Source of the DNA: a virus
IMG/VR virus record: IMGVR_UViG_3300037258_001195
Span: 28,988-92,987 of that record
DNA length: 64,000 nucleotides
Strand: one strand, 5' to 3'
Shown here piece by piece: positions 1 through 64,000 of the stretch. The notes beneath the pieces are model-generated. The model searched no databases, was not told where the DNA came from, and saw only the letters and a list, made by a program, of their open reading frames with translations. The stretch's first letter is position 1, and every line of letters starts with the position of its first letter. The position numbers and the translations under genes are program-made.

Positions 1-61
1 CATCGGTTAACCGTATTGCCGCCCCGATAAAACCGTTGGGAATGGTATAATTGCTGGTCAT
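1..61 (-). CDS. partial CDS, N-terminal 20 residues
   Basis: A leftward gene begins here and runs off the left edge. The ATG is preceded by a purine-rich ribosome site (AAGGGAGAG) that overlaps the end of the upstream gene, whose TAG lies 2 nt before this ATG. The visible peptide begins MTSNYTIPNGFIGAAIRLTD. Too little is visible for a family call; it belongs to the same leftward operon as the membrane proteins at 64-1020. Confidence 0.6.
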   Translation of the reverse strand, partial: MTSNYTIPNGFIGAAIRLTD

Positions 62-63
62 AT

Positions 64-603
64 CTACTCTCCCTTCTCTGCTTTCTTGCGGCGCTCAATA
101 ATCTGATCGCCCTCGTCGAAGATATCCTGGAGTTTCTTCGCCAGATCAGAATCAACCGTCATTAGTTCGTCGAGTGGAAATGGCGTGATCGGCAACGCGA
201 GCGCGGCCTTTATACGGACATCGGCGCCCCACACCAGGATATTGTCTATCATATGGCGCAACTTAGAATTTCCCTTCTCACTCAACCTAACCGATTCAAT
301 CAGCTTAGACACATCATCGCGTAAATTCACGATAATCCGCTCATTCCGCTCATCAGACTCAATTCGCCATTGGCGCTGCTTGTCTGCGTCGCGTTGGAGG
401 TTGTCGATGAGCCGTTGCGTGTCTTCCGAAAGCTGTTCGTGCTTAATATTTTCCGCTTCTTGCCTTCCAACGAAAATTCTCTGTAAAACATTCAGACGAC
501 TTAATAACAGAAATATCGCCCCGAACACCAGTGCCCATATCCAGCCGAATTTATCGACCAAACTTCCTAGCGCGTTCCATCCCTGATCTTCCATTTCGGC
601 CAC
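64..603 (-). CDS. membrane-anchored coiled-coil protein
   Basis: A 179-residue protein with one clear hydrophobic segment near residues 18-37 (WIWALVFGAIFLLLSRLNVL), followed by a long charged helical region rich in E, K, R and Q that looks like a coiled coil, and a basic C-terminus. The likely start is GTG at 603; an in-frame ATG lies three codons later. It follows the membrane protein at 607-1020 by 3 nt. One membrane anchor plus a cytoplasmic or periplasmic coiled coil fits a lysis accessory protein (holin or spanin type), but no family was recognised. The place in the operon, near the tail tip and presumably next to lysis genes, is the main support for that guess. Confidence 0.6.
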   Translation of the reverse strand: MAEMEDQGWNALGSLVDKFGWIWALVFGAIFLLLSRLNVLQRIFVGRQEAENIKHEQLSEDTQRLIDNLQRDADKQRQWRIESDERNERIIVNLRDDVSKLIESVRLSEKGNSKLRHMIDNILVWGADVRIKAALALPITPFPLDELMTVDSDLAKKLQDIFDEGDQIIERRKKAEKGE

Positions 604-606
604 ATC

Positions 607-1020
607 TTAGGACTTGAACATAGACGCAACGTAGAGATTTCCCCCGATCATAAGAACACACGGCCAAGACAGGAGTAATAGTCCCGCCGCCACAACGGAC
701 ACGCCAATGTAAATCCAGACAATTCCCGAAGCAACTGCTGCTAGACGAGCACATGGACGTGCAATCTGAGTAACAAGCGTTGATAGTTGAAATATACCGA
801 CTAGGAGAAGTGACAAGAACCACGTCAATGGAATAGCAATAGCAGCAAAATGGGGAATCTTCAACAAATAATCTCTCATCGCCATCCCTTCGGGAAATAG
901 CAAAAACGTAAATGCCATCCCCAAAGAGCCAACAGTCAAAAGCCACTCAATCGAGCATCGCGACAACGCACACGGACCTAATTTATCTCGTGGCATGATT
1001 GCCTCCCCAATCGCGGTCAT
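607..1020 (-). CDS. small polytopic membrane protein, holin-like candidate
   Basis: A 137-residue protein with about three or four hydrophobic stretches (around WLLTVGSLGMAFTFLLFP, FAAIAIPLTWFLSLLLVGIF and IVWIYIGVSVVAAGLLLLSW). The start ATG at 1020 is chosen because GGGAGG sits 7-8 nt upstream; an ATG two codons earlier would touch that ribosome site. Its size, its multiple membrane spans and its position just downstream of the tail-tip gene fit a holin or other envelope protein, but nothing in the sequence proves it. It is followed at 3 nt by the coiled-coil membrane protein. Confidence 0.6.
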   Translation of the reverse strand: MTAIGEAIMPRDKLGPCALSRCSIEWLLTVGSLGMAFTFLLFPEGMAMRDYLLKIPHFAAIAIPLTWFLSLLLVGIFQLSTLVTQIARPCARLAAVASGIVWIYIGVSVVAAGLLLLSWPCVLMIGGNLYVASMFKS

Positions 1021-1037
1021 ATACATCCTCCCTCAAC

Positions 1038-3401
1038 TTACGACGTTCCAGCTAAGTTGCCGGTCAAATTTGCCAACGTAGCATCAGTTCGATTCGGGAC
1101 AATCGAAAGAATATCACCGGGAACAAAACTCTCAGCAGTTCCGGTAAAGGTGGCATCTGTATCGGTGGCAAGAATAGTCATGGTGCCGAAATTAGTCCCA
1201 TTCTTATTTATATCAAATGTTGTATCTGCCGTTGCAGCGGTTCCCGCCGTACAGACGCTTCCGGAGAGATTTAAGGGAAAATTGTCCGCTGCCCCGAAAG
1301 TATAATTTAAAATCGGCGTTCCACTATGCGGAATTCCACCGAACGAGAACGGAATATTAACCGGATTGACTCCGCCCGCTCCCGTCAACGTGTACGTGAA
1401 GGCGGTTACTGTTGATAGGTCCTGGGTTGAATTCAAAAACTCATTGAAGCTCTGTAGTTTCACGAAAATTGTTGACCCAACAAGGTTGGAATTATAGTTA
1501 TATTTCACAACGCCAATTGGATCGGTTTGAATTCCAATATAAGCAAATTGCGACCCGCTAGAGTGCGAGCCAGGAGTGGTCCCAAATAGACCCCTATACA
1601 AGGTCGTAATGTCATATTTCGACGTAGCTGTTAAAGTTGCTGTTTCATACGAGAGCAATTCTTCATCGCAATAACACAACGTAACCCCGCTCGCAGCATC
1701 GCTAGACGAGGCAGATGTAATCACCCCGTTGCTTTCAGAGATATCAATTTTCAACGTATGTGTCGTATCAGGATTCGCGCCACTATGCGCTAGGAGCGCT
1801 GCTGTTAGGACTCCCTGCCTGAGCCCTGTATAAAGTGTCCCAATATTAGCATACGTACTGCCATCGGTCGAGACATTAACAATACAGCCACCCCAATCTG
1901 GACCACCTGAAGCACAAATCCACGCTTGGTTCTGCCCCGACGACAGCGGCGCATTAGGCTCAAAGATAATCGGAGAGTTTGTATCCCCCGGGTCGACAAA
2001 CACATTTGGCGTCTGAGAGCTTGGTGGAGACATAGAAAACACCGGCGTACTTGACACAACTGTCGGAATCTCTTCCGCCTCGAAGCTCAACTCTCCATTG
2101 TCGTTTTCACTAATCGACGTAATTCGCACCGGTGTATTAGACAACCCCGCATTGACATCGGTTAATTCAACGATATCCATTGGGTCCAGAAGCGCGAATA
2201 TCCAGCCCAATTGAAACTTATATGTGTTTCGGACGTTTTGTTTTCTTTGCACCTGGATTGTTGCCGACGCAAAAGCCGACACTAAATTCGTCATAGAATG
2301 GGCTTCTTTTGTCGCCTCATTCCTGACTCCCGGCCCACCCGTCTCCGCCGCAACGCTGTCGATGGCCCCTTGATCGAAAAAATTGGTAATATTCGCGTTA
2401 TAGGAGTTACTTGAGTCCAGGTACTCAAGTGCTAACCAATTAGTCGCTAATGTTGGATCACTTCGAGTTGTAATAACCGGATCGCTATCGCCGCCCCAGT
2501 CAATAAAATCCCGATCCGAGAGAGTATATTGAACAGTTAGATTTGGGGTCCAAGATCCTCCAAATCCACTATACGGCGACACAGCATATGGAACAACCTT
2601 TAACAATGCACTGGACCAAAATGGCGCCGCTACTGTAAGATCGCAAATCTCCTCTATCCAACGGGCGGCTGGCTGGCATCGGTCGAGAATCATCGACATT
2701 GCCAACCCGGCGGCCTGACAGTAGTTGCCAAAATCTGCCAGTGTCCCTGCACTATCGACATTCGCCGCTGGAAATCCTGCACCATACCTAGCATTCGTGC
2801 ATAGATCAACTATGATCCCAGACGGTCGGGCGTCGTCGGGAAAACTACTCCCCATCGATCCCGCAAGAGTTCCAGTTATTTCAAAACTAACATTCGGGAG
2901 CGTTGGCGCTTGACCGAGCTGAAGCGGCGTTCCGGTTACGTAGCACGTTCCCGAATATCCAATAACAGGTTGATTGGGATCTTTTGCCACAAATGTCGAA
3001 TCTGCCGCCTGCCCATCTGACCCGCCGTATGCATTTAAGCCAACCGCACCAGGTCCATAGGCAATTCCGTCATTGGCCCAAATTCGATTTTCCCCTCCAA
3101 CTCCATATTGCGCGCCGGTAAAGCCGGCTGGACCTTGACAAATTCCAAACGCAGTGTAGACAGAATACGTCGCCGCCTTTTTCCCACCAGACTTTCCGAT
3201 CGCTCCGCCTTTACCGCCCTTAGACCCGGCGCCGTTGAAGTCCCAAAGTTCAAGAACATTAATTGAAACTCGTTGCGTACCATATACGATTGGAAGGGGT
3301 TGACCCTGTTGGGACGTATTGTATCTGAGGCTGCCAATTGCCGGCTCCGCGAAAGCATTAACAAACGGCGTTGGCGCGCCACCTTTCCCGACCTCAGGCA
3401 T
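1038..3401 (-). CDS. tail tip / host-specificity protein (GTA gp15-like position)
   Basis: A 787-residue protein, last of the four-gene tail-tip module. The N-terminal part (residues 1-190) is rich in Gly, Ala and aromatic residues and holds the text PIVYGTQRVSINVLELWDF, typical of central tail-tip proteins. Residues about 200-420 (LCTNARYGAG, then RWIEEICDLTVAAPFW) resemble the Phage-tail_3 region of lambda J-like and GTA gp15 proteins. The C-terminal third is Ser/Thr-rich beta-type sequence likely to hold receptor-binding modules. The ATG overlaps the stop of the NlpC/P60 gene (TGATG), showing translational coupling. The family call rests on gene order plus these segments; the GTA TIM-barrel domain is not obvious here. 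Confidence 0.8.
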   Translation of the reverse strand: MPEVGKGGAPTPFVNAFAEPAIGSLRYNTSQQGQPLPIVYGTQRVSINVLELWDFNGAGSKGGKGGAIGKSGGKKAATYSVYTAFGICQGPAGFTGAQYGVGGENRIWANDGIAYGPGAVGLNAYGGSDGQAADSTFVAKDPNQPVIGYSGTCYVTGTPLQLGQAPTLPNVSFEITGTLAGSMGSSFPDDARPSGIIVDLCTNARYGAGFPAANVDSAGTLADFGNYCQAAGLAMSMILDRCQPAARWIEEICDLTVAAPFWSSALLKVVPYAVSPYSGFGGSWTPNLTVQYTLSDRDFIDWGGDSDPVITTRSDPTLATNWLALEYLDSSNSYNANITNFFDQGAIDSVAAETGGPGVRNEATKEAHSMTNLVSAFASATIQVQRKQNVRNTYKFQLGWIFALLDPMDIVELTDVNAGLSNTPVRITSISENDNGELSFEAEEIPTVVSSTPVFSMSPPSSQTPNVFVDPGDTNSPIIFEPNAPLSSGQNQAWICASGGPDWGGCIVNVSTDGSTYANIGTLYTGLRQGVLTAALLAHSGANPDTTHTLKIDISESNGVITSASSSDAASGVTLCYCDEELLSYETATLTATSKYDITTLYRGLFGTTPGSHSSGSQFAYIGIQTDPIGVVKYNYNSNLVGSTIFVKLQSFNEFLNSTQDLSTVTAFTYTLTGAGGVNPVNIPFSFGGIPHSGTPILNYTFGAADNFPLNLSGSVCTAGTAATADTTFDINKNGTNFGTMTILATDTDATFTGTAESFVPGDILSIVPNRTDATLANLTGNLAGTS

Positions 3402-3838
3402 CAGGCGTCCTTAAACGGAGAGTAAAACCGCCGCTCTTTCGTCACCAACGCAGCAAGCCTCTCCGCATCGACCTCAAGAACTTGTCTAGCTCCAATCCAC
3501 GCATGGACAATATTCGGCCATTCAGTCACAATTCCCCCATGAGAGAACAATCGGCCGAACTTATATAGGACTATATCCGCCGGCCCTGGCACCTCAACGC
3601 GTTTCGCAAACGTCTCAACAATAGACAAATACCATTCCTCATCGCGATGAATGGCGAAATCGGGAGAGTAGTGTTTTAGTTTATAATCCAATGGCATATA
3701 GCCATGCGCCCCATAGACGGCAATTAGGAGCTGACCACAATCCACGCCGGCCCCAAGGACTCGCGCCTCGTGATGAAAGCTAGTCCCAATCCACTTTCGC
3801 GCCTCAGAGATAATTACCTGCCGTTCAAGGGAAATCAT
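3401..3838 (-). CDS. NlpC/P60 cysteine peptidase of the tail tip (GTA gp14-like)
   Basis: A 145-residue putative cell-wall amidase/endopeptidase. The catalytic Cys is C34 in VDCGQLL and the His is H100 in LFSHGGIV, the usual NlpC/P60 spacing; PGPADIVLYKF just before the His is also typical. In gene transfer agents this subunit is part of the tail tip and locally opens peptidoglycan during DNA entry. The start at 3838 is preferred over one 16 codons upstream, because it follows the stop of the DUF2163 gene and has GAGG upstream. It overlaps the tip-protein gene by one base. Confidence 0.88.
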   Translation of the reverse strand: MISLERQVIISEARKWIGTSFHHEARVLGAGVDCGQLLIAVYGAHGYMPLDYKLKHYSPDFAIHRDEEWYLSIVETFAKRVEVPGPADIVLYKFGRLFSHGGIVTEWPNIVHAWIGARQVLEVDAERLAALVTKERRFYSPFKDA

Positions 3839-3851
3839 ATCTAACCTCGCA

Positions 3852-4826
3852 TTATAAAGCATATTCGGGCGGAGGGACATAATCAAAGCCGCCGTAAAAA
3901 GCTAGATTATTCAACGTCCCTTGACAAAAGCTCGCCTGATGCGTACAGCCGGGAAGAAGCTGGAACAAGTCCCCCACCATAACCGGATACGGGAAGCCGC
4001 GAAGTAATCCAACTATTGTTGGGATTCCCACGCTTTGAATTCCGCGCGAAATGCCGGTGTTTTGCCCCGAAAGTCCAGTGCAGGTTCCAAGGGCCATGTA
4101 CGATGGAACCCCAATGGCGTTAATAATATCCGTTTGAGACGACCCAGCAACGGCCTCTATATTAAACGCGCCAACTCCGGTCGGTGTCCCGTTGCCATTA
4201 TTTCCCGTCACCCGGTCAAATTTACACATAGCATCCCCGAAGATATGCGTACAGCCGCTTTGAAACAACCTCCGTGGCATCTGCTGTTGTTGGAGCAAAT
4301 TAATATACGACTTAATCTTCATCTTAATCACACTGCGGCTAATATCAATGTCCGCGACTTTGCCATAAAACCAAACAATACAACCGAGGTCGGAAACTAA
4401 AGGTCCCGCGAACCCGTCGCCTCCGGTTGGGATAAAAAATCTATCTACCTCGACCGTTGCCCCGTCAAATCCTCCCGCCTGGGCGAATTGCTGCCAGGTT
4501 AGAGTTCCGACCATATCCGCTGATTCAGCCGTCGTACTACCGGCAGCGTAGACGTCTAAGTCTAATTCTGCGGGCTCAATTCCCACTTTCGTGTTAACTT
4601 TTGTCCGCCCAAATCGCGGTCCGCGTGAGAATATGACATTTCCACTCGCGGCATAATTTAAGGGCGATCCGGGAAAATTCGTGGCTGGAATTGTTAGTGT
4701 CGATAATGGATAATCACATTGACGAAGAACAATCCCTCCCGCAAGCGCAAACGTATATAAGTCACACAACACAACCGTGTCGTTGGAATTGAGATAATTA
4801 ACCAGCGCTGTCAAGGCAGGCTTCAC
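3852..4826 (-). CDS. tail hub protein, DUF2163 / BR0599 family (GTA gp13-like)
   Basis: A 324-residue protein matching the DUF2163 family (phage conserved protein BR0599), the baseplate hub of alphaproteobacterial GTAs and related siphoviruses. The N-terminus M-K-P-A-L-T-A-L-V-N-Y-L-N is characteristic. Several Cys residues in the C-terminal half (CTHIFGDAMCKFD and GCTHQASFC) resemble the cysteine pattern of hubs that bind an iron-sulfur cluster. I moved the start to GTG at 4826 because it overlaps the upstream stop as GTGA; the longer frame would overlap the neighbour by 64 nt. It lies between the small zinc-ribbon gene and the NlpC/P60 gene. Confidence 0.85.
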   Translation of the reverse strand: MKPALTALVNYLNSNDTVVLCDLYTFALAGGIVLRQCDYPLSTLTIPATNFPGSPLNYAASGNVIFSRGPRFGRTKVNTKVGIEPAELDLDVYAAGSTTAESADMVGTLTWQQFAQAGGFDGATVEVDRFFIPTGGDGFAGPLVSDLGCIVWFYGKVADIDISRSVIKMKIKSYINLLQQQQMPRRLFQSGCTHIFGDAMCKFDRVTGNNGNGTPTGVGAFNIEAVAGSSQTDIINAIGVPSYMALGTCTGLSGQNTGISRGIQSVGIPTIVGLLRGFPYPVMVGDLFQLLPGCTHQASFCQGTLNNLAFYGGFDYVPPPEYAL

Positions 4827-5113
4827 GACACGTCCCCGTCTATAATAGCTCCTGTCCAACCGCAAGGCGGCGGATGTAAGATCCAACCTTTTACGCTTAA
4901 GGTCGAGAAATCATACCCTGATACGGAATATCTGCTTTGGGGAAACGCCAAGGCGTCGAGTCCCTCATACCAAATCACAATCATCCCACCGCATCGCGGA
5001 CAATTGAACGAAAATCCATTCGCCAAAACTGCATCAATGACACGATCATAATGCAGACTATGAGCCTGTCGACGAAATCGAAGAAATTCCGGACGAAATA
5101 ATTCTAATCTCAC
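4823..5113 (-). CDS. small CxxC protein inserted in the tail-tip cassette
   Basis: A 96-residue protein with a CPRCGG knuckle in the middle and one more Cys near the C-terminus (HPPPCGW), so a metal-binding ribbon is possible. The start is a GTG that overlaps the stop of the DUF2460 gene as GTGA, and its own stop overlaps the GTG of the DUF2163 gene in the same way, so it is translationally coupled on both sides. In the standard GTA order, gp12 and gp13 are adjacent, so this is an extra gene. I do not recognise the family; a tail-tip assembly factor or structural subunit is a guess from position. Confidence 0.7.
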   Translation of the reverse strand: MRLELFRPEFLRFRRQAHSLHYDRVIDAVLANGFSFNCPRCGGMIVIWYEGLDALAFPQSRYSVSGYDFSTLSVKGWILHPPPCGWTGAIIDGDVS

Positions 5114-5733
5114 AGCAACACCGACTGAAGTTTCAATTCCTGCAACGTCCAAAGTTGCCGCATGAATTGTTCGAAATCCTCCGTATCATCGGCGAATCGA
5201 CAGATAAAGTAGAAACTAAATGTTGCAGTAATAGATGCATTGTTCGGGGGAGCGGTTGTAAACGTGACCACGCCAGTTCCAATGTTCACGGTATAGTCGG
5301 TAACCGCCAACCCATTTACATATATACCCTCAATGACATTTGGAGCCAAAATGGGCTCCGTGAACGACGTTCCTCCATAGTACGTCATAGTCCTGACAAG
5401 TTGAAACGCCGTGAACGTCCCATTTCCCACACCAATCGGCTGCATAGCAATATAATTGTCCGTTTCATCATTAAATAGAAACGGCGACAATGATCCTTGT
5501 TGGGCCATAAACAGGCCCATAAGGACACGTAATTCATCAAATTTATTCTTGTATAATTTTGGCCCCAATCCCCGCAGAAAGTCAAACCGCAATTTAAACA
5601 GCCAAGTTGGAACTGGTTGATATGTCAGCCTAAGCTCCCTACCACTGACACCTTTTTGGGTCTTAGTTTTGAACTGCGGGGATTTTGTTGTACTGTACGT
5701 CAATCCGGGGAGTGTCGGAAATATTACAGCCAC
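5110..5733 (-). CDS. distal tail protein, DUF2460 / TIGR02217 family (GTA gp12-like)
   Basis: A 207-residue protein with the DUF2460 pattern: an N-terminal segment with Phe/Pro turns (VIFPTLPGLTYSTTKSPQF), a central loop (IYVNGLAVTDYTVNIGTGVV) and the C-terminal RFADDTEDFEQF motif. In gene transfer agents this protein forms the ring between tail tube and hub. It begins the tail-tip module and is followed with 4-nt overlaps by the CxxC protein and the hub gene. The ATG at 5733 lies 24 nt from the preceding gene. Confidence 0.88.
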   Translation of the reverse strand: MAVIFPTLPGLTYSTTKSPQFKTKTQKGVSGRELRLTYQPVPTWLFKLRFDFLRGLGPKLYKNKFDELRVLMGLFMAQQGSLSPFLFNDETDNYIAMQPIGVGNGTFTAFQLVRTMTYYGGTSFTEPILAPNVIEGIYVNGLAVTDYTVNIGTGVVTFTTAPPNNASITATFSFYFICRFADDTEDFEQFMRQLWTLQELKLQSVLL

Positions 5734-5756
5734 GGGCAGAGCCTTTCAGACGTGCG

Positions 5757-6269
5757 TTACTTGGATGTCGGGCTCGGCGCAGTTCCATCGTCGAGTAGCG
5801 GCCCAAGGTCGGCGAGCGTGTCGGCGGGGATCGGGTTGTCCTTCTGAAGCTGATCCGCCGGGAGTCGAAACAGATTCATCATCTCGGCAACTCGCTTCTT
5901 CAACAGCGCCGTAGCGTCGGCCTGCGCCTTCGCGGGATCGAGTTTGGCGACACTCTGGATGTTGCTGAGCGCTGCGTCGGAATCCTCGACCGCCGGTTTC
6001 AGCGCGTTGAGATCATGTGCGATCCACAGCGTCAGGCCAGGACCGAACTTATACGGCTCACTGACGACGTGCTCCTGCCCACCATCCTTCACCGTCCGAT
6101 CCTGCTTGCCGCCGAGCGCCCGGAGTGCCTGGAACGCCGACCGCGCTTCGCCATAGGTCATCGGGATGTTCTGAGCCCCCGACGCAGGTGTGGATGCGGG
6201 TGCTACGTCATTGGCGTAGGCAGTCGTCGCCAGGAACGATAGGGCCGCCGCGAGTATAACCCGGTTCAT
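5757..6269 (-). CDS. exported protein with Sec signal peptide
   Basis: A 170-residue protein starting at ATG 6269, which overlaps the stop of the previous gene as TGATG. It has a textbook signal peptide (MNRVILAAALSFLATTAYA, cut before ND). The mature part is Ala/Asp/Lys-rich and mostly helical, with no recognised domain. It is the third consecutive gene with a signal peptide between the tail adaptor and the tail-tip module. Possible roles include a periplasmic accessory for spike assembly or an envelope protein that affects later infection; neither is proven. Confidence 0.75.
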   Translation of the reverse strand: MNRVILAAALSFLATTAYANDVAPASTPASGAQNIPMTYGEARSAFQALRALGGKQDRTVKDGGQEHVVSEPYKFGPGLTLWIAHDLNALKPAVEDSDAALSNIQSVAKLDPAKAQADATALLKKRVAEMMNLFRLPADQLQKDNPIPADTLADLGPLLDDGTAPSPTSK

Positions 6270-6643
6270 CACTTCACCTCCAGATGCGTACCGGAAATAA
6301 TGCACTGTCCCTGCCATTCGATGAGACAGCGTTTTCCGTTCCCGACTTTGATTATAGCAACGACAGCGGGACGGTCGGGATGTGGGTCGCTTGTAAGATC
6401 GATGACGAGTCCGTTTGGCGCGATTGCTTGAGCCTCCCCCACCTTTAGCGCAAATGACATCCCCGTATCGAAAGCGCCATTCAGCGGCTTGTCGATCATG
6501 ACTGGTTTATACGCAGGAGTATTGGTGGATTCCGCGCCTACCACATTCGTCCAATCTGGCCAGCTCGGTATCTTATCGATAGATTGCGCGAACGCCAGCA
6601 CCGGCACCGAACAAAGCAAACTCGCCAAGATTAACTTACGCAT
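6269..6643 (-). CDS. small exported protein with Sec signal peptide
   Basis: A 124-residue protein. The start at 6643 has GAGAGGGG upstream and gives the signal peptide MRKLILASLLCSVPVLAFA, with predicted cleavage before QS. The mature domain is about 105 residues, beta-rich, with two Cys near the C-terminus (RCLIEW and QCIISG) that could form a disulfide in the periplasm. The stop overlaps the start of the next exported protein. No family was recognised. It lies directly downstream of the spike gene and may act with it. Confidence 0.75.
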   Translation of the reverse strand: MRKLILASLLCSVPVLAFAQSIDKIPSWPDWTNVVGAESTNTPAYKPVMIDKPLNGAFDTGMSFALKVGEAQAIAPNGLVIDLTSDPHPDRPAVVAIIKVGNGKRCLIEWQGQCIISGTHLEVK

Positions 6644-6754
6644 GATTTTCCCCTCTCGTAGGAATGTTTCTCTCGCGCTTTGGATCGGCATGGCGCGACG
6701 CGTCGAGAGTGCCGCGTCTGGGGAATGACCCCTGCCATGCCGACTGGAATTTCA

Positions 6755-9478
6755 TCAACCGCCAACCCATCCCGACGTGTTCCGAAAGGCGAGGCACGCC
6801 ACCGAGCCGCCGCCGGTGAATGTCCCACCGAAACTCGGGCACGATGTAAGTTGGTCGGTGACGTAGGCGATATCGCCAGCAGCTCCCGTGGGAAGCGATG
6901 CTACGGCAAAGCCCTTAAGCCGAGCGAGCGAACCGAAAACAATCTCTCCCGTGCCTTTGCCATTCAGTCCCAAGGCGATATTGGTGTCGCTGCCAACGGC
7001 CTCTATCTCGACCGGACTGCCTGCGTGGGAGGCAACGAATGCGGGATAATTCGCATTGGCAATTCCCCCACCGCCGCCCGCGAATTCCGCGAAATTTCCT
7101 AAACTAGTGGTATTATCTACTGTACTATATGATGTGATAAAAAAGTTGGCACCGTTCGTCACTCCGAGAGTGGCGGTAGAATGGCCCGCGCCGACGCACA
7201 GGTTGTTGCCCTCAAGCATGCAACCACTTATCGTCAGATTACCGCCGGAAGCCAGGTCGATTCCGGTCGCGATTGTGCTGGCACTGGGTACTACAGCAGC
7301 CATTAACGAACTGGTCGTGGTTAAGGGCCATTGCTGATCTGAGCCCCCGACGAGGATTGCCTGGTTAACCGATGCCCCCGACTGGATCGAAGTGATCCAT
7401 ATTCCAGCACATTCGCTGTAAACGTTCGTGCAGCCGACATCGCCGTTCCACAGGGCAAGCGTGAGGCCGACCTTGTGTTGCGAGAAAACGTTCGCTTGCA
7501 GCCCGTAATCAATCTCAAGCCCCTCGACCGAGTGAAGATAAGCGTTGCCGCTGGCTGGAGTTTTCCCAAGCTCTTGAATTCCGAGACCGTAAAAATCCCC
7601 GATCCCATTGCCGCTGCCAGAAGTTCCCCCAAGATTCACCTTGATCGTTTGACTGAAAAGCGCCTCCGGCCAGTAAGCGTTTCCGTTGACTTGCGAGCCG
7701 CCGGCATTATCGATTGTCTGGTTAAGCGCCAAGACTGAACCAGATCCCTCCCACGAGCCACTCAACGTCATATCGATTGACAGGCAATTTACGGCATCAG
7801 GGCTGCTCACGCCGATTGTCGGCGCGCTGACGCTCGACGTACAGCGGATCGCGTTGATGGGCTGCGTGTATCCTTGCGTCAACAGGAGCGCGGTGCTGAT
7901 CGTCGAATCTCCGGCGAGCGACGACACGTCGTAAAAGCCGGTGTTCGCCGCCCCGAACGCGCCCGAGATCGTAATCGCCGGCGCCATCGCAAGATTCGTC
8001 AGCGGCGTCGTCTGGCCGAGCGCCGCGTCGTCGATCGTACCACTGCTGGCCGTAAGGTTCGGCGTTTTAGTGCCAACCCCAGTCATTACCGAGACATTGC
8101 CCGTTGCAGTATTGGTGATGCTAGTCTTACTACTAAGTCCAACAATATTAAGATAGCCCCACGCTCCACCCTGAACAACTACGGCACCGCCGACTTCCAC
8201 ATTCGACACCGAAGCAATAGAATTCACCGCACCATCAACCGTCAACGTCCCTGAAATATACAGATTCGCGAGATTTAGTGCATCGTATTGAACAGCCGGA
8301 AGCGTGAAGGATGAGACGAAAAGGAAATCATCGTGAAAATTATCTTCAGTCATTACCGACGCTCCTATGTCAAACATAGGCAATGTCGGCGCATTTATAG
8401 TCGTATTGGCAACATTAAGCCTGAAAGGCGGCATGGTAGCGTCACTATGAATAATGGCAACGCCATTTCCAAGCGACATATCCACAACACTATCATCGAG
8501 AGTAATAATGCCGTCTATATATGAGGCAACATTGTAATAGTCAATAAAATAATCCGGAGACTGACTTCCCAGATTATATTGGCAATTTGTGCAGATAATT
8601 CCATTCGGATTGGTTCCGGTAATTCCCCAAAATGAAATCGAGGTTGCCTGATCGCCGCTCCCATTCAGTCCAAATCGAGCATTACTGATATATAGCTCTG
8701 GAAAACTATCATCAATAGTATGGCGACCGGTTAGGTTCCAAGTATATAAGTTATTACAATGTGCCGATACTCCATTTTCCCATTCAAATCCATTAACGGC
8801 ATTATAGGCCATGAGATTGTTGCAGTGGGAATTATTTCCCTGAAACGCGATTCCGGTTGCGCTTCCGCTGGGCGTTCCAGCAAAGGAGACAAGCAAGTTT
8901 TCGACATTGCCGCCGGCAGCAGTTGCCCCCGACACCCCGAAAGTTGCACAAACGCCTGTTACTGTATCATCGCAGATAATATGCGGTCCAAGGGGAGTAT
9001 TAGTCGGGGTAATTGCTGATCCCCCGCGCACAATTGCCGACCCAAAAGCAAGTGCAAGACTAGACCGAAATGTAAGAGACGGGATAATAATCGGTGCAAC
9101 ATTCGCAGCAGAATATGCAATAGCCTTGACAATACTCGCGTTCGCGTCCGTGCTTCCGCCTGGTACTGCCCCGAAATCACGAATGTCTATTCCGAGGGGA
9201 TCAGGGTTAGCCTCCCACCGTCCGGTTGCAGGATTAGTTGCCGGCTTTATGCAACTACCTCCATCATCGGTGCACGACGACGCCCCCTTCCAATTAAATT
9301 GAATAGCGGGCGAATCACCCGATGTCGCAAATCCCGTTCGAATTACTTGAGTATATTGTCCTGGAATCAGCGCGCGGAGGGCTGTATTGCTTTGAATTTG
9401 CGGAACTGAAACGGGGTCGGCATGGGCTGCGAACGCAAATAGGCCAGTAAACAAGATGCTTGCGAGTATTTTACGCAT
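6755..9478 (-). CDS. tail spike with pectate-lyase-like beta-helix and signal peptide
   Basis: A 907-residue protein. Residues 1-20 form a signal peptide (MRKILASILFTGLFAFAAHA). At about residue 95 there is the entry sequence of right-handed beta-helix spikes (GIDIRDFGAVPGGSTDANAS), as in Pectate_lyase_3 proteins. It is followed by some 600 residues of repeated Asn/Gly/Ser/Val-rich short strands, and a C-terminal Gly-rich tail. Such spikes bind or cut host surface polysaccharide. A Sec signal on a virion protein is unexpected; the cleaved form could be exported as a depolymerase, or the segment may be used in another way. The start at 9478 follows the upstream stop by 6 nt. Confidence 0.75.
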   Translation of the reverse strand: MRKILASILFTGLFAFAAHADPVSVPQIQSNTALRALIPGQYTQVIRTGFATSGDSPAIQFNWKGASSCTDDGGSCIKPATNPATGRWEANPDPLGIDIRDFGAVPGGSTDANASIVKAIAYSAANVAPIIIPSLTFRSSLALAFGSAIVRGGSAITPTNTPLGPHIICDDTVTGVCATFGVSGATAAGGNVENLLVSFAGTPSGSATGIAFQGNNSHCNNLMAYNAVNGFEWENGVSAHCNNLYTWNLTGRHTIDDSFPELYISNARFGLNGSGDQATSISFWGITGTNPNGIICTNCQYNLGSQSPDYFIDYYNVASYIDGIITLDDSVVDMSLGNGVAIIHSDATMPPFRLNVANTTINAPTLPMFDIGASVMTEDNFHDDFLFVSSFTLPAVQYDALNLANLYISGTLTVDGAVNSIASVSNVEVGGAVVVQGGAWGYLNIVGLSSKTSITNTATGNVSVMTGVGTKTPNLTASSGTIDDAALGQTTPLTNLAMAPAITISGAFGAANTGFYDVSSLAGDSTISTALLLTQGYTQPINAIRCTSSVSAPTIGVSSPDAVNCLSIDMTLSGSWEGSGSVLALNQTIDNAGGSQVNGNAYWPEALFSQTIKVNLGGTSGSGNGIGDFYGLGIQELGKTPASGNAYLHSVEGLEIDYGLQANVFSQHKVGLTLALWNGDVGCTNVYSECAGIWITSIQSGASVNQAILVGGSDQQWPLTTTSSLMAAVVPSASTIATGIDLASGGNLTISGCMLEGNNLCVGAGHSTATLGVTNGANFFITSYSTVDNTTSLGNFAEFAGGGGGIANANYPAFVASHAGSPVEIEAVGSDTNIALGLNGKGTGEIVFGSLARLKGFAVASLPTGAAGDIAYVTDQLTSCPSFGGTFTGGGSVACLAFRNTSGWVGG

Positions 9479-9483
9479 TTCAT

Positions 9484-10092
9484 TCACCACCAATTCGTTC
9501 CGTCAAAATTAAACGTCTCTTTTTGCCCGCTAGTTACCAGCGCGAACGAAGCTAGACCGCGAATCGTTCCAGACGATGGAGTTATTGTGCACGGGTAAGT
9601 GCCGAAATTATTTCCTGTGTCGATGAAAGCCACATTACTATTTGTGCTGTAATCAGACTTTAAAGTTACCGTAATCGGCGCTGACGATGTATTATCCACA
9701 TACACAGTCGTATATGGATGGTCAATAGTTTCATTCGTATGAATGGTAGTTGCAAGACCTATTGTGGTTCCGCTGGAGATGGCAACCCAAACCGCGTTGC
9801 CAGGAGTAACTCCCGCGCTTACACAAATATATAAGCTCTCGGTATCTGTATTATACCACAACGACCCCGCGCCGAAAAGCTGCGTGTAGTCGTTATCTGC
9901 GGTTGGACTAGAATCCGAAACGTTATTTCGTTGATTTAAGACATAACAACCGATTGCAATGAGGAACGCGACATCAATTACGTTCGCGTTGTAGATTAAC
10001 TGATATATATCAGAGGCATAGATATTTCCACTGGGGCAGCCTATTGTCTGCTCTGCCGATGGTGTCCAAATGAAAATGGTTGGTCCAGCCAT
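9484..10092 (-). CDS. tail adaptor-like structural protein
   Basis: A 202-residue protein between tape measure and spike, with its ATG overlapping the tape-measure stop. Sequence features are phage-structural: GSLWYNTDTESLYICVSAG is like the short domains of tail-fibre chaperones or needle proteins that read `data item plus value`, followed by a Thr/Ser-rich beta domain ending in TFNFDGTNWW. No enzyme motif is present. A role as a spike or fibre adaptor is inferred from position. Confidence is good that it is a real virion gene, low for its exact role. Confidence 0.65.
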   Translation of the reverse strand: MAGPTIFIWTPSAEQTIGCPSGNIYASDIYQLIYNANVIDVAFLIAIGCYVLNQRNNVSDSSPTADNDYTQLFGAGSLWYNTDTESLYICVSAGVTPGNAVWVAISSGTTIGLATTIHTNETIDHPYTTVYVDNTSSAPITVTLKSDYSTNSNVAFIDTGNNFGTYPCTITPSSGTIRGLASFALVTSGQKETFNFDGTNWW

Positions 10093-13000
10093 CAGAATGA
10101 CCTCGGAGTCAAGGCATTGTTGCGGAATAGACCTTTAATTGCACCAGGATTCGACGCAATCAGGCCGCGAAACCAACGGTCCATCGATGGGGCATCCATC
10201 GCAGCAGCGTGAAGATGAAGGTGATTGTCGCCACCGGACGCACCTCCACCGGCAACCATGTTTCGGACACCTTGGGCTAAATTCGCCGGGAGGACCATTT
10301 CACGGGGATGTAGGATGGACAAGCCACCAGCAATGTCCGCTCCGCCGCCGGCGTATGCGGGGACGTCCCAACCGCCCGAGGCGGCAGCAAGCAACGCCGA
10401 GGCCGCACCGCTAGCACCGGCGGCTGCTCCACCTGCGGCACTGGCACCACCGAACAGCCCCCCGATAAGCGGCAATCCACCGAGGAAACTAAGAAATCCA
10501 CCCGCATTCCCGACCGCGCCTGCTGCCGACCCAGCTCCACTCGCCGCCGAAGATGCCGACATGGTTGCGACAGATCCCGTGAAGGTTGCCACCGCCGAGG
10601 CGAAAGCAGTTACGGACGTAGCGAAAGTAGCTTCGGTCGAGATACTCTTCACGGCGCCGAGGCCGGTTCCGAGAAAGCCCCCCGGAGTTCCGATCCCAAG
10701 CATCTTAGCAATTCCTTGTCCGATGCTTGCCGTGCCTTCACCAAAAAGTGACTTTCCAATTGCCGTCGTAATTGACGAGCCGAGCTGCTTTCCCAAATCT
10801 CCTAGGGCACTCATGCCGAACTGCCCCAAGAGTTGTGTTGTCGGGTTAATCCGATGCGACTCCATCAATGGCTGGCCGTGCGGACCTTGCACACTGGACC
10901 ACCAATACTCCGGTTTCATTGGCTCAAAAGCGGATTTAATTGCTGTTCCGATCGTGCTTTCGAGTTGATCTCCAATGTTGTCAAAAGCGGCGCCCCACTT
11001 CGCAACAACCTCATTAACTGCTTGCGCGTGAGCCTCAACAACTTCCATCAATTTCTGATCGACTTGATTTTGAATTTGCTGATGTTGGATTAGGAATTCC
11101 TTATCAGCGTTGATTTTCTCTTGAATCGCCTCTTTATACAACTTTGGGTCTTGCTTATAGATCTCTTGTGCTTTGGCAATAATGGCGTCGTACGTCGAAT
11201 CAGTCTTCGACTTCAAATCATCTAGAGCCGCAATTTTCTGCACCCCAGCATCGCGAGCGGCAGAATAGTCTTGTTTCGCTCGCTGTTGCGGGGAGATTTC
11301 CTTATCGCCCTGAGAAATTCGCGCGGCGATTCTCGTGTGCTCTACTTGTGCATCTTGTTGTTCCGAAACAAGACGATAATCCTCTTTCAATCCCTGAAGG
11401 CTCTTCCTCAAGGCGTCGATATCGGACGTTGTTTCTTTATTCACTCCGGCGTGGTGCGGCTTTGGCTGATCGAATGGCTTTATTCCTGGCCGAACATCGA
11501 CGGGAGGAAGCTCCATAGGTCCGCCGAATTTGTGATACATATCACTGGTCGGCTTCCATCCCCCGTCAAACCGCGGCGCGCTAGAGAAACCAGGAATTCC
11601 AATTTTATTTAAAAACAGCCCAACCGACGCCTCAGCTTGCATTCCATAACTAAAAACCGTTCCTATTGCGCTAACAACAGACTTAGCTGCCGAGATAAGC
11701 TGGTTCATGAGGTTTAATACCGACTCTAGCGCCGGTATCGCGTTCATCTTAAATGTATCCCAACTCAAGCTAAGGGCATTGGTCTCTTGAGCAAGCTGCC
11801 GACCACCGTCAATATTCTTATCAACTGCATTTGCATAATCTTGTGCCGAGCTAGTAAGTTTCTGGTAATTCTGAACCATAGATGCAAGGGCGGCGTCAGA
11901 TCGACCAAATAACGCCTCTTCCGCCGCGCCTTTCACCGACGATGATTTGAAAGCATTTAACGCCGATGCAACCTTCATAAACATCGCATAGGTGTCATTA
12001 CCATGCGAAATAAGTTCATCTTGACTAACTCCGATGGCGTGAAGTGCTTTCGCCGCTCGTGACGCGGGGTTTGCCATTGCCTGTTCAATATGCATGGCAA
12101 ATTGCCGCAAAGCAGACGTTGCCCCATCCGCCTTAGTACCCGTTAAGATCAACGCCCCCTGGAGGGTTGCAAATTGATGAATGCTTAGTCCAGATGCTTC
12201 CGCCGCCCCGGAAATTTCCTCGCTGAGCTTCCCCATTGCCTGCGCCATATGCAGCGCACCTTCAGCGGCACCTACAACTGCAACGCCCCCCATAAGAGCG
12301 CCAACGCCAACACCGCCCCCCATTCCCGCCGCGCGAAACCCAGCCCCGACAGTCGACATCATCTGCCCACGTTGGCCACGCATTCCTTCGTCGAACAAGG
12401 ACATCCCCGTTCGGCCGCCGCGCATGAAACGAGACCAAAAACCTCGTCCAGCTACTTCGCCCGCCTCACCGGCTGCCCGTCGAATCTTCCCAAACGCCGC
12501 CTCAGCATCATTCACAGCAGTTTGATTATACACCTGACCTTTCGAGACGTAATTAAACCCTTTGTCAATCTCCTGCTGAAGTGACATATGCTGAACCGCT
12601 GCTGCCCCAGCGGCACGAGCAGACATTTGTTGAATTCGTGCTAACTCTTGCGCATTCTTCGAGGCTACCGAAAAATTAACATTGCTCGACGTTGGAGTTG
12701 TTCCGTGCGCGAAACTTTGGTCTAGTTGCTTCTGCCGTTCAGAGTGTTGCGTCGCAATCAATCGCGCATTGTTAAGTCCCGTCGTAGCGGCAATCGCATC
12801 GCGGACGGATTGAGTATAAAGTCTATTTCCACTTGCCCCAGCACGAGTAACGGCATCTAGTGCCGTCATCTCTCGCTCGACACCCTTAACGGCATCTGCT
12901 TGCCCGCGCATGGCAGCGATGGCGCGCGTGCTGAAGGTCGTGATATCGGAGAATGTCGCCATAGAACTGGCGCGAAGCTGAGTTAGTTTCGCCTCAGCGA

Positions 13001-13166
13001 TGGACAGTTCGGCGGCTGTTTTAGCCCCAAAACCGGCAAAGCCAGCGTATTGGCTTTGCCCCAGGTTGCTTAGTTGCTCCCGAAGCGACTTGATACGGGC
13101 TTCAAGTCGCGTAATCTCGCCGTCGCCAGAAACCCCAATGCTGATTCCGAGGCGATTGTCGCTCAT
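10092..13166 (-). CDS. tail tape measure protein
   Basis: A 1024-residue protein, the longest in the window. It has N-terminal helical coiled-coil sequence (ITRLEARIKSLREQLSNLG), a hydrophobic Gly/Ala/Val segment near residue 290, long charged helices in the middle and a Gly/Ala-rich C-terminal region ending near HPREMVLPANLAQ, a sequence typical of tape-measure C-termini. Its length scales tail length; at about 0.15 nm per residue this suggests a tail near 150 nm (established ruler rule, not measured). It follows the frameshifted chaperone pair, overlapping the stop as ATGA. Confidence 0.93.
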   Translation of the reverse strand: MSDNRLGISIGVSGDGEITRLEARIKSLREQLSNLGQSQYAGFAGFGAKTAAELSIAEAKLTQLRASSMATFSDITTFSTRAIAAMRGQADAVKGVEREMTALDAVTRAGASGNRLYTQSVRDAIAATTGLNNARLIATQHSERQKQLDQSFAHGTTPTSSNVNFSVASKNAQELARIQQMSARAAGAAAVQHMSLQQEIDKGFNYVSKGQVYNQTAVNDAEAAFGKIRRAAGEAGEVAGRGFWSRFMRGGRTGMSLFDEGMRGQRGQMMSTVGAGFRAAGMGGGVGVGALMGGVAVVGAAEGALHMAQAMGKLSEEISGAAEASGLSIHQFATLQGALILTGTKADGATSALRQFAMHIEQAMANPASRAAKALHAIGVSQDELISHGNDTYAMFMKVASALNAFKSSSVKGAAEEALFGRSDAALASMVQNYQKLTSSAQDYANAVDKNIDGGRQLAQETNALSLSWDTFKMNAIPALESVLNLMNQLISAAKSVVSAIGTVFSYGMQAEASVGLFLNKIGIPGFSSAPRFDGGWKPTSDMYHKFGGPMELPPVDVRPGIKPFDQPKPHHAGVNKETTSDIDALRKSLQGLKEDYRLVSEQQDAQVEHTRIAARISQGDKEISPQQRAKQDYSAARDAGVQKIAALDDLKSKTDSTYDAIIAKAQEIYKQDPKLYKEAIQEKINADKEFLIQHQQIQNQVDQKLMEVVEAHAQAVNEVVAKWGAAFDNIGDQLESTIGTAIKSAFEPMKPEYWWSSVQGPHGQPLMESHRINPTTQLLGQFGMSALGDLGKQLGSSITTAIGKSLFGEGTASIGQGIAKMLGIGTPGGFLGTGLGAVKSISTEATFATSVTAFASAVATFTGSVATMSASSAASGAGSAAGAVGNAGGFLSFLGGLPLIGGLFGGASAAGGAAAGASGAASALLAAASGGWDVPAYAGGGADIAGGLSILHPREMVLPANLAQGVRNMVAGGGASGGDNHLHLHAAAMDAPSMDRWFRGLIASNPGAIKGLFRNNALTPRSF

Positions 13167-13579
13167 GCGAGTCGGAGCCCTTTGCGCTTTTCGTCATTCC
13201 GCAGTCGAAGCTCTTCGAAGTCGAGAATTACCGCTGTTTTGGCCTCTTTAGGATCGGGACCGCGAATTATTGGAATTGCAAGTCCAGCCTGCTTGGCTAG
13301 CTGATTTAGCATTGCGTCGGTAATCTCCTCATCGTCGGCGACTTTTCCGCCGAGCCCCTCAAGGAGCGACTTAACCAGCATTGAAGTCGGCGGATAGTCC
13401 TTCCACCCGCGAAGAAGCGCATTGGCCTCTCCGATGGTGTATTCGTCGACTATTCGCTTGTCCCATCCGTAGCCGGCGGCGAAGGCGGAGTAGAACGGCT
13501 GGACGTCGTAACTCCCGTCTCGGTCTCCGTCGCCGCTGCTTCCCCCACCATGCCGCTCAGACCAAGAACGGCATTCCAA
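13163..13579 (-). CDS. tail assembly chaperone, downstream frame (GT-like extension)
   Basis: An open frame in the -1 phase relative to the upstream chaperone (13450-13839) and overlapping it by 130 nt. The conserved part begins near SYDVQPFYSAFAAGYGWDKR and ends at the tape-measure start (ATGA). As with lambda G/GT, ribosomal slippage probably fuses it to the upstream frame; the in-frame ATG at 13579 lacks a good ribosome site. A run of five G residues (13542-13546, minus strand) in the overlap is the best slip candidate. The extension would bind the tape measure during tail assembly. Confidence 0.75.
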   Translation of the reverse strand: MECRSWSERHGGGSSGDGDRDGSYDVQPFYSAFAAGYGWDKRIVDEYTIGEANALLRGWKDYPPTSMLVKSLLEGLGGKVADDEEITDAMLNQLAKQAGLAIPIIRGPDPKEAKTAVILDFEELRLRNDEKRKGLRLA

Positions 13580-13839
13580 GCAGCATTAACGTTGGCATAG
13601 TCGAGACGATCCCAAAGATCAAAATCAGAAAATTCCACCTCGGAATAATTCCTTCGCAGCGCCGCAATGACAATTTCACCGCGAAGAATCAAAAGCGGCG
13701 TGTAGTTGTTACCCGGTTCTGTGATTAGCTTATCATGCTGAACAAGCTTTTCGCCGAGTCCGTTTCGAAGCATCCCCAGACTAATTGGGGGAACTTCGAA
13801 TTCCTTGTCGCCAAGGGCGATTTTAATGCCGGGAACCAT
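13450..13839 (-). CDS. tail assembly chaperone, upstream frame (G-like)
   Basis: A 129-residue protein between tail tube and tape measure. It starts with a compact beta segment (KIALGDKEFEVPPISLGML) seen in tail chaperones, and ends in a low-complexity Ser/Thr/Pro/Glu tail that is read only when no frameshift occurs. The strange C-terminal tail compared with the folded N-terminal part is a typical sign of a programmed-frameshift donor. The long form would join it to the 13163-13579 frame. Confidence 0.8.
   Translation of the reverse strand: MVPGIKIALGDKEFEVPPISLGMLRNGLGEKLVQHDKLITEPGNNYTPLLILRGEIVIAALRRNYSEVEFSDFDLWDRLDYANVNAAWNAVLGLSGMVGEAAATETETGVTTSSRSTPPSPPATDGTSE
13541..13550 (-). promoter_or_regulatory. 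candidate -1 ribosomal frameshift site
   Basis: In the overlap of the two chaperone frames the minus strand reads ATG GTG GGG GAA in the upstream frame. Slipping back one base on the G run lets the P-site tRNA re-pair on GGG. The heptamer G-GGG-GAA is not a perfect X-XXY-YYZ site, so the exact slip point is uncertain. A fusion here would read from ...SGMVGE into the downstream frame. Confidence 0.5.
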
Positions 13840-13877
13840 GTTGGGATAGCTCCGAAATTAGAGGAAAGGGGATGAGA

Positions 13878-14642
13878 TTACTCGCTTGTCGACAAGGTTC
13901 CGATCTGATTTCCCGTATTCGAGAACGCCATGTAGTCGAAATCGGGAATACCATAATCGTCAATTCTAGACGGGAAGGTCAGATGGCTACTAACACACTC
14001 AAAAAGTCGCAGCGTAATTTGCCCTGTCGACCCTTGCGTATTTCGCTGCTGGTAAAAGCTAGCTTCGAAGGTCGGCGTGTATCCCATGAAATTATTCGTC
14101 AGGGTAATCGTCTTGCCATTCGAGTCGGTGAAGGTGTAGGAAATTGCGACTGACGCGCCCGAATCCCCAGCACTAAACACATACACGCCGGTCGTGGGAT
14201 TGACATAATACGTCCCGGCGGAACTCGGTGCCGACTCTGCGGTATAGGTAAACCGATTTCCTTCGTTCAATCCGCCACTGTAATAAACCCCTAAATCGGC
14301 CACAAACGCAGTCGCCTGGGCAACAGTGACTGAAAATCCAGCTGTCGGAACCGTATTGACTTCATTCTCCGCCGTGTTGTATTCGCTCGCCGTAGCAAGC
14401 GATGATCCAAAGAATAGATCCGCATACAGGGCGGCGAAAATTCGCGCCATCTTCGCCTTTCCGGTAATCTTGCCCTTCCCGCGAGCAATATCGACCGGAA
14501 ACTGAAGTTGACTATAAAGCTCTTTCAACTCAAAGCTGAAGTCAATCGTATTGTCTTGCAAGATGGCGAACTGATCGGGGCCGATACTAGCCACGTCCGT
14601 TCGCGTGCCCCAGAGCGCGCCGATTCCGAAAATTAGCTGCAT
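13878..14642 (-). CDS. major tail tube protein
   Basis: A 254-residue protein placed just before the tail chaperones, the usual slot of the tail tube subunit. The N-terminal half (ALWGTRTDVASIGPDQFAIL, then DFSFELKELYSQLQFP) resembles tail tube proteins. An inserted beta module (about residues 105-180, with GVYVFSAGDSGASVAISYTF) also occurs in the head-tail connector of this phage. It ends with TFPSRIDDYGIPDFDYMAF, a C-terminal signature often seen in this group. Expected to be one of the most abundant virion proteins. Confidence 0.8.
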   Translation of the reverse strand: MQLIFGIGALWGTRTDVASIGPDQFAILQDNTIDFSFELKELYSQLQFPVDIARGKGKITGKAKMARIFAALYADLFFGSSLATASEYNTAENEVNTVPTAGFSVTVAQATAFVADLGVYYSGGLNEGNRFTYTAESAPSSAGTYYVNPTTGVYVFSAGDSGASVAISYTFTDSNGKTITLTNNFMGYTPTFEASFYQQRNTQGSTGQITLRLFECVSSHLTFPSRIDDYGIPDFDYMAFSNTGNQIGTLSTSE

Positions 14643-14644
14643 AA

Positions 14645-14857
14645 CTAGTCTCCTCGAAGGTTCTTCGCCCGCAGGCGATTTCGTTCCCGAAGTTCAATTT
14701 CATTGAAACACGGCGCCGGCAACTCGATGGACTCAGTGAGAATGTCCAAACCTAGGAATTTCCACAATCCCTGACAATCGTCACGAGTAGCCTCAGAGAG
14801 AGTTGCCCTGGGGGTAATAGAGATAATCGGACCAAATAAAATCGATCCGACAATCAT
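14645..14857 (-). CDS. small hypothetical protein
   Basis: A 70-residue basic protein, coupled to the gene before it by a 4-nt overlap and 2 nt from the tail-tube gene. It contains LPAPCFNEIELRERNRLRAK near the C-terminus and no recognised domain. The tight packing inside the tail operon argues that it is real; a tail-assembly role is only a positional guess. Confidence 0.6.
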   Translation of the reverse strand: MIVGSILFGPIISITPRATLSEATRDDCQGLWKFLGLDILTESIELPAPCFNEIELRERNRLRAKNLRGD

Positions 14858-15084
14858 CGCCGCAACATTTCCTTCAGATGATCCTTACAGACCATGAGGT
14901 GGTTCCAAATCTGAGTGTGCTGCCCGACAACCGATCCCCGAATGTGATTGTCCCACCAATCTTCGACAATCTGGTCAATACTTCGCGGAGGGGCGGCTGT
15001 TTTATCTGCATCGACTCCATAGTCCTTCAATGGAGTCTCGGATTCTGGCTGCTGTACGTCTGTTTTGGTTTCATCGTCGCTCAT
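14854..15084 (-). CDS. small acidic hypothetical protein
   Basis: A 76-residue protein with an acidic, Gln/Pro-containing N-terminal half and a helical C-terminal part rich in Trp and His (IDQIVEDWWDNHIRG). It overlaps the next gene by 4 nt. The 33 bases upstream (15085-15117) contain one exact copy of TTGTATGCC and, at the start codon, a variant TTGTATGTC; see findings. No function can be assigned. Confidence 0.6.
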   Translation of the reverse strand: MSDDETKTDVQQPESETPLKDYGVDADKTAAPPRSIDQIVEDWWDNHIRGSVVGQHTQIWNHLMVCKDHLKEMLRR

Positions 15085-15117
15085 TGTATGTCCTTTACAC
15101 CTTGCGGCTTGTATGCC

Positions 15118-15585
15118 CTACGGCATCTCGACAACTAACGGGACTATCAACAACGCCTGATTATCAATATCTCCGGGGTCCTTAAACACGCGACCCTCAA
15201 GGCGGCAGAAATAGACTAAATCCCCCAACGTATTCCCCCCAGTGGAGAAATTCGTTGCGGATTTCATGCCGAACATTTGGTCAAACGCTTCAAGCCAGTC
15301 GTTGATAATCGAGCCACCGACGATCGAGGGATCATCCGTCCGAGCATAGCACCAAATCCTAGGATTCAGCCTACGGCGATTAACGCCCAAGTTCCGATAT
15401 TCGTCATGTTCCTCATGCTCGACCACATACGCCGCCGGCTGCGAGTCGCCGGGAACATCAGACCAAAGCCGTAGCCGCCGCCCTGTTGTGAGCCAGGTTG
15501 TTTGCCCGGCAATGGGAGTCGAAAAGACCATTGCTTGAACAGAAGCCAGAATTGCATTCAGAACTTCTTCGCGTGTCGTGCTCAC
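15118..15585 (-). CDS. tail terminator / completion-like protein
   Basis: A 155-residue protein in the slot between the HK97 gp10-like protein and the tail tube, where the tail terminator is found in lambdoid gene orders. It begins STTREEVLNAILASVQAM and has alternating strand/helix text consistent with a small alpha-beta ring protein. No sequence signature is strong enough to prove the family, so this is mainly position and size. It overlaps the upstream gene by 4 nt. Confidence 0.65.
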   Translation of the reverse strand: MSTTREEVLNAILASVQAMVFSTPIAGQTTWLTTGRRLRLWSDVPGDSQPAAYVVEHEEHDEYRNLGVNRRRLNPRIWCYARTDDPSIVGGSIINDWLEAFDQMFGMKSATNFSTGGNTLGDLVYFCRLEGRVFKDPGDIDNQALLIVPLVVEMP

Positions 15586-16067
15586 AGGGCATCTCTAATT
15601 GCGTCTCGCAAGGCCGCCTCGATCTCGGGCGCCATTTCGGCCAATGCAGAGCGAAGATAACTTCTCTCGGGCATGGGAGGATGATAGACGTATGGAACGA
15701 ATATGATATCGCCGTTTTTCCCGACAAAACGTAGAACTCTTTTATTCACCGGAACGATCTCATACGAGCCCTTCCCACCATACTCGTGTGCCATCGCGTA
15801 GGCTTGGACTTTCTGGTCTGTCGACTCAACGGCCACGAAACCAATTAGTCCGCTTCCAATCTTCTCGACCCCAGAAACAAGCGCCTCGATTAGTGCGCCG
15901 GATTTGGAATTAAGAACTTTCCCGGAGAGATTCTCAACTACCTTTTCCCGAAGCAACGCCACCTGTTCGTCTAGTTTCGCCTCAATCGCGGCGTGGATTT
16001 TCTTTGGAATCGATTCCAGGTTAACCAGAACTTCTTGATCGACAATCTTAACGTTGATGCCAAGCAT
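15582..16067 (-). CDS. HK97 gp10-like head-tail connector protein
   Basis: A 161-residue protein starting at ATG 16067, which overlaps the upstream stop as TGATG; a longer frame exists but would overlap 48 nt. The text NLESIPKKIHAAIEAKLDEQV followed near the C-terminus by HPPMPERSYLRSALAEM matches the HK97 gp10 family, whose members join neck and tail. The motif A-x-x-x-E-Y-G-G-x-G in the middle is also typical. Confidence 0.8.
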   Translation of the reverse strand: MLGINVKIVDQEVLVNLESIPKKIHAAIEAKLDEQVALLREKVVENLSGKVLNSKSGALIEALVSGVEKIGSGLIGFVAVESTDQKVQAYAMAHEYGGKGSYEIVPVNKRVLRFVGKNGDIIFVPYVYHPPMPERSYLRSALAEMAPEIEAALRDAIRDAL

Positions 16068-16975
16068 CAGACTGGCGCCCCAATAGACGGGGGAACGACA
16101 TTGACGTATGGCCAAATCATGTCAGAAATCTCTGGGGGAAGACTTGGAAATGCCGATCCACGCATTCCGCCGCGAAGAAAGCGGACTGATTCCTGACCCC
16201 CAAGGGATTTCGATTCTTGTCCAACTCGGCCGCGATATGTCCAACGTTCGGCGACATACTGAATACAGGCTTCCTCCAGATCAGCCGGAACAAACGAGTA
16301 GGAAATTAAAAGGGCCGCCCCGGAATCGGACGACGAAAACGTGTAGAGTCCGGGAGCTGTGTCAGGTGGGGGAATGTACTGTCCAGCTCCGGGACTGCTC
16401 ACAACTGGAACCAGTGCAACTCCCGAATCCGCATAAACAACCCCGTTGTCCCGACACCAAATTCCACTTGGCTGAAGAACTGTCACAACGTATGGGCCAG
16501 GGCTTGATGGAATTATCTGGGCTTCGCTTTGGACCAAATATCCCGCCGTGTAGGAGATTTGGATATTCTGGGCTCCGGGCCACCAGACCCCATTAACAAA
16601 TTCCAGAACTGCCGGCTGCGAGGGTAGCCCACCATCCCAGGGTATGATGCGATAGCCCCATCCGAGGCTGGGCGGCGGGCTAATCCCTGTTTGCGGGTTG
16701 GGCAGCGGCGAAGCCGGAATAATCCCGGCCCCCATCTGAATATTACTAATCGCCGTCACAGGATAATCATGAAGAACGATCTGATACGTTCCCGTCCCGT
16801 CGACGGTTTCGACAAGATTTTTCGAGTAAAGCGTACTGCGATTTAATTTTGACCGAATACTCGCCGAGCATGAGGAGATTAGCTGTTGAAGAATCGTAGA
16901 CGAGTTTGAGTTAGTCCCCTCAAGCCAATTCTCGGCCCGAGCAAGGGTCGTTAGATCGCCAGCCGCGAGGGTCAT
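16067..16975 (-). CDS. head-tail connector (gp6-like) with inserted beta module
   Basis: A 302-residue protein. The N-terminal 60 residues (LARAENWLEGTNSNSSTILQ, then ISSCSASIRSKLNR) and the C-terminal helix (PADLEEACIQYVAERW) match phage gp6-like connector proteins that dock beneath the portal. Between them is about 150 residues of Pro/Gly/Ser-rich beta sequence, including GLYTFSSSDSGAALLISYSF, nearly the same phrase as in the tail tube. Connectors of this family are usually 100-200 residues, so the protein is enlarged by this insert. Confidence 0.75.
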   Translation of the reverse strand: MTLAAGDLTTLARAENWLEGTNSNSSTILQQLISSCSASIRSKLNRSTLYSKNLVETVDGTGTYQIVLHDYPVTAISNIQMGAGIIPASPLPNPQTGISPPPSLGWGYRIIPWDGGLPSQPAVLEFVNGVWWPGAQNIQISYTAGYLVQSEAQIIPSSPGPYVVTVLQPSGIWCRDNGVVYADSGVALVPVVSSPGAGQYIPPPDTAPGLYTFSSSDSGAALLISYSFVPADLEEACIQYVAERWTYRGRVGQESKSLGGQESVRFLRGGMRGSAFPSLPPEISDMIWPYVNVVPPSIGAPV

Positions 16976-17163
16976 GAGCGGACCGTTAGATCAAAACCTA
17001 GTGGATGCGAAGGGGCAACCCGATACAAAGGTTGACCTAAATGATTATAAAGTCCAATAAATCGGGGTGTGGACTTTTCTTGCTCAATAATCACTTCCCC
17101 GCCCGCAGCGTGCATTTGGCCATAAATGTCAGGAAGTTGAACTATGGCCTTATATTCGCTCAT
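16972..17163 (-). CDS. small hypothetical protein of the head operon
   Basis: A 63-residue protein with 4-nt overlaps on both sides (ATGA type). It has a beta-like N-terminus (EYKAIVQLPDIYGQMHAAGG) and no metal or catalytic motif. The double translational coupling supports expression. Function unknown; a minor virion or assembly factor is possible from position. Confidence 0.6.
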   Translation of the reverse strand: MSEYKAIVQLPDIYGQMHAAGGEVIIEQEKSTPRFIGLYNHLGQPLYRVAPSHPLGFDLTVRS

Positions 17164-17618
17164 TTCTTCCCCGCTTTCACGAGCGCGTCGCGAGTGTCCT
17201 GTTCAGACTCAAATTCGTCCAATCTCGCCTTAAGGGTCGCATTTTCGGACTCAAGTCCCTTATTCGCCTGACGAAGAATCGTGCATTCACTCTCGGCTTG
17301 GCGCTGTTGAGACTGAAGTCGCTGAATAGACTCATTGGCAAGTATCAATTCCGCCCGGAGGCTCGAAATCGTCTGGGCTTGCTCACCAATCTGCTGACTG
17401 GCCTGCCCGAAGGTCGGAAGCAAATCGTCAATCTCGCATCCCTCTGGGCGACGTCCGGGAGGAAGACTACCAAATCCAAGATTCATGTCGAGAAGTTTCG
17501 GCGCAAAATGATCCGGCGCCTGAAACCAATCTCGACCCTCGTCGTCCCGGAATTCGCTGGTGAAATTCTGCTGCTCAACCGAGCAACTTTCAGTTCCCTC
17601 AGGAAACATAAACCACAT
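17160..17618 (-). CDS. coiled-coil hypothetical protein
   Basis: About 152 residues. The start at 17618 is preferred because GAGGAG lies 8 nt upstream; two other in-frame starts are too close to it. Residues about 75-150 form a long heptad-like coiled coil rich in Gln, Glu, Ala and Leu (SLRAELILANESIQRLQSQQ). The first part is Phe/Pro-rich and acidic. It lies between the connector genes and the major capsid block, so a scaffold-like or neck assembly function is possible, but the protein is not recognised. Confidence 0.6.
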   Translation of the reverse strand: MWFMFPEGTESCSVEQQNFTSEFRDDEGRDWFQAPDHFAPKLLDMNLGFGSLPPGRRPEGCEIDDLLPTFGQASQQIGEQAQTISSLRAELILANESIQRLQSQQRQAESECTILRQANKGLESENATLKARLDEFESEQDTRDALVKAGKK

Positions 17619-17664
17619 TGTCATCACTCCTCAAACGACGAGAGAGTTGGGAATCCCCCGCCAA

Positions 17665-18132
17665 TTATGCCAACAAGAGGTTGGCGAATTCCTCTTCCGT
17701 CCCCACAACAGCCATATCCCCCTTCATGGAGATAAGATGCTTGGAGTCCTGATACACAACAATCTTCCCCCCGCGAGCAAGGGTGCGTTGGATAAAGTCC
17801 TTGACAGGATCTTTTTTCCACGCATCGGGAAAATCGGGATATGGATAGATGTGAATCGTCTCGCGATCGACGCCCCAGGGCCAGCCGATTACGACTTTGG
17901 ACCTCTCGGGAAGCATCGCCGGAGGAAGACGAAAATCTCCCCCACGACGCTCTCCATCAAGAAAAAGACAGACATAATGGCGGCACGCATCTGGCCGCTC
18001 CTCATAGATACGACAACCGGGTCCGGAAGTTGTCGCTCCGAGATGCTTGCACGGCTGGCCGAATTCTTTCTGAACCTCGGGAACAGAAAAAACCCGGCAA
18101 CAACCAGTGCAATCCTGACACAATGCCGCCAT
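17665..18132 (-). CDS. YkgJ-like CxxCxxCC metal-cluster protein
   Basis: A 155-residue protein whose N-terminus holds C-x2-C-x2-CC (CQDCTGCCRVF), followed by Cys residues near 28, 40, 50 and 55, including GCRIYEERPDACRHYVC. This is the signature of the YkgJ-type zinc- or iron-binding family. The biochemical role of the family is poorly known. It has a strong ribosome site (GGAGGATATA) and lies immediately downstream of the major capsid gene. A second member is encoded at 44224-44793 in the early arm. Confidence 0.8.
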   Translation of the reverse strand: MAALCQDCTGCCRVFSVPEVQKEFGQPCKHLGATTSGPGCRIYEERPDACRHYVCLFLDGERRGGDFRLPPAMLPERSKVVIGWPWGVDRETIHIYPYPDFPDAWKKDPVKDFIQRTLARGGKIVVYQDSKHLISMKGDMAVVGTEEEFANLLLA

Positions 18133-18164
18133 TATATCCTCCGCGTTCTAGAGACCGTTAATAA

Positions 18165-19820
18165 CTAGAAGGCGAAGTTGCCGGTCGTGGGATTAACGTT
18201 ATTGATGACGGCGAAGCCCGGCGTGAAGTAGCACGGAAAGACTTCATCCGCATACACGCCATACTCATATCGCCGCGACCGCCAGGGCCATTGGATCTGA
18301 TAATAATCCTGCCGAACGCGAGCCTCCAATATATTCCCCACGCCGCTCAGCTCATACGGACTCCGATCCGACCAGAACAAGATCGTCCCAGGCGGAATAT
18401 ACGGATGCAGCTCTACGTCGAGCGTATTTCCGAAGAACTTGTTGATATAGGACGTGATCTTATAGCCCGCAACCAACTGCCCCTTTTCGTTGTTCTCGAA
18501 AAAGAGCCGGAAGATATTCGACGTGCCCGACTGACTCATCATCGCGCCGAAGCTGTTCAGCATATCGACCGAGGAGATCAAAATCCGATCAAACCCGATC
18601 TTATACTGGTCATACGCGGCGCGAAGAATTGAGTCGAACTCGTTGATATTGACGCCGTTAATCGTGAGGCCCGTGTTCCCGTTGGGACACGAATACACGA
18701 GCGATCCCGAGGGGCTCAACGTGACATTCGCAGGCAACGTAGCCGCAGTTGCCATCTGAGTCCCAGGCGCCGGCCCTGTGATGTTGCCGAAGACCTGATT
18801 CAGAATGCCATCGGGAGTCAGGAAATTGATTGAATTGTCCTGATAATTCCCGCCGACCTGAAGCGATGTAACCGGCTGCGCAGTTGCGGTATTGGGGAAT
18901 TTCGTAAAGACCGCCTGAGTCGAGGGCGAGATGCCCGCGAGATATTCGGCACCGGAAGCCGACCCAATAAACCATGCGTAGCCCATCGCCCCGACCACGG
19001 AAGCAACCGTAGCGGTTACGATTTGGGTTGAGGACGTGCCGACACTTGCCTCAGCGGAAGGTTGTGCCGAGCCGCCGCCATAGGTATCGGACGAGCCGTC
19101 GGCGTTGATTCGGGTGATCTGCCCAAGAACACCGCCAGTTCCAGTTGCCGCGTTGTATGGAGAATAATTCGCAATCCCCATTCCCGTAAGCGCAACGGCG
19201 CGAACGTAGACAGTTCCGCCCGAGAATGACCCGGTATTTCCGCCGCCAGCGGCTCCCGCGGAGAGCGTCGGAGTCGGCGTAATCCCCAGCGGCAGATTTG
19301 CGTCGCCATTGATGAGAAGCTTTTCCTCATCAATCATCAACGAACGAAGACTCGACTGAACACTGATCCCAAGCGTTTCCGGCGAGAGATTTCGACCCGC
19401 AAGCCGCGCCTCGAACGTGACCGAACTCTCGTAGCCGACCGTCTTAAAGGTCGCCATCTGATCCTGTTCGGAGATCGGAATACGCCCGCCACGATTACCT
19501 TCCGAGACGCCCGAGGACATTCCGTTGGGATTAATCGCAACAATACGTTTCCAATGATAGCTGTTTCCGCCGTCCGCGGCAACGCGAGGAAGCCGAGAAA
19601 TTCGCGGAATCAATTCCCGATACGGATAGAGCATCTGGACAACCGGCGACAGATCGTACCAGAGCAGATTCGTGCTCTGGGAAATCGTATCCGCCTTCGC
19701 TAGAGCATCCGGACCATATTCCGTGTCCAGAAATTTCCTAAAGGTCTCGTTCTGCGTCAGTGCAGAGACGAACTCATTCCCGATCCCGCCAGGGCCGGTG
19801 AAAGGAACATTACCCGACAT
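18165..19820 (-). CDS. major capsid protein, HK97-fold type
   Basis: A 551-residue protein directly after the protease-scaffold gene. The N-arm is followed by LLWYDLSPVVQMLYPYRELI and by a capsid core with RISRLPRVAADGGNSYHWKR. The C-terminal part (KITSYINKFFGNTLDVELHP, then WSDRSPYELSG) is typical of large alphaproteobacterial phage capsids. About 120 residues near 200-330 look like an inserted Ig-like surface domain (Gly/Ala/Thr-rich, TVYVRAVALTGMG). The ATG at 19820 sits behind AGGAGAACGTT, an RBS leader shared with the decoration-like gene at 23890-24588. Confidence 0.85.
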   Translation of the reverse strand: MSGNVPFTGPGGIGNEFVSALTQNETFRKFLDTEYGPDALAKADTISQSTNLLWYDLSPVVQMLYPYRELIPRISRLPRVAADGGNSYHWKRIVAINPNGMSSGVSEGNRGGRIPISEQDQMATFKTVGYESSVTFEARLAGRNLSPETLGISVQSSLRSLMIDEEKLLINGDANLPLGITPTPTLSAGAAGGGNTGSFSGGTVYVRAVALTGMGIANYSPYNAATGTGGVLGQITRINADGSSDTYGGGSAQPSAEASVGTSSTQIVTATVASVVGAMGYAWFIGSASGAEYLAGISPSTQAVFTKFPNTATAQPVTSLQVGGNYQDNSINFLTPDGILNQVFGNITGPAPGTQMATAATLPANVTLSPSGSLVYSCPNGNTGLTINGVNINEFDSILRAAYDQYKIGFDRILISSVDMLNSFGAMMSQSGTSNIFRLFFENNEKGQLVAGYKITSYINKFFGNTLDVELHPYIPPGTILFWSDRSPYELSGVGNILEARVRQDYYQIQWPWRSRRYEYGVYADEVFPCYFTPGFAVINNVNPTTGNFAF

Positions 19821-19821
19821 C

Positions 19822-19839
19822 AACGTTCTCCTAATTCAA
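19822..19839 (-). promoter_or_regulatory. strong RBS leader of the capsid gene, duplicated at 24589-24606
   Basis: The 18 bases before the capsid start, with AGGAGAACGTT as the core, are identical to those before the 23890-24588 gene. An exact 18-mer repeat is very unlikely by chance in this window and marks both genes as strongly translated. Confidence 0.7.
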
Positions 19840-19856
19840 AATTAATAGGGTGGCAA

Positions 19857-22178
19857 TTACGCCCGCTTACCGGCGGCGGCGCCACGAAAACTCGGATCAA
19901 AGATCGACCGTCCATTCGTGCCGTTGAGGATGTAGGTTCCGGCAACTTTTCGCCGCGCACCTTCATCATTCTCAAGCTGCATCGGAGAAACGCCCGCATC
20001 CTGGATCGCCTTCATAAGCGGGTCGCTACCCGCTCCGTCGGCGCCATTTCCGTTTCCGATGACTTTCGTCATATCAAACGCATACGGTGCACGACTGGAC
20101 GTGCTGCGGGCCAGAAGATTATTCTGGGCTTCGAGCCGCGCGTTTTCGATGAAGAGCTGAGCCGTCGCGGCATCGATTCGGCCATCCTTGCCAACCGCCT
20201 TTGCCAACTTGCCCCAATCCTTGTCAAGCGCCTGGATCGGCGGCTCGCGGCTACCACCTCGCGTCCCGGGTCCAGCAGTTGCAAGATCGCTCGGCGATAG
20301 GTCAGTGACGCCAGGGGGAACTCGATAGAATTCATTCCCGTGCGTTGGCTCCTGTTCCTTCTCACCAGATCGTCCCGCCATCTTTTTCAACTGTTCCCGG
20401 GCAGCCTTGGTAAAGGTGGAGACCTTCGACAGTTCTGAATATGCCTTATTCAGCTTATCCATCGCACCAGCCGAGTCGAATTCACCATCTTCCTCGTCGG
20501 GCTTCGCCTTACCCTTCGCCGCCTTCTCCATCTTGGAGATATAATAGGCTTTGATGAGCTTGGAGCACTCCTCGATCGCACCGGCAGCTTCCTTGCGAGC
20601 CTTCGACGCTTTCTTCATATTATCGCCCGCAGACTTCATCCGCATCGCCCGAGTTGGCTGAGCCGCCCGCTTGATTACGTCGAGAATCGCGTCCTGCAGA
20701 GGATCGCCCCCGCTAGTCTTCCTGAGATCGTCGCTCGTCGCTGCCATTTCGAAATCCTCACCTAAGAATTGCATGAGATATTGGTCATCGATGTCAGAAA
20801 GATCAACTGCCTCCTGACCTTCATGAGTTGCTTTCTGACCGATGACCGAAGCCAGAATCTGCGCCGCGGAACCTAGGTCTTTCGCCAGGCCCTTGTCCTT
20901 CATATCGCCGCCTTCACCCTTCGCCTCACGAAGAAGACTTCGTTGCGCCGAGCGAATCGAGTCGAAACAGAATGCCAACGACCCAGCAACTTCCATTCGC
21001 TTCGAAAGCGGTGCGGCGAAACTATCTTGTCCGCCTTCCTGAGACTGTCCCAACGTCAGCCACGACGGGAGTACGGGAGGCGCCGCTCCGTCGTCCCTCT
21101 CAGCGGCCTTTAGGGTCAGGAAGGACGGCACTACCGCCGAGCCCGAAGACTTAGTAAGAGATTTAAGAATTACTTTCTCATTAGCGAGTTTTGAGATTGC
21201 CGATGCGCGAGCGGCTTTCTTAGCTTCCTTTGCTGCGGCTTTCTTGCCCCATTTCTCGGGCAACATATCAGTCGCCCCGAGCGCGGCAGCGCGAGCTTTG
21301 ATGTGGCTCTTTGCCTTCCCTTTGTCCTTGGCACGGCCAAAAGCCGACACAGCATCCCCGAGAGCTTCTTTGTCGGGAATCGGATAACTCCCATCGGGAA
21401 GGGCAATCCCTTTCCCCGCATATTCCTTTCGTTGATCGGACGAGTACTCCCGTTTCGAAATATCTTCGCCGCATGTCGGACAGCCCGCAACTCCATGAAC
21501 GGAGCAAATTTTCGTATTCGCTGCGTCTAGCGGATTGCTAGTCTGCGCGTCAAACGGCGGCTTTCCATCTGCCTTCGCTGTTTTCTTTGGCTTTATCTTC
21601 TCTTGTACGTCACGAACTAATTCGTCCTGACTCGGGGCCTTGGTGAGAAATTCACTGACCATCGCGAAGCTATTGGCAAGTTTCTGAACACGAGTCTTCT
21701 TGGCCTTCCGAAACGCCACTCCCGGCTCAAACGCCAATGCTCCCGTCTTGTCCATCTTTGCCATATTAAACCGACACTCTGGATTCGCGGGCCGGTCGAC
21801 AATGGAGATCTCGGTCATCGAAAGTCGGGTAATCTTATTCGGATCGTTGGGATCTTTGTCGAGTTTCCGCCCCCCGATCGAAAATCCCTTATAGACCTTA
21901 TCGACAACTTTCTTCCAGGCGTCGTCGTCGGAAATCTTCGCGGTCAACCAAAGTCCCTTTCGGTCAACATGCGCCTCTTCGGCAGTTCCAACGGCTTGGA
22001 GCCGATGCATCTCCCGAATATTACCATACTGCATATAATCCGGGAGAGCTGACTTAATCGCCTCAAGTGCGATCGTTTCTCCATCTGAGTCCTTTGCCTC
22101 GGTCGAAGCGTAGCCTGAGATTGTCCTCTTAGCTTCGTCGACCTTAGTGATCGGCAAAAAGAAATTAAGGTCGCTCAT
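19857..22178 (-). CDS. prohead protease fused to scaffold-like region (XkdF-type)
   Basis: A 773-residue protein. Residues 1-140 match XkdF-like prohead serine proteases: H58 in EMHRLQA, S100 in YKGFSIGG and the DRPANPEC loop. Around 240-320 lies a domain with REYSSDQRKEYAGKGIALPD and KAKSHIKARAAALGATDMLP, found in many phage proteases (DUF6582-like, from memory). The rest is Lys/Ala-rich helical sequence suited to a scaffold, ending in a short Gly-rich tail. The start at 22178 has GGAGACTAAG upstream; the TTG five codons earlier is less likely. It lies just before the major capsid gene, the classical order. Confidence 0.85.
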   Translation of the reverse strand: MSDLNFFLPITKVDEAKRTISGYASTEAKDSDGETIALEAIKSALPDYMQYGNIREMHRLQAVGTAEEAHVDRKGLWLTAKISDDDAWKKVVDKVYKGFSIGGRKLDKDPNDPNKITRLSMTEISIVDRPANPECRFNMAKMDKTGALAFEPGVAFRKAKKTRVQKLANSFAMVSEFLTKAPSQDELVRDVQEKIKPKKTAKADGKPPFDAQTSNPLDAANTKICSVHGVAGCPTCGEDISKREYSSDQRKEYAGKGIALPDGSYPIPDKEALGDAVSAFGRAKDKGKAKSHIKARAAALGATDMLPEKWGKKAAAKEAKKAARASAISKLANEKVILKSLTKSSGSAVVPSFLTLKAAERDDGAAPPVLPSWLTLGQSQEGGQDSFAAPLSKRMEVAGSLAFCFDSIRSAQRSLLREAKGEGGDMKDKGLAKDLGSAAQILASVIGQKATHEGQEAVDLSDIDDQYLMQFLGEDFEMAATSDDLRKTSGGDPLQDAILDVIKRAAQPTRAMRMKSAGDNMKKASKARKEAAGAIEECSKLIKAYYISKMEKAAKGKAKPDEEDGEFDSAGAMDKLNKAYSELSKVSTFTKAAREQLKKMAGRSGEKEQEPTHGNEFYRVPPGVTDLSPSDLATAGPGTRGGSREPPIQALDKDWGKLAKAVGKDGRIDAATAQLFIENARLEAQNNLLARSTSSRAPYAFDMTKVIGNGNGADGAGSDPLMKAIQDAGVSPMQLENDEGARRKVAGTYILNGTNGRSIFDPSFRGAAAGKRA

Positions 22179-22224
22179 CTTAGTCTCCGACAAATTAATC
22201 TCAGACTACGCAACGCGCGGCGAC

Positions 22225-22467
22225 CTAATTCGTAAAGCTCGCTTGTGAGCCAACCTGGACATTCGGTCGGAGACCCGTAACAAGCATGGTCATCAAGGTG
22301 TTGAGAAGAATCTGCCCATCCGCGCGAAGCGCCCCCGAGGACGTAAAAGTCAAACCGCCCCCAGCAATTTGCGGGGCCGCAGCGGCGACCGTAAGCGTAT
22401 CGCCCGCCTGATCGGTAATAACATAGGTCGTAACGTTGTTCGAATAGGTCGACGTGATCGCAGCCAT
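22225..22467 (-). CDS. small head-associated protein
   Basis: An 80-residue protein, Thr/Ala/Gly/Val-rich, with a strong ribosome site (GAGGAGAAATTTAA). It starts one base after the stop of the TPR-glycosyltransferase gene. The composition (VITDQAGDTLTVAAAAPQIA) fits a small beta-type structural protein such as a minor head component. No family was recognised. Confidence 0.6.
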   Translation of the reverse strand: MAAITSTYSNNVTTYVITDQAGDTLTVAAAAPQIAGGGLTFTSSGALRADGQILLNTLMTMLVTGLRPNVQVGSQASFTN

Positions 22468-23862
22468 TTAAATTTCTCCTCGATTCAGCCGACTATCGGC
22501 CAGTTTACGAACGTATTTGATAACCCGAGCTACGGAATCAGTCCACGTCAAATCTCGCCCCTGCGTGAAGATCCTAAAATCTTCATACCACGGCGTTCCG
22601 ACGGGTGAATCCCACCATCGCCAGCAACGAGTGTACGGTCCGAGCATTACGACTGGCTTACCCATCGCTCCCGCGAGATGCACCACTGCGCTATCGACAG
22701 AAATAACCAGGTCCAATTCCTGAATAAATCGGGCGGTGTCGTAGAAGTCCTCAATGGCGTGCATAGAGTCGAGCATAAGCGCTTCTGCGCCAAGGGCAAG
22801 GACCTCTTTAGATTCTTCGCCTTTTTGCAGTGAAATGACCTGAACGCCAGGAATTTCCATTAATGGAAGAAACATTGAGAGCGGAATAACTCGACGCCGA
22901 AGGCTCAATGTTTTCCCGTGATCGCCAGAAGACCAGCAAAGACCAATTTTAAATTTACCAGGAATTCGGCGAATAAGGGGCTCTTTTACAGTCAAGTATG
23001 GTTCCGACGAAATATCCTTCGGCATAATTTCCGAATGCCGAATCATACTCAGCATGGGTGTGTGAAAGTCAAAGTTCTTCGCATTCGCCTCAGGTGGAAG
23101 ACTTTCACAATCCCAGACCTGAATATCCGGAAAGTTCTCCGCGAACAAACGGACCAAAGGTGCTGCGGTAGCTAAAACGATGCTCCGGGTCCGCGTAGAG
23201 AGCTTCGCCAAAAATCGAACGAACATCAGACTATCGCCATAGCCTTGTTCGTGATGGACTAAGATGCGTTTTTCGTCTAGATTCTCTCCCTGCCATTCAG
23301 GGATGCCAAGGTTCCAGACGGGATTCTTATACAATTCCTCCCACCGAATCTCATAAAGTGGAAGACCCTGGTCGAGGCGCCCTTGCGACATAATCGTTAA
23401 AGCGTGATCGTTCTTGGTTGCGTAGGCGTCGTAACCCAAAGCTCGCGCGCGCACCATCGCGTCTTCGGCGTCAGCGAACCTATTCTGACGATACAGCAAC
23501 GTCCCGTAAGTATGCCAAATTGCCGGATCACTTGGCTTAAGCCGCCTAGCTTCTCGCAATTGCTCCCGGGCGCCATCAATCCGACCAAGCGCAACCAAAT
23601 TAATCGCCAGGTTGTTCCGCGCTTGAAAGTCCTTTGGATCAATTGCAACGGCGCGCTGCCCGACGGTAATTCCCATCTCATGCTTCTGGAGCTTGTAGAG
23701 GATTCCCGCTAGATTCGACAAAACAACCGAATTATTCGGATCAATAAGAAGTGCTCCCATGTAATGGACGCGAGCGATTTCAAATTCGCCAGCCATTTGA
23801 TGCTGGCTACCTTTGAGATTCAGCCCGTAAATTCGACGAATCGAATTATCATCCAACGGCAT
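22468..23862 (-). CDS. TPR-containing glycosyltransferase (GT9-like)
   Basis: A 464-residue protein: residues 1-165 form TPR repeats (ARVHYMGALLIDPNNSVVLS and QRAVAIDPKDFQARNNLAIN), and 190-464 a GT-B glycosyltransferase domain of the heptosyltransferase-like type common in TPR proteins. Diagnostic text is IGLCWSSGDHGKTLSLRRR, VISLQKG, LDLVISVDSAVVHLAGAMGK and WRWW. Such enzymes move a sugar from a nucleotide donor to a protein or glycan. It sits inside the head gene block, next to a Ser/Thr-rich decoration-like protein, so virion protein glycosylation is a reasonable inference. Modifying host surface glycans is the alternative. Confidence 0.85.
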   Translation of the reverse strand: MPLDDNSIRRIYGLNLKGSQHQMAGEFEIARVHYMGALLIDPNNSVVLSNLAGILYKLQKHEMGITVGQRAVAIDPKDFQARNNLAINLVALGRIDGAREQLREARRLKPSDPAIWHTYGTLLYRQNRFADAEDAMVRARALGYDAYATKNDHALTIMSQGRLDQGLPLYEIRWEELYKNPVWNLGIPEWQGENLDEKRILVHHEQGYGDSLMFVRFLAKLSTRTRSIVLATAAPLVRLFAENFPDIQVWDCESLPPEANAKNFDFHTPMLSMIRHSEIMPKDISSEPYLTVKEPLIRRIPGKFKIGLCWSSGDHGKTLSLRRRVIPLSMFLPLMEIPGVQVISLQKGEESKEVLALGAEALMLDSMHAIEDFYDTARFIQELDLVISVDSAVVHLAGAMGKPVVMLGPYTRCWRWWDSPVGTPWYEDFRIFTQGRDLTWTDSVARVIKYVRKLADSRLNRGEI

Positions 23863-23889
23863 AGGAGCAATTCCCTGCGAGGACTCTTC

Positions 23890-24588
23890 TTACGACCCAG
23901 TCAACGGCGCGTTGAATGAGTACATGAAGCCATAAGTATGGGAGGCGTTCGGCGCACTCGACGGCGTAATGGTTGCCAACGTTACCGCCGATGCGGTGCC
24001 AACCGTTTCATCCCCAGCATTCGTCGTCTCTTTAATAAAGACAACATCTTTTGCACCGGGATTCACTGGAACCGAAATTGCGGCAGTCGAATCGATCTGA
24101 ATGCCCGGCGAGGTGCCACCGACAAGACCTGCAACGGTCGGCGCGGAGAGATGCACGATACCTTTCGAGGTAAACGTCGTTGCGGTCCCGCTTGCCGGAG
24201 CGGCAAGAGAGAACACATCAACTTGGGACGTGCCATCATTGGCGAGATATGGAATCGAGATCGTGCCGCCTGTTACGGCAGACGTCCCCGCAGCAACAAC
24301 AACGGCACCTTGCCGCGGAACGTCTGGTTGCGCCGCAACCGAAAGCGTGCCATTCGCAAGCGATGTCGAGCCGACGAATTTCCCGGCCGCCGCAGCAACA
24401 ACTACGGGAGTCATGCCGTAGTTGAAGACTTGTGCAACGAGAAGTTCCGCCCCAGCAGCTAAGAGCGCAGAAATATCTCGCGAATCAACATTCGCCGTCC
24501 CGTCGGCCCCAGCAACATACGTCCCGTAATTGCCGACAATTTGACCGCCCAAGCTCCCAATAAACATTTTCACAGTCGACGAAGCCAT
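23890..24588 (-). CDS. decoration-like structural protein
   Basis: A 232-residue protein, very rich in Ala, Gly, Val, Ser and Thr, with no charged catalytic motifs; it looks like a head decoration or surface fibre. The centre reads IPYLANDGTSQVDVFSLAAP, a beta-type domain. It shares an identical 18-base RBS leader with the major capsid gene, which suggests high translation. It lies between the portal gene and the TPR-glycosyltransferase and is a good candidate substrate for that enzyme, but this is not shown by the sequence. Confidence 0.65.
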   Translation of the reverse strand: MASSTVKMFIGSLGGQIVGNYGTYVAGADGTANVDSRDISALLAAGAELLVAQVFNYGMTPVVVAAAAGKFVGSTSLANGTLSVAAQPDVPRQGAVVVAAGTSAVTGGTISIPYLANDGTSQVDVFSLAAPASGTATTFTSKGIVHLSAPTVAGLVGGTSPGIQIDSTAAISVPVNPGAKDVVFIKETTNAGDETVGTASAVTLATITPSSAPNASHTYGFMYSFNAPLTGS

Positions 24589-24602
24589 AACGTTCTCCTA
24601 AT

Positions 24603-27086
24603 TCAAGCGTTAAGTTGTAACCAACGGGGGCCGGAAGAAAGCCTCTTCTTAGTCTTCTTCATTCTCTTCTTCCGTTGCGGGCCTAAGTCCCTAGAAACAA
24701 GATTCGTTCCGGTCGAAATGGTATCCATCTTCTGGACCAACGCACCTCGACGTGCAACGATAGTTCCAAAGCCTTGCCTAGCAATCGCATGTTTGTGGTC
24801 GCCAGTCTTGAGCCATCGCTTAAACTCGTCCATCGACATCGCGACCATCGCGCCGAGACGTTCTGGACCAAGTCCATCTCCGTTCGAAGCGAAATAATCG
24901 TCCATCACGGCTTTGGATTTACGATATCCAAGAAAGACCTTGTGTTCGTCGAATAATCCGGTCTGCGCGTCAAACTGATCCACCACGAAGACAAACGGGC
25001 TTTTAGGATGTCGGCCGATGCAGACATCAATCTGATCTCCATCGGCGCCCAAGGTTCCGCGGAGATATCCGTAATCTCCGGCCATTTTAGATGACCATTT
25101 CGTCCCGTCATCTTCATGCCCATGGCGTTTCTTCCCCTTCGGGGTTTCAATCGAAATGCTTAACCCTTGAAGCCAAACATGGGCTTTTTTGTAATTTCCG
25201 GCTTTCTTCTGGTGCTTTGAGGGTTTCTGGACATCTTTGGTCGCGGCGCGCAGGACGGAGTACGCGAGCTTGTGGATTGTGGTTGGAGTTCCTGAAGGCT
25301 CCCCATGAGGCCGTGGCGAGCCGCGCTGCGCGGTGTTCTCACCTTTTGGCTGCGGGCTTCCATCCCCCTTCGGCTTACTACCCGACAATTTCGGCTTACC
25401 GCTCGCGTCGTCGCCTAGACTTCCACTACCCGGCGCGAACTGTTGCCCCTCAACTGCCATGTGAAGAGGGACAATTCCCGCCCCCGTCGTAACAGTTGCA
25501 ATATCCCCATCGTCGGCAAACGGTTCTTCACCAAGCTCGGCGCGAATTTCATTCCGAGTCCGGACTCCTTCGTTGATCTGAATTTGCTGAATCTGAGCTT
25601 GTTTTAGCAAATCAACTTCGGGCCGTGGAAGATAGACAAATTCGACATCGTCATAGCCAAAGGCATTTATGATCGGGTCAATTACGTCGTCTTTCCACCA
25701 AGTCATAAGGGGGTAGAGACCCTCTTCCTCGGCAGTCTGTTGTGCGTTTTGCGCCGTCGAGCGATTGGTCTGTTTGATGAATGGAGTTGGACTAACCGAG
25801 AACGCATAACATGCTAGGCGGATTAGCATTTCATCTCTATTGGACCAGAGACTCTCACCCGAAGCGTTTTTAATGTCGAAAGGTTTCATCCCACCAGGAA
25901 CGAAACGGACCTTCGATTTGAGAGTCAGATTCCCCGAGAGAACTGCATCGAAATGGGCTTGAAAGGATGCAATCTGGCGTGGCGTCCATTGATCTGGAAC
26001 AGTCACGATTAACTCGGGCATCGAGCCATTACGCCAAAATTCAGCCTGATAAAGGGTTTTTCGAATCGCCTCGGTCGTTTCGATAAGCATTTGTTCAATA
26101 GGCGAATAGCCGAACATCGGAAGTTCGGGTCGGGGTCGCATAATCGGATAATGAAGCTCATCTTCCGACAAATTAATCATCGGAAGCCCGTAGATGATCT
26201 GTTGAAAGGCTGGCTGGCGACGGATGTAGGTTAGCCCGTCGGGACCAACTTCAACCGTCGTATCGGGACGCCGGCCCGTGTCGTCGATCAGGGGAAAGAT
26301 CGTCGCGCCATCAAGAACTTGGGCATATTGAACTTGGTCCGTTCGATCGCGACTAATGTAGATACTGGGAGCGTCGATGTCGAAGAGATCGAAAAGCAGC
26401 TTTCGCGACCATTGGGAATAGCTCATCTTCCCGTCGGGCTTGCGAAAAACCTTCTTCATGTGCTCGACGCCAATAGAAGTCTGGCGTGGTTTGTCTTTAC
26501 GTTGAATCGTCCAGGGAATCCGAAGCAACTGGTCCATGCGGGTTGATTCGACCGTCGCCAGAACGCCCCAAGAACTCCGCATCGCGCGAAGCATTCCATA
26601 AAGGGCCATACGCTTGGGGACGTAATTTAGATTATATCCAACCGGAAAGTCCCATTCCCGGGGAACGTTGTAATAGGGCGGACCAAAGGGCCAAACTGGC
26701 TCCATTGGGCTATACCAGACATTCGCCATATCAACGTCGTCAATCCACGGCGGCGGCTGAGATAGACGCTCGTCGGCGTATTTGGATCGACTAGGGTAGT
26801 TCTCATTTCCCCCAGGAACACCGAACTGTTGCGGAAATTGCTTCAGTCCGGTTCCTTGGTTTCCAGACGGGCGATTTCGGGGGCCGGTGGGGGCAAATGA
26901 CGATGTGTTCTGATACGCCCGCCCCACCATTCCAACACCAGGGTTGTAGCCGGGGGAGACGGGAATTCCGCGCGACTTAGCGAAATTGTCTTTATCTTGC
27001 GACCATTCCGAGAAGCTCTGACGCGGACGTGGCGAGAATTGATCTGCCTGAAGGTCGCGGAGCTTCGTTAGGAATTCATCATTCAT
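24603..27086 (-). CDS. portal protein fused to polyvalent InPase-like domain
   Basis: An 827-residue protein. Residues 1-540 are portal-like: EMLIRLACYAFSVSPTPFIK and the later NRSTAQNAQQTAEEE and RTRNEIRAELGEEPF are standard portal text. A Gly/Pro/Lys linker follows, and residues about 629-760 match the inorganic-pyrophosphatase-like domain of polyvalent proteins: GNYKKAHVWLQGLSISIETP, DYGYLRGTLGADGDQIDVCI and FDEHKVFLGYRKSK. The C-terminus is strongly basic. The ATG at 27086 is preferred (AAGG upstream) over one 12 codons earlier. Portals normally end after about 500 residues, so the fusion is notable. Confidence 0.85.
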   Translation of the reverse strand: MNDEFLTKLRDLQADQFSPRPRQSFSEWSQDKDNFAKSRGIPVSPGYNPGVGMVGRAYQNTSSFAPTGPRNRPSGNQGTGLKQFPQQFGVPGGNENYPSRSKYADERLSQPPPWIDDVDMANVWYSPMEPVWPFGPPYYNVPREWDFPVGYNLNYVPKRMALYGMLRAMRSSWGVLATVESTRMDQLLRIPWTIQRKDKPRQTSIGVEHMKKVFRKPDGKMSYSQWSRKLLFDLFDIDAPSIYISRDRTDQVQYAQVLDGATIFPLIDDTGRRPDTTVEVGPDGLTYIRRQPAFQQIIYGLPMINLSEDELHYPIMRPRPELPMFGYSPIEQMLIETTEAIRKTLYQAEFWRNGSMPELIVTVPDQWTPRQIASFQAHFDAVLSGNLTLKSKVRFVPGGMKPFDIKNASGESLWSNRDEMLIRLACYAFSVSPTPFIKQTNRSTAQNAQQTAEEEGLYPLMTWWKDDVIDPIINAFGYDDVEFVYLPRPEVDLLKQAQIQQIQINEGVRTRNEIRAELGEEPFADDGDIATVTTGAGIVPLHMAVEGQQFAPGSGSLGDDASGKPKLSGSKPKGDGSPQPKGENTAQRGSPRPHGEPSGTPTTIHKLAYSVLRAATKDVQKPSKHQKKAGNYKKAHVWLQGLSISIETPKGKKRHGHEDDGTKWSSKMAGDYGYLRGTLGADGDQIDVCIGRHPKSPFVFVVDQFDAQTGLFDEHKVFLGYRKSKAVMDDYFASNGDGLGPERLGAMVAMSMDEFKRWLKTGDHKHAIARQGFGTIVARRGALVQKMDTISTGTNLVSRDLGPQRKKRMKKTKKRLSSGPRWLQLNA

Positions 27087-27490
27087 AGCAGGCCTTGCAC
27101 AACGCCAAGCCATTCTGGACAATTAAGGGTCTTAAAGCATCGTTTCTCAAGTACGTAACACAAGTAACACTTTGGATGAATCCAACCTTTTAATTTTGTA
27201 TTGATTATATATGGAATTTGGTCTGGGTGTTGCCCCGCAGTTTGGATTTCTGCGGGGCACCCATCACGTAAATGGTCCAAGCGTTGCTCGCTCTCCACAC
27301 GCGGCCGGCGACGGTTTTGGTCCGCTGCTCGGTGTGAGGCCCCAGGAATCGACAGATGATGGCCAGTCCCAGTCAAGGGAGCCTCCAAGCCTCGTTCAGT
27401 CTTGGAGCGCTACCAAACATCCCGTATCTCCTCGTGGTTAGACCTCGGGGTTGCGTCGTGCTTACGCATCGCAGGCACCCGCAAGCGGGC
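27087..27490. other. non-coding gap between portal and the 76-aa gene
   Basis: About 400 bases without a convincing gene. Several short overlapping frames exist on the minus strand, but their composition is not gene-like. The clearest element is a perfect 10-bp hairpin at 27231-27259. There is no T tract after it on either strand, so it is not a standard terminator. The stretch could hold an RNA structure or a packaging-related site; the sequence does not decide. Confidence 0.5.
27231..27259. repeat. perfect 10-bp hairpin
   Basis: TGCCCCGCAG pairs with CTGCGGGGCA across a 9-base loop (TTTGGATTT). It lies in the gene-free stretch upstream of the portal gene. No run of T follows on either strand. 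Confidence 0.75.
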
Positions 27491-27721
27491 TCAGTGAAAG
27501 ACAAGATCGCTTCCATTCTCGGGCGAAATCATTTGGTCCGGTTCTGTTTCGCCCCGTTTGGCTTGGATTTTTGCGTAACCGACAATCTCAAGATTCCGCA
27601 ATTTCACGGCGCGGAGCTTGTTCTCGACCGCGATGATTGCCAGGGGCGAACCTTTTCGTCCGGGTGCGTAGCCTACGACCATACCCTCTTCGCCGGACTT
27701 GAGCTTGACCAAGAGCTTCAT
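27491..27721 (-). CDS. small basic protein coupled to terminase
   Basis: A 76-residue Lys/Arg-rich protein whose ATG overlaps the terminase stop (ATGA). The first 45 residues form an SH3-like small beta pattern (KLLVKLKSGEEGMVVGYAPG), often seen in nucleic-acid-binding or adaptor proteins. A role in packaging is possible from coupling to terL; no family was recognised. Confidence 0.65.
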   Translation of the reverse strand: MKLLVKLKSGEEGMVVGYAPGRKGSPLAIIAVENKLRAVKLRNLEIVGYAKIQAKRGETEPDQMISPENGSDLVFH

Positions 27722-29208
27722 GCCGCGTCCCTCGCATGTCCATAACCAGCGCAGCCTGGATGCCAGACAAATTCCCCGTCCGACACGCGATCCCCGGCCG
27801 AAACTGGGTCACCGCAGCGATGACATGTCCGCTCGCGGCGCGGCGTGAGGGCTTCGACGGTGGATTGATAGATTTTCGTCAGTTCGTTCTCGAAATCGAC
27901 ACCGAGATTCTCATCTTCGTGATTCCACGGGAGCCGCGGCTTCGGATCGTCAGAGACATTCTCGATTGTCCGCTTGGCTTCGCCGGCGTAGTAGGACATA
28001 AGGCTCGCCCCGGGCGCGACTTCGGTCAGCATTTGGCGCGCGAGAGCCAGGGAACACACGCAATCGTCGTTATGTCCCTCTGGGGCAGAATATCTAACGC
28101 CAGTACGGGTGGTCTCGTATTCGAAAATTTCCAATTCTTGGGAAATCGGCCCCTCGGGATAACCGATGTCGTGGCCTTGAATAGAGACGGAAAGCCCCTC
28201 CATCAGACGCTGCTTCGAGAGTTGGGTGAAATTATAGCCTGTGAAATTTCCATGCTCGACCTGGAGTTCTTCCAGTACTGGGTCGCCAACTCCGGTTGAG
28301 TCCACCAGGGCCGGCGTGTCTTCCCCGACAATCGCGTGGATGCGCCGAATTGATTCGGTCCAGGGAACTCCGCGCCACCGCTCGAAAACAGCCGTTTGAC
28401 CATCCTCATCGAGGCCAATGACCACGAGATAGTCTTGTTTTTTCGCGAGGTCGACGCCGAAGGCAACTGCGGGCTTGAGGCTTAGACCGTTTTGGATGCA
28501 CGCGGAGATATGGGCAAAGCCGAATGGGTTTCCGCCGTCGTCACTGGCCGCCGCCTCATACAGCTCCAGGAAGACTTGTTCGGGAAGATTTCGCCGAGCG
28601 TCTTCGATTTCCTCGATGTCCAGGACGCCCGCATCGACCGCGTCGCGCCAAGTGATCCGCTCGAAATGTGCGTTGGGGTCTTTGCCTGCCTCGACTCGGC
28701 GCGCCCACTCGTAGAACCAATTCCTTCGGCCCTTGACGTTGCCGATGATAACCGCCCAGCCGCGCGTTGCGGTCAAGGTTGATCGGACGGCATACCATGC
28801 TTCCGGGCGGGCGCGGCTAGCTTCATCGATAACAGCGCCGAAGACGTCTTCGCCATAGAGACTGTCGGGATTGTCCGCCGACTTAAACCAGAGGACTGCG
28901 CCGGTAATTAAGGTGATTGATGGAGTCGGGCTTTCGCGCGCCGTGAAAGATCCCGCCGTTAGGTTTTGCTTGACGCGGGCGAAGGCGATCCGAGCTTGGT
29001 CGGAAACCGGCGCGACCCACCAGAAGTTCTGGCCGAAAGTCCCATTCAGGCCGGCCTCGATGAGCCGCACGATCGCCCCGACAGTTTTGCCTGATTTGGT
29101 TGAGGCTTCGCAAAGAGCCCAACGTTTGGACGGGAATATGGCGCGTTCTTGCTTTGGATATAAATACGGGCGCTCGTAAACGGTTATGGGTGAACCAGTT
29201 TCGTCCAA
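27718..29208 (-). CDS. terL: terminase large subunit with C-terminal zinc ribbon
   Basis: A 496-residue DNA packaging motor. Walker A is STKSGKT (residues 36-42) and Walker B VFGAVIDEA (122-130). The RNase H-like nuclease has D253 in GVDLAKKQD, D303 in LVDSTGVGD and the D pair in GHNDDC (381-382). A C-terminal extension holds TCHRCGD (C462, C465) and HPGC (H483, C486), a probable zinc ribbon not normally present in TerL. The start is a TTG at 29208 without a strong ribosome site; the frame stays open some 25 codons upstream, so the true N-terminus may differ. It is followed with a 4-nt overlap by the 76-residue gene. Confidence 0.92.
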   Translation of the reverse strand: MDETGSPITVYERPYLYPKQERAIFPSKRWALCEASTKSGKTVGAIVRLIEAGLNGTFGQNFWWVAPVSDQARIAFARVKQNLTAGSFTARESPTPSITLITGAVLWFKSADNPDSLYGEDVFGAVIDEASRARPEAWYAVRSTLTATRGWAVIIGNVKGRRNWFYEWARRVEAGKDPNAHFERITWRDAVDAGVLDIEEIEDARRNLPEQVFLELYEAAASDDGGNPFGFAHISACIQNGLSLKPAVAFGVDLAKKQDYLVVIGLDEDGQTAVFERWRGVPWTESIRRIHAIVGEDTPALVDSTGVGDPVLEELQVEHGNFTGYNFTQLSKQRLMEGLSVSIQGHDIGYPEGPISQELEIFEYETTRTGVRYSAPEGHNDDCVCSLALARQMLTEVAPGASLMSYYAGEAKRTIENVSDDPKPRLPWNHEDENLGVDFENELTKIYQSTVEALTPRRERTCHRCGDPVSAGDRVSDGEFVWHPGCAGYGHARDAA

Positions 29209-29419
29209 AACTTTCGCCCGTCTCCCAGGAGCAAAAATGGACCGCTCAACCTCGAAAGGGAGCGGTCCTAGTTCCTGCCCAAGTCCTCAAAGCTGCCAGC
29301 GCAATGCACCAGCATGATTTATAATGAGTGACTGGGAGGGGGAAACGCAAGCGGAATTTTCGTTAAACTAAGAATTCTTGAGTTGGTATCCTCTAATGAG
29401 CATACAACCATCTTCCATC
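29209..29419. other. spacer upstream of terL
   Basis: About 210 bases between the DUF6362-like gene and the large terminase. The terL frame continues open for some 25 codons into it. I see no hairpin terminator and no convincing promoter. Confidence 0.4.
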
Positions 29420-29896
29420 TTACGTCAGCACTTTGGTTGCGAAGTCTCGACGTATCCTATTCGTCACGACCCACGGAGCGGTAGTGCAGATGCGTTCGAT
29501 TCCCCGAGTGTAATATCTCTTAACTTGATACCCACTGGTTTCCAATTCGTCTGCTATTCGGCGCCAATTGTATAATCGCCGCCCAGTTATAGGATGTAGG
29601 AGGGTCCGCTTTCTTACCGTCTTACGCATCCGCCGAGTATAGACTTCATCGGTAACTAGGATGTAATTCGGAAGGAGGAGAATGTCTTCCATTAGTCCGA
29701 TTTCGTTCGGCCCAGGCGCGGCGATACGGAGGCCGATTCTAGCACGAAATTGGACTACTTCGAAAATGTCTTGAGAGAAATCGGGCCACCATCCGGCGCC
29801 CTCAGATGGTCCAACTCTTCGGCCCGGCATCGCGATGAGGCGTTGTCCGGCCCATTCGAGCCAACTTTCCAATTCGCTTGGCTCGACCGTTGCCAT
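29420..29896 (-). CDS. DUF6362-like HTH protein
   Basis: A 158-residue protein. The N-terminal pattern W-x2-A-G-x2-L-x2-M-P ... WWPDF and the C-terminal RRLYNWRRIADELETSGYQV, with a helix-turn-helix look and a following basic stretch, recall the DUF6362 family found near phage terminases (recalled, not searched). It may bind DNA; the gene directly precedes terL in transcription, a common place for a packaging specificity factor, although the HTH protein at 34222-34827 is the better TerS candidate. Confidence 0.55.
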   Translation of the reverse strand: MATVEPSELESWLEWAGQRLIAMPGRRVGPSEGAGWWPDFSQDIFEVVQFRARIGLRIAAPGPNEIGLMEDILLLPNYILVTDEVYTRRMRKTVRKRTLLHPITGRRLYNWRRIADELETSGYQVKRYYTRGIERICTTAPWVVTNRIRRDFATKVLT

Positions 29897-29897
29897 A

Positions 29898-30098
29898 TCA
29901 ATGCAGCCTCGACTCTTCTAATTCATGAACAGGACAACACGAACCAAATGCAAGGTGCCCCGGCCAAGGTTGAGTTTTTGGGCACGTACATCCTTGCATT
30001 TGGGCTGACTCACTGCCGGGAAACGGATCTGGACGAAATCTCTCATGTCCGGCGGGTAATGTGACTGTTATTATGTCCTGATTATTATCGTTTGCCAT
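29898..30098 (-). CDS. small Cys-rich protein
   Basis: A 66-residue protein with the tail MQGCTCPKTQPWPGHLAFGSCCPVHELEE split across two Cys pairs (CTC and SCC) and two His, consistent with a small metal-binding knuckle. The ATG follows the stop of the methyltransferase gene by one base. Small proteins with this CxC-CC-H pattern are common in phages of this group (recalled). Function unknown. Confidence 0.6.
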   Translation of the reverse strand: MANDNNQDIITVTLPAGHERFRPDPFPGSESAQMQGCTCPKTQPWPGHLAFGSCCPVHELEESRLH

Positions 30099-30099
30099 C

Positions 30100-30768
30100 T
30101 CATCCGTTCCAATCGACGATTCCGGTTCCGGTAAAATGGCCGAGAGATGTCAGATCCATTTTCGGGTGCGCGATGTCCCGCCAAAGATAGATCATATTGG
30201 GCTCGCGTATGTCGTCGAAAATCACAATTGGATTATTGTCGAATTCAGCATTATCCAGAAGTCGTATGAATTTATGTTCTGTTTTTCCATCCTTGGGTCC
30301 GTCAACGAAAATTAGATTTGCTGCTTTGAATACGGGAAGCTTGAATAATGTAGGGTCTATCATATCTCCAGTTAATTGGAGAATTCGACCATTGGCGAAA
30401 TCGGAATCCTCAAACCAATTTTCCTTGTATTTAGTATTATCGACCGTGATGATATTGCAATTTGCAGGAGCACCTTCTGCCAGGGCGATGGTTCCCATTC
30501 CGGTGTAAGTGCAAAATTCCCAGATTATTTTCGGCTGGAATAGCTTTGCGGCACAGGTCAATAGGTTGTAATGTTCTCCAGGCCAATGCTTAAACCAAGG
30601 GTATAAGCCGTCTCGATTTCGATTTGCTAACAAAGGGTGCTCAACGGTCGAGATATGTTCACCAAGGTATTCGACGAAATTCAAGATTCTTCCACTTGGA
30701 CCTGAGCTAGGATCATCGTCGAGAGAGATGAGCCGGCTTGGATAGTCCCAACGGGGTTTTGTGCTCAT
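30100..30768 (-). CDS. class I SAM-dependent methyltransferase (Methyltransf_24-like)
   Basis: A 222-residue enzyme. Motif I is WEFCTYTGMGTIALAEG, followed by IITVDN, and FVDGPKDGKTEHKF lies where O-methyltransferases place their Asp-Gly. The end reads IVIFDDIREPNM. Small-molecule or sugar O-methylation is typical of this group. It is the last gene of a five-gene island and overlaps the preceding methyltransferase by 4 nt. The substrate is unknown; methylation of sugars placed by the neighbouring glycosyltransferases is inferred. Confidence 0.8.
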   Translation of the reverse strand: MSTKPRWDYPSRLISLDDDPSSGPSGRILNFVEYLGEHISTVEHPLLANRNRDGLYPWFKHWPGEHYNLLTCAAKLFQPKIIWEFCTYTGMGTIALAEGAPANCNIITVDNTKYKENWFEDSDFANGRILQLTGDMIDPTLFKLPVFKAANLIFVDGPKDGKTEHKFIRLLDNAEFDNNPIVIFDDIREPNMIYLWRDIAHPKMDLTSLGHFTGTGIVDWNG

Positions 30769-31352
30769 AATGGTTTCTCCGCTTCAAAGGTCATAGTTTC
30801 GAGTTGGAGGAATCCGGGCGGCATTCGGGAATCGTTCTCAAGGTTCTGGAAGGTTTCATCCTCGCTCTTTCCGATCGCGCACCGTTTGAAGTCTCTAAAT
30901 CCGACTGAATTCATTGTCAGACACAAGGCTTCTTGGGTATATATGAATTGATGTCCCCATGCCCGAACGAAATTATTTACGACGTATGCTACCGAAAAGG
31001 ATGAGTGGCCCTGGGGAAGTCGAAACTCCCGCGCTGCCCAATTTATGTAATTATGTCGTTCTAGGCCAGCGGGGTCGGACAAGAGGGCGGCGAGGAACAT
31101 GAGGTCGGGGGTTGAGATTCGAATGCGCCCGCCGGGCTGGAGGACTCGATAGCATTCCGCGAGCATGTGTAGTCCATCTTTCGCACTTATGTGCTCGATC
31201 ATGTGCTCGGAAAAGATTCTGTCGATCGAATTGTCGTTGAAAGGAAATCGCTTTGTTGCATCAAGGAATGTTGTGTTTTCGCGGCGACAGATGTCGGCAT
31301 TGATCCAGCCGTCTAGCGGATGATCGCCGCAGCCGATGTTGAGCTTCTTCAT
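30765..31352 (-). CDS. class I SAM methyltransferase (Methyltransf_11-like)
   Basis: A 195-residue enzyme with an N-terminal LNIGCGDHPLDGWINAD, the SAM-binding loop, then SIDRIFSEHMIEHIS and LQPGGRIRISTPDLMF, all in the order of Methyltransf_11 enzymes found in sugar-modifying clusters. It is followed by a 4-nt overlap with the second methyltransferase. In capsule and O-antigen loci such proteins methylate sugars. Here the acceptor is unknown. Confidence 0.85.
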   Translation of the reverse strand: MKKLNIGCGDHPLDGWINADICRRENTTFLDATKRFPFNDNSIDRIFSEHMIEHISAKDGLHMLAECYRVLQPGGRIRISTPDLMFLAALLSDPAGLERHNYINWAAREFRLPQGHSSFSVAYVVNNFVRAWGHQFIYTQEALCLTMNSVGFRDFKRCAIGKSEDETFQNLENDSRMPPGFLQLETMTFEAEKPL

Positions 31353-31353
31353 C

Positions 31354-32205
31354 TTACGGCCTCGCTAGGACAGAATCGCAAAACTTGTCGAAAACTTCAG
31401 CGCCCGATGGCTCGGTTTCTTCCCATCGCTTCAGGCCGTCGATAATCTCATACAGGGCGTGGAGGATGTCGTTCGTTGCGAGATATTGATCTTTTCCGGG
31501 GCCATGCTGAGCATTTTGCAGTCTCTCGAATGCAAATTCCCAGACGTCTTTCGGTGCCCGCATTCCGCTGCGATCTTTCTGGTCCGTATAGCGATTGGTT
31601 TTTTCGAGCCACGCCGAGATGTCTTCGTGGGAGAGATGGTCGATATAGACGGGAAAATCTGGACCTGATGGTGCAATATTTCCGACAATCTTTGCCCCCG
31701 CATGTACGGTGTCAGTTCGTTGTATTGCACCTTTTCGGTACAACGTTGGGCGATATTCTGGCCAATATCTAGCACGCGGATCATGACGACCGAGAATCCA
31801 ATGTTTGATCGGGATCATTAATACGTCAAAATTGGGGGCGCCTGGTATACTGTCGTTGTTAACAAAGTTTCGCAGGAAATATTCTGCCCCTTCCGAGAGG
31901 ATCTCGTCGTCGTCGAGGCAAATTCTCCAGTCGTGTGTGCAGAGGATGTCAGCAAAAGCGCGAGTTGGCTCGACGGTTGGGGACCAATCTGTTCGCTGAT
32001 ATTTGATATTATATTCACGCAATATATCTACATTCACTAATTTGGGAAATAGGAATGCGCTATCACGTAATATCTGTCGTTTATCAACTAGAATAAGTTC
32101 ATCAACCCAACTAGCAGCTTTAAGGGTTGCGGCCAAAATCTTGTCGCTTCTGGTTCCCGCTGTTATGATGAAGGCGCTGATTGGGGTCTGTTTGATTTTG
32201 CTCAT
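31354..32205 (-). CDS. glycosyltransferase family 2
   Basis: A 283-residue GT-A enzyme. N-terminal SAFIITAGTRSDKILAATL is the nucleotide-sugar half of the Rossmann-like fold, and CLDDDEILSEGA holds the DxD-type metal motif (residues 98-100). WPEYRPTLYRKG and HLSHEDISAWLEKTNRY in the second half are typical of family 2 members with an appended domain. It is coupled to its upstream neighbour by a 4-nt overlap and lies 1 nt before the methyltransferase gene. Function: sugar transfer to an unknown acceptor. Confidence 0.85.
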   Translation of the reverse strand: MSKIKQTPISAFIITAGTRSDKILAATLKAASWVDELILVDKRQILRDSAFLFPKLVNVDILREYNIKYQRTDWSPTVEPTRAFADILCTHDWRICLDDDEILSEGAEYFLRNFVNNDSIPGAPNFDVLMIPIKHWILGRHDPRARYWPEYRPTLYRKGAIQRTDTVHAGAKIVGNIAPSGPDFPVYIDHLSHEDISAWLEKTNRYTDQKDRSGMRAPKDVWEFAFERLQNAQHGPGKDQYLATNDILHALYEIIDGLKRWEETEPSGAEVFDKFCDSVLARP

Positions 32206-32846
32206 GGCTCGATTGCCTCTTGCAGATAGTATTCTCCGGGGACAAACTTCAGTCCCTGATTGACGCTTTTGCCTGCGTGAGTTGGGTCAAACAGGCGAAC
32301 GGGAAGGACTCGAAAATCAAAGCTGACTCGAGTGGTCTTTGTGTCGTTGATCAAGTTTCCATGTCGAACGCGATTAGCGTCGAACATGATTGCTTGGCCG
32401 AAATGCGTGTTAATTGGAATTGCTTTATGGCTTTCATCTTCGATCCAAATCGAATTGGATCTTCGGGCGTCGGTTAGGGGAAGCCAAAAGTTCACCTCTC
32501 CCTCCGGGTGGCCGTACTTGAGGTCCGTGTGAAATTCGCCGACGGCTTTGTTGCCAATTAGGCTAATTCGAAATGTCGGGATTGCCTGAACATAAAAGGG
32601 TTCGGTGATTATAGGGCCTACAAACTCACGTATGAATGCGGTGTAGAGGGTTTTCCAGGTTGAAAACCCGGCATAAAGTTTTTTGTGAAATTCTGTCTGT
32701 TGGTCGTCCTCGCGTTTGCGGACGCTAATTCCATAGCTGTAAAGTTTTGATAAGTCTGCTGTTTCTAGCGTCTTTGCTGTTCGCGTTGCGAAAGGAAATT
32801 CTTCGGTCGAGTATTGAAGGACTCGATATAGCTCGGGAGTGGTCAT
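32202..32846 (-). CDS. 2-oxoglutarate/Fe(II)-dependent oxygenase
   Basis: A 214-residue protein with the jelly-roll facial triad: H106-x-D108 in FHTDLKYGHPEG, H162 in RHGNL and R173 in KTTRVSFDF as the 2-oxoglutarate anchor. GEVNFWLPLTDARRSNSIWI between them is characteristic of the StrG/phytanoyl-CoA-hydroxylase-like group. The start at 32846 has GGAAGG upstream and overlaps the previous stop as ATGA. Likely hydroxylation or epimerisation of a small molecule or sugar; within this island it may tailor a glycan. Confidence 0.82.
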   Translation of the reverse strand: MTTPELYRVLQYSTEEFPFATRTAKTLETADLSKLYSYGISVRKREDDQQTEFHKKLYAGFSTWKTLYTAFIREFVGPIITEPFYVQAIPTFRISLIGNKAVGEFHTDLKYGHPEGEVNFWLPLTDARRSNSIWIEDESHKAIPINTHFGQAIMFDANRVRHGNLINDTKTTRVSFDFRVLPVRLFDPTHAGKSVNQGLKFVPGEYYLQEAIEP

Positions 32847-33514
32847 GGGAGTTCCTTCCACTCGATCTTAGACCGCACATAGTTGTTAGCGAGTGATTTC
32901 CAGTCCAGATATTCGGCCGAGGGGAGGACTTTCGGAACGTTGAAGATTCCGTGGAAGCCGAAAGTCGACCTCGGTGCCTCGCGCTCGAAGGAGAATTCGC
33001 TCGCTACGTCCAATGGTGCCCACTGAAATCCTTCGGCCTCTAGGGCGGGTCGATATTCTCGGCAGAGGGTTTCGTCTTCGGGAATGATTGGGGGAAATTT
33101 AGTTGGGTTGTTGGCAAGAAATCGCATCAACTTCGTTGAGCGGAGGCTGAATCCGCCGTTTCCGACATTATGGCTGGTATGCCACGGCCAGGGTGCTCCG
33201 ATATAGTCGTATTGAATCCAACTGGGATTCCAGCGGGTTCCGTCGAGAACGAAGCCGTCGTATTGGATGTGAAGGACGTGGGAAGCTAGCACCCCAATAC
33301 CTGCTGGAGAACTCCATCTAGCACGTTCGACTTCCTCCATTGATCGAATACAATGATAAAAGTTTGTAGTTTCTCCGGTAAAATTTCTGTCAGAGATGCA
33401 AATAATGTCTGCGGGGGTGATTTCCTCTAGTGTTTTATTGATTGCTAATTGGGTTAGCTCGTGCGCCACGCAATCGATGACGAGGACCGCAACATTGGGA
33501 AGGTTCGTCGGCAT
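32843..33514 (-). CDS. DUF5672 family putative glycosyltransferase
   Basis: A 223-residue protein with the DUF5672 signatures QYDYIGAPWPWH, NVGNGGFSLRSTKLM, IPEDETLCREYRP and STFGFHGIF. The family is predicted to be a glycosyltransferase and is often found in surface-polysaccharide loci and giant viruses. It is the first gene of the island and is coupled to the oxygenase by a 4-nt overlap. The 22-nt gap upstream suggests transcription from further back in the leftward operon. Confidence 0.83.
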   Translation of the reverse strand: MPTNLPNVAVLVIDCVAHELTQLAINKTLEEITPADIICISDRNFTGETTNFYHCIRSMEEVERARWSSPAGIGVLASHVLHIQYDGFVLDGTRWNPSWIQYDYIGAPWPWHTSHNVGNGGFSLRSTKLMRFLANNPTKFPPIIPEDETLCREYRPALEAEGFQWAPLDVASEFSFEREAPRSTFGFHGIFNVPKVLPSAEYLDWKSLANNYVRSKIEWKELP

Positions 33515-33536
33515 GTTGGGACTCCGACTGAGGTTG

Positions 33537-34007
33537 TTAGAGGATGATTGGACCCTCGCCGCGCCAAACGTAAAGGGGGTCGGCTGCTAGGAGGGCGAAA
33601 CTGAGCCGAAGGTCTGCTTGTGGCGCGCCAGGCCGTAGGTTCTTGGCGATTACAAGGGCTTTGGTCGGGACATTCAGCGCCTTACGCACGACGGGCTCGT
33701 AGAGATTGCGGATCTTGTCTAGGATTGTGGGAATCCAGGTGAGCTTGACATCGACGACGATCGTATAGGCTTCTTCAATGTCGTGGATGAGGATGTCCGG
33801 GCAACAGGTGCGGGGGATTCCGTCGAAACCTTGATACTCGAACCAAGGGTTGTGTTCGATGGTTAGTCCGCTTTTGATTCCGAACAGGGCCTTGACGACC
33901 TTGCGCTCGTACCGAAGACCGTCCAGAGCCGCAATTTGTCCAACAGGGCGGCTGACTGCCCGATTGGGAATTCGAGTTGCGCTCTGGACGATCATTGGTT
34001 GGACCAT
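33537..34007 (-). CDS. putative PD-(D/E)XK-type nuclease
   Basis: A 156-residue protein. The pattern GLRYERKVVKAL (Glu), TCCPDILI (Asp) and TIVVDVKLTW (D-x-K) has the spacing of a PD-(D/E)XK fold. It may be a DNA-ends nuclease or Holliday junction type enzyme; the sequence alone does not separate these from an inactive relative. The start has GGGGGAAATCAGTT upstream. It lies between the small basic protein gene and the sugar island. Confidence 0.55.
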   Translation of the reverse strand: MVQPMIVQSATRIPNRAVSRPVGQIAALDGLRYERKVVKALFGIKSGLTIEHNPWFEYQGFDGIPRTCCPDILIHDIEEAYTIVVDVKLTWIPTILDKIRNLYEPVVRKALNVPTKALVIAKNLRPGAPQADLRLSFALLAADPLYVWRGEGPIIL

Positions 34008-34037
34008 AACTGATTTCCCCCGAAAATAAAATGTCCT

Positions 34038-34229
34038 TTAGGCAGCTAGACGATGAATTGGGTGGGAGCTAGATTTGTCGTCTGTCTCCCGCCCAGCACG
34101 GACTTGGACCACCTTGGGTTGGGGCACCCTAGGGGCTTTGACGATCTTGTCCTCAATTCGCTCCACGAGCCAAACGGTTGGACGCCGTTCGGTTCGGCCC
34201 CAAGGACCAGGAAGTTTAATTTCAGTCAT
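34038..34229 (-). CDS. small basic protein coupled to TerS-like gene
   Basis: A 63-residue protein, basic and Pro-rich (PGPWGRTERRPTVWLVERIE), overlapping the end of the HTH gene by 8 nt. No domain recognised. The overlap with a good partner gene gives modest support. Confidence 0.5.
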   Translation of the reverse strand: MTEIKLPGPWGRTERRPTVWLVERIEDKIVKAPRVPQPKVVQVRAGRETDDKSSSHPIHRLAA

Positions 34230-34827
34230 CGTCTGGTTCCTTTCTATCTGGGGTTACGTCGATGATTTCCTTCGGGCGAAGGTCCCGAGTTCCAATGTTG
34301 AAGGTGATTTTGGTCGGGATATTCGCGGCGGGCGTTGCGGTTTTCGGCGGCGCGACGGTTCGGTCGAGCGCCATTTGGCTAATCTGGCGCAGCTCTCCTA
34401 GGGGGATTTGCTTTCGCTGTTCGTCATCCTCTAGTCGGTCTCTAATTTCGGCCGACGCGGTTTTTGCGATGTCGATTAGCATGGCGTCGACTTCGACTTT
34501 GGCGTCGATGTTTGCGTCGGCCATCGAGGCTTGGTAGGTGGCTACCAGTTCCGAAAAGGCTGGGTCTTTGCAGAGGTCCGAAACTCGTTGGGGCGTGTAG
34601 CCGGTCAGGAGGGCGACTTCGCGCATCGACTTTCCCGCCGCAACGCCCTGCGCCGCGCGGTGATGTCGACTGTGAAGTCGCTGGATCATCTGGGGTCCGA
34701 TTAATTTTCCGCCGCCGCTCATGGCGAGCGCTGCGAAATCGCCGGGGGTTAGCTCCCGCTCGACCTCCATCATAATCAGACTTCCGGGGCGGCCGCGTTT
34801 GGGAAGGAGATTGGTTGCATTGGACAT
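34222..34827 (-). CDS. HTH protein, small terminase candidate
   Basis: A 201-residue protein. The central segment AAGKSMREVALLTGYTPQRV then SDLCKDPAFSELVATYQ is a helix-turn-helix pattern typical of phage small terminase and related packaging HTH proteins, followed by a helical oligomerisation-like region and a charged tail. ATG 34827 is chosen because AAAGGAGAGT lies just upstream; the frame continues open in the wrong style for 79 codons. It is the first large gene after the control region and lies 5 kb from terL, further than usual, so DNA-binding regulation is an alternative. Confidence 0.65.
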   Translation of the reverse strand: MSNATNLLPKRGRPGSLIMMEVERELTPGDFAALAMSGGGKLIGPQMIQRLHSRHHRAAQGVAAGKSMREVALLTGYTPQRVSDLCKDPAFSELVATYQASMADANIDAKVEVDAMLIDIAKTASAEIRDRLEDDEQRKQIPLGELRQISQMALDRTVAPPKTATPAANIPTKITFNIGTRDLRPKEIIDVTPDRKEPDDD

Positions 34828-34892
34828 TTTTACTCTCCTTTCTAAATGCGGGATGAGGAGGTCTAGATTTTTCGCCGGAGATTGGTTGCATT
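34806..34892. repeat. 16-bp direct repeat around the HTH gene start
   Basis: Identical 16-mers at 34806-34821 and 34877-34892 cover codons 2-7 of the HTH protein and of its leader ORF. The flanking ribosome sites are similar but not identical. Confidence 0.8.
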
Positions 34893-34898
34893 TGTCAT
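34863..34898 (-). CDS. 11-codon leader ORF, duplicate of the TerS start
   Basis: ATG at 34898 with AAGGAG seven bases upstream, reading MTNATNLRRKI then stop. The real gene at 34827 begins MSNATNLLPK, again behind AAGGAG. The 16-mer GGAGATTGGTTGCATT on the plus strand occurs at 34806-34821 and 34877-34892, so the start region is duplicated 71 bases apart. The first copy now encodes only a short peptide and could regulate translation of the second. Confidence 0.55.
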   Translation of the reverse strand: MTNATNLRRKI

Positions 34899-35056
34899 CT
34901 TCGTTCTCCTTCTCAAAAGGGGTTGGTTGGACCGAAGGAACATAAAAGTTGGGAATTTTCTGTGAACGCCTACTACGTTCTCTCACCGGTCCAGGCTTAG
35001 AGGGGACCCTATGACGGGTAGGGGTCGAGAGGAGGTCGCGTGTGGGTTGTGGGCGT

Positions 35057-35123
35057 AGTGACACTACCAGACGGAGAGTGTCACTCGACTGTCACCACGC
35101 GAGAGTTGCGGTAGTGACAGTCG
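35057..35123. repeat. two tandem dyads built on GTGACA
   Basis: AGTGACACT at 35057-35065 pairs with AGTGTCACT at 35077-35085 (9 bp). CGACTGTCAC at 35086-35095 pairs with GTGACAGTCG at 35114-35123 (10 bp). All four arms share the core GTGACA. They could be protein-binding half-sites or RNA hairpins in a leader. Confidence 0.7.
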
Positions 35124-35130
35124 AAAGAAA

Positions 35131-35154
35131 GAGTAGGGGATTGCTCCCCTACTC
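35131..35154 (-). terminator. intrinsic terminator after the 192-aa gene
   Basis: GAGTAGGGGA pairs with TCCCCTACTC over a TTGC loop, a 10-bp stem. On the minus strand it is followed by TTTCTTTC. It lies 9 bases after the stop of the leftward gene ending at 35164, so it likely ends that transcript. Confidence 0.75.
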
Positions 35155-35163
35155 GCACGAGGG

Positions 35164-35742
35164 TTAGAGGTCCAGCGCGGCTGAGGTATCAGCGCTCTTG
35201 GCAACCCGCTTCTTCTTATCGGAAACGGGGCGGTTCGCGGAGGCCGCGATACCGGCGGTCACGAATTCCATGAACTTCCCGTCGTGGTGCTTGGCGATGG
35301 TGGCATCGATGATGGCTTGGTGGGCTTTCTTCGCAACGTCGTCGGATTTGGGATCGAGCGGGCGACGCTCGTTCACCATGTCCGCAACGGTGCTCGCGTA
35401 GTGGCGCTCAAAGGCGTCATTGCTGTTGGCGCCGGGGATACCCTCGCCAGCGGCCATTGCCTTATCGACCGTGGCCTGGACGTTCCCTTCGCCGTTCTGG
35501 ACGATCCTGTTCTGAACCATCTGGAGAACGCTCTGCGCGACGAAGGGGCGGATCGCCTCCGCGAGCGAACCAAAGCCGACGAGAGCGGGAACCGAGCAGA
35601 GAATACCGTTCGCGCCGACCCAAACCTTGCCGTCGTGGATGCGGTACTTGCGGGCGGAACAAGCGGAAAGCCAAGCGTCGTTGTCGGGATTGGTCTCGGC
35701 CTTGGAAAGCCGCTCGACGTTTTCGTGTGCCGTGTTTGCCAT
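35164..35742 (-). CDS. hypothetical protein with LDL-type C-terminus
   Basis: A 192-residue helical protein, the first leftward gene next to the control region and followed by its own terminator, so it is probably a separate, early or strongly controlled transcript. The last 25 residues are a basic linker (SDKKKRVAKSADTSAALDL), ending in A-A-L-D-L. Similar C-termini occur on at least four rightward genes (see findings). No domain recognised; residues 27-60 include two Cys (SACSARK and ILCSVPAL). Confidence 0.75.
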   Translation of the reverse strand: MANTAHENVERLSKAETNPDNDAWLSACSARKYRIHDGKVWVGANGILCSVPALVGFGSLAEAIRPFVAQSVLQMVQNRIVQNGEGNVQATVDKAMAAGEGIPGANSNDAFERHYASTVADMVNERRPLDPKSDDVAKKAHQAIIDATIAKHHDGKFMEFVTAGIAASANRPVSDKKKRVAKSADTSAALDL

Positions 35743-35849
35743 TTGAGTTGCCTCATAGGAGAGTTAGGAAAAGACAAACGCGGAAAGGATTGCCGAGTCC
35801 CGCAAAAGCACGAATGCTAATTGCAAGCTCGGCGTCGGGTTCTGTCCCG

Positions 35850-35876
35850 CCTATCGATGTTCCGCCCATCGATAGG
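35850..35876. repeat. 10-bp hairpin
   Basis: CCTATCGATG and CATCGATAGG form a perfect stem with a 7-base loop. No T tract follows on the minus strand, so it would more likely act as a leader structure or operator for the leftward 192-residue gene. Confidence 0.65.
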
Positions 35877-35969
35877 AAATGTGTTGTTGATCCTTGGCCC
35901 TGGCGCGGCTGGTTACGGCTCCGGGGGCTGCTGGTTGCGTTCTATCCGTGTACGGAAAGCCTACATAGG

Positions 35970-36070
35970 CCGCTTGCGCGGTAGCGGAATTGAACCGCCG
36001 TAGGGAGAACGCTCCTATTGCTCGCGAGAGGCTTGGGCCTCTCGGTGGCGCAAGCGGTTTAACCAACCGC
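35970..36070 (-). ncRNA. tRNA-like cloverleaf candidate (not a normal tRNA)
   Basis: Read on the minus strand, CCGCTTGCGC (36057 to 36048) pairs with GCGCAAGCGG (35979 to 35970), enclosing three hairpins: CGAGAGGC-CCAA-GCCTCTCG, a TAGG...CCTA stem, and GCGG-TTCAATT-CCGC, which has the exact loop of a tRNA T arm. Upstream, GCGGTTGGTTAAACCGC looks like a D arm. No anticodon loop with U33 can be placed and the junction spacing is wrong, so it is not a canonical tRNA. It could be a decayed tRNA or a structured leader RNA. A TATTAT box lies upstream at 36093-36098. Confidence 0.35.
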
Positions 36071-36288
36071 CTCGTTAACTAACCACAACCCCATAATACA
36101 CGATCCCGCGCGTGGTGCGAGAAAAATCGACCGTGATTTGGAGGAGATTTGTAACAATCTCGACCCTCGCGTAGGCGCGCGTGAAGCGGACTAAAGCGGA
36201 GCGAGGTCGGCGGGTTGTATGTCGCAGCCATCGCGAGGGTTGGGCATACAACACGCGCACGTCAACCCTCTCCCGCCCGCGCGCGAGT

Positions 36289-36376
36289 AATAGCCCGCGA
36301 TTTCCCAAGCAATAGCGCGTGATTTCCGCGTTGCGGACCAAATAATAGCGCGCGGGTTGGACAATAGCGAAAATCG
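36289..36376. repeat. four AATAGC iteron-like repeats
   Basis: AATAGCCCGCGATTTCC (36289-36305), AATAGCGCGTGATTTCC (36311-36327), AATAGCGCGCGGGTTGG (36344-36360) and AATAGCGAAAATCG (36363-36376) are in the same direction, at spacings of 22, 33 and 19. The first two share 15 of 17 bases. This arrangement fits binding sites for an initiator or regulator. Confidence 0.65.
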
Positions 36377-36401
36377 TTACTGTTGCCATTCAAGATATAA
36401 G

Positions 36402-36649
36402 GTATGATAGCGTATGGAATAACGTATGGGTTACACCCGGTAGGTATATGCATGTACCCTGTAACGTTAACAATGAACATTTGGTCGAGATTATTCATGT
36501 TACAGAATAAAAAGTCCCCCTAGAAAAAATTAGACCCCGAAAAAAATTTTCGGTTGGGGTCTAATTTTCAAGAGGCATACAATAGTAACCTTATCACCGT
36601 TCACCTTACACCATATCTACACCACCTGTAACACATACGCTATCATACA
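36402..36649. repeat. 15-bp inverted repeat flanking the central terminator
   Basis: GTATGATAGCGTATG (36402-36416) is the exact reverse complement of CATACGCTATCATAC (36635-36649). The arms lie roughly evenly on the two sides of the bidirectional terminator. A near-palindrome GGTATATGCATGTACC (36443-36458) and TAACGTTA (36462-36469) lie inside. Such arms may be operators for one protein at two divergent promoters. Confidence 0.7.
36526..36568. terminator. bidirectional intrinsic terminator
   Basis: AAAATTAGACCCC (36526-36538) pairs perfectly with GGGGTCTAATTTT (36556-36568), and the loop adds GAAAA/TTTTC. T-rich ends occur on both strands. It would stop transcription entering the control region from either side and insulates the two arms. 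Confidence 0.75.
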
Positions 36650-36771
36650 CCTTCACCCATACGCCTACCCCAACGCCTACCATAACGCCAACGTTATCAA
36701 TCCAACGCCCCCGCGCGAATTTTCAGGTCGAAACACCAAACCCGACAAACCCCAAAACCAAGGAGCCAATC

Positions 36772-37437
36772 ATGCGAAACATCTTAAATCAAGAGCGGGT
36801 GTTAGTCCTAACTTCCGCCGGACTACGAATCCTAGACTCCTACCAACGTATAGAAAGCGCAATACAAGCATTCCGCGCTGCCGATGTCGACAGCGTATCA
36901 ACAGACGAACTATTGCACCTGCTCTCAATATACCGCCCAACCCTCGCGGATTGTCGCGCCCTTGTGAAAGAACACGATCATTTTACAATACACCAGAAAG
37001 CAAATCTGCGCACCCGCAAGGCAATGGCAAAATCTCGCCGCATTGCAAAAGGCATTTACGATTCCGAAGGAGAGCTACTAGAAGACGAAATCAGCGGCTT
37101 CTCAATAACCCTAGACTCACAAGCGAAGGCAATAATGACGGCGCCACTATCACGACAAGCTAAGAAAGAGGAGGAGAAATCCTTAATCCCCGAAACCGAG
37201 GATGGTTGGACCCTACCTCCCGCCGAAACCAGAACCATCGGCGATTATCATGAACTCCTACGCCGAGTCCACGGCGCAATATCAGTCTTCAAAATCACCA
37301 TCCACGAAACCTTCATCGCAAACGACCCGACAATAACCCCCGAGCAAACCCTGGAGGAGATAATCCCTGAGCTAGTCGAACAAGACTATCTCATGAAGAC
37401 GAACTACGAAAGCGCCTTTAGGATTATTGATAGATAA
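36772..37437 (+). CDS. first rightward gene, hypothetical
   Basis: A 221-residue protein, mostly helical and charged, with a clear ribosome site (AAGGAGCCAATC) before ATG. It contains HFTIHQKANLRTRKAMAKSR in the middle and an acidic C-terminal half. It is the first gene of the rightward arm, about 120 bases after the inverted repeat, so it is likely the earliest expressed. No family recognised; roles of first early genes are often in host takeover, but that is not shown here. Confidence 0.75.
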   Translation: MRNILNQERVLVLTSAGLRILDSYQRIESAIQAFRAADVDSVSTDELLHLLSIYRPTLADCRALVKEHDHFTIHQKANLRTRKAMAKSRRIAKGIYDSEGELLEDEISGFSITLDSQAKAIMTAPLSRQAKKEEEKSLIPETEDGWTLPPAETRTIGDYHELLRRVHGAISVFKITIHETFIANDPTITPEQTLEEIIPELVEQDYLMKTNYESAFRIIDR

Positions 37438-37456
37438 GATGTCAGGAACCTCCCCA

Positions 37457-37747
37457 ATGACAATCTTCACCTTTCCCTATGGAACAATCCTTGACAAAAC
37501 TCGAAACCAATGTGGAACAATACTAGAATGTCAACTCTACTACACAGACAATTGTCCCCTCTACTACACCCAAGCACATATAACATTCCGACGAATTCGA
37601 GTCCGGGCTGGAATCACAATCCCCAGCACATTTACAGTAGACTTTCTCATTAGAGATGAAAGAAACTTTCGCTTTCATTTCTGTAGACTAGATAAGAAAA
37701 ATGAAATTGTCTGTTTAAACTCAATTCCCGCCTATTGTAGGACATAA
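37457..37747 (+). CDS. hypothetical protein, AT-rich
   Basis: A 96-residue protein, rich in Tyr, Phe, Cys and Thr (LECQLYYTDNCPLYY), mainly beta in appearance. ATG 37457 has AGGA nine bases upstream; earlier in-frame starts at 37439 and 37427 are possible. Codon use is richer in A and T than that of its neighbours, which hints at a separate origin. Function unknown. Confidence 0.55.
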   Translation: MTIFTFPYGTILDKTRNQCGTILECQLYYTDNCPLYYTQAHITFRRIRVRAGITIPSTFTVDFLIRDERNFRFHFCRLDKKNEIVCLNSIPAYCRT

Positions 37748-37890
37748 GGAGTAATTCACACCACAGGGAGTGTGCTATGCACTACACGCATAGCTATACC
37801 CCCATAAAAGCATAGCACCTGGTATGCCGCTTAGCATACAATGGGCTCGCGGAAGTCCGCCTGCACCACGCATCGGACCAAAAGGAAGGA
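37748..37890. promoter_or_regulatory. leader with competing hairpins
   Basis: GTGCTATGC (37772-37780) can pair with GCATAGC (37788-37794) or with GCATAGCAC (37810-37818), giving two mutually exclusive hairpins. A TTGTATGCT copy (minus strand, 37833-37841) follows. This could be an attenuator or operator for the genes starting at 37891. Confidence 0.45.
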
Positions 37891-38109
37891 ATGGCAATGG
37901 CCGTCAGAGTCGACAAATATAGCCCCAAGAGTCTTGCTGAATATGAAAAATACGGTCCCCAACGTCACGCGCGTTGGGCAGCAATGACACGTCAGCTTTT
38001 AGTACTCGCATGGGTGAATATGTATTACGGTACTGCCGAAGTTGTCTATTTCTTCAACGGCACATCGGCAGTGCGTCCGAAATACGGCAAGGATGGGGAG
38101 AGACTCTAA
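37891..38109 (+). CDS. small hypothetical protein
   Basis: A 72-residue protein behind AAGGAAGGA. It contains a short hydrophobic-aromatic stretch (LLVLAWVNMYYGTAEVVYFF) that might associate with membranes, between basic ends. Its stop overlaps the start of the next gene as TAATG. No family recognised. Confidence 0.6.
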   Translation: MAMAVRVDKYSPKSLAEYEKYGPQRHARWAAMTRQLLVLAWVNMYYGTAEVVYFFNGTSAVRPKYGKDGERL

Positions 38110-38711
38110 TGGCCGTCGCCCAGATCATCCTCTTCCTCGATTCCGCCGGCACCATCCGCGCCGAAATGCCCGGACAAAATGGCAATCGGCAAAAAGTCGA
38201 ACTAAACTATGACTTCGCAACGCGAAACCCCGAAATCACGGCGTTGTTGCGGGACGAGCTTGATCGGCAAACCCGTCTCGCGGAAAAGATGGCGGACCTA
38301 AAAGCCCGCAACGCAGAAATTCGCGCAGCCGACGGGGCGATGGACCAAGTTGCATTGCGCCGCGCCCAACTAGCTGAAGACGCGCGCCGATGTCAGGAAT
38401 GGCTAGCATCGCTCGCTCCCGGTCGCAGGAAGATAGAAGAAGACAAACTAGATAAAAAACTCAAAGCGGCGGTCGATCGGGCAAATTCTGTCGCAAAAGG
38501 TCTCTATCACTACGTGGTCGAAAATCATGGCATTACGCTCGCCAAGCGCGTCATCCCTAACGCCGCGCGCCGACCGGGGAAGAAAATCTTAATCTCAACC
38601 ACAAATGGAATGAAAGAATTCTCGCCCCGTAAAGACGAAATCATCGAGACCAAATCCCCACGCGCGAAGCGAGTTGGCCCAATCGACCTTACTCTCGCAA
38701 TCGACCTCTAG
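38109..38711 (+). CDS. coiled-coil protein with DLTLAIDL C-terminus
   Basis: A 200-residue protein starting at ATG 38109 (TAATG with the previous gene), rather than at the longer frame. The middle is a long charged coiled coil (RAADGAMDQVALRRAQLAED). A basic Pro-containing linker (SPRAKRVGP) then leads to the C-terminal peptide IDLTLAIDL. The same linker-plus-peptide layout recurs in other genes here. Its role is unknown; the tail suggests docking onto a common partner. Confidence 0.7.
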   Translation: MAVAQIILFLDSAGTIRAEMPGQNGNRQKVELNYDFATRNPEITALLRDELDRQTRLAEKMADLKARNAEIRAADGAMDQVALRRAQLAEDARRCQEWLASLAPGRRKIEEDKLDKKLKAAVDRANSVAKGLYHYVVENHGITLAKRVIPNAARRPGKKILISTTNGMKEFSPRKDEIIETKSPRAKRVGPIDLTLAIDL

Positions 38712-38765
38712 CGAGCCCTTGCGAGGTCGGAATCAATCCCGAATCAGTCAACAGGACATCCCCAA

Positions 38766-39020
38766 ATGGACCCACAATCTTCCGGCGAACTAATCACATT
38801 CGTCGTGGCGCTGTATTTCATCCCCTCGATCATTGCCTTCGTGCGGGACGCAAAGAACAAAGCTGCAATCATTGTCCTAAACATCCTCACCGGCTGGACT
38901 CTTCTCGGCTGGTTAATCGCTCTGATTTGGTCCCTCGCAGCAGAGAAACGTAACGCGATGCGTCAGCTACGATCCGTCCCGAATCACTCATGTCCCACTT
39001 GCGGCGCAAAGCTAGTTTAG
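38766..39020 (+). CDS. superinfection immunity-like membrane protein
   Basis: An 84-residue protein with two membrane spans and the pattern ALYFIPSIIAFVRDAKNKAA ... ILTGWTLLGWLIALIWSLA, which matches the superinfection immunity (Imm_superinfect) family of phage and bacterial inner-membrane proteins. In T4, Imm blocks entry of further phage DNA. A short C-terminal zinc-knuckle half (CPTCGAKLV) follows. Sequence match is strong; whether it blocks superinfection here is inferred. Confidence 0.8.
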   Translation: MDPQSSGELITFVVALYFIPSIIAFVRDAKNKAAIIVLNILTGWTLLGWLIALIWSLAAEKRNAMRQLRSVPNHSCPTCGAKLV

Positions 39021-39046
39021 ACCCCTAAAGGGAAGGAACCTGACTT

Positions 39047-39271
39047 ATGACCTTATATCAATTCCTAAACGGCACTCGTATTCTCTGGAACATCGGCGCT
39101 GACGAGTATCTATCTTGCATCAATCAAGAGGACCGAGATTATTTCGGGGATACTAAATTATGGAAAACGTTCCAGCAAGCTCCGCATAGAACATTCTCAG
39201 GTCTTCCTGACCAAGATCAACAACGAATCTTTACTTTAATCGAACGCCGCAACGCAAAAGTTGGACTCTAA
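39047..39271 (+). CDS. small hypothetical protein
   Basis: A 74-residue acidic helical protein (ADEYLSCINQEDRDYFGDTK), preceded by AAGGAACC. It is tightly packed between other small early genes. No domain recognised. Confidence 0.6.
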   Translation: MTLYQFLNGTRILWNIGADEYLSCINQEDRDYFGDTKLWKTFQQAPHRTFSGLPDQDQQRIFTLIERRNAKVGL

Positions 39272-39289
39272 AAGAACAAGGCCACCCCC

Positions 39290-39514
39290 ATGTCCCAGTT
39301 CTCCCGCACCGATTACCTTTGGCTCGCCGATGCGTGGGCTGAAATAATCGCCAGCGAACCCCTAGCGACGGATCGCGCGGTTCTTGTCGAGGCGGCAGAG
39401 CGGTTCGCGGCTCTGCTGTCTCAGCAATCACCGACCGGATTTAACCCAAACCAATTCCTCGTAAACGTCACAATCGCATCCCGCAAGCGAAACCACTTAC
39501 CGGAAAGGACATAG
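39290..39514 (+). CDS. small hypothetical protein
   Basis: A 74-residue helical protein beginning MSQFSRTDYLWLADAWAEII, 18 bases after the previous gene and 2 bases before the CobS-like gene. It is probably cotranslated with that ATPase. This type of short helical protein upstream of a phage CobS homologue is common, but I cannot name a family. Confidence 0.6.
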   Translation: MSQFSRTDYLWLADAWAEIIASEPLATDRAVLVEAAERFAALLSQQSPTGFNPNQFLVNVTIASRKRNHLPERT

Positions 39515-39516
39515 CA

Positions 39517-41007
39517 ATGGCTGGTCTTACAGAAAGCGTCATCGGCGCCAATCTAGAAGAGGAAATCACAGAGGATTTGCGTGTTAGCGGCATATCGCGT
39601 GAACGCTTTAATATAAGTCTTCTAGTTTCCCGACCGACATTTGCTTCCCAAATTATCCCAAAAATTCGCCAGTGGATGATCCTAAAGGGAATTCCAGAAA
39701 ACCGCGCTTGGGACGCCAGCGATTATGTCCTATGCAATGCCTTCTCCGCCGGCGATAGCTACCTGATGAGGATGCTTGAAAGCGACCTCATTAGGAAGCG
39801 AAAAAGAGCCCCGCGTGGTTTCGAGGGAATCGATCTCGACAAGCCAAACCCAATCGACCTCCTGAACAAAAATCTCGACGGCAGCGATCCCGCGCAAGCG
39901 AAAGCTGAAGTTCCCCCAGACAGTCCAAACCCGCTCCCCATCGACCCAAACTCAATCGCACAGGCAGCGGAAAAAGTCCTAAATCGCGCGTTAGAGTCCT
40001 ATCGCCGCGAGGCACAAAGCGCCCTGACCTCCGCTGCAAGCGGAATCCAAGATCGCCTTGGCGCCGCGCTTGACAGGCGTTGGACCGAAGCCCTCGTCAC
40101 ATTTGACGAAAAGACCAAGGACCTAGTCTCTGAGACAAAAACCCTGGTCCTCGAACTTGCGGCGAAACAAATTCCGCATGAAATCAACGTGCGGAAGGAC
40201 AACAAACTAATCACCCGTCTGCCGGCCGAAATTCGTCACGAAAGTTTCTCCCGAATCCTAAAATGGCTCCTAGTCGGCGAAAACGTCTATATCGTTGGCC
40301 CTGCAGGAACCGGAAAGACCCACCTCGCGAAGCAACTCGCAGCGGCTCTTGGCAAGGACCTATTCCTCCCCAGCCAAGCCCTGACGAAATACGACATCTC
40401 AGGCTATAAAGGCCCATCGGGAGAGTATTTTGGAACTTGCGTTCGGGACGCCCTGGAATTCGGCGGCCTGCTATTCGTCGACGAGGGTGATATGTGGGCC
40501 GCTGCCGCGCTCGGCTTCCTAAATGCCCCGCTCGCAAACGGCTGGTGCAGTTTTCCCGACAAAACAATCGCCGTCCACCCAGATTTCCAATGCATAATCG
40601 CGGCGAACACATTTGGACGTGGAGCCACCCAAGAATACATTGGGCGAAATCCCCTCGACGCAGCGAGCATTGACAGATTTGCCTTCGAAATCGTCGAGTA
40701 TGACGAAAACCTGGAAAAACTCCTCTACGGCAACGGTCCTTGGGTTCAGTACTGCCATCGAATTCGGGCTGCCGTCATCGAACTCAAACTTCGCCACATC
40801 ATCTCGATGCGGGCGATCAATCGAGTCCTACAGGGCATTCAGGCCGAACTCTCAGTCGACGAAGTTTGCTTCTCAGCTTTGTGGCGCGGCCTGGACAAAG
40901 ATACCATCACCAAAATCAAATCCATTGCCGGCGAACCCCCGAGGATCTTGCGAGTTGTCGAGGACGACGAGCCGGAAGATGAATTCCTAACTGGAACGGA
41001 CGAGTGA
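39517..41007 (+). CDS. AAA+ ATPase, CobS/MoxR-like
   Basis: A 496-residue ATPase. Residues 1-235 are a helical N-terminal region; Walker A is GPAGTGKT (261-268), Walker B LLFVDEGD (318-325), and AANTFGRGATQEY plus AASIDRF hold sensor and Arg-finger-like positions. The fold order fits AAA_5 (CobS, MoxR, CbbQ), which remodels partner proteins with a VWA-type companion. The gene is followed by a 69-residue protein and a DUF7192-like protein at 41215, a pair often found together in phages (recalled). Its job in infection is not established. Confidence 0.85.
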   Translation: MAGLTESVIGANLEEEITEDLRVSGISRERFNISLLVSRPTFASQIIPKIRQWMILKGIPENRAWDASDYVLCNAFSAGDSYLMRMLESDLIRKRKRAPRGFEGIDLDKPNPIDLLNKNLDGSDPAQAKAEVPPDSPNPLPIDPNSIAQAAEKVLNRALESYRREAQSALTSAASGIQDRLGAALDRRWTEALVTFDEKTKDLVSETKTLVLELAAKQIPHEINVRKDNKLITRLPAEIRHESFSRILKWLLVGENVYIVGPAGTGKTHLAKQLAAALGKDLFLPSQALTKYDISGYKGPSGEYFGTCVRDALEFGGLLFVDEGDMWAAAALGFLNAPLANGWCSFPDKTIAVHPDFQCIIAANTFGRGATQEYIGRNPLDAASIDRFAFEIVEYDENLEKLLYGNGPWVQYCHRIRAAVIELKLRHIISMRAINRVLQGIQAELSVDEVCFSALWRGLDKDTITKIKSIAGEPPRILRVVEDDEPEDEFLTGTDE

Positions 41008-41008
41008 G

Positions 41009-41218
41009 ATGAGTCGGTATTACACCCCTCCTCGTCGACGTCATCCAGTCGATCGCGGAACCGAATTGCATCGTTGGACAATCCAAGTCCTTCACAGCCT
41101 AAATAACAACCGATCCTGGAAACGACATCCAGCCCCATTTGCAAAGCATCGCGCCGGAGAATTGCGCCGCGCGGGTCGACATCTCATTCTCTCAATCAAA
41201 TTGGGAGACTTCAGATGA
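41009..41218 (+). CDS. small basic protein between ATPase and partner
   Basis: A 69-residue, strongly basic protein (MSRYYTPPRRRHPVDRGTEL), starting one base after the ATPase stop (TGAG-ATG) and overlapping the next gene by 4 nt. It likely binds nucleic acid or acts as a connector for the flanking ATPase and DUF7192-like proteins. No family recognised. Confidence 0.6.
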   Translation: MSRYYTPPRRRHPVDRGTELHRWTIQVLHSLNNNRSWKRHPAPFAKHRAGELRRAGRHLILSIKLGDFR

Positions 41219-42357
41219 GACGTTTCGCCAAAACCCGTCCGCCATTCACGTTTCAGAACCCACATCGCCGGCTCAAGAACCTCCTCGGGGAAAGCAACAT
41301 TGGACCGGGTGATCAGCTTTCCGACGAAACCGACGAGCGTCCTTGGGGTGATATTGACGAAAACCAAGAATCCGAAGCCGGCGACGCAAGCAACGAAAGC
41401 GATGAAGCTGACGCCACCGTCCCCGATGATGCGAGCGAAACCTCTGCCGAACTCACAGACACCACGTTGGAGGAATTCGAGTTAGACGAACCTCCAGCCC
41501 ATCTCGCGCGCCTGCCAGGTCTAATTCAAAATGACTCCAACGCAGTTATTCGGGAATTTCATTCTTTCTCCGAATTTGTCGAAACTGCCGCCCGCGATGA
41601 CCTCTATGCGTGGAAATGGGTTAAACTCTCCCACGCCCTAGGCAACGGCGGGGGACACATGGGATCAGGAACAAACTCTTTTGACGAAGCCCTTAAACTT
41701 GCGCGGTTTGGCTGGCCTGAAGGGCGAAAACTAATGTCCGAGAGCCTAGCTCTAATCATCCCCCGTCCAGAACCGTTCCGAAGCCAAATCTACGACGTTG
41801 GTGGCGCATATCCAATAGTCCCGATCGCGATCACCGGCGACCCCGCGTGCATGGTGGATTTCTACAACGCCAACATTGCAACGCAGCCCATCGTGCGAAT
41901 CGATCAAAACATCCGCGCCTCTTGGAACGTCGAGCCGGAAACCATGATGACTCACGGCGCGGCGGTTTTAAGTCTAGTATCCGATCTAGAGGCTCGTGGG
42001 TATTCGGTCGAATTGCGAATTTTCGAGCACAATCATTGCATTGCCAGAGGACCGAACCTAATCTGGTCCGCAATATACAAACGGGCCGGAGAGCTACTGG
42101 ACCTAGATCGCGCCGCTTTCGCCCTGGCGCACCCTGCTGTCCTACGTCGCTTCGGCTTCACAATGCGCGAACAATCTCCGGAGCTTGAGCGAGGATACAG
42201 CGCCGAATATGGGTTTGAGACCAACAAGCCCATCGACCTCAACGTCATAACCATCCCGCCGGTGTCAAAGGGCGAAACTCCCGAACGCGCCCGAGAGATT
42301 GTCCAAAAAGCCGCCGCCGACTTCCTCACCAACTCAAACCTGGAGAACGCAGCATGA
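41215..42357 (+). CDS. DUF7192-like partner of the CobS-like ATPase
   Basis: A 380-residue protein. An acidic N-terminal region (about residues 30-95) is followed by FHSFSEFVETAARDD, the FGWPEGRKLM segment and VGGAYPIVPIAITGDPACMV, which is the pattern of DUF7192 proteins encoded beside AAA ATPases in phages (recalled). The later HGAAVLSLVSDLEARGYSVE looks like the strand-helix repeat of a VWA-type fold. CobS-CobT style complexes need such a VWA partner, so a chelatase-like or remodelling complex is the working model. Confidence 0.65.
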   Translation: MRRFAKTRPPFTFQNPHRRLKNLLGESNIGPGDQLSDETDERPWGDIDENQESEAGDASNESDEADATVPDDASETSAELTDTTLEEFELDEPPAHLARLPGLIQNDSNAVIREFHSFSEFVETAARDDLYAWKWVKLSHALGNGGGHMGSGTNSFDEALKLARFGWPEGRKLMSESLALIIPRPEPFRSQIYDVGGAYPIVPIAITGDPACMVDFYNANIATQPIVRIDQNIRASWNVEPETMMTHGAAVLSLVSDLEARGYSVELRIFEHNHCIARGPNLIWSAIYKRAGELLDLDRAAFALAHPAVLRRFGFTMREQSPELERGYSAEYGFETNKPIDLNVITIPPVSKGETPERAREIVQKAAADFLTNSNLENAA

Positions 42358-42587
42358 CGCGCAGCGAGCTAAATGACAACAAGCGAAAGAAAACCCGCCT
42401 AGTCGACGTCCCAACGAAAGCTGTCGTTGTCGCATTCTCAATACGAGTGCCAACTTCAATGCGCCACGATAAAATCGCCGCCTATATACGAACAGCAGTG
42501 ATGTCGGAAGCTGGAAACTATCCCCCTGGAGAAAACGAATATTACGTCACCATCAACAAAGACAGAATAGAGATATTCATGCCATGA
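42354..42587 (+). CDS. small hypothetical protein
   Basis: A 77-residue protein overlapping both neighbours by 4 nt (ATGA). It is Arg/Lys-rich at first and beta-like later (VVVAFSIRVPTSMRHDKIAA). No motif recognised. Its coupling in a run of small genes supports that it is expressed. Confidence 0.6.
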   Translation: MTRSELNDNKRKKTRLVDVPTKAVVVAFSIRVPTSMRHDKIAAYIRTAVMSEAGNYPPGENEYYVTINKDRIEIFMP

Positions 42588-42766
42588 GCAAGTCAAGACT
42601 AGAATGCCCAAAGTGCTCCTGTCCTCGTGTAGAAGTCCAAGTCATTGCCTGGTGGGCATATACCAATGCGATTTCACAGGGACAAGGAGATGATTATATC
42701 GAAATCAAAGATGACGGATACGCGATCTGTCAGGAATGCAGCCATCAATGGCGAACGCAATCATGA
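42584..42766 (+). CDS. zinc-ribbon protein
   Basis: A 60-residue protein with two CxxC knuckles 44 residues apart, CPKCSC and CQECSH, the classic zinc-ribbon layout. Coupled on both sides by ATGA overlaps. Small zinc ribbons of this kind act in phage transcription control or DNA contacts, but a specific role cannot be given. Confidence 0.7.
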   Translation: MSKSRLECPKCSCPRVEVQVIAWWAYTNAISQGQGDDYIEIKDDGYAICQECSHQWRTQS

Positions 42767-42948
42767 GCGAATCCCCAACTATTTGGCCGCAACTAGCAAT
42801 GGCAGGTTTATGGACATTAAGCCTCGGCATGTCCATAGCTAAGCATGGTCAACCGAGAGACCCTGAAAACGCATGGATAACACTAACTGCAATCATCCTA
42901 TCCGCAACAATCCTATACTTCGGCAACTTCTGGAGCAATATCCTATGA
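42763..42948 (+). CDS. small membrane protein with two spans
   Basis: A 61-residue protein starting at ATG 42763 (ATGA with the previous gene). Hydrophobic segments are WPQLAMAGLWTLSLGMSIA and WITLTAIILSATILYFGNFW, split by a charged loop. Size and layout are like a class II holin, but its place in the early gene arm makes another membrane role as likely. Confidence 0.6.
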   Translation: MSESPTIWPQLAMAGLWTLSLGMSIAKHGQPRDPENAWITLTAIILSATILYFGNFWSNIL

Positions 42949-43358
42949 GCAAAATCCTCGAACTTCCAATCGTCGGAATCTTCCACCATCCGCCCGCAAT
43001 GGTGCTGGTCAAGATCATTCCCCTCAACGCGAACCTTTGGCTTCGGGGCGAGCCGGAAAATCGCTACGACTCCAACGCAATCGCCGTCGACCTCGACATC
43101 GACCTCCTGAACCTGCTCAATCGCCCGGATCGAAAAAACGAATTCCAACATGCCTTCAACTCCTATCGCGAACGTCATCCCGACGGGCCGGATTTCGCCG
43201 ACGTAATGGCTTGCGGTCGATTTCACCTCGGCTACCTAGCAGCCGTGTATGCTAGTCAAATCGTCGCCGATCCTCGCTGGACTGGAAACGTCCCCGGTAT
43301 CCTTCGGTTCGATGCGAAAGCCAAACCCCTAGTTAAGTTCGAGCTAAAAGGGCTCTAG
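42945..43358 (+). CDS. HIRAN-like domain protein
   Basis: A 137-residue protein starting at ATG 42945 (ATGA overlap). It begins ILELPIVGIFHHPPAMVLVK, contains LRGEPENRYDSNAIAVD (the EPxNxYDxNAI signature of HIRAN domains) and a late GRFHLGYLAAVYASQIV. HIRAN domains bind DNA 3' ends at stalled forks or damage. A stand-alone phage HIRAN protein may bind ends of replicating DNA; this is inferred from the family. Confidence 0.75.
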   Translation: MSKILELPIVGIFHHPPAMVLVKIIPLNANLWLRGEPENRYDSNAIAVDLDIDLLNLLNRPDRKNEFQHAFNSYRERHPDGPDFADVMACGRFHLGYLAAVYASQIVADPRWTGNVPGILRFDAKAKPLVKFELKGL

Positions 43359-43361
43359 GCA

Positions 43362-43526
43362 ATGCCAGACTATAAACAGCTCCTAACCGAACTGACAGCA
43401 GCTATAACAGAGGTCATTAATGCCGACGAATTACCAAAGGTAACTATACGTAACATACGATTGTGTGCCATTTTAGCCACAGTTACTACAGTCTTACAAA
43501 AGGAAACTTTATGTAATGAACGATGA
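43362..43526 (+). CDS. 54-residue hypothetical protein
   Basis: ATG at 43362 begins MPDYKQLLTELTAAITEVIN and the frame ends at TGA 43526, overlapping the next gene by 11 nt. It fills a gap of 157 bases that otherwise lacks a gene. Helical, AT-rich. The 4-base gap to the preceding stop supports it. Confidence 0.5.
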   Translation: MPDYKQLLTELTAAITEVINADELPKVTIRNIRLCAILATVTTVLQKETLCNER

Positions 43527-43755
43527 TCTCGAAATTCACCCCGCGCCGCGAAAATACGACGTCCTTTCGATCTTTCGCTTACCGGCCTTCTGGCGGGGCG
43601 CGCAAACAACCCGACGAGAAATGCACGATTTCCGTCCCATGGGTGACTTAGGAATTCTTGAAAAGAAAACCCTCTTAGGTTTCGACCCAGAAACGCTACC
43701 CGAATTCCACCGCTGGCTTGGCCAAAGCACCAGCCCCAAAGGAACACCATCATGA
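43516..43755 (+). CDS. small hypothetical protein
   Basis: A 79-residue protein with Pro/Arg-rich text (LSIFRLPAFWRGAQTTRREM) and no recognised domain. Its start lies in the end of the 54-residue gene, and its stop overlaps the next start as ATGA. Confidence 0.55.
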   Translation: MNDDLEIHPAPRKYDVLSIFRLPAFWRGAQTTRREMHDFRPMGDLGILEKKTLLGFDPETLPEFHRWLGQSTSPKGTPS

Positions 43756-43895
43756 TCGACGATGATCTGGACCTAGAAGAGCAAGTTGAACTAAATCGGC
43801 TCGGCATCGTCATCCTCCGCAGCGCGCAGATTGCGGGTGCAATTGTCCTATTCCTTGCCGCCACGCTGGCGTGGCACCTAAATAGCATCTGGTAG
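43752..43895 (+). CDS. 47-residue single-span membrane protein
   Basis: ATG at 43752 overlaps the previous stop (ATGA). An acidic N-terminus (MIDDDLDLEEQVELNR) is followed by one hydrophobic span (IAGAIVLFLAATLAWHL). A tiny membrane protein that could be a regulator of an envelope complex or a holin partner; no family. Confidence 0.5.
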   Translation: MIDDDLDLEEQVELNRLGIVILRSAQIAGAIVLFLAATLAWHLNSIW

Positions 43896-43908
43896 GGGCG
43901 CAGTCGCA

Positions 43909-44205
43909 ATGACCATACACGAAATCCTAATTGCCGCGAAAGCGCTGATCCCGGACGAGGAACATTGGTGGCGCGGTTCACACATCAGTGGTCCACGTTG
44001 GGACGATTGTTGCTGTCCGGTGATCGCAATGCATGAAGCTAGCGGCGCTGCAACAGACGCGTGGATGCGCGCGTGTGACCTGTTCGATGAGATCATTGGG
44101 GGCCGGGCGGCATCGTGGAATGACGATCCCTCTCGTACCTTTGCCGAAGTTCACGCCGCGTTCGACCGTGCCATCGAGGCAACCCGGCCACGAGCTCAAT
44201 CCTGA
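43909..44205 (+). CDS. DUF6197-like protein
   Basis: A 98-residue protein with CPVIAMHEASGAATDAWMRA, AASWNDDPSRTFAEVHAAFD and a final AI; this layout recalls the DUF6197 family seen in actinobacterial and phage genomes (recalled, moderate). Role unknown. Cys residues at DDCCCP could be functional. Confidence 0.5.
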   Translation: MTIHEILIAAKALIPDEEHWWRGSHISGPRWDDCCCPVIAMHEASGAATDAWMRACDLFDEIIGGRAASWNDDPSRTFAEVHAAFDRAIEATRPRAQS

Positions 44206-44223
44206 CAAAAAGGAACCAAACCA

Positions 44224-44793
44224 ATGACCGAGACCTCTCCAAGTCCTTTCGCCCGCTCTTGCGGCGCCTGTAATGTCTGCTGCACCGCGCTCGGCGTAGA
44301 GGAACTCAAGAAATACCCCGCAACGCGCTGCGACTACTTACGGACTTCCGCAAACCAATCTCATAAATGTTGCGCGATTTACGATACCCGACCAACCGCT
44401 TGCGCGCGATTCCATTGCGCTTGGATCGAAGGACTTGGAAACCCCCTCGTGGGCCGACCCGACCGCAGCGGAATCATGATAGTAGTCTATCCCGGCGAAG
44501 ACAGCCCGGCGCCTTCCGCCGTCGTCACAATCATCGACCCACGCCGTTCCGGTAGCCTTAGCGACCAGAGCAGCCAGCTCTACAGCTTCACAATGCAGTT
44601 GCTGCAATTGGGCTTCATGGACATAAAGATCATCAATCGCGCAATAGGCAGCGTCATTTACATCAAGGATGGTCTCGCCTACACCGGCCACCTAGCCCCA
44701 CAAGAAGGCTACGAAGACCTGAAATTCACAATCCTAGACCCACCAATTGGAAAAATCGAAACCCAAGAGGAACCTTCCAATGTCAACCAGTGA
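44224..44793 (+). CDS. YkgJ-like CxxCxxCC protein, early copy
   Basis: A 189-residue protein whose first 70 residues carry C-G-A-C-N-V-C-C, then a run of Cys in RCDYLRTS, KCCAIYDTRPTACARFHC. This is the YkgJ family pattern, shared with the protein at 17665-18132. After the metal-binding domain comes about 110 residues of alpha-beta sequence with no clear domain. The ribosome site (AAAAGGAACC) is clear. The function of the family is not known. Confidence 0.8.
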   Translation: MTETSPSPFARSCGACNVCCTALGVEELKKYPATRCDYLRTSANQSHKCCAIYDTRPTACARFHCAWIEGLGNPLVGRPDRSGIMIVVYPGEDSPAPSAVVTIIDPRRSGSLSDQSSQLYSFTMQLLQLGFMDIKIINRAIGSVIYIKDGLAYTGHLAPQEGYEDLKFTILDPPIGKIETQEEPSNVNQ

Positions 44794-45091
44794 TCACGTT
44801 CTCGAACTCGTCCAGGCAATGAATCGCGCCAAACAACAGCAGGAAACCGACGAGGACAAAGTCGTCTCGGACAAAATCGCCGGCATCTGCCAAAGATATC
44901 TCGACTTGATAAATTCCGAGCTAACCGACGGCGACGAGATAAATGGAATTGTCCATATCCATATGCTTGCCCTAGCGGTTAGCCTCGTCAAGAAGAAAAT
45001 ACCCTACCAGGGGGCAATCACAATTGGACTAGAAATCGGTTCTACCCTTTTGAATAGAATTGACACCGTTTATAGGGAATGTCAGAAATGA
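44780..45091 (+). CDS. hypothetical protein
   Basis: A 103-residue helical protein starting at ATG 44780 behind GAGGAACC, which overlaps the previous gene by 14 nt. It begins MSTSDHVLELVQAMNRAKQQ. The stop overlaps the next start (ATGA). No family recognised. Confidence 0.55.
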   Translation: MSTSDHVLELVQAMNRAKQQQETDEDKVVSDKIAGICQRYLDLINSELTDGDEINGIVHIHMLALAVSLVKKKIPYQGAITIGLEIGSTLLNRIDTVYRECQK

Positions 45092-45429
45092 CCCACGAAG
45101 AATTCCTCGCCCTTCCAGCAATTAACGAAACCCTGATTCGCCAGTATTTCGACCGAGGCGAAATCGACAACCTAATTCGGGTTATGGACTTCTTGTTTCG
45201 CCAGAAATCGCGAGCGGAGATGCTGGCGCGGGCATATTTGGCCCAGAATGAGGTGCTGCGCCAACGGCTTGAGGTGCTGAGAGCGGGGGCGAGTGAGCCC
45301 AGCCTGCCAGCACCACGCCAACGCACCAGCACCACAGCGGCCCCCACGCGCCAGCCAGCCACCCCCAAACAACCCTCCGCGGCGGCGGCGGCGAAAACCC
45401 CCGACCTCTCCTTAGCACTTGACCTTTAG
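45088..45429 (+). CDS. coiled-coil protein with DLSLALDL C-terminus
   Basis: A 113-residue protein starting at ATG 45088 (ATGA). A helical N-terminal half (RAEMLARAYLAQNEVLRQRL) is followed by an Ala/Pro/Thr/Gln linker of about 40 residues and the C-terminal peptide PDLSLALDL. The layout matches the proteins at 38109 and 47236. The linker is long and low in complexity, so the tail is likely exposed. Confidence 0.7.
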   Translation: MTHEEFLALPAINETLIRQYFDRGEIDNLIRVMDFLFRQKSRAEMLARAYLAQNEVLRQRLEVLRAGASEPSLPAPRQRTSTTAAPTRQPATPKQPSAAAAAKTPDLSLALDL

Positions 45430-45440
45430 GAGAATGTATT

Positions 45441-45629
45441 ATGAAAATAAGTATCGAACTATCAGAAGAAAACATTCGCCAGATATTAGCAGACTATCTA
45501 AATGAAAATTACCACACAAACCTATCAGGAGATTCTATAGTTATAGAAGTCAAATCCAAGCAAAATTATCGTAGCGAATGGGAACGTGCAAGTATTCGAA
45601 TTAAGCAGGAGATTATCCCTCGACAATAA
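45441..45629 (+). CDS. small hypothetical protein, AT-rich
   Basis: A 62-residue charged protein (ADYLNENYHTNLSGDSIVIE) with an AGGAG ribosome site. Its codons are AT-richer than the neighbours. No domain recognised. Confidence 0.55.
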   Translation: MKISIELSEENIRQILADYLNENYHTNLSGDSIVIEVKSKQNYRSEWERASIRIKQEIIPRQ

Positions 45630-45714
45630 TCTATTGTATGCCCAATACACGCTACGGCTTGTATGCCTAACGTATGCCCTTGTATGCCAACCCAAACAAA
45701 GGTAAACTCCTCAA
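45630..45714 (+). repeat. cluster of three TTGTATGCC repeats
   Basis: Exact copies lie at 45634-45642, 45659-45667 and 45680-45688, with a related CGTATGCC between. They fill the 85-base gap before the next gene. The same 9-mer occurs in other intergenic stretches (see findings). Likely operator or promoter element. Confidence 0.7.
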
Positions 45715-46059
45715 ATGCCCGCAACCCCTCCCGACGAAACCGAGATGCGTCTAGTCCGCAGCGCCTACAACACCGCAGGCGGAATCCTGACAATCCCAAT
45801 GGCCGACGGAAGAATCGCAATCTACACCCGGCAGAGTCACTTTCATTCCATTGTCGAAAGCCTCGAAGAGATAGACCTAATCGCTATCAATTCCGAATGC
45901 AAGAGAATCGACCATTGGAACGGAAAAATTCGCTCCGCCGCGCGGTTCTACGGTGAGCCAGACGATAAGAACCTTGCCCGCGACCTTCGACGAGAACGGG
46001 CGCCAGTGAGAACTCGACTAACCCAAGCCGCTATCGACGACCTCGCAATCGATCTCTAA
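45715..46059 (+). CDS. hypothetical protein with DDLAIDL C-terminus
   Basis: A 114-residue alpha-beta protein. The middle contains HFHSIVESLEEIDLIAINSE, and the C-terminal 30 residues are basic (LRRERAPVRTRLTQ) followed by AAIDDLAIDL. It is one of the group sharing this tail. It follows directly on the TTGTATGCC repeats, so it may head a transcript. Confidence 0.65.
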   Translation: MPATPPDETEMRLVRSAYNTAGGILTIPMADGRIAIYTRQSHFHSIVESLEEIDLIAINSECKRIDHWNGKIRSAARFYGEPDDKNLARDLRRERAPVRTRLTQAAIDDLAIDL

Positions 46060-46071
46060 GGAACCCTCTCT

Positions 46072-46365
46072 ATGCCAATCGAAACAATAGAAAAGCCGAT
46101 GACCTTCGACGAATGGGTGATCGCGGAGTCGCGAAAAACCGCATCGGACGTAATTGAGGCCGAGCTCGAAAAGCAAGGTCTCCCACTCCCAAAGGACTCT
46201 GCGCTCGACGCCCACATCGACGCCCTATTGGCGAGCCGGCCCGATATCCTAGACTCAGCACGCGCCCGCGTCGAGGCAAAGAGCGACGCATATTCCGCCG
46301 CCCTTCGAGCAATCGGCATCACGCCAATTTTAATCGAAGCCCTGGACCTAGACATCGATCCATGA
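46072..46365 (+). CDS. hypothetical helical protein
   Basis: A 97-residue protein rich in Ala, Glu and Asp, ending IEALDLDIDP, a variant of the shared tail. The body (SARVEAKSDAYSAALRA split from EKPMTFDEWVIAESRKTASD) looks helical. 12 bases after the previous gene. Function unknown. Confidence 0.6.
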   Translation: MPIETIEKPMTFDEWVIAESRKTASDVIEAELEKQGLPLPKDSALDAHIDALLASRPDILDSARARVEAKSDAYSAALRAIGITPILIEALDLDIDP

Positions 46366-46402
46366 CGCGCCGCGAGAGATGCTGCGAGAAATGGGGACTA
46401 AA

Positions 46403-46654
46403 ATGAGCCTCCAAAGCGATATCGCGATCCAAATCCTCCGCGCTGCGAGCCAGACCCCCCTCGGCGTCCGTGTGAAGATCACGGCGATTTCTCCCGACGT
46501 AATCATGCCGCCTCTCCGCGCCAAGGGACTTCTCTACGCGGCGAAGAAAATCAATTCCGAGTTCGCGAACCTAACTGTCCGATTTGATCCGATCGACCCC
46601 GAAAACTATCTATGGATCCATCCGATGAAACCGGAAGACGAGATCGACCTATGA
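46403..46654 (+). CDS. small alpha-beta hypothetical protein
   Basis: An 83-residue protein from ATG 46403, which has GGGG seven bases upstream; a longer frame starts 24 bases earlier. It ends KPEDEIDL, again an acidic tail with a final Asp-Leu. No domain recognised. Its stop overlaps the next start (ATGA). Confidence 0.55.
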   Translation: MSLQSDIAIQILRAASQTPLGVRVKITAISPDVIMPPLRAKGLLYAAKKINSEFANLTVRFDPIDPENYLWIHPMKPEDEIDL

Positions 46655-47001
46655 CCGAAATCCTCAACGCAAGAATTAAATCCACCACGCTCGGCGTCGA
46701 AGATCATGGAATTATGACCTTCTTCGTATTCATCGAGTGGCCCGGCGCCGGATGCGGACTAGGTGGCTATGCCCTCGACGCACGGGAAAACGGCAAGCCT
46801 TGCGGCGGATCAGGACATGCCTACCAGGCAATTCGCCAAATTCTCGAAACCGTTGGCGTGGATAAATGGGAAAAATTGCCCGGAACTCTAATTCGCATCG
46901 TGCATCCCGGACTGGGACGAGGCCTGACAAAAATCGGCCACATCCTCGACGACAAATGGTTCGACATTGAGGATTGGATGAAACAAGAGGACCATCCCTA
47001 A
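46651..47001 (+). CDS. conserved phage hypothetical protein
   Basis: A 116-residue protein starting ATG 46651 (ATGA). The text STTLGVEDHGIMTFFVFIEW, GLGGYALD and LDDKWFDIEDW is conserved in many phages of alphaproteobacteria (recalled), always near replication genes, but no function is known. Confidence 0.65.
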   Translation: MTEILNARIKSTTLGVEDHGIMTFFVFIEWPGAGCGLGGYALDARENGKPCGGSGHAYQAIRQILETVGVDKWEKLPGTLIRIVHPGLGRGLTKIGHILDDKWFDIEDWMKQEDHP

Positions 47002-47243
47002 TGCCTGCAAAATCCGCTGAACCCCTAGTTCGCCTCTGCGTCAGAATTCGAGAAGCAGACGACAATATCCTCGAAGAAATGTGCGCCCTGCAAAAAGTCG
47101 GGAAGAACCGTCTCATCCGGGAGATGATTCGATCTTACGTCGCCCAATCATCCGCGCTCGTCCGACGCAACATCGACCGCATCGAGCCAATGAAACAAGA
47201 GGACCCCGACACAACACAGGTGCGGGAGACAGAGAATGTCTGA
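47001..47243 (+). CDS. ribbon-helix-helix-like regulator
   Basis: An 80-residue protein from ATG 47001 (TAATG). VRLCVRIREADDNILEEMCA then GKNRLIREMIRSYVAQS is a strand-helix-helix pattern typical of Arc/MetJ-like DNA-binding proteins, with the I-R-E-x-I motif in helix B. It may regulate one of the phage promoters, for instance the TTGTATGCC sites; that pairing is speculation. Confidence 0.6.
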   Translation: MPAKSAEPLVRLCVRIREADDNILEEMCALQKVGKNRLIREMIRSYVAQSSALVRRNIDRIEPMKQEDPDTTQVRETENV

Positions 47244-47550
47244 CCTCAAAGTCGGCCTCCAGCAAACCCCCGGCGAACAATCGGACCTAGAAGCCGAGTT
47301 AATCGCAACTAGTCCGCTTCGCGCTGTCGATCCAGCCTCGATCGACGAACTCCTCGAACGAGTGAACGAACATCTAATTGCCGGCGTCCCAAACAAACTT
47401 CGCGAAAACGACGACGAGCTTTTGCGAAGACTCGTTGACGGCTTTCGTCGCGAGGCAATCGATTGGGCCACCGCAGAGCGGACCAAAAAGCCACGCGCCC
47501 CCCGAGGGGAGAAGAAAGCAGTCGACCTCAACCTGGCGATGGACCTCTAG
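47236..47550 (+). CDS. hypothetical protein with DLNLAMDL C-terminus
   Basis: A 104-residue protein overlapping the RHH gene by 8 nt. Helical body (NEHLIAGVPNKLRENDDELL), then a Lys/Arg/Pro linker (TKKPRAPRGEKKA) and VDLNLAMDL at the end. This has the same architecture as the 38109 and 45088 products, and is directly before the nuclease gene at 47554. Confidence 0.65.
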   Translation: MSDLKVGLQQTPGEQSDLEAELIATSPLRAVDPASIDELLERVNEHLIAGVPNKLRENDDELLRRLVDGFRREAIDWATAERTKKPRAPRGEKKAVDLNLAMDL

Positions 47551-47553
47551 ACG

Positions 47554-48507
47554 ATGCCCGAGACCAACAAAGCCTTCTCAACGAAATTCCCGAAGCTCCA
47601 GACCGCGTGGGACTCAACGAGCTTCAATTGCCTCGATAAATGTCCCCGCTACTATCAACTCTCAATCATCGAAGGTTATTGCGGCTCTGGTCCCCCGAAC
47701 GACAATCTTCTATTCGGCTTTCTCTGGCACGCCGCCGAGGAGACTTATCAACACCAGCGCGCGCAAAACGTCGACCACGAAAGTGCTGTTCGCCACGTCG
47801 TGTATTGCCTTTTAGTAAATACCTGGGACTTTATTCGCGCTCGCCCCTGGATGAGCGGCGAGCCAAACAAGACCCGAGAAACCCTTCTGCGAACAATCAT
47901 CGTCTATCTAGATCATTATGAATTCGATCCACTCAAAACGGCAATCCGCGCAGACGGAATTCCGATGGTCGAGGTTAGCTTTCGCTTCGACCTGACCGAC
48001 ATTGACGAAACCTTCGCCGCCCCCGACGGAACCAGCTATATGCTATGCGGGCATCTGGACAAAGTTGCAGATTGGAACGATGAGTATTGGATCATCGACA
48101 AGAAATCCACCAAATACGAACTTAACGAGGATTACTTCAAGCAATTCCTTCCCGACAATCAAATGTCCATTTACGCCATTGCCGGCCAAGTAGTTTTGTC
48201 CAAGCCGATTCGCGGCGTGATAATCGACGCCGCCCAGATTCTTGTCAATGGAACCCGACTTCGTCGCCGCCCGACACCCCGAGAACCACCGCAGCTCTCT
48301 GAATGGCTAACCGACTTTCAAATGAAACTTCGCGAGAACGAAAGCTACGTCGCCAATGACTATTGGCCCCAACGGCCACAAAGCTGCGGCTATGGTCGAA
48401 TGCAATGTCTCTTCCGACCTGTTTGTTCCGCTGAGCCCGAGGCGCGACAGGAGATGCTAGAGAACTTCTACGGTCGCCGCACTTGGGACCCACTTACTCC
48501 GAGGTGA
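47554..48507 (+). CDS. Cas4/RecB-like PD-(D/E)XK exonuclease with Fe-S cysteines
   Basis: A 317-residue nuclease. Motifs are H59 in GFLWHAAEE, E140 in MVEVSF, D169 in CGHLDKV and D182-x-K184 in IIDKKST. Four Cys, one in SFNCLDKCP near the N-terminus and three in SCGYGRMQCLFRPVC near the C-terminus, could hold a 4Fe-4S cluster, as in Cas4 and AddB-type enzymes. It is followed closely by the Sak4-like ATPase and SSB-like protein, so it probably trims ends for recombination. Confidence 0.85.
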   Translation: MPETNKAFSTKFPKLQTAWDSTSFNCLDKCPRYYQLSIIEGYCGSGPPNDNLLFGFLWHAAEETYQHQRAQNVDHESAVRHVVYCLLVNTWDFIRARPWMSGEPNKTRETLLRTIIVYLDHYEFDPLKTAIRADGIPMVEVSFRFDLTDIDETFAAPDGTSYMLCGHLDKVADWNDEYWIIDKKSTKYELNEDYFKQFLPDNQMSIYAIAGQVVLSKPIRGVIIDAAQILVNGTRLRRRPTPREPPQLSEWLTDFQMKLRENESYVANDYWPQRPQSCGYGRMQCLFRPVCSAEPEARQEMLENFYGRRTWDPLTPR

Positions 48508-48509
48508 AA

Positions 48510-48731
48510 ATGTCAGACGTGATTTGCCGACTTCCAAATGGATGCACATTATATAAAGAACGCAACGGGGTAGGAGGACATAGATATTGGTCAGACGAAG
48601 TTGGTGGTGGTGTCATGATATGGGATACTTGTCTAGTTGATCCAACAACATTGCTAACTGCAATAGTCGAAGAACATAAAGCAATGCTAGAGGGAAAACT
48701 AAATCCTACAACCTTTGATCTAAAGGAATAA
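48510..48731 (+). CDS. small hypothetical protein, AT-rich
   Basis: A 73-residue protein, start at 48510 just after the nuclease stop (GAGG upstream). Begins MSDVICRLPNGCTLYKERNG. AT-rich codons unlike both neighbours, perhaps a recent arrival. No domain recognised. Confidence 0.55.
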   Translation: MSDVICRLPNGCTLYKERNGVGGHRYWSDEVGGGVMIWDTCLVDPTTLLTAIVEEHKAMLEGKLNPTTFDLKE

Positions 48732-48737
48732 CAAAAG

Positions 48738-49778
48738 ATGCCCAGCCTCCTAGACCAAACCTCCGAATCTGCCAAAATCCTCTACGTGGGTGATTCCGGA
48801 CATGGAAAAACCGGCTCCAAAGCTGCCTTAGTCGCAATCGGCTATAAGCTTCGCATGGTCGACACTGACAACGGATTTAAAATCCTCCGCAGCCTCTTGA
48901 CCGACGACGAACACTACCCCTATGCAAGCTGGATGAAAAAGGCTGGAATCGACCCGACCGAACCGGGCCGAATCAGCTATATCCCCATCGACGTCCCAAT
49001 CGACGTCCAAGATCGAAACGTGCAACGAAAGTCCGGGAATGTCTCCTATTCCGTCCTCGCCCCTGCCAGCTCGCGAGCCTGGAACACCGTCGTCAATCTC
49101 CTCAACAAAGGTTGGATCGACGACGGCAAAAATCTCGGCCTAATCACGGACTGGGACAACGACACAATCCTAGATTTCGACACCCTTTCGTCGCTTGCCG
49201 AACTCGCCCACTACTGGAACCAAGACATGAACGGCCGCCTTGGCGCCCTAGAGGACGATCATGGTCGCGACGCCGGGGCGGCGCAGGAACTAATCCGCCG
49301 CCTCATGCTCAAACTAACCTCTCCGACCGTCCGATGCAACGTAATCGTCACAACCCACATCACCTGGACCGACGTCTCACGGGGCGCGGCCCTCAGCCCG
49401 CGGCAGTTGATGGAGGACAAAAAGCCGGTCGAACTTCGTGGCTTTCCATCCGTAATTGGTCGCGCCCTCGGGCCGGTCCTCGGAAAGCGGTGGAACGACC
49501 AGTTCATCTGCGCCCGCGACGGAGACGGACGAAACGCCACTCGCCGAATTTATTCCGTCCCAACCAACAACGTCGACGCTAAACACTCGGCCTGGGTAGA
49601 AGACTCATACCCGGTCGAAACTGGCCTGGCGTCGATCTTCTCGGCCCTTCAGTACAAGCCGGTTCCGACAGAATTTCTCGAACACGTTGCTGCGTTCAAC
49701 GCTGCGCGCAGCGACACAAGCCCTACGGAAAGCCCCAGCGGGAGCAAATCAAACCCCTTTGGTGGCTTTGGTAGATAG
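48738..49778 (+). CDS. Sak4-like RecA-family ATPase
   Basis: A 346-residue ATPase with Walker A GDSGHGKT (18-25), a VDTDNG motif typical of phage ATP-binding single-strand annealing-type proteins, and NVIVTTHITW as a later strand with a His-type sensor. The C-terminal tail is Ser/Pro/Gly-rich. Between a nuclease and an SSB-like protein, it fits a recombination module (nuclease, ATPase, SSB). Confidence 0.8.
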   Translation: MPSLLDQTSESAKILYVGDSGHGKTGSKAALVAIGYKLRMVDTDNGFKILRSLLTDDEHYPYASWMKKAGIDPTEPGRISYIPIDVPIDVQDRNVQRKSGNVSYSVLAPASSRAWNTVVNLLNKGWIDDGKNLGLITDWDNDTILDFDTLSSLAELAHYWNQDMNGRLGALEDDHGRDAGAAQELIRRLMLKLTSPTVRCNVIVTTHITWTDVSRGAALSPRQLMEDKKPVELRGFPSVIGRALGPVLGKRWNDQFICARDGDGRNATRRIYSVPTNNVDAKHSAWVEDSYPVETGLASIFSALQYKPVPTEFLEHVAAFNAARSDTSPTESPSGSKSNPFGGFGR

Positions 49779-49825
49779 GAAGGGGAATTCTCCCCAGCCT
49801 AGTTTAAACAGAGGACTTTAAAACA

Positions 49826-50320
49826 ATGGCTGACGAACCTGTTGATTTTCGTGACCTGCTCTCGAAGCCCCTCGGCGATTTTCCCGACCGGCCCAACCTT
49901 CCCGGCGCAAAGTCGTTCTACGGGAAGCTCCTATCACTTGGCGCGGGAGTCTCCGCGCAGAAAGGCACGCCGCATTTCCGCTTCACGGTCCGCCTCACCG
50001 ACGGCGGCCAGGATGTAAAGTCGACGGACCTGGAAAAGATCGCTGCGGCGGGATTTTCGCTCGCCGACTATGAGGTCTACTCCGACTTCTGGCTTACCCC
50101 CAATAGTATGCCGATGCTTCGCAGCTTCCTCGTCTCCCTGGGCTTCCCCGAAAACGCGACCTTCAAGGAAGTCCTGAAGCTCAACGACTTCGGCGAGCCA
50201 ACCTCGGACTCACAGGAAGCCATTCGCGGCCTGGACGTTATTGTCCGAACCCAGAATGCCGACGAGAACGGGCGCGTGTACGCGAAGCTCGACCGGATCG
50301 CTGGGAAGAAAAGCAGCTAA
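49826..50320 (+). CDS. SSB-like protein partner of the Sak4-like ATPase
   Basis: A 164-residue protein. TPHFRFTVRLTDGG and GLDVIVRTQNADENGRVYAK then LDRIAG suggest an OB-fold, as in phage SSB-like proteins encoded beside Sak4-like ATPases. Length and position fit single-stranded DNA binding. The tail is short and basic (GKKSS), not the acidic tail of bacterial SSB. Confidence 0.7.
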   Translation: MADEPVDFRDLLSKPLGDFPDRPNLPGAKSFYGKLLSLGAGVSAQKGTPHFRFTVRLTDGGQDVKSTDLEKIAAAGFSLADYEVYSDFWLTPNSMPMLRSFLVSLGFPENATFKEVLKLNDFGEPTSDSQEAIRGLDVIVRTQNADENGRVYAKLDRIAGKKSS

Positions 50321-50331
50321 GAAACCTAAGA

Positions 50332-50382
50332 GGCGCAGGCGGAAGGAGATCGGAGTTTCAGCTCTAATCTTCCTCCGCCGCG
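50332..50382 (+). repeat. imperfect long hairpin after the SSB-like gene
   Basis: GGCGGAAGGAGAT can pair with ATCTTCCTCCGCC with two weak positions across a loop of about 20 bases. It could shield or separate the transcript between SSB-like and next gene. No T tract follows. Confidence 0.4.
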
Positions 50383-50408
50383 CACAATTCCTACGAGGAC
50401 AAACCCCA

Positions 50409-50678
50409 ATGCCCAAATCCAAAGACATAACCCGACTCGTCCCGCGAAACATAGACCAAGATGAATCCAAGTCTGATCGATTTCGCCGCCTCGCGAACCA
50501 GCGATTTCGAGTCCTAAAGGCCGCCATGACTCGTATGGGGCGCCTCAGCGGACCATCCTACGACGCCTCAACCGAACAGATCGACAAACTCATCGAGGCC
50601 CTAACGAGAGAGTTCGACTTCATGATCGCCCAATTGCATCGGAAGGTGGACAGCGACGCCCCCGACGATCTTTTCTAG
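50409..50678 (+). CDS. small helical hypothetical protein
   Basis: An 89-residue protein from ATG 50409 (GAGGACAAACCCC upstream), basic in the first half and helical later (EQIDKLIEALTREFDFMIAQ). No family recognised. The alternative longer frame from 50241 overlaps the SSB-like gene and is rejected. Confidence 0.6.
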   Translation: MPKSKDITRLVPRNIDQDESKSDRFRRLANQRFRVLKAAMTRMGRLSGPSYDASTEQIDKLIEALTREFDFMIAQLHRKVDSDAPDDLF

Positions 50679-50702
50679 GAGACAACCCTGAATCTCAACC
50701 TC

Positions 50703-50728
50703 GGCCCGTCAGATTCGCTCTGCGGGCC
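50703..50728 (+). terminator. hairpin between the 89-aa gene and the methyltransferase gene
   Basis: GGCCCG and CAGA pair with TCTG and CGGGCC, with one bulged base. It is followed by ATTT rather than a strong T tract, so it may weaken rather than end transcription. Confidence 0.4.
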
Positions 50729-50763
50729 ATTTGGGGTAAGAGGCCAATTTGGGGGACGAAGAC

Positions 50764-52173
50764 GTGGTAAAAACAGTTGCGATAGATGATATAATAATTC
50801 GCCCCAACCGGCAAAGAAAGACCACCAAGGACGTCGACCCTCAATTCATCGCAAGCGTTAATCGGCGACTAATCAACCCCATTATCCTTATATCTCAACC
50901 CGACGGCATTGTCCTTTGTGCCGGCGAGCGACGACTAATTGCCCTTCGCGCCGGAAGCGTAACAGACCTAATTGAAAACGTCCATTTCCGCTTCTTCGCT
51001 GACCTCAATTCCGACGAAGCGGAAATTATCGAACTTGAAGAGAACGTGAAACGCGAGGATCTACATTGGCGCGATCATGTTGCCGCTGTAGGACGAATCC
51101 ATGCGATCTTCAAAGCTCGCGATGAAACCTGGACCGACCGAAAAACCGCCCAAGAGATTAATACCTCCCGGACAAGCATTAAAGAACATCTGATGATCTT
51201 TCGAAATCTCGACAACACGGCCCTCCGCGATGCAACTGGGACCAAACAAGCCTATTCTATCCTTCAAGGGATTGCCGAGCGCCGAACGGTCTCAATCGTG
51301 CAGGCGGTGACCAAGGTCGGTAGCGAAATTTTCGACATAAAGGCGCAAAGTAATGACCCGAGCGGGAATAATAGTCCAAGTCCTATTCCTAATTCTAATC
51401 CTAGTCATACTTCCCGGCTTAGCTCTCCTATCCCATCATCTCCTATCCCGCCTGATATCCCGCCTATGCCAGACAAAGAGCCCGAACCATCAATCCTAAA
51501 CACGGATTTTATAAAATGGATCTCAGGCTACTCGGGTGACAAATTCACCTTAATTCACTGTGACTTCCCGTATGACGTCAAATACGATTCCTATGCAAAG
51601 AGTATCTCGTCCGTGACCGACGATTATGACTTCTCTGGCTTCTGGCCCCTGATAGACGCCCTGTGTGGCAATCTCGACAAGATAATGTCCTATTCTGCCC
51701 ACATGATGTTCTGGTTTTCCATGAAATTCTACGAACAAACCAAAGGTCGATTGGAAAAAGCCGGCCTTTATGTCCACGATCATCCTTTTGTCTGGCAAAA
51801 AACCGACAACGCTGGAATTATCCCCGGGCGAGATGGTATTTTCCCGCGCCGCATTTACGAAACTGCATTTCTCTGTTCTCGTGGTCGCCGCCCGCTCGTT
51901 AAGTCCTTAGCAAACTGCTACGGCGCCCCGATGCAGTCGAATTCCATCCATCCCTCCACCAAGCCTGTCCCCGTGCTCAAGCATTTTTTTGCTATGCTCA
52001 TTGACGAAACTACTGATGTTCTAGACCCAACTGCAGGCAGCGGAAACAGCTTAATCGCCGCGGAGGACATGGGCGCGCGAAAGATCCTCGGACTAGAAAT
52101 CAATCCGACCTACGCAACCGCCGCACAAAGCGCGCTAGAGCGGTTTCGGGTTATGAGAAAGATCAGCAAATGA
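50764..52173 (+). CDS. ParB-DNA methyltransferase fusion
   Basis: A 469-residue protein. Residues 1-190 have a ParB-like N-terminal domain (AGERRLIALRAGS, then ELEENVKREDLHWRD) followed by an HTH-like segment. A Ser/Pro/Asn linker (about 200-240) leads to a DNA methyltransferase with DFPY at 267-270 (the D/N-P-P-Y type motif IV) and DPTAGSGN at 421-428 (motif I), an N6-adenine or N4-cytosine type with permuted motifs. The GTG at 50764 is preferred, with GGGGGACG upstream. No restriction enzyme is present, so it may protect phage DNA. Confidence 0.85.
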   Translation: MVKTVAIDDIIIRPNRQRKTTKDVDPQFIASVNRRLINPIILISQPDGIVLCAGERRLIALRAGSVTDLIENVHFRFFADLNSDEAEIIELEENVKREDLHWRDHVAAVGRIHAIFKARDETWTDRKTAQEINTSRTSIKEHLMIFRNLDNTALRDATGTKQAYSILQGIAERRTVSIVQAVTKVGSEIFDIKAQSNDPSGNNSPSPIPNSNPSHTSRLSSPIPSSPIPPDIPPMPDKEPEPSILNTDFIKWISGYSGDKFTLIHCDFPYDVKYDSYAKSISSVTDDYDFSGFWPLIDALCGNLDKIMSYSAHMMFWFSMKFYEQTKGRLEKAGLYVHDHPFVWQKTDNAGIIPGRDGIFPRRIYETAFLCSRGRRPLVKSLANCYGAPMQSNSIHPSTKPVPVLKHFFAMLIDETTDVLDPTAGSGNSLIAAEDMGARKILGLEINPTYATAAQSALERFRVMRKISK

Positions 52174-52379
52174 CCCTAGATCAACTAATCCAAGCTTGTA
52201 TCGCAAAGAAAGTCGGCAATAAAGAGTTCGCCCTATTCTTCATCCCTCCCGATTGGAGTGCTGACATAGGAAATCCGACTTCAGTGGTTATGCTGGGAGA
52301 AGCGCGGGGGGAAATATGTAGTGACGAGCACCCGACAGCAATCGCAGCAGTCGCACAACTATTGGAACGAATTCCATGA
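52170..52379 (+). CDS. small hypothetical protein
   Basis: A 69-residue protein, overlapping the methyltransferase gene by 4 nt. No domain recognised (SVVMLGEARGEICSDEHPTA). Its stop overlaps the ATG of the original start of the glycosylase-exonuclease gene, showing how that gene was once translated. Confidence 0.55.
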   Translation: MTLDQLIQACIAKKVGNKEFALFFIPPDWSADIGNPTSVVMLGEARGEICSDEHPTAIAAVAQLLERIP

Positions 52380-52417
52380 AGGTCGTTCTCGTCGCAGAGG
52401 CCTGGGGACGCCGATGA
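52376..52417 (+). pseudogene. stranded original start of the glycosylase-exonuclease gene
   Basis: ATG 52376 (ATGA overlap with the upstream stop) reads MKVVLVAEAWGRR and then meets a TGA created by the inserted HNH element. The live gene begins at 52842 with MRVVLVAEAYGRR. The first 38 bases of both copies encode the same peptide apart from K/R and W/Y, but all the other codons from V3 to A9 differ at the third base. This is the footprint of the homing-element insertion. Confidence 0.85.
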
Positions 52418-52851
52418 AAGAAATAATATTATCCAATGGGTTAATAGCTCTCGTCGATGACGATGACTATTCTCGACTTAGTAACTTTAGTTGGTTTGCG
52501 ATGCCACGACGTAATACAAATCATGCCGCACGTAAAGATAATAGTGGATGGGGAAAATACAGATACCGTAAGAATATATACATGCATACAGATGTTATGG
52601 GAATAACTCCAGATAATCTAGTATTGGATCATATAGATAGAAATGGGCTAAATAATCAAAAAGCCAATTTGCGATTCGTAACATACAGCCAAAATGCTGT
52701 AAATTCAGAGCGAAATGAAAGGGGACACATAGAGCGTCATGGTCGAAAATGGAGAGTTCGCGTGAAGCGTGAAGGAATTAGAATAGAGATTGGATCATTC
52801 TATACACATGAATCTGCAACCAAAGCTCTAGAGGACTTTCTATGCGAGTAG
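52414..52851 (+). CDS. HNH homing endonuclease with AP2-like domain
   Basis: A 145-residue free-standing endonuclease. NLVLDHIDRNGLNNQKANLR with following QNAVNSERN is the HNH_3 motif (D-H ... N ... N), and GRKWRVRVKREGIRIEIGSF is an AP2-like DNA-binding domain, a common pair in phage homing enzymes. It is AT-rich compared with its neighbours. ATG 52414 sits exactly at the break in the old gene start, and its last codons overlap the new start of the gene at 52842. It probably cuts alleles lacking the insertion. Confidence 0.88.
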   Translation: MKEIILSNGLIALVDDDDYSRLSNFSWFAMPRRNTNHAARKDNSGWGKYRYRKNIYMHTDVMGITPDNLVLDHIDRNGLNNQKANLRFVTYSQNAVNSERNERGHIERHGRKWRVRVKREGIRIEIGSFYTHESATKALEDFLCE

Positions 52852-54140
52852 TACTTGTTGCGGAAGCATATGGACGCCGCGAAGCCCAGTTTCAACACGC
52901 GCTGGTTGGTCCATCTGGCCGCGAACTAACCCTCGAAATGGCAATCGCCGGCTTCGCGCCCTATATGACCCTCCTATGCCGAAAGTGCAGCAAGACCTCT
53001 CAATTCATCGACGGTTTTTGCGAGCATTGCCGCGAGTACATATGGCCGAATGAATTTGACTTAATCGCCCATTGGAAACGTCTTAAGGAAATTTTAGGCT
53101 TCCACGTCACAAATGTATTTAATTTCCAGCCACCAAGCATCTGCTCGAATTGCGGCGCTCTCGGATCGGCAATTCGCTTCGGCACCGCCCCCAAGTGCAA
53201 AGACTGTGGCTCGAAAGAAATCCGCGAAAACGACCTGTCGAGCCTCTTCGGAACCGAAATCGAAACCCCCCTCGTTGGTTGGCGCGCCCCGAAGCGGACT
53301 GGAAGCCACCTCAAACGAGAGTATTTCTTCCACATTGAACGGCTTTGGAAAGAATTGAAGAGCCTCAACCCAAATCTCGTCGTTGCTCTCGGCAATTGTC
53401 CCTGCTGGGCAATTCTCGACCAACCTGGCATCACCGCGGCACGCGGAACAATCTCGACCTCAGAGCGCCTCGGCTTTAAGGTTCTTCCGACATTTCATCC
53501 CGCTGCCGTCCTCCGGAACACGGCCCTCCGCGCGACCTGTATCGCCGACTTCCAAAAAGCCGCCCGCGAGGCTGAATTTCCCGAAATTCGTCGCCAGGAG
53601 CGCTGGATTGAAATAATCGACCCTACTGAAGAAGGAATTCGTCGTGGATACGAATGGTTTAAAAAGCCTGCCCGAGCCTACGCAAACGATATTGAGACTC
53701 ATAAGCGACAAATTACCATTGTTGGATTCGCACGCTCCGTCGACGATGCGCTTGTCATTCCCCTTAGAGTCGAACCTCCAAGGGCAAAACTTAAAAATTC
53801 TGATGGAAAGCTTGTCGCCAACCCAAATTATGAGGCTGAACTCCTTTCGTTCGAGCCGAACTACTGGCCGACGCCAGAATTAGAAGCCAAAGCCTGGAAG
53901 CTAATTCAACACGGCTTGCAGACTCCTCAGCCGAAGATATTCCAGAACGGACTTTACGACATGAGCTATGAGCTTCTTCTCGGCCTTCAGCCCGTCAATG
54001 CCATCCACGACACGATGCTTTGGCACCATTCTCTGTATCCTGAATTGCCAAAGTCACTTGGCTTCCTCGGGTCCATCTATTGCGCAGAAATTGCATGGAA
54101 GAGTATGAGACGTGGTGAGACATTAAAAAGGGATGAATAA
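52842..54140 (+). CDS. uracil-DNA glycosylase-like domain fused to 3'-5' exonuclease half
   Basis: A 432-residue protein. Residues 1-235 resemble a uracil-DNA glycosylase with VAEAYGRREA near the start and FHPAAVLRN (219-226) near the end, interrupted by two Cys4 zinc ribbons (C46, C49, C60, C63 and C101, C104, C119, C122). Residues 275-432 are the first part of a DnaQ-like exonuclease: ExoI D283 and E285 in NDIETHK, and ExoII N369 and D373 in QNGLYDMSYE. ExoIII lies in the polymerase gene at 55510. Both ends are rebuilt by homing elements. Confidence 0.8.
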   Translation: MRVVLVAEAYGRREAQFQHALVGPSGRELTLEMAIAGFAPYMTLLCRKCSKTSQFIDGFCEHCREYIWPNEFDLIAHWKRLKEILGFHVTNVFNFQPPSICSNCGALGSAIRFGTAPKCKDCGSKEIRENDLSSLFGTEIETPLVGWRAPKRTGSHLKREYFFHIERLWKELKSLNPNLVVALGNCPCWAILDQPGITAARGTISTSERLGFKVLPTFHPAAVLRNTALRATCIADFQKAAREAEFPEIRRQERWIEIIDPTEEGIRRGYEWFKKPARAYANDIETHKRQITIVGFARSVDDALVIPLRVEPPRAKLKNSDGKLVANPNYEAELLSFEPNYWPTPELEAKAWKLIQHGLQTPQPKIFQNGLYDMSYELLLGLQPVNAIHDTMLWHHSLYPELPKSLGFLGSIYCAEIAWKSMRRGETLKRDE

Positions 54141-54723
54141 AATGCCGAGATATGGATGGCGTAAAAGCTACGCTAAAATTTGCTCTATTGATGGATGTAA
54201 CGATGCCGTAAAATATAAAGGCATGTGCGGAATGCACTATAAACGACAATGGCGTCATGGAGATGTTAATATTTCACTAATTCCACACGAATTTACTGAC
54301 CGACATGTATGTGACGTTGATAGTTGTCAAGAATTACAATATGCTAGTAATTCTCCATATTGTAAGAAGCATTATTTACGTCTGTATAGGTTTGGTAGAT
54401 TGCATAATATAAAAAACGGATATGGCGAAAGTAAAGTTAGACATAAAGCAGCTGGTGGATATTGGGAGATAAACGATGAAGAAGGAAGAAAGATATATGA
54501 GCACGTTTGGTTAGCTGAAAAAGCACTGGGAAAGAAGCTACCATCAGGTGCTATAGTTCATCATATGAATAAAGATCGAGGTGACAATGATACACCATTC
54601 AATCTAATAGTTTGTCCTAATCAAGCATATCATCTACTATTACATAAACGAATGCGAGATTTAGGATATATCGGAGATCTCTTGGAAACAAATGAGACGT
54701 GGCGAGACCCTAAAGCGGGATGA
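54133..54723 (+). CDS. HNH homing endonuclease, second element
   Basis: A 196-residue protein with two small Cys/His finger motifs in its N-terminal half (CSIDGCND ... CGMHYKRQ and CDVDSCQE ... CKKHYLRLYRFGR), then HNH_3: YEHVWLAEKALGKKLPSGAI, VHHMNKDRGDNDTPFNL and HLLLHKRMR. Its start codons (ATGAATAAAATG) copy those of the downstream gene. It is very AT-rich. It sits right at the end of the glycosylase-exonuclease gene and probably homes into that site. Confidence 0.88.
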   Translation: MNKMPRYGWRKSYAKICSIDGCNDAVKYKGMCGMHYKRQWRHGDVNISLIPHEFTDRHVCDVDSCQELQYASNSPYCKKHYLRLYRFGRLHNIKNGYGESKVRHKAAGGYWEINDEEGRKIYEHVWLAEKALGKKLPSGAIVHHMNKDRGDNDTPFNLIVCPNQAYHLLLHKRMRDLGYIGDLLETNETWRDPKAG

Positions 54724-54727
54724 ATAA
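54674..54727 (+). pseudogene. original 3' end of the exonuclease gene, displaced by the homing element
   Basis: Read in the exonuclease frame this stretch gives E-I-S-W-K-Q-M-R-R-G-E-T-L-K-R-D-E-stop. The live gene end at 54087-54140 gives E-I-A-W-K-S-M-R-R-G-E-T-L-K-R-D-E-stop, with different synonymous codons (GGC/GGT, ACC/ACA, CTA/TTA, AAG/AAA, CGG/AGG). The displaced copy uses the GC-richer codons of the phage, so it is likely the ancestral one. Confidence 0.82.
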
Positions 54728-54956
54728 AATGAAAAATTGGCTAAAATTTGAATATGGTACGTATATAAATGGAATAGAATGGAAGACGGAAGGAATGGTA
54801 TACATAGACCCGGCAGCTATATCTTCAGTTATGGAAATATCACGACACTTTCCAAATGCGACAGGCTGTTGTATATATTTAGGATATTCAGGCAAACAAT
54901 ACGCTGTTCGCGAATCCATCAGCGCTGTTATGGCTGAAATTCAGTCCGCACTTTAG
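54720..54956 (+). CDS. small hypothetical protein, AT-rich
   Basis: A 78-residue protein overlapping the HNH stop by 4 nt; an internal ATG at 54729 is an alternative. It ends in helical sequence (AVRESISAVMAEIQSAL). It begins MNKMKNWLKF, sharing its first codons with the upstream HNH gene. No domain recognised. Confidence 0.6.
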   Translation: MNKMKNWLKFEYGTYINGIEWKTEGMVYIDPAAISSVMEISRHFPNATGCCIYLGYSGKQYAVRESISAVMAEIQSAL

Positions 54957-54976
54957 TTGAGAAAGGACGACCCGAC

Positions 54977-55510
54977 ATGACAATCCTCTCTGCCCAGTCA
55001 ATTCGACTCTTAAGTCGTCTATCAAAGACTGATACATCATATATGTACCTACACACGAGAGGGGGAAAAGTCACATTTAGACCTGGTAAACCTCTCATTA
55101 CTCCCTTTGTCGAGCGCGGCGTGAAGAACGGACGATCTTTCGGCCTTTCTGCCTGCTCCTATGATTGTCGAATTGCTGATGGTCTCGTCATTCCCGTCGG
55201 CCAATCGCGCCTCGCAAGCACAATGGAGCGATTCTGTCTACCCAACAACATCTGCGGCTCAGTGTTGGACAAATCAACCTGGGCCAGAAAGTTCCTCTCG
55301 GCCTTTAATACCCATTTGGACCCCGGCTGGGAAGGCTTCCTAACGGTGGAGTTAACTAACCTTGGTTCCGAAGCCGCATTTTTCGAGCCAGGCGATTCAT
55401 TGGTCCAAATAAAGTTCGAGTGGCTCGATGAACCAACGAACCTTCCATATTCAGGAAAATATCAAGCCCAGGAAGCTGGTCCACAAGGGCCGCGAAGTGA
55501 GCAGACCTGA
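54977..55510 (+). CDS. dCTP deaminase / dUTPase family protein
   Basis: A 177-residue protein with the fold and motifs of dCTP deaminases and related dUTPases: GLSACSYDCRI, CGSVLDKSTWARK, LDPGWEGFLTVELTN and the C-terminal YSGKYQAQEAGP. With a uracil-DNA glycosylase-like domain next door, it suggests control of uracil in the phage DNA or dUMP supply. The stop overlaps the polymerase start as TGATG. Confidence 0.85.
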   Translation: MTILSAQSIRLLSRLSKTDTSYMYLHTRGGKVTFRPGKPLITPFVERGVKNGRSFGLSACSYDCRIADGLVIPVGQSRLASTMERFCLPNNICGSVLDKSTWARKFLSAFNTHLDPGWEGFLTVELTNLGSEAAFFEPGDSLVQIKFEWLDEPTNLPYSGKYQAQEAGPQGPRSEQT

Positions 55511-57018
55511 TGCCTCTAATTGCCGCCCATGAAACGAACATTTCCGCCGGAACCCAGACCATTTACAACGGTTTCGACTGTGCCCTAACGTTTCAGATCG
55601 ATGAGGTCCGCCAGAACCTTCACGCCAACGACACCCTAATCTATGATTTCGAACGGGCTATGCAGGGTTCCGCACTAGAAATGTCCCTGCGCGGTTTTCG
55701 TGTCGACATCGACGAACGGGAGCGGGCGATCATCTCGACACGTTCCCGCCGCAACGACTACAGCTATGTGTTGCAGAAGATTCTTGAGGCAATTCCCGGT
55801 AATTGGACTGATAAGCTCGCGGGCTCCCCAACTCAACTTCAAGCCCTGTTCTACGACACCATGAACCTTCCACAATTCCCCAAATTCGTCAACGGCGAGC
55901 GCAAGCTCCCAATGAACCGAGAAACGTTGGAGAAAATCCAGCTAACCGACCCCTGGGCCGACGTCCTAATCAACACAATCCTCTGGAGCCGAGACCTCTC
56001 AAAGACGCTCCAGGTCCTTGAAACAGAAATTCGCGCCGACGAAAGCCGGTTTCCCGGCGACTTAAATTGGCGCTGGCACTGTTCCTACAACATCGGGGGA
56101 ACAACAACAGGGAGGTGGAGTTCCAGCAAATCCCCCTTCGGAGACGGAAATAACTTCCAAAATGTCAGTGAGGAACTTCGCCGTGTTTTCATTCCTGACC
56201 CAGGCTTTAAACTCTATGGGATTGACAAAGCGCAAAGCGAAGCCCGAGATGTCGGGTGGTTTTGCGGTCTTGTTTTCGGAGATTGGAGTTACTTGGACGC
56301 CTGTGAGTCTGGCGACCTCCACACAAACGTCACCAAACTCCTTTATCCTGAGTGGTCCTGGACCGGGGACGCTAAACGGGATCGTCAAATTGCCGAACGG
56401 CGATTCTATCGACTATTCACTTACCGTGACGCGTCGAAGCGCCTCGGACATGCCACAAATTACCTGGTTACACCGGCTGAAGCCTCCCGACAAATCAGAA
56501 TTCCATTAAATCTCGTTGAGGAATTCCAGCGCCGATATTTCGCTGCCTTCCCCTGCATTCGGATGATGCATGACTGGGTATCGAGCGAACTCCAAAGGAA
56601 GCGATATCTCGTCAATTCCTTTGGCCGCCGGCGAGATTTTTTCGACCATCCCAAGAGTCGAGAAACTTTAAAGGGCGCAATCGCCTATTTGTTTCAGTCC
56701 GCTACCGGCGACTGCCTCAACCTGGGCCTTTATCGACTTTGGACTCGCATGAAGGGTCGAATTGAAATCCTCTCCCAGCTCCACGACGCGGTCTATTTTC
56801 AGGCCCCGATTTCAAAGAGCGACGCCGAAGAACAGGAACTTCTCCGCGAGTGTATTGATTGCATCGAGGTCGAACAAACTACAACCCGAAACGGGGGGCG
56901 GAAGATGAAAATCCCTGGAGACATCGTTGGGGGTTTTAATTGGGCTCATAGGTTTAGATTTGGCGGTAAAGATGACTGGAATCCAAAAGGTCTTGATGGA
57001 ATAAGGATCGCGGCATGA
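55510..57018 (+). CDS. family A DNA polymerase (polymerase part of a split gene)
   Basis: A 502-residue protein. Residues 18-30 carry TIYNGFDCALTFQ, the ExoIII Y-x3-D motif of the proofreading domain, whose ExoI and ExoII lie in the 52842 gene. Polymerase motif A is around D239 (LYGIDKAQSEARD), motif B R306-K310-...-Y318 (YRDASKRLGHATNY), and motif C H425-D426 (LSQLHDAVYF). FGRRRDFFD is also family-typical. Replicates the phage DNA, presumably with the protein at 52842 in trans. Confidence 0.9.
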   Translation: MPLIAAHETNISAGTQTIYNGFDCALTFQIDEVRQNLHANDTLIYDFERAMQGSALEMSLRGFRVDIDERERAIISTRSRRNDYSYVLQKILEAIPGNWTDKLAGSPTQLQALFYDTMNLPQFPKFVNGERKLPMNRETLEKIQLTDPWADVLINTILWSRDLSKTLQVLETEIRADESRFPGDLNWRWHCSYNIGGTTTGRWSSSKSPFGDGNNFQNVSEELRRVFIPDPGFKLYGIDKAQSEARDVGWFCGLVFGDWSYLDACESGDLHTNVTKLLYPEWSWTGDAKRDRQIAERRFYRLFTYRDASKRLGHATNYLVTPAEASRQIRIPLNLVEEFQRRYFAAFPCIRMMHDWVSSELQRKRYLVNSFGRRRDFFDHPKSRETLKGAIAYLFQSATGDCLNLGLYRLWTRMKGRIEILSQLHDAVYFQAPISKSDAEEQELLRECIDCIEVEQTTTRNGGRKMKIPGDIVGGFNWAHRFRFGGKDDWNPKGLDGIRIAA

Positions 57019-57185
57019 CAATCAACGACATCATAGAAGAGATTGAATATCGGCTTGCAAATGCAAAAGAAGCAATGCGAGACAGTATAAGTGCGGGATA
57101 TAATTCACCCGGATTTAATCAAGACCTTGGAGGCCATGACACACTAACTGAACTTCTGTCTTGGATAAAAGAAGAAAACACGTAA
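57015..57185 (+). CDS. 56-residue hypothetical protein
   Basis: ATG at 57015 overlaps the polymerase stop (ATGA). It reads MTINDIIEEIEYRLANAKEA and ends LLSWIKEENT. It fills the gap before the helicase gene and is helical and AT-rich. Coupling to the polymerase gives good support; no family. Confidence 0.6.
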   Translation: MTINDIIEEIEYRLANAKEAMRDSISAGYNSPGFNQDLGGHDTLTELLSWIKEENT

Positions 57186-57197
57186 AAGGCCAAACTC

Positions 57198-58400
57198 GTG
57201 TCAAACGACTGGATAGAGACATTCCTCGAATACACGGACTCCATTCGAAGTCCCCGTGTTTTTCGCCTATGGACAGCGATCGGAATGATATCGGCAATCC
57301 TAGAGCGGAAGGTTTGGACCGAAACCGACGTGCGACCCTTATTCCCAAACACCTACATCGTCCTCTCCGGCCATCCCGGCAGTGGAAAGTCTGTCGGGGT
57401 TGGCCTTGCGCGCGAAATGCTAGCTGGACTGGGTGGCGCCGGCGGAATCCATCTCGGCCCCGACAACCCGACCGAAGCCTCGTTCATGGACGCCCTTTAC
57501 GCCAGCGCAAAGCCATCGATCAACGGCTCAGGCGGAATCCTACATTCATGTATGACAGTCCTTTGTCGCGAGTTCGGGGTTTTGATCCCTAAGTATTCCG
57601 AGTCCTTCATGGCGACCCTCGGCGACTTGTGGGACAATCCCCCAATGTTCACCGCGCCCCGAAGACAATCCAAATCTGTCGCAATCGAATGTCCGACATT
57701 GAATCTTCTTGCCGCTGCGACTCCTGCCGCGCTCGGCGACATGCCCGAGAAAGCCTGGAAAGAAGGCTTCGCAAGTCGTGTGATTTTCATCTATGGCGCA
57801 AGTGCTAAAGAATACCGGAATGTTTTCGTGAAACCCAGGCTAGCCGACCTTTCCCGTCTAAAGAAAACCCTCGACGAGTGGTTCCATGAAATCCACGGTG
57901 CGTTCGAATGGTCCGATGCAGCCGCCGACGCCCATCTGAAATGGCTCAACGGTGAGAACCTAGCACCAGTTCCAACTTACGGTCGCCTGGAGCACTATCT
58001 CTCCCGTCGCAACGAACACGCCATGAAGCTGATGATGATTTCATCAGTTTCCGCCGGGAATGGCCTTGTGATTGAATTGTCCGATTTCGAGCGGGGCCGC
58101 CAATGGCTTCTAGACGCGGAGCAAACGATGCCCGACGTTTTCCGCGCGATGAGCCAAAAATCCGACATGCAGATAATGCAAGACGCGCATCATTTCGTCT
58201 ACGCACGGTATTCGCGGGTGGGATTGAAGGACCGGAAGCCGGTTGCCGAGACCCTCGTTGCTCGGTTTTTCGAAAACAAAACGACATCAGAACGCATCAC
58301 GGGATTAATCGAAACGATGGTCCGGACCGGGCGCCTAAAGAGAACCCAATTCGGGGGATACGTTCCTGGCGAATTAGACATTTCCCAAAGCATCGAATAA
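57198..58400 (+). CDS. DUF3987-like P-loop ATPase / helicase
   Basis: A 400-residue protein from GTG 57198. Walker A is SGHPGSGKS (57-65); FLEYTDSIRSPRVFRLWTAI at the N-terminus and the later TLNLLAAATPAALGDMPEKA are usual in DUF3987 phage primase/helicase-like proteins. Located after DNA polymerase, so a replicative helicase or loader is inferred. No primase motif is visible, so priming would need another factor. Confidence 0.75.
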   Translation: MSNDWIETFLEYTDSIRSPRVFRLWTAIGMISAILERKVWTETDVRPLFPNTYIVLSGHPGSGKSVGVGLAREMLAGLGGAGGIHLGPDNPTEASFMDALYASAKPSINGSGGILHSCMTVLCREFGVLIPKYSESFMATLGDLWDNPPMFTAPRRQSKSVAIECPTLNLLAAATPAALGDMPEKAWKEGFASRVIFIYGASAKEYRNVFVKPRLADLSRLKKTLDEWFHEIHGAFEWSDAAADAHLKWLNGENLAPVPTYGRLEHYLSRRNEHAMKLMMISSVSAGNGLVIELSDFERGRQWLLDAEQTMPDVFRAMSQKSDMQIMQDAHHFVYARYSRVGLKDRKPVAETLVARFFENKTTSERITGLIETMVRTGRLKRTQFGGYVPGELDISQSIE

Positions 58401-58411
58401 GGAAATCTCAA

Positions 58412-58633
58412 ATGGCTCGAGTAGACATAGATTATAAAGCGGGAACATTTCATATCGACTGCATAGTGGGTGATATGAAAGTCGCCGCCCTAAAACTCCA
58501 CGCCCTGGATTTGAGCTATAAATACGACCTACGTCCCAGACAGGGCATCTGGGCCAATCAAACCGACCCAAGCGCCCGTAAAGTCGCCGCCCTAGAACTC
58601 CTTCATTGGGCTTTTGTCGGATCATCCGAGTAA
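58412..58633 (+). CDS. small conserved phage protein
   Basis: A 73-residue protein starting at ATG 58412 with AAGGAAATCTCAA upstream. Its text (DMKVAALKLHALDLSYKYDL) is helical and charged. Longer in-frame starts run back into the helicase gene and are rejected. No function known. Confidence 0.6.
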   Translation: MARVDIDYKAGTFHIDCIVGDMKVAALKLHALDLSYKYDLRPRQGIWANQTDPSARKVAALELLHWAFVGSSE

Positions 58634-58723
58634 CAGCCGATGTGGATCTTCGACACAATCCTGCGCGCGATTATCTGGACCATAACGCGCCAATTTATCT
58701 TCAACCTCTTTAGGAGACACTAC

Positions 58724-58942
58724 ATGTCTCGTCGAGTTGAATACGATTCTCGTGGCCGAACCAGCCGAGACTTAGAAACGACAGAAATTTCTGGTGAACT
58801 CCATCATGAGACAGAGAAAGCCTATTTGTTCTATGATGGAAAAACTGAAGATTGGGTTCCCAAGAGCCAAGCCTCTTGGGACTCAACAGACCAAATCATG
58901 TCAATGCCATTATGGCTAGCCCAAAAGAAGGGATTTGTCTGA
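58724..58942 (+). CDS. small conserved phage protein
   Basis: A 72-residue protein; ATG 58724 is behind AGGAGACACTAC, a strong ribosome site. KAYLFYDGKTEDWVPKSQAS and the final MPLWLAQKKGFV occur in many phage genomes (recalled). A longer frame from 58640 would add a hydrophobic N-terminus and is less likely. Function unknown. Confidence 0.65.
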   Translation: MSRRVEYDSRGRTSRDLETTEISGELHHETEKAYLFYDGKTEDWVPKSQASWDSTDQIMSMPLWLAQKKGFV

Positions 58943-58943
58943 A

Positions 58944-59270
58944 ATGAAACTCGTAATTCTAGAATCGCCCTATGCTGGCGATATCGACCGAAATGTCCGT
59001 TACGCGCGTCGAGCGTTGTTAGACTGTCTTCGTCGGAACGAAGCCCCGATTGCCAGCCATCTGCTCTTCACCCAACTCGACGTCCTTGACGACTCAATTG
59101 CCCAACAACGCAAGCTCGGAATGCTTGCGGGACACGCATGGTATAGGGTTGCCGACCTCTGCGTTGTGTATGAGGATTATGGAATCAGCGCTGGTATGAT
59201 AGAGGGACTAGAAGTGGCTCAAAGTTGGCAACTCCCAATAGAAGTCCGGAAGATCGGAGAAAACTCATGA
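58944..59270 (+). CDS. DUF7768 / nucleoside deoxyribosyltransferase-like protein
   Basis: A 108-residue protein. ESPYAGDIDRNVRYARRALL, APIASHLLFTQLDVLDD, AGHAWYRVADLCVVYEDYGI and SAGMIEGLEVA are characteristic of the DUF7768 group, related to nucleoside 2-deoxyribosyltransferases, whose catalytic Glu is not obvious here. It overlaps the dNMP kinase start, so nucleotide salvage is a sensible context. Confidence 0.75.
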   Translation: MKLVILESPYAGDIDRNVRYARRALLDCLRRNEAPIASHLLFTQLDVLDDSIAQQRKLGMLAGHAWYRVADLCVVYEDYGISAGMIEGLEVAQSWQLPIEVRKIGENS

Positions 59271-59872
59271 CCGGCGTATCCCAAGACATCGCAAATCGAA
59301 AAGAAGAATGGGATATGCGAGACAAGACTCGTTTCATCATCGCCCTTTGCGGCCCGGCAGGGTGCGGCAAAACCACCCTCGCCAATCTCCTAATCGCAAA
59401 GCATGGCTTCATCCGCCTAAGTTTCGCCGCCCCAATCAAAGTCATGATTGGAAGCCTCTTAGACATTCAGGGCACGACGGTTGAAATCAAAAATCGAATG
59501 CTCTTCGGAGACCTAAAGGAAACTCCAACCCCATTCTTGTCCGATCGTTCCCCTCGCTATGCGATGCAGACCCTCGGTTCAGAATGGCGCGATCTCATGG
59601 ACCGCCAATTCTGGAACAACATCTGGAAAGTCGCAGCGACAAGACTTTCCAAAATCATCATCGACGACATGAGATTTGTGCACGAAGAGGAAATCGTTCG
59701 TAGCATGGGCGGAAAGATATTCTTGATTGTACGCCCAGACGTTGGGCCGGGCGATCACATTAGTGAGCAGGAGTATTTGAAAATTAGTCCACATGGAGTT
59801 ATTCAGAACAATTCTGACCCAAAACACATGTTAACGCAACTATTAGATCAAATTATGGAGAATACCCTATAA
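59267..59872 (+). CDS. deoxynucleoside monophosphate kinase-like P-loop kinase
   Basis: A 201-residue protein from ATG 59267 (ATGA). Walker A is GPAGCGKT (29-36) after FIIALC; FIRLSFAAPIKVMIGSLLDI and DRSPRYAMQTLGSEW resemble T4 gp1-type dNMP kinases. It would phosphorylate dNMPs for DNA synthesis, along with the ribonucleotide reductase further on. Confidence 0.8.
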   Translation: MTGVSQDIANRKEEWDMRDKTRFIIALCGPAGCGKTTLANLLIAKHGFIRLSFAAPIKVMIGSLLDIQGTTVEIKNRMLFGDLKETPTPFLSDRSPRYAMQTLGSEWRDLMDRQFWNNIWKVAATRLSKIIIDDMRFVHEEEIVRSMGGKIFLIVRPDVGPGDHISEQEYLKISPHGVIQNNSDPKHMLTQLLDQIMENTL

Positions 59873-60039
59873 TGTCTCCACAGGCCAAATATAATAGAGA
59901 AATACGAAAATGTCCATTAGTCCGCGCCCTGGAGGCGGAGAGACAACATGACCGAAGAAATACGCCCGAATATAGAAACCGCGCAGCGGCATATTTTCGT
60001 GCATACCGAACACAACGCAGAACGTTGAAGCATAAGTGA
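59872..60039 (+). CDS. 55-residue basic protein
   Basis: ATG at 59872 overlaps the kinase stop (TAATG). A highly Arg/Tyr-rich sequence (RNTPEYRNRAAAYFRAYRTQ) that may bind nucleic acid. It ends at TGA 60039. Codons are AT-rich. Confidence 0.6.
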   Translation: MSPQAKYNREIRKCPLVRALEAERQHDRRNTPEYRNRAAAYFRAYRTQRRTLKHK

Positions 60040-60085
60040 AAGTGTCCTATGCTGAATCCATGCAAGCCTCACGGGAGGAATATTG

Positions 60086-60322
60086 ATGAATAATCTTCGC
60101 CGACAGCCTAAATTGCCCCGAAAAGGTCCTCGGCCCATACCAATTCCACAATCTGAAATAGACAAATTCCTTTCCACTGGCAAGGAGATAATCTACGTAA
60201 CTCCCGAAATGGTCGCTGAATACGAGGAATGGAAAATATTGCAATACAATCGAAAGAAACAGTCGGGATTTCGGCCGGGCAACCCCTGGCCGATTAACAA
60301 GGAGATGAAAAATCATGACTAA
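60086..60322 (+). CDS. small hypothetical protein before the reductase
   Basis: A 78-residue basic protein from ATG 60086 (GGGAGGAATATTG upstream). It is Pro/Lys-rich (RKGPRPIPIPQSEIDKFLST) and overlaps the reductase start by 8 nt. No domain recognised. Confidence 0.6.
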   Translation: MNNLRRQPKLPRKGPRPIPIPQSEIDKFLSTGKEIIYVTPEMVAEYEEWKILQYNRKKQSGFRPGNPWPINKEMKNHD

Positions 60323-62330
60323 AGCGCTTGTGTTGAACATTAAGGACTACGCTCATATAACTCTCCCAACATTATACCAAACACAAACTCATTTGACAAA
60401 ATATAGCAGATGGCTACCAGAACAGAAACGACGTGAGACTTGGCCAGAAACAGTATTTAGATATCTAGACTTTATAATCAATCACGCTGCAACGAACTTC
60501 GGCTATATACTAACTGACACTGAGCAACGTGAAATTGCCGAAGCAATACTTTTACTTAGAAATATGCCTTCCATGCGCGCAATGATGACTGCTGGACTAG
60601 CTCTTGAATTGGACAACGTCGCAGCGTATAACTGTGCCTATGCCCCCATCGCCGATCTTGAAACTCATTCAGAAGCCTTCTATTTATCTATGTGCGCGGT
60701 TGGTTTTGGCTTCTCAGTTGAACGGCAATGGATAAATCAATGCCCCGAACTGCCTAAAGAACTTCAACGATGTGACGCAATTATCGAAGTTCCAGACGAT
60801 CGAATCGGATGGGCTGAGTCATATCGTCGCCTTCTTACACTCCTCTTTACTGGCTTCATACCAAAATGGGATGTGAGCAAAGTGCGTCCTTCTGGGGCTG
60901 CATTAGTAACATTCGGTGGCCGAGCATCTGGACCAGCTCCACTAATTGAATTGTTTCATCATGCCATCACCATAGTTAGTGAAGCTGTTAATAATGGCAT
61001 GACACGACTAAATTCTATCCAGCAACACGACTTAATGACAAAGATGGCTGATGTTGCAGTTAGTGGTGGAGTTCGACGCGCAGCTATGATTTCACTTAGT
61101 AATCCATCAGACGATCGAATGCGTCGAGCGAAAATGGGAAATTGGTTTACTGATAAGTCTCATTTCTCGCTTGCTAATAATTCCGAGGTGTGGACAGATT
61201 CACCCTCATCGGAAGAATTTGCCGAATCTTGGCTTGCACTAATACGGTCGAAAAGCGGGGAACGTGGCGTAATTAACCGCAAGGCATTGATTGATCAATG
61301 TCGTAAAGCCCGCCGTCTTGACGTAGATCGATATGGTCCCGAATATGGACTTAATCCATGCGCCGAAGTTATCTTGAGGCCGTATCAATTCTGTAACTTG
61401 TCGACCAGTATCCTACGTGCCGATGATAGCTTGGATTCAATTCTATCGAAAGTTCGTGTCGCAACAATTCTTGGTACACTTCAATCGACATTAACCAACT
61501 TTCGTTACCTTCGTAACGACTGGCGAAGAAATTGCGAAGAAGAGCGGCTGCTTGGCGTTAGTCTCAATGGTATCTTCGATAATCGATATATGGCTGGACT
61601 AGATTACATTCGTAATGGATCATATCTTACCGAAAACTTTACCTTAGACGGAGTTAAGTGCGAACTTCCTGATGCTCTTGCCGCAATGCGCGATGTAGCA
61701 GTACAGACAAATTCAGAATGGGCAGATCGTCTGGGTATCAATGCTAGCGCAGCTATAACTAGCATAAAGCCAGAAGGAAATAATAGTAATCTAGTCGGAT
61801 GTAGCTCTGGACTTCATGGTGCCCATGCTAAGCCATATTATATCCGAACTAATCGGGCCAACAAGGTAGACAAGCTAGGTCAATTTCTCACAGTCAATGG
61901 TGTCTATACCGAAGATGACGTGCGATCGCCGCATACGACAAGCGTGCTATTCTTCCCGATTAAAGTTCCCGACGAAGCAGTAACGCGTGATGAATATACG
62001 GCAATCGAGCACCTTAATATATGGAAAATCTACGCAATGAATTATTGCGAGCATAAGCCCTCAATAACAGTCTCTATAAAGGACGCTGAATGGATGAGGG
62101 TTGGCGCGTGGGTTTATGACAACTTTGATATCATGTCCGGCACAGCATTCTTGCCATTTAGTGACGCGAATTATCAACAAATGCCATATATGGACTGTAC
62201 GAAAGAAGAATGGGAGAAGTTAAACGCTCGAACACCCAAGGCTATAAATTTCTCAGCCTTTAGCGAAGATGCAGATTATACAGAATCTGCTAAAACATTC
62301 GCTTGCGTTGGTGGAGCATGTGAGTTCTAA
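60315..62330 (+). CDS. adenosylcobalamin-dependent ribonucleoside-triphosphate reductase (class II)
   Basis: A 671-residue enzyme making deoxyribonucleotides from ribonucleotides. NPCAEVILRPYQFCNLSTS with the active-site Cys and Glu, YNCAYAPI, and the C-terminal ACVGGACEF pair of redox Cys (664 and 669) match RTPR (nrdJ type) of Lactobacillus leichmannii. The length is close to that of RTPR, and no intein is visible. Codons are clearly AT-richer than in the structural genes, so it was probably obtained separately. It closes the rightward arm and is followed by a hairpin at 62409-62421. Confidence 0.88.
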   Translation: MTKALVLNIKDYAHITLPTLYQTQTHLTKYSRWLPEQKRRETWPETVFRYLDFIINHAATNFGYILTDTEQREIAEAILLLRNMPSMRAMMTAGLALELDNVAAYNCAYAPIADLETHSEAFYLSMCAVGFGFSVERQWINQCPELPKELQRCDAIIEVPDDRIGWAESYRRLLTLLFTGFIPKWDVSKVRPSGAALVTFGGRASGPAPLIELFHHAITIVSEAVNNGMTRLNSIQQHDLMTKMADVAVSGGVRRAAMISLSNPSDDRMRRAKMGNWFTDKSHFSLANNSEVWTDSPSSEEFAESWLALIRSKSGERGVINRKALIDQCRKARRLDVDRYGPEYGLNPCAEVILRPYQFCNLSTSILRADDSLDSILSKVRVATILGTLQSTLTNFRYLRNDWRRNCEEERLLGVSLNGIFDNRYMAGLDYIRNGSYLTENFTLDGVKCELPDALAAMRDVAVQTNSEWADRLGINASAAITSIKPEGNNSNLVGCSSGLHGAHAKPYYIRTNRANKVDKLGQFLTVNGVYTEDDVRSPHTTSVLFFPIKVPDEAVTRDEYTAIEHLNIWKIYAMNYCEHKPSITVSIKDAEWMRVGAWVYDNFDIMSGTAFLPFSDANYQQMPYMDCTKEEWEKLNARTPKAINFSAFSEDADYTESAKTFACVGGACEF

Positions 62331-62560
62331 AGAGAACCTTCGAAGTCTAGCCAGCCGCGAGGAACGGACATTTGGTTGGGCCGGTGTACTGAATGAGGCC
62401 GCTGGACTCCCGCGAAGCGGGTCTGGATGTTTTGTTTCTCAGGTTGGGGCTTTAATCGGACGAGATTATTTCGCGCCCGGGAGCAGGAGCCGCTAACTGC
62501 TGCTAAATCTAGGGGAGCCCCAAGGCATTTGTTACCTTAGGGCAATTCCCCATTCAACGT
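62331..62560. other. convergent intergenic region
   Basis: About 230 bases between the rightward reductase and the leftward peptidase. It includes the hairpin at 62409-62421 and an inverted pair GGGGCT ... AGCCCC at about 62445-62517. No gene is evident. Confidence 0.5.
62409..62421 (+). terminator. hairpin terminator after the reductase
   Basis: CCCGC-GAA-GCGGG, followed after about eight bases by TTTTGTTT. It is a plausible end for the rightward transcript. Confidence 0.55.
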
Positions 62561-63343
62561 TTACCGCAGCGCCGACATCTGCGCCGTGACATCATCGAGC
62601 GACATGCCGAGCGGCGTGCGCCCGGTCTTCTCGACCCAAAGCGAATTGACCAAGGCATAGCACTCATCGACCTGAGCCGCCTCGAAGTCGAGGGTCATAT
62701 AATAGTCACGACCCCATGACATCGTGCGGAGGCTTGGGGTGGCTGTACCGGGTGGGGGGCCATAACCGGCCCATCCGACGCAGTGACCACCTACCGTCCG
62801 GACGTCTGCGCCTGGTGAATTAATCCATACGCCGGGGGGTTCACCCTGTTCCAGCCACGCCGGCACGTTGAACCCGACATCCACCACGCCGCACTCGTAG
62901 ATGGCGCGCTCGATATCATACACGTTGCGCGGATCGACCTCGAAGAAGCCAGTTAGCAAGTTGCGTGAGCCGTCGGGCATCGGGAAACCGACATTCATCC
63001 AGTATTTGAGAACATCCTGGATCACCGCTCCTCGATCACTCGACGAACCCGGAGTGCCATCCCAGCCAGTGGTCTCGCGGTAGAACTGGAGCGCTAACTC
63101 CCGCGGAATGACGATCTCCTCACCGCCTGCGAACCGAGACCAGACTTGGATCGCATGAGCAACGAGAGCTGCCGTGCAGTCCCCCACCGTATCATTTCCC
63201 TCCATGCCCTGATCGGCTGGAAGAGGCGACGTGTAGTCGAGTGCCTGTGGTATCGCAATAGGAGCGACGCTTCGCATCTGAAGCGAACTTAGGTGCGGAA
63301 CACCTGGGTCGAAAATGCGCGGTAGGCGGCCCCAACGAGTCAT
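62561..63343 (-). CDS. papain-like (C1-type) cysteine peptidase, lysis or envelope candidate
   Basis: A 260-residue protein. C56 in NDTVGDCTAALVAHAI and H187 in VGGHCVGWAGYG, followed by TMSWG, give a Cys-His pair in the order of papain-like enzymes; an Asn follows the usual place less clearly. There is no signal peptide. Related proteins occur in rhizobial phages with unknown substrate (recalled). It overlaps the start of the tiny lipoprotein gene (ATGA), which supports an envelope role; an endolysin role is one option. Confidence 0.65.
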   Translation of the reverse strand: MTRWGRLPRIFDPGVPHLSSLQMRSVAPIAIPQALDYTSPLPADQGMEGNDTVGDCTAALVAHAIQVWSRFAGGEEIVIPRELALQFYRETTGWDGTPGSSSDRGAVIQDVLKYWMNVGFPMPDGSRNLLTGFFEVDPRNVYDIERAIYECGVVDVGFNVPAWLEQGEPPGVWINSPGADVRTVGGHCVGWAGYGPPPGTATPSLRTMSWGRDYYMTLDFEAAQVDECYALVNSLWVEKTGRTPLGMSLDDVTAQMSALR

Positions 63344-63459
63344 CGCTTATCTCCCATATTACAATGCGCCGGAGTGGCACCGTCAACGAAGAAGCAATCT
63401 ATCTGACCACATCCCACAAGCGCGAGAATTACGACCGTGAGGGCAAAAAATCGTATCAT
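63340..63459 (-). CDS. 39-residue lipoprotein
   Basis: ATG at 63459 behind GGAGGAAATCC. It has a short signal (MIRFFALTVVILALVGC) ending in a lipobox with the Cys at position 17. The mature part is about 22 residues with two Cys and an acidic-basic tail (NMGDKR). It overlaps both neighbours by 4 nt. This fits an o-spanin-like or similar outer membrane lipoprotein, but no partner i-spanin is identified. Confidence 0.65.
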   Translation of the reverse strand: MIRFFALTVVILALVGCGQIDCFFVDGATPAHCNMGDKR

Positions 63460-63716
63460 TGGATTTCCTCCGACATTTTCGGAATTAGCATATAATGGCT
63501 GGGCCGGTTGATCTCGGCGTCTTCCCAGCCCGTGACGACCCACCGGTCATGCTTGTCGGACCAGCGACCCTTTGCGGCCCACCAGAGGCCGTAGTGCGTT
63601 CCGGGGCCGTCATCGTCACCCTGTAGCCGCGTGCAGCCGTCAGCGCCGATCCACCCATAGCGGATGAGGATAAGCGGCTCGCCGTCTCGTCGGGCATTGA
63701 TTATCGGGAGCATCAT
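63456..63716 (-). CDS. hypothetical protein
   Basis: An 86-residue protein from ATG 63716, overlapping the preceding stop. WWAAKGRWSDKHDRWVVTGW and PIINARRDGEPLILIRYGWI suggest a compact beta protein. It lies between the partial gene at the right end and the lipoprotein. No family recognised. Confidence 0.6.
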   Translation of the reverse strand: MMLPIINARRDGEPLILIRYGWIGADGCTRLQGDDDGPGTHYGLWWAAKGRWSDKHDRWVVTGWEDAEINRPSHYMLIPKMSEEIQ

Positions 63717-64000
63717 TTGGGCACCTGCAGGTGGGCCAGCGCCGTAGCGGACAGCCGGTCGGGTGGGGTCAGCTCGGGAGGCAATGCCGGCTTCCACATC
63801 AGCACCCGTTCGAGCGACACCGGCCCCTTCGTGCTATGGACCGTCGTCGAACCGCGCTCAATCCACGATATCCAGCGGTTCTCGGGAGGCGGATCGTCGC
63901 GCCATCCGAGAGCGATGAGCCGGGCATATCCGTCGTACAGGCACCCGATCGCTTGCCTGTCGTCAGGATAAGCTTCCGCGCGGCGGAGTTCCTGTTGGTC
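63713..64000 (-). CDS. partial CDS, C-terminal 95 residues
   Basis: The right edge cuts this gene. The visible part has LGWRDDPPPENRWISWIERG and LMWKPALPPELTPPDRL; it stops at 63713 with an ATGA overlap with the next gene. No recognised domain. Together with the partial gene at the far left it marks a continuing leftward operon. Confidence 0.6.
   Translation of the reverse strand, partial: DQQELRRAEAYPDDRQAIGCLYDGYARLIALGWRDDPPPENRWISWIERGSTTVHSTKGPVSLERVLMWKPALPPELTPPDRLSATALAHLQVPK

Follow-up and report, generated by a model that had tools for sequence, protein, structure and literature searches.

A phage exonuclease gene bracketed by two HNH endonuclease genes that probably supplied its replacement ends

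An exonuclease gene in an uncultivated virus carries each of its two ends twice, and an HNH endonuclease gene separates the two copies on either side. We consider it probable, at roughly 80%, that the first of these endonuclease genes (HNH1) inserted into the exonuclease/UDG gene as a mobile unit together with what are now codons 1-10 of the live gene, with the inserted end spared by silent divergence that it brought from its donor lineage. The DNA analyzed here, hereafter the window, is a stretch of 64,000 nucleotides covering positions 28,988-92,987 of a 92,987-base viral contig (a record of about 93 kb).

The target gene (52842..54140, + strand) encodes a 432-residue protein with an N-terminal UDG-like domain (PF03167, E 1.4e-7) and a polymerase-type 3'-5' exonuclease part (phrog_17, DNA polymerase), and it has uninterrupted homologues in other viral sequences (L001-L007). 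It is positioned between a ParB/methyltransferase gene on one side and DNA polymerase A on the other, the latter being the next replication gene and comprising the polymerase part (55510..57018, +; PF00476, E 2.6e-21). Over 52842-57018, DNA polymerase I is split into a UDG-like/exonuclease fusion gene and a separate polymerase gene, an organization shared by the window and those relatives that were seen.

Two copies of the 5' end around HNH1

The elements at the 5' side follow each other head to tail: an orphan gene start, MKVVLVAEAWGRR (52376-52417, +), the HNH1 gene (52414-52851, +), and the opening of the live gene, MRVVLVAEAYGRR (from 52842). The orphan, which sequence comparison suggests to be the native N-terminus of the target, is a complete open reading frame of 13 codons plus TGA. 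Its ATG overlaps the TGA stop of a small upstream gene (orf69, 52170..52379, +; no family match in a domain/family search) in the motif ATGA, and its own TGA overlaps the start of HNH1 in the same manner. HNH1 encodes an HNH_3 homing-type endonuclease of 145 residues with a GC content of 38% (PF13392, E 3.4e-7; phrog_99, E 7.9e-18), and its stop falls within the start of the live gene (ATGCGAGTAG). The initial annotation of this DNA, which was made from the sequence alone, had described an older gene start that overlaps the upstream stop and precedes the HNH gene, with the live gene starting directly after it, and the anatomy is indeed as described.

The left copy (52376-52413) and the right copy (52842-52879) are identical at 26/38 nucleotides and 11/13 amino acids. 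All seven codons from V3 to A9 differ, in each case at the third base, and the last eight nucleotides (GGACGCCG) are the same in both copies, just as the initial annotation had stated. This shared octamer is the inner end of the left copy (52406..52413, +), recurs at 52872-52879, and marks the insertion point or crossover. The best other match to the 13-mer in the six frames of the window reaches 6/13, and the flank-to-flank translated match across HNH1 scores 29.5 bits, compared to at most 16.6 in 25 shuffles (z 10.6). Being a complete frame with coupled start and stop, the left copy could in principle encode a leader peptide or be a small gene with no relation to the target, but this is scarcely credible for a frame that resembles the conserved start of the target so closely, stops at the exact point from which the native body continues, and belongs to a layout that recurs elsewhere.

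The replacement 5' end of ten codons (MRVVLVAEAY, 52842..52871, +) is AT-leaning, and the previously noted resemblance to the HNH gene itself is confirmed: the GC content at third codon positions (GC3) is 1/9 for live codons 2-10, a value that only 2.6% of the windows in the same gene match or undercut, and amounts to 0.28 in HNH1 (0.24-0.28 across the HNH genes) versus 0.57 in the body of the target gene. The change of all seven codons has a probability of about 0.04 if codons are drawn randomly from the gene's own synonymous usage, and the divergence of the two copies over V3-A9 is therefore close to what is expected under synonymous saturation. At the protein level, the live start differs from the orphan by two changes, K2R and W10Y. 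Since tyrosine occurs naturally at position 10 in some homologues (L019 and L039), the latter is not in itself proof of a change.

Comparison with uninterrupted homologues in IMG/VR, which have 50-56% protein identity and the same gene order, supports the left copy as native and suggests that the right copy arrived with the HNH gene. Over a conserved core of 27 nucleotides, 11 of the 12 uninterrupted relatives are nearer to the orphan start than to the live one (mean 18.8 versus 15.6 of 27), the sole exception being the AT-rich relative L035, and W10 of the orphan agrees with most of the 12. At the 3' end discussed below, the orphan is likewise nearer than the live end to four of five uninterrupted relatives. 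For the window itself this evidence is only suggestive, because no close relative of the phage was found: IMG/VR protein, alignment, and degenerate-pattern scans as well as tblastn and megablast searches of INPHARED yielded no uninterrupted relative beyond 50-56% protein identity. With the nearest such alleles at this distance, the window's own empty site is an inferred one. Three IMG/VR pattern matches (L050, L051, and L055) were rejected as chance hits in a different reading frame.

A mirror-image duplication at the 3' end

The HNH1 arrangement has a symmetric counterpart, as HNH2 flanks the other end of the target in the same way. At this end the live gene closes with EIAWKSMRRGETLKRDE and a stop (54087..54140, +), followed by HNH2 (54133..54723, +), which encodes a 196-residue protein with a zinc-finger-like part and an HNH_3 endonuclease domain (PF13392, E 2.5e-8), and then by an orphan copy of the native C-terminus, EISWKQMRRGETLKRDE and a stop (54674..54727, +; z 19.1 versus shuffles). 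The duplicated stretches, a direct repeat, span 54087-54144 and 54674-54731, and the last codons of HNH2 run through the orphan 3' end in another reading frame. On each side of the target, the orphan copy thus lies outside and the live copy inside, and both insertion points fall where the target protein is well conserved (E8, A9, G11, R12, and E14 at one end; I417, W419, K420, and M422 at the other).

GC3 also falls in the replacement 3' end, to 5/17 over the last 17 codons of the target. As 8% of the windows in the gene body are equally low, this contrast is weak by itself, and the 3' case rests on the repeat as well. On both sides, the switch in GC3 coincides with the insertion point, and most likely, therefore, the ends came with the HNH genes and the body of the gene is native. 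Replacement of the whole gene by a segment bracketed by two HNH genes was considered and rejected, because GC3 in the body is native and the AT-richness is confined to the ends.

HNH1 and HNH2 are separate open reading frames, each with its own start and stop. Their HNH_3 domains score 30.2 and 33.8 bits, respectively, both above the curated cut-off of 24.8, and they are the sole HNH_3 genes found in the entire 93-kb record. A search for an intron or structured RNA at the locus gave no Rfam match at E 0.1, and there is thus no known intron there. We accordingly rejected a group I intron or intein, as the live gene is moreover unbroken and has its own ends. Immediately downstream of HNH2, orf78 (54720-54956) shares the AT-richness of the HNH genes (38% GC) and matches no known family; it may have arrived together with HNH2.

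Based on this anatomy, we propose the following course of events, in which cleavage, immunity, and the direction of transfer are inferred from sequence. The HNH enzyme would cleave an uninterrupted copy within its conserved start, close to GGACGCCG (codons 11-13), and repair off an element-bearing phage would bring in the HNH gene along with the donor's own target start. The native start would thereby be severed and stay upstream as the 13-codon orphan, and the new start would join the native body at the shared octamer, restoring the protein with its two substitutions and with every silent codon from V3 to A9 altered. HNH2 would represent the mirror-image event at the 3' end. The altered end would keep the gene alive, should escape the enzyme by virtue of its different spelling, and would differ too much from the orphan for the two to recombine easily and so delete the HNH gene. 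The silent differences most likely built up in a diverged, AT-richer donor lineage in which selection kept the protein, and they would be retained because the end becomes uncuttable. As the target gene is restored and the DNA is changed at the insertion point, the locus is cleave-and-rescue-like by anatomy.

Parallel loci and a filled/empty pair of alleles

The arrangement recurs in unrelated phages. The clearest view of such an insertion comes from three cultured phages, Kabocha (OP867022, L085), Hanem (OP867024, L088), and ChisanaKitsune (MZ820089, L089), all of which grow on Gordonia rubripertincta NRRL B-16540. The terminase genes of Kabocha and Hanem are identical over 1427 nucleotides, after which Kabocha has 18 changes in its last 55 nucleotides, all of them synonymous, so that 15/18 codons but 0/18 amino acids are changed. 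The altered end is followed by an HNH gene and then by Hanem's terminase end, an orphan with a 100% match to Hanem and with perfect identity from there on for 1291 nucleotides. The Kabocha insert, comprising the 55-nucleotide terminase end and the HNH gene, is therefore 812 bp long and has clean ends, and its flanks are 100% identical to the empty Hanem allele. Comparison of the two alleles shows that the insertion consists of an HNH gene and a diverged end that takes the place of the target's own. The Kabocha HNH gene is annotated from position 1594, but its frame opens earlier, with an ATGA at the terminase stop, which adds a zinc-finger-like stretch (L085:1481-1594); given this overlap and the extra stretch, the true start is probably there.

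Kabocha has four HNH_3 genes, Hanem none, and three of the four have replaced the end of a neighboring gene. At the second locus (Kabocha #2, shared with Schomber), a 5'-side case, a RecA-like gene has the HNH gene at its 3' end and the start of the next gene has been displaced and replaced. At the third (Kabocha #3), a donor-like tract some 180 bp long has replaced the end of the target, and beyond the HNH gene only the last native codons remain.

The terminase of ChisanaKitsune has no HNH gene at its 3' end (locus 1620-1675), where a Kabocha-like altered part is followed by the native end, the two being joined at GAAGC. This chimeric end is best read as the loss of an element by recombination between the two copies, which would have left an altered site behind; the alternative is that it represents a source allele. 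According to the initial annotation, the element's codons in a relative that lacks an HNH gene would indicate simple divergence, and ChisanaKitsune fits that description in part only.

Two further cases are those of L019 and L006. In L019, a 3'-side case, a homologous target gene is followed at the same gene junction by an HNH gene whose product is 51% identical to HNH2, with an orphan end directly after it. The last 60 nucleotides of the corresponding gene in L045, a relative of L019 without an HNH gene at this site, match the orphan of L019 at 59/60 positions and its live end at 43/60. In L006 (9244-11153), a 5'-side case, a helicase-like gene is interrupted by the HNH gene after codon 46-47, and its orphan N-terminus lies upstream of the HNH gene and a new start downstream. 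The GC3 of the live L006 gene is about 0.35 over codons 1-80 and about 0.7 beyond, and the donor-like sequence extends some 35 codons past the insertion point. Uninterrupted alleles carrying the orphan's codons, which had been proposed as a check on the window, are thus present in two of the parallel cases (L045 and Hanem), whereas the window phage has its more distant homologues.

We surveyed a convenience sample of about 60 distinct HNH loci by translated comparison of flank against flank, a procedure blind to orphans of less than about 10 codons. Six clear duplicated ends emerged, namely both sides of the window target, L019, L006, the Kabocha terminase, and Kabocha/Schomber #2, and most of the HNH genes surveyed have none. 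Five relatives of HNH2 at the same exonuclease/polymerase junction (L058, L061, L065, L066, and L067) lack an orphan end, which is consequently not obligatory, and flank comparison found no duplication around relatives of HNH2 in bacterial genomes (L069-L071). Matches at L124, at L139, and, in a first pass, at L147 were self-overlap artefacts of the choice of reading frame. In the Methanosarcina virus MetMV (L074:1319-2140), an HNH gene lies between two small Cys-rich genes that resemble each other (52/105 nucleotides). There is no truncated partner, and the two are probably paralogues rather than a duplicated end.

Third-position differences are the commonest in every live/orphan pair, and both copies therefore diverged as working gene ends before being joined. 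Duplication within one genome followed by drift of both copies, with no transfer, would explain why they are adjacent and similar, but we regard it as very improbable, because drift of a dead copy would strike all codon positions and the orphan first, whereas the changes are mostly silent and the orphans are undecayed, with near or full identity to working alleles in L019 and Kabocha.

Recoded or diverged ends, and their relation to known systems

The initial annotation read the right copy of the window as a recoded rescue copy brought by the element. The part of this reading that concerns origin is upheld, with the left copy native and the right one accompanying the HNH gene (11/12 relatives, and 59/60 and 100% in the L045 and Hanem comparisons), but in place of recoding the ordinary, naturally diverged end of an AT-richer donor would suffice. 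The annotation's own alternative, co-conversion from a relative, is favored by the donor tracts that reach past the insertion in L006 and Kabocha #3 and by amino acid changes in most cases. Indeed, such changes are present in L006, Kabocha #2, L019, and the start of the window gene, and apart from the Kabocha terminase the live and orphan ends are identical at 10/12, 15/17, 18/20, 33/46, and 11/18 residues, giving a range of 61% to 100% across all cases. In view of these changes and tracts, natural divergence of the donor end, kept for resistance, is likelier than selection for recoding as such. Only the Kabocha terminase, with 18 silent changes between 100% identical flanks, points more towards genuine recoding.

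This case is also the main argument for a purpose-built cleave-and-rescue element, in which the target end would be permanent cargo selected for maximal silent change against both the enzyme and recombination with the orphan. Its two boundaries are exact, without co-conversion of the flanks, the composition of the window gene switches at both insertion points, and ChisanaKitsune shows what is likely the penalty, a chimeric end that lacks the HNH gene, as if its copies had recombined. However, random choice among synonymous codons could also give the 15/18 changed codons in Kabocha (mean 12.7, P 0.16), and neither the amino acid changes elsewhere nor the donor sequence beyond the insertion points in L006 and Kabocha #3 fit such a design, which we therefore deem rather unlikely. 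At somewhat less than even odds, the HNH genes could instead be ordinary free-standing ones beside their targets, with the duplicated ends being scars of one-sided, partly illegitimate repair in which the target end was merely co-converted. The same donor tracts and the orphan-less relatives of HNH2 speak for this, as does the documented one-sided, illegitimate repair of double-strand breaks at microhomology in T4 homing (PMC2988022), but the Kabocha flanks equal the empty allele right up to the insertion, which resembles an intron-like insertion rather than sloppy repair, and six clear cases among some 60 loci, on 5' and 3' sides, make a recurrent architecture. The broader proposal of a natural class of splicing-free phage homing elements, carrying a re-spelled 5' or 3' replacement end whose synonymous sites are under selection against self-cutting and deletion, is a tentative one that we hold with the balance somewhat against it.

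The insertion with a replacement end shows how a homing endonuclease gene can do without an intron or intein and still inhabit a conserved coding sequence, by supplying a substitute gene end. Because Kabocha, Hanem, and ChisanaKitsune are in culture, they give direct experimental access to cutting, immunity, and loss. For annotators there is also a warning, as short orphan gene ends near HNH genes and terminal patches of odd codons are homing footprints.

The closest known counterparts are mobile open reading frames of fungal mitochondria, which replace the C-termini of genes such as atp6 in Allomyces macrogynus and atp6, atp9, cox2, and nad3 in Glomus (PMC3630166). In both settings, the endonuclease lies within coding sequence, a diverged C-terminus has been inserted as the end of the live gene, and the displaced native C-terminus beyond the endonuclease matches uninterrupted relatives, with the amino acids largely kept. 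The inserted terminus is likewise in frame with the native gene here, and the match of the displaced terminus is close in L019/L045 and Kabocha/Hanem, the window having distant relatives only. The fungal elements are, however, C-terminal and mitochondrial and encode LAGLIDADG or GIY-YIG enzymes, whereas those described here are found in phages and encode HNH_3 enzymes, and in the window two of them bracket one gene. They also occur on the 5' side (HNH1, L006, and Kabocha #2), a position that requires a fresh start codon and N-terminus. The arrangement departs from known systems in its occurrence in phages, in its HNH_3 enzymes, in having a version on the 5' side, and in the flanking of a single gene by two elements; in the open-access literature, we found no description of the arrangement in phages or of any 5' case.

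Among phage elements, the window resembles the free-standing homing endonucleases of T4 and other phages in having intron-free HNH genes beside a conserved replication gene (PMC2988022, PMC12724721); HNH1 and HNH2, as separate frames at a locus with no Rfam match, lie outside any intron or intein. As in intronless homing and marker exclusion of the T4 type, recipient sequence would be replaced by that of the donor, which is assumed to be resistant, and the stop-start overlaps are like those of mobE. The known free-standing enzymes, however, cut hundreds to thousands of bp away from the gene that encodes them, and descriptions of them mention no displaced end of a target (PMC2988022, PMC12724721), whereas the window HNH genes are inserted inside the target gene at both ends and leave an orphan piece. 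The mobE gene in nrdA of phage Aeh1 (PMC2988022) also lies within a coding region, but there both halves are kept as separate proteins, while the window gene stays whole with its end supplied anew. HEG islands (PMC10448857) similarly have homing endonuclease genes bracketing an essential gene, but as a module of over 10 kb rather than a single gene with a body of native composition and foreign ends only.

Finally, the locus offers a natural counterpart, at both gene ends, to engineered cleave-and-rescue and home-and-rescue drives (for example PMC7968924, PMC7951863). The shared principle is a nuclease combined with a re-spelled functional version of its own target. The window element correspondingly links a nuclease to a functional, altered copy of a target, the replaced end presumably being what the nuclease itself recognizes, but compared to the synthetic drives it is natural, partial in covering one gene end, and known from its sequence.
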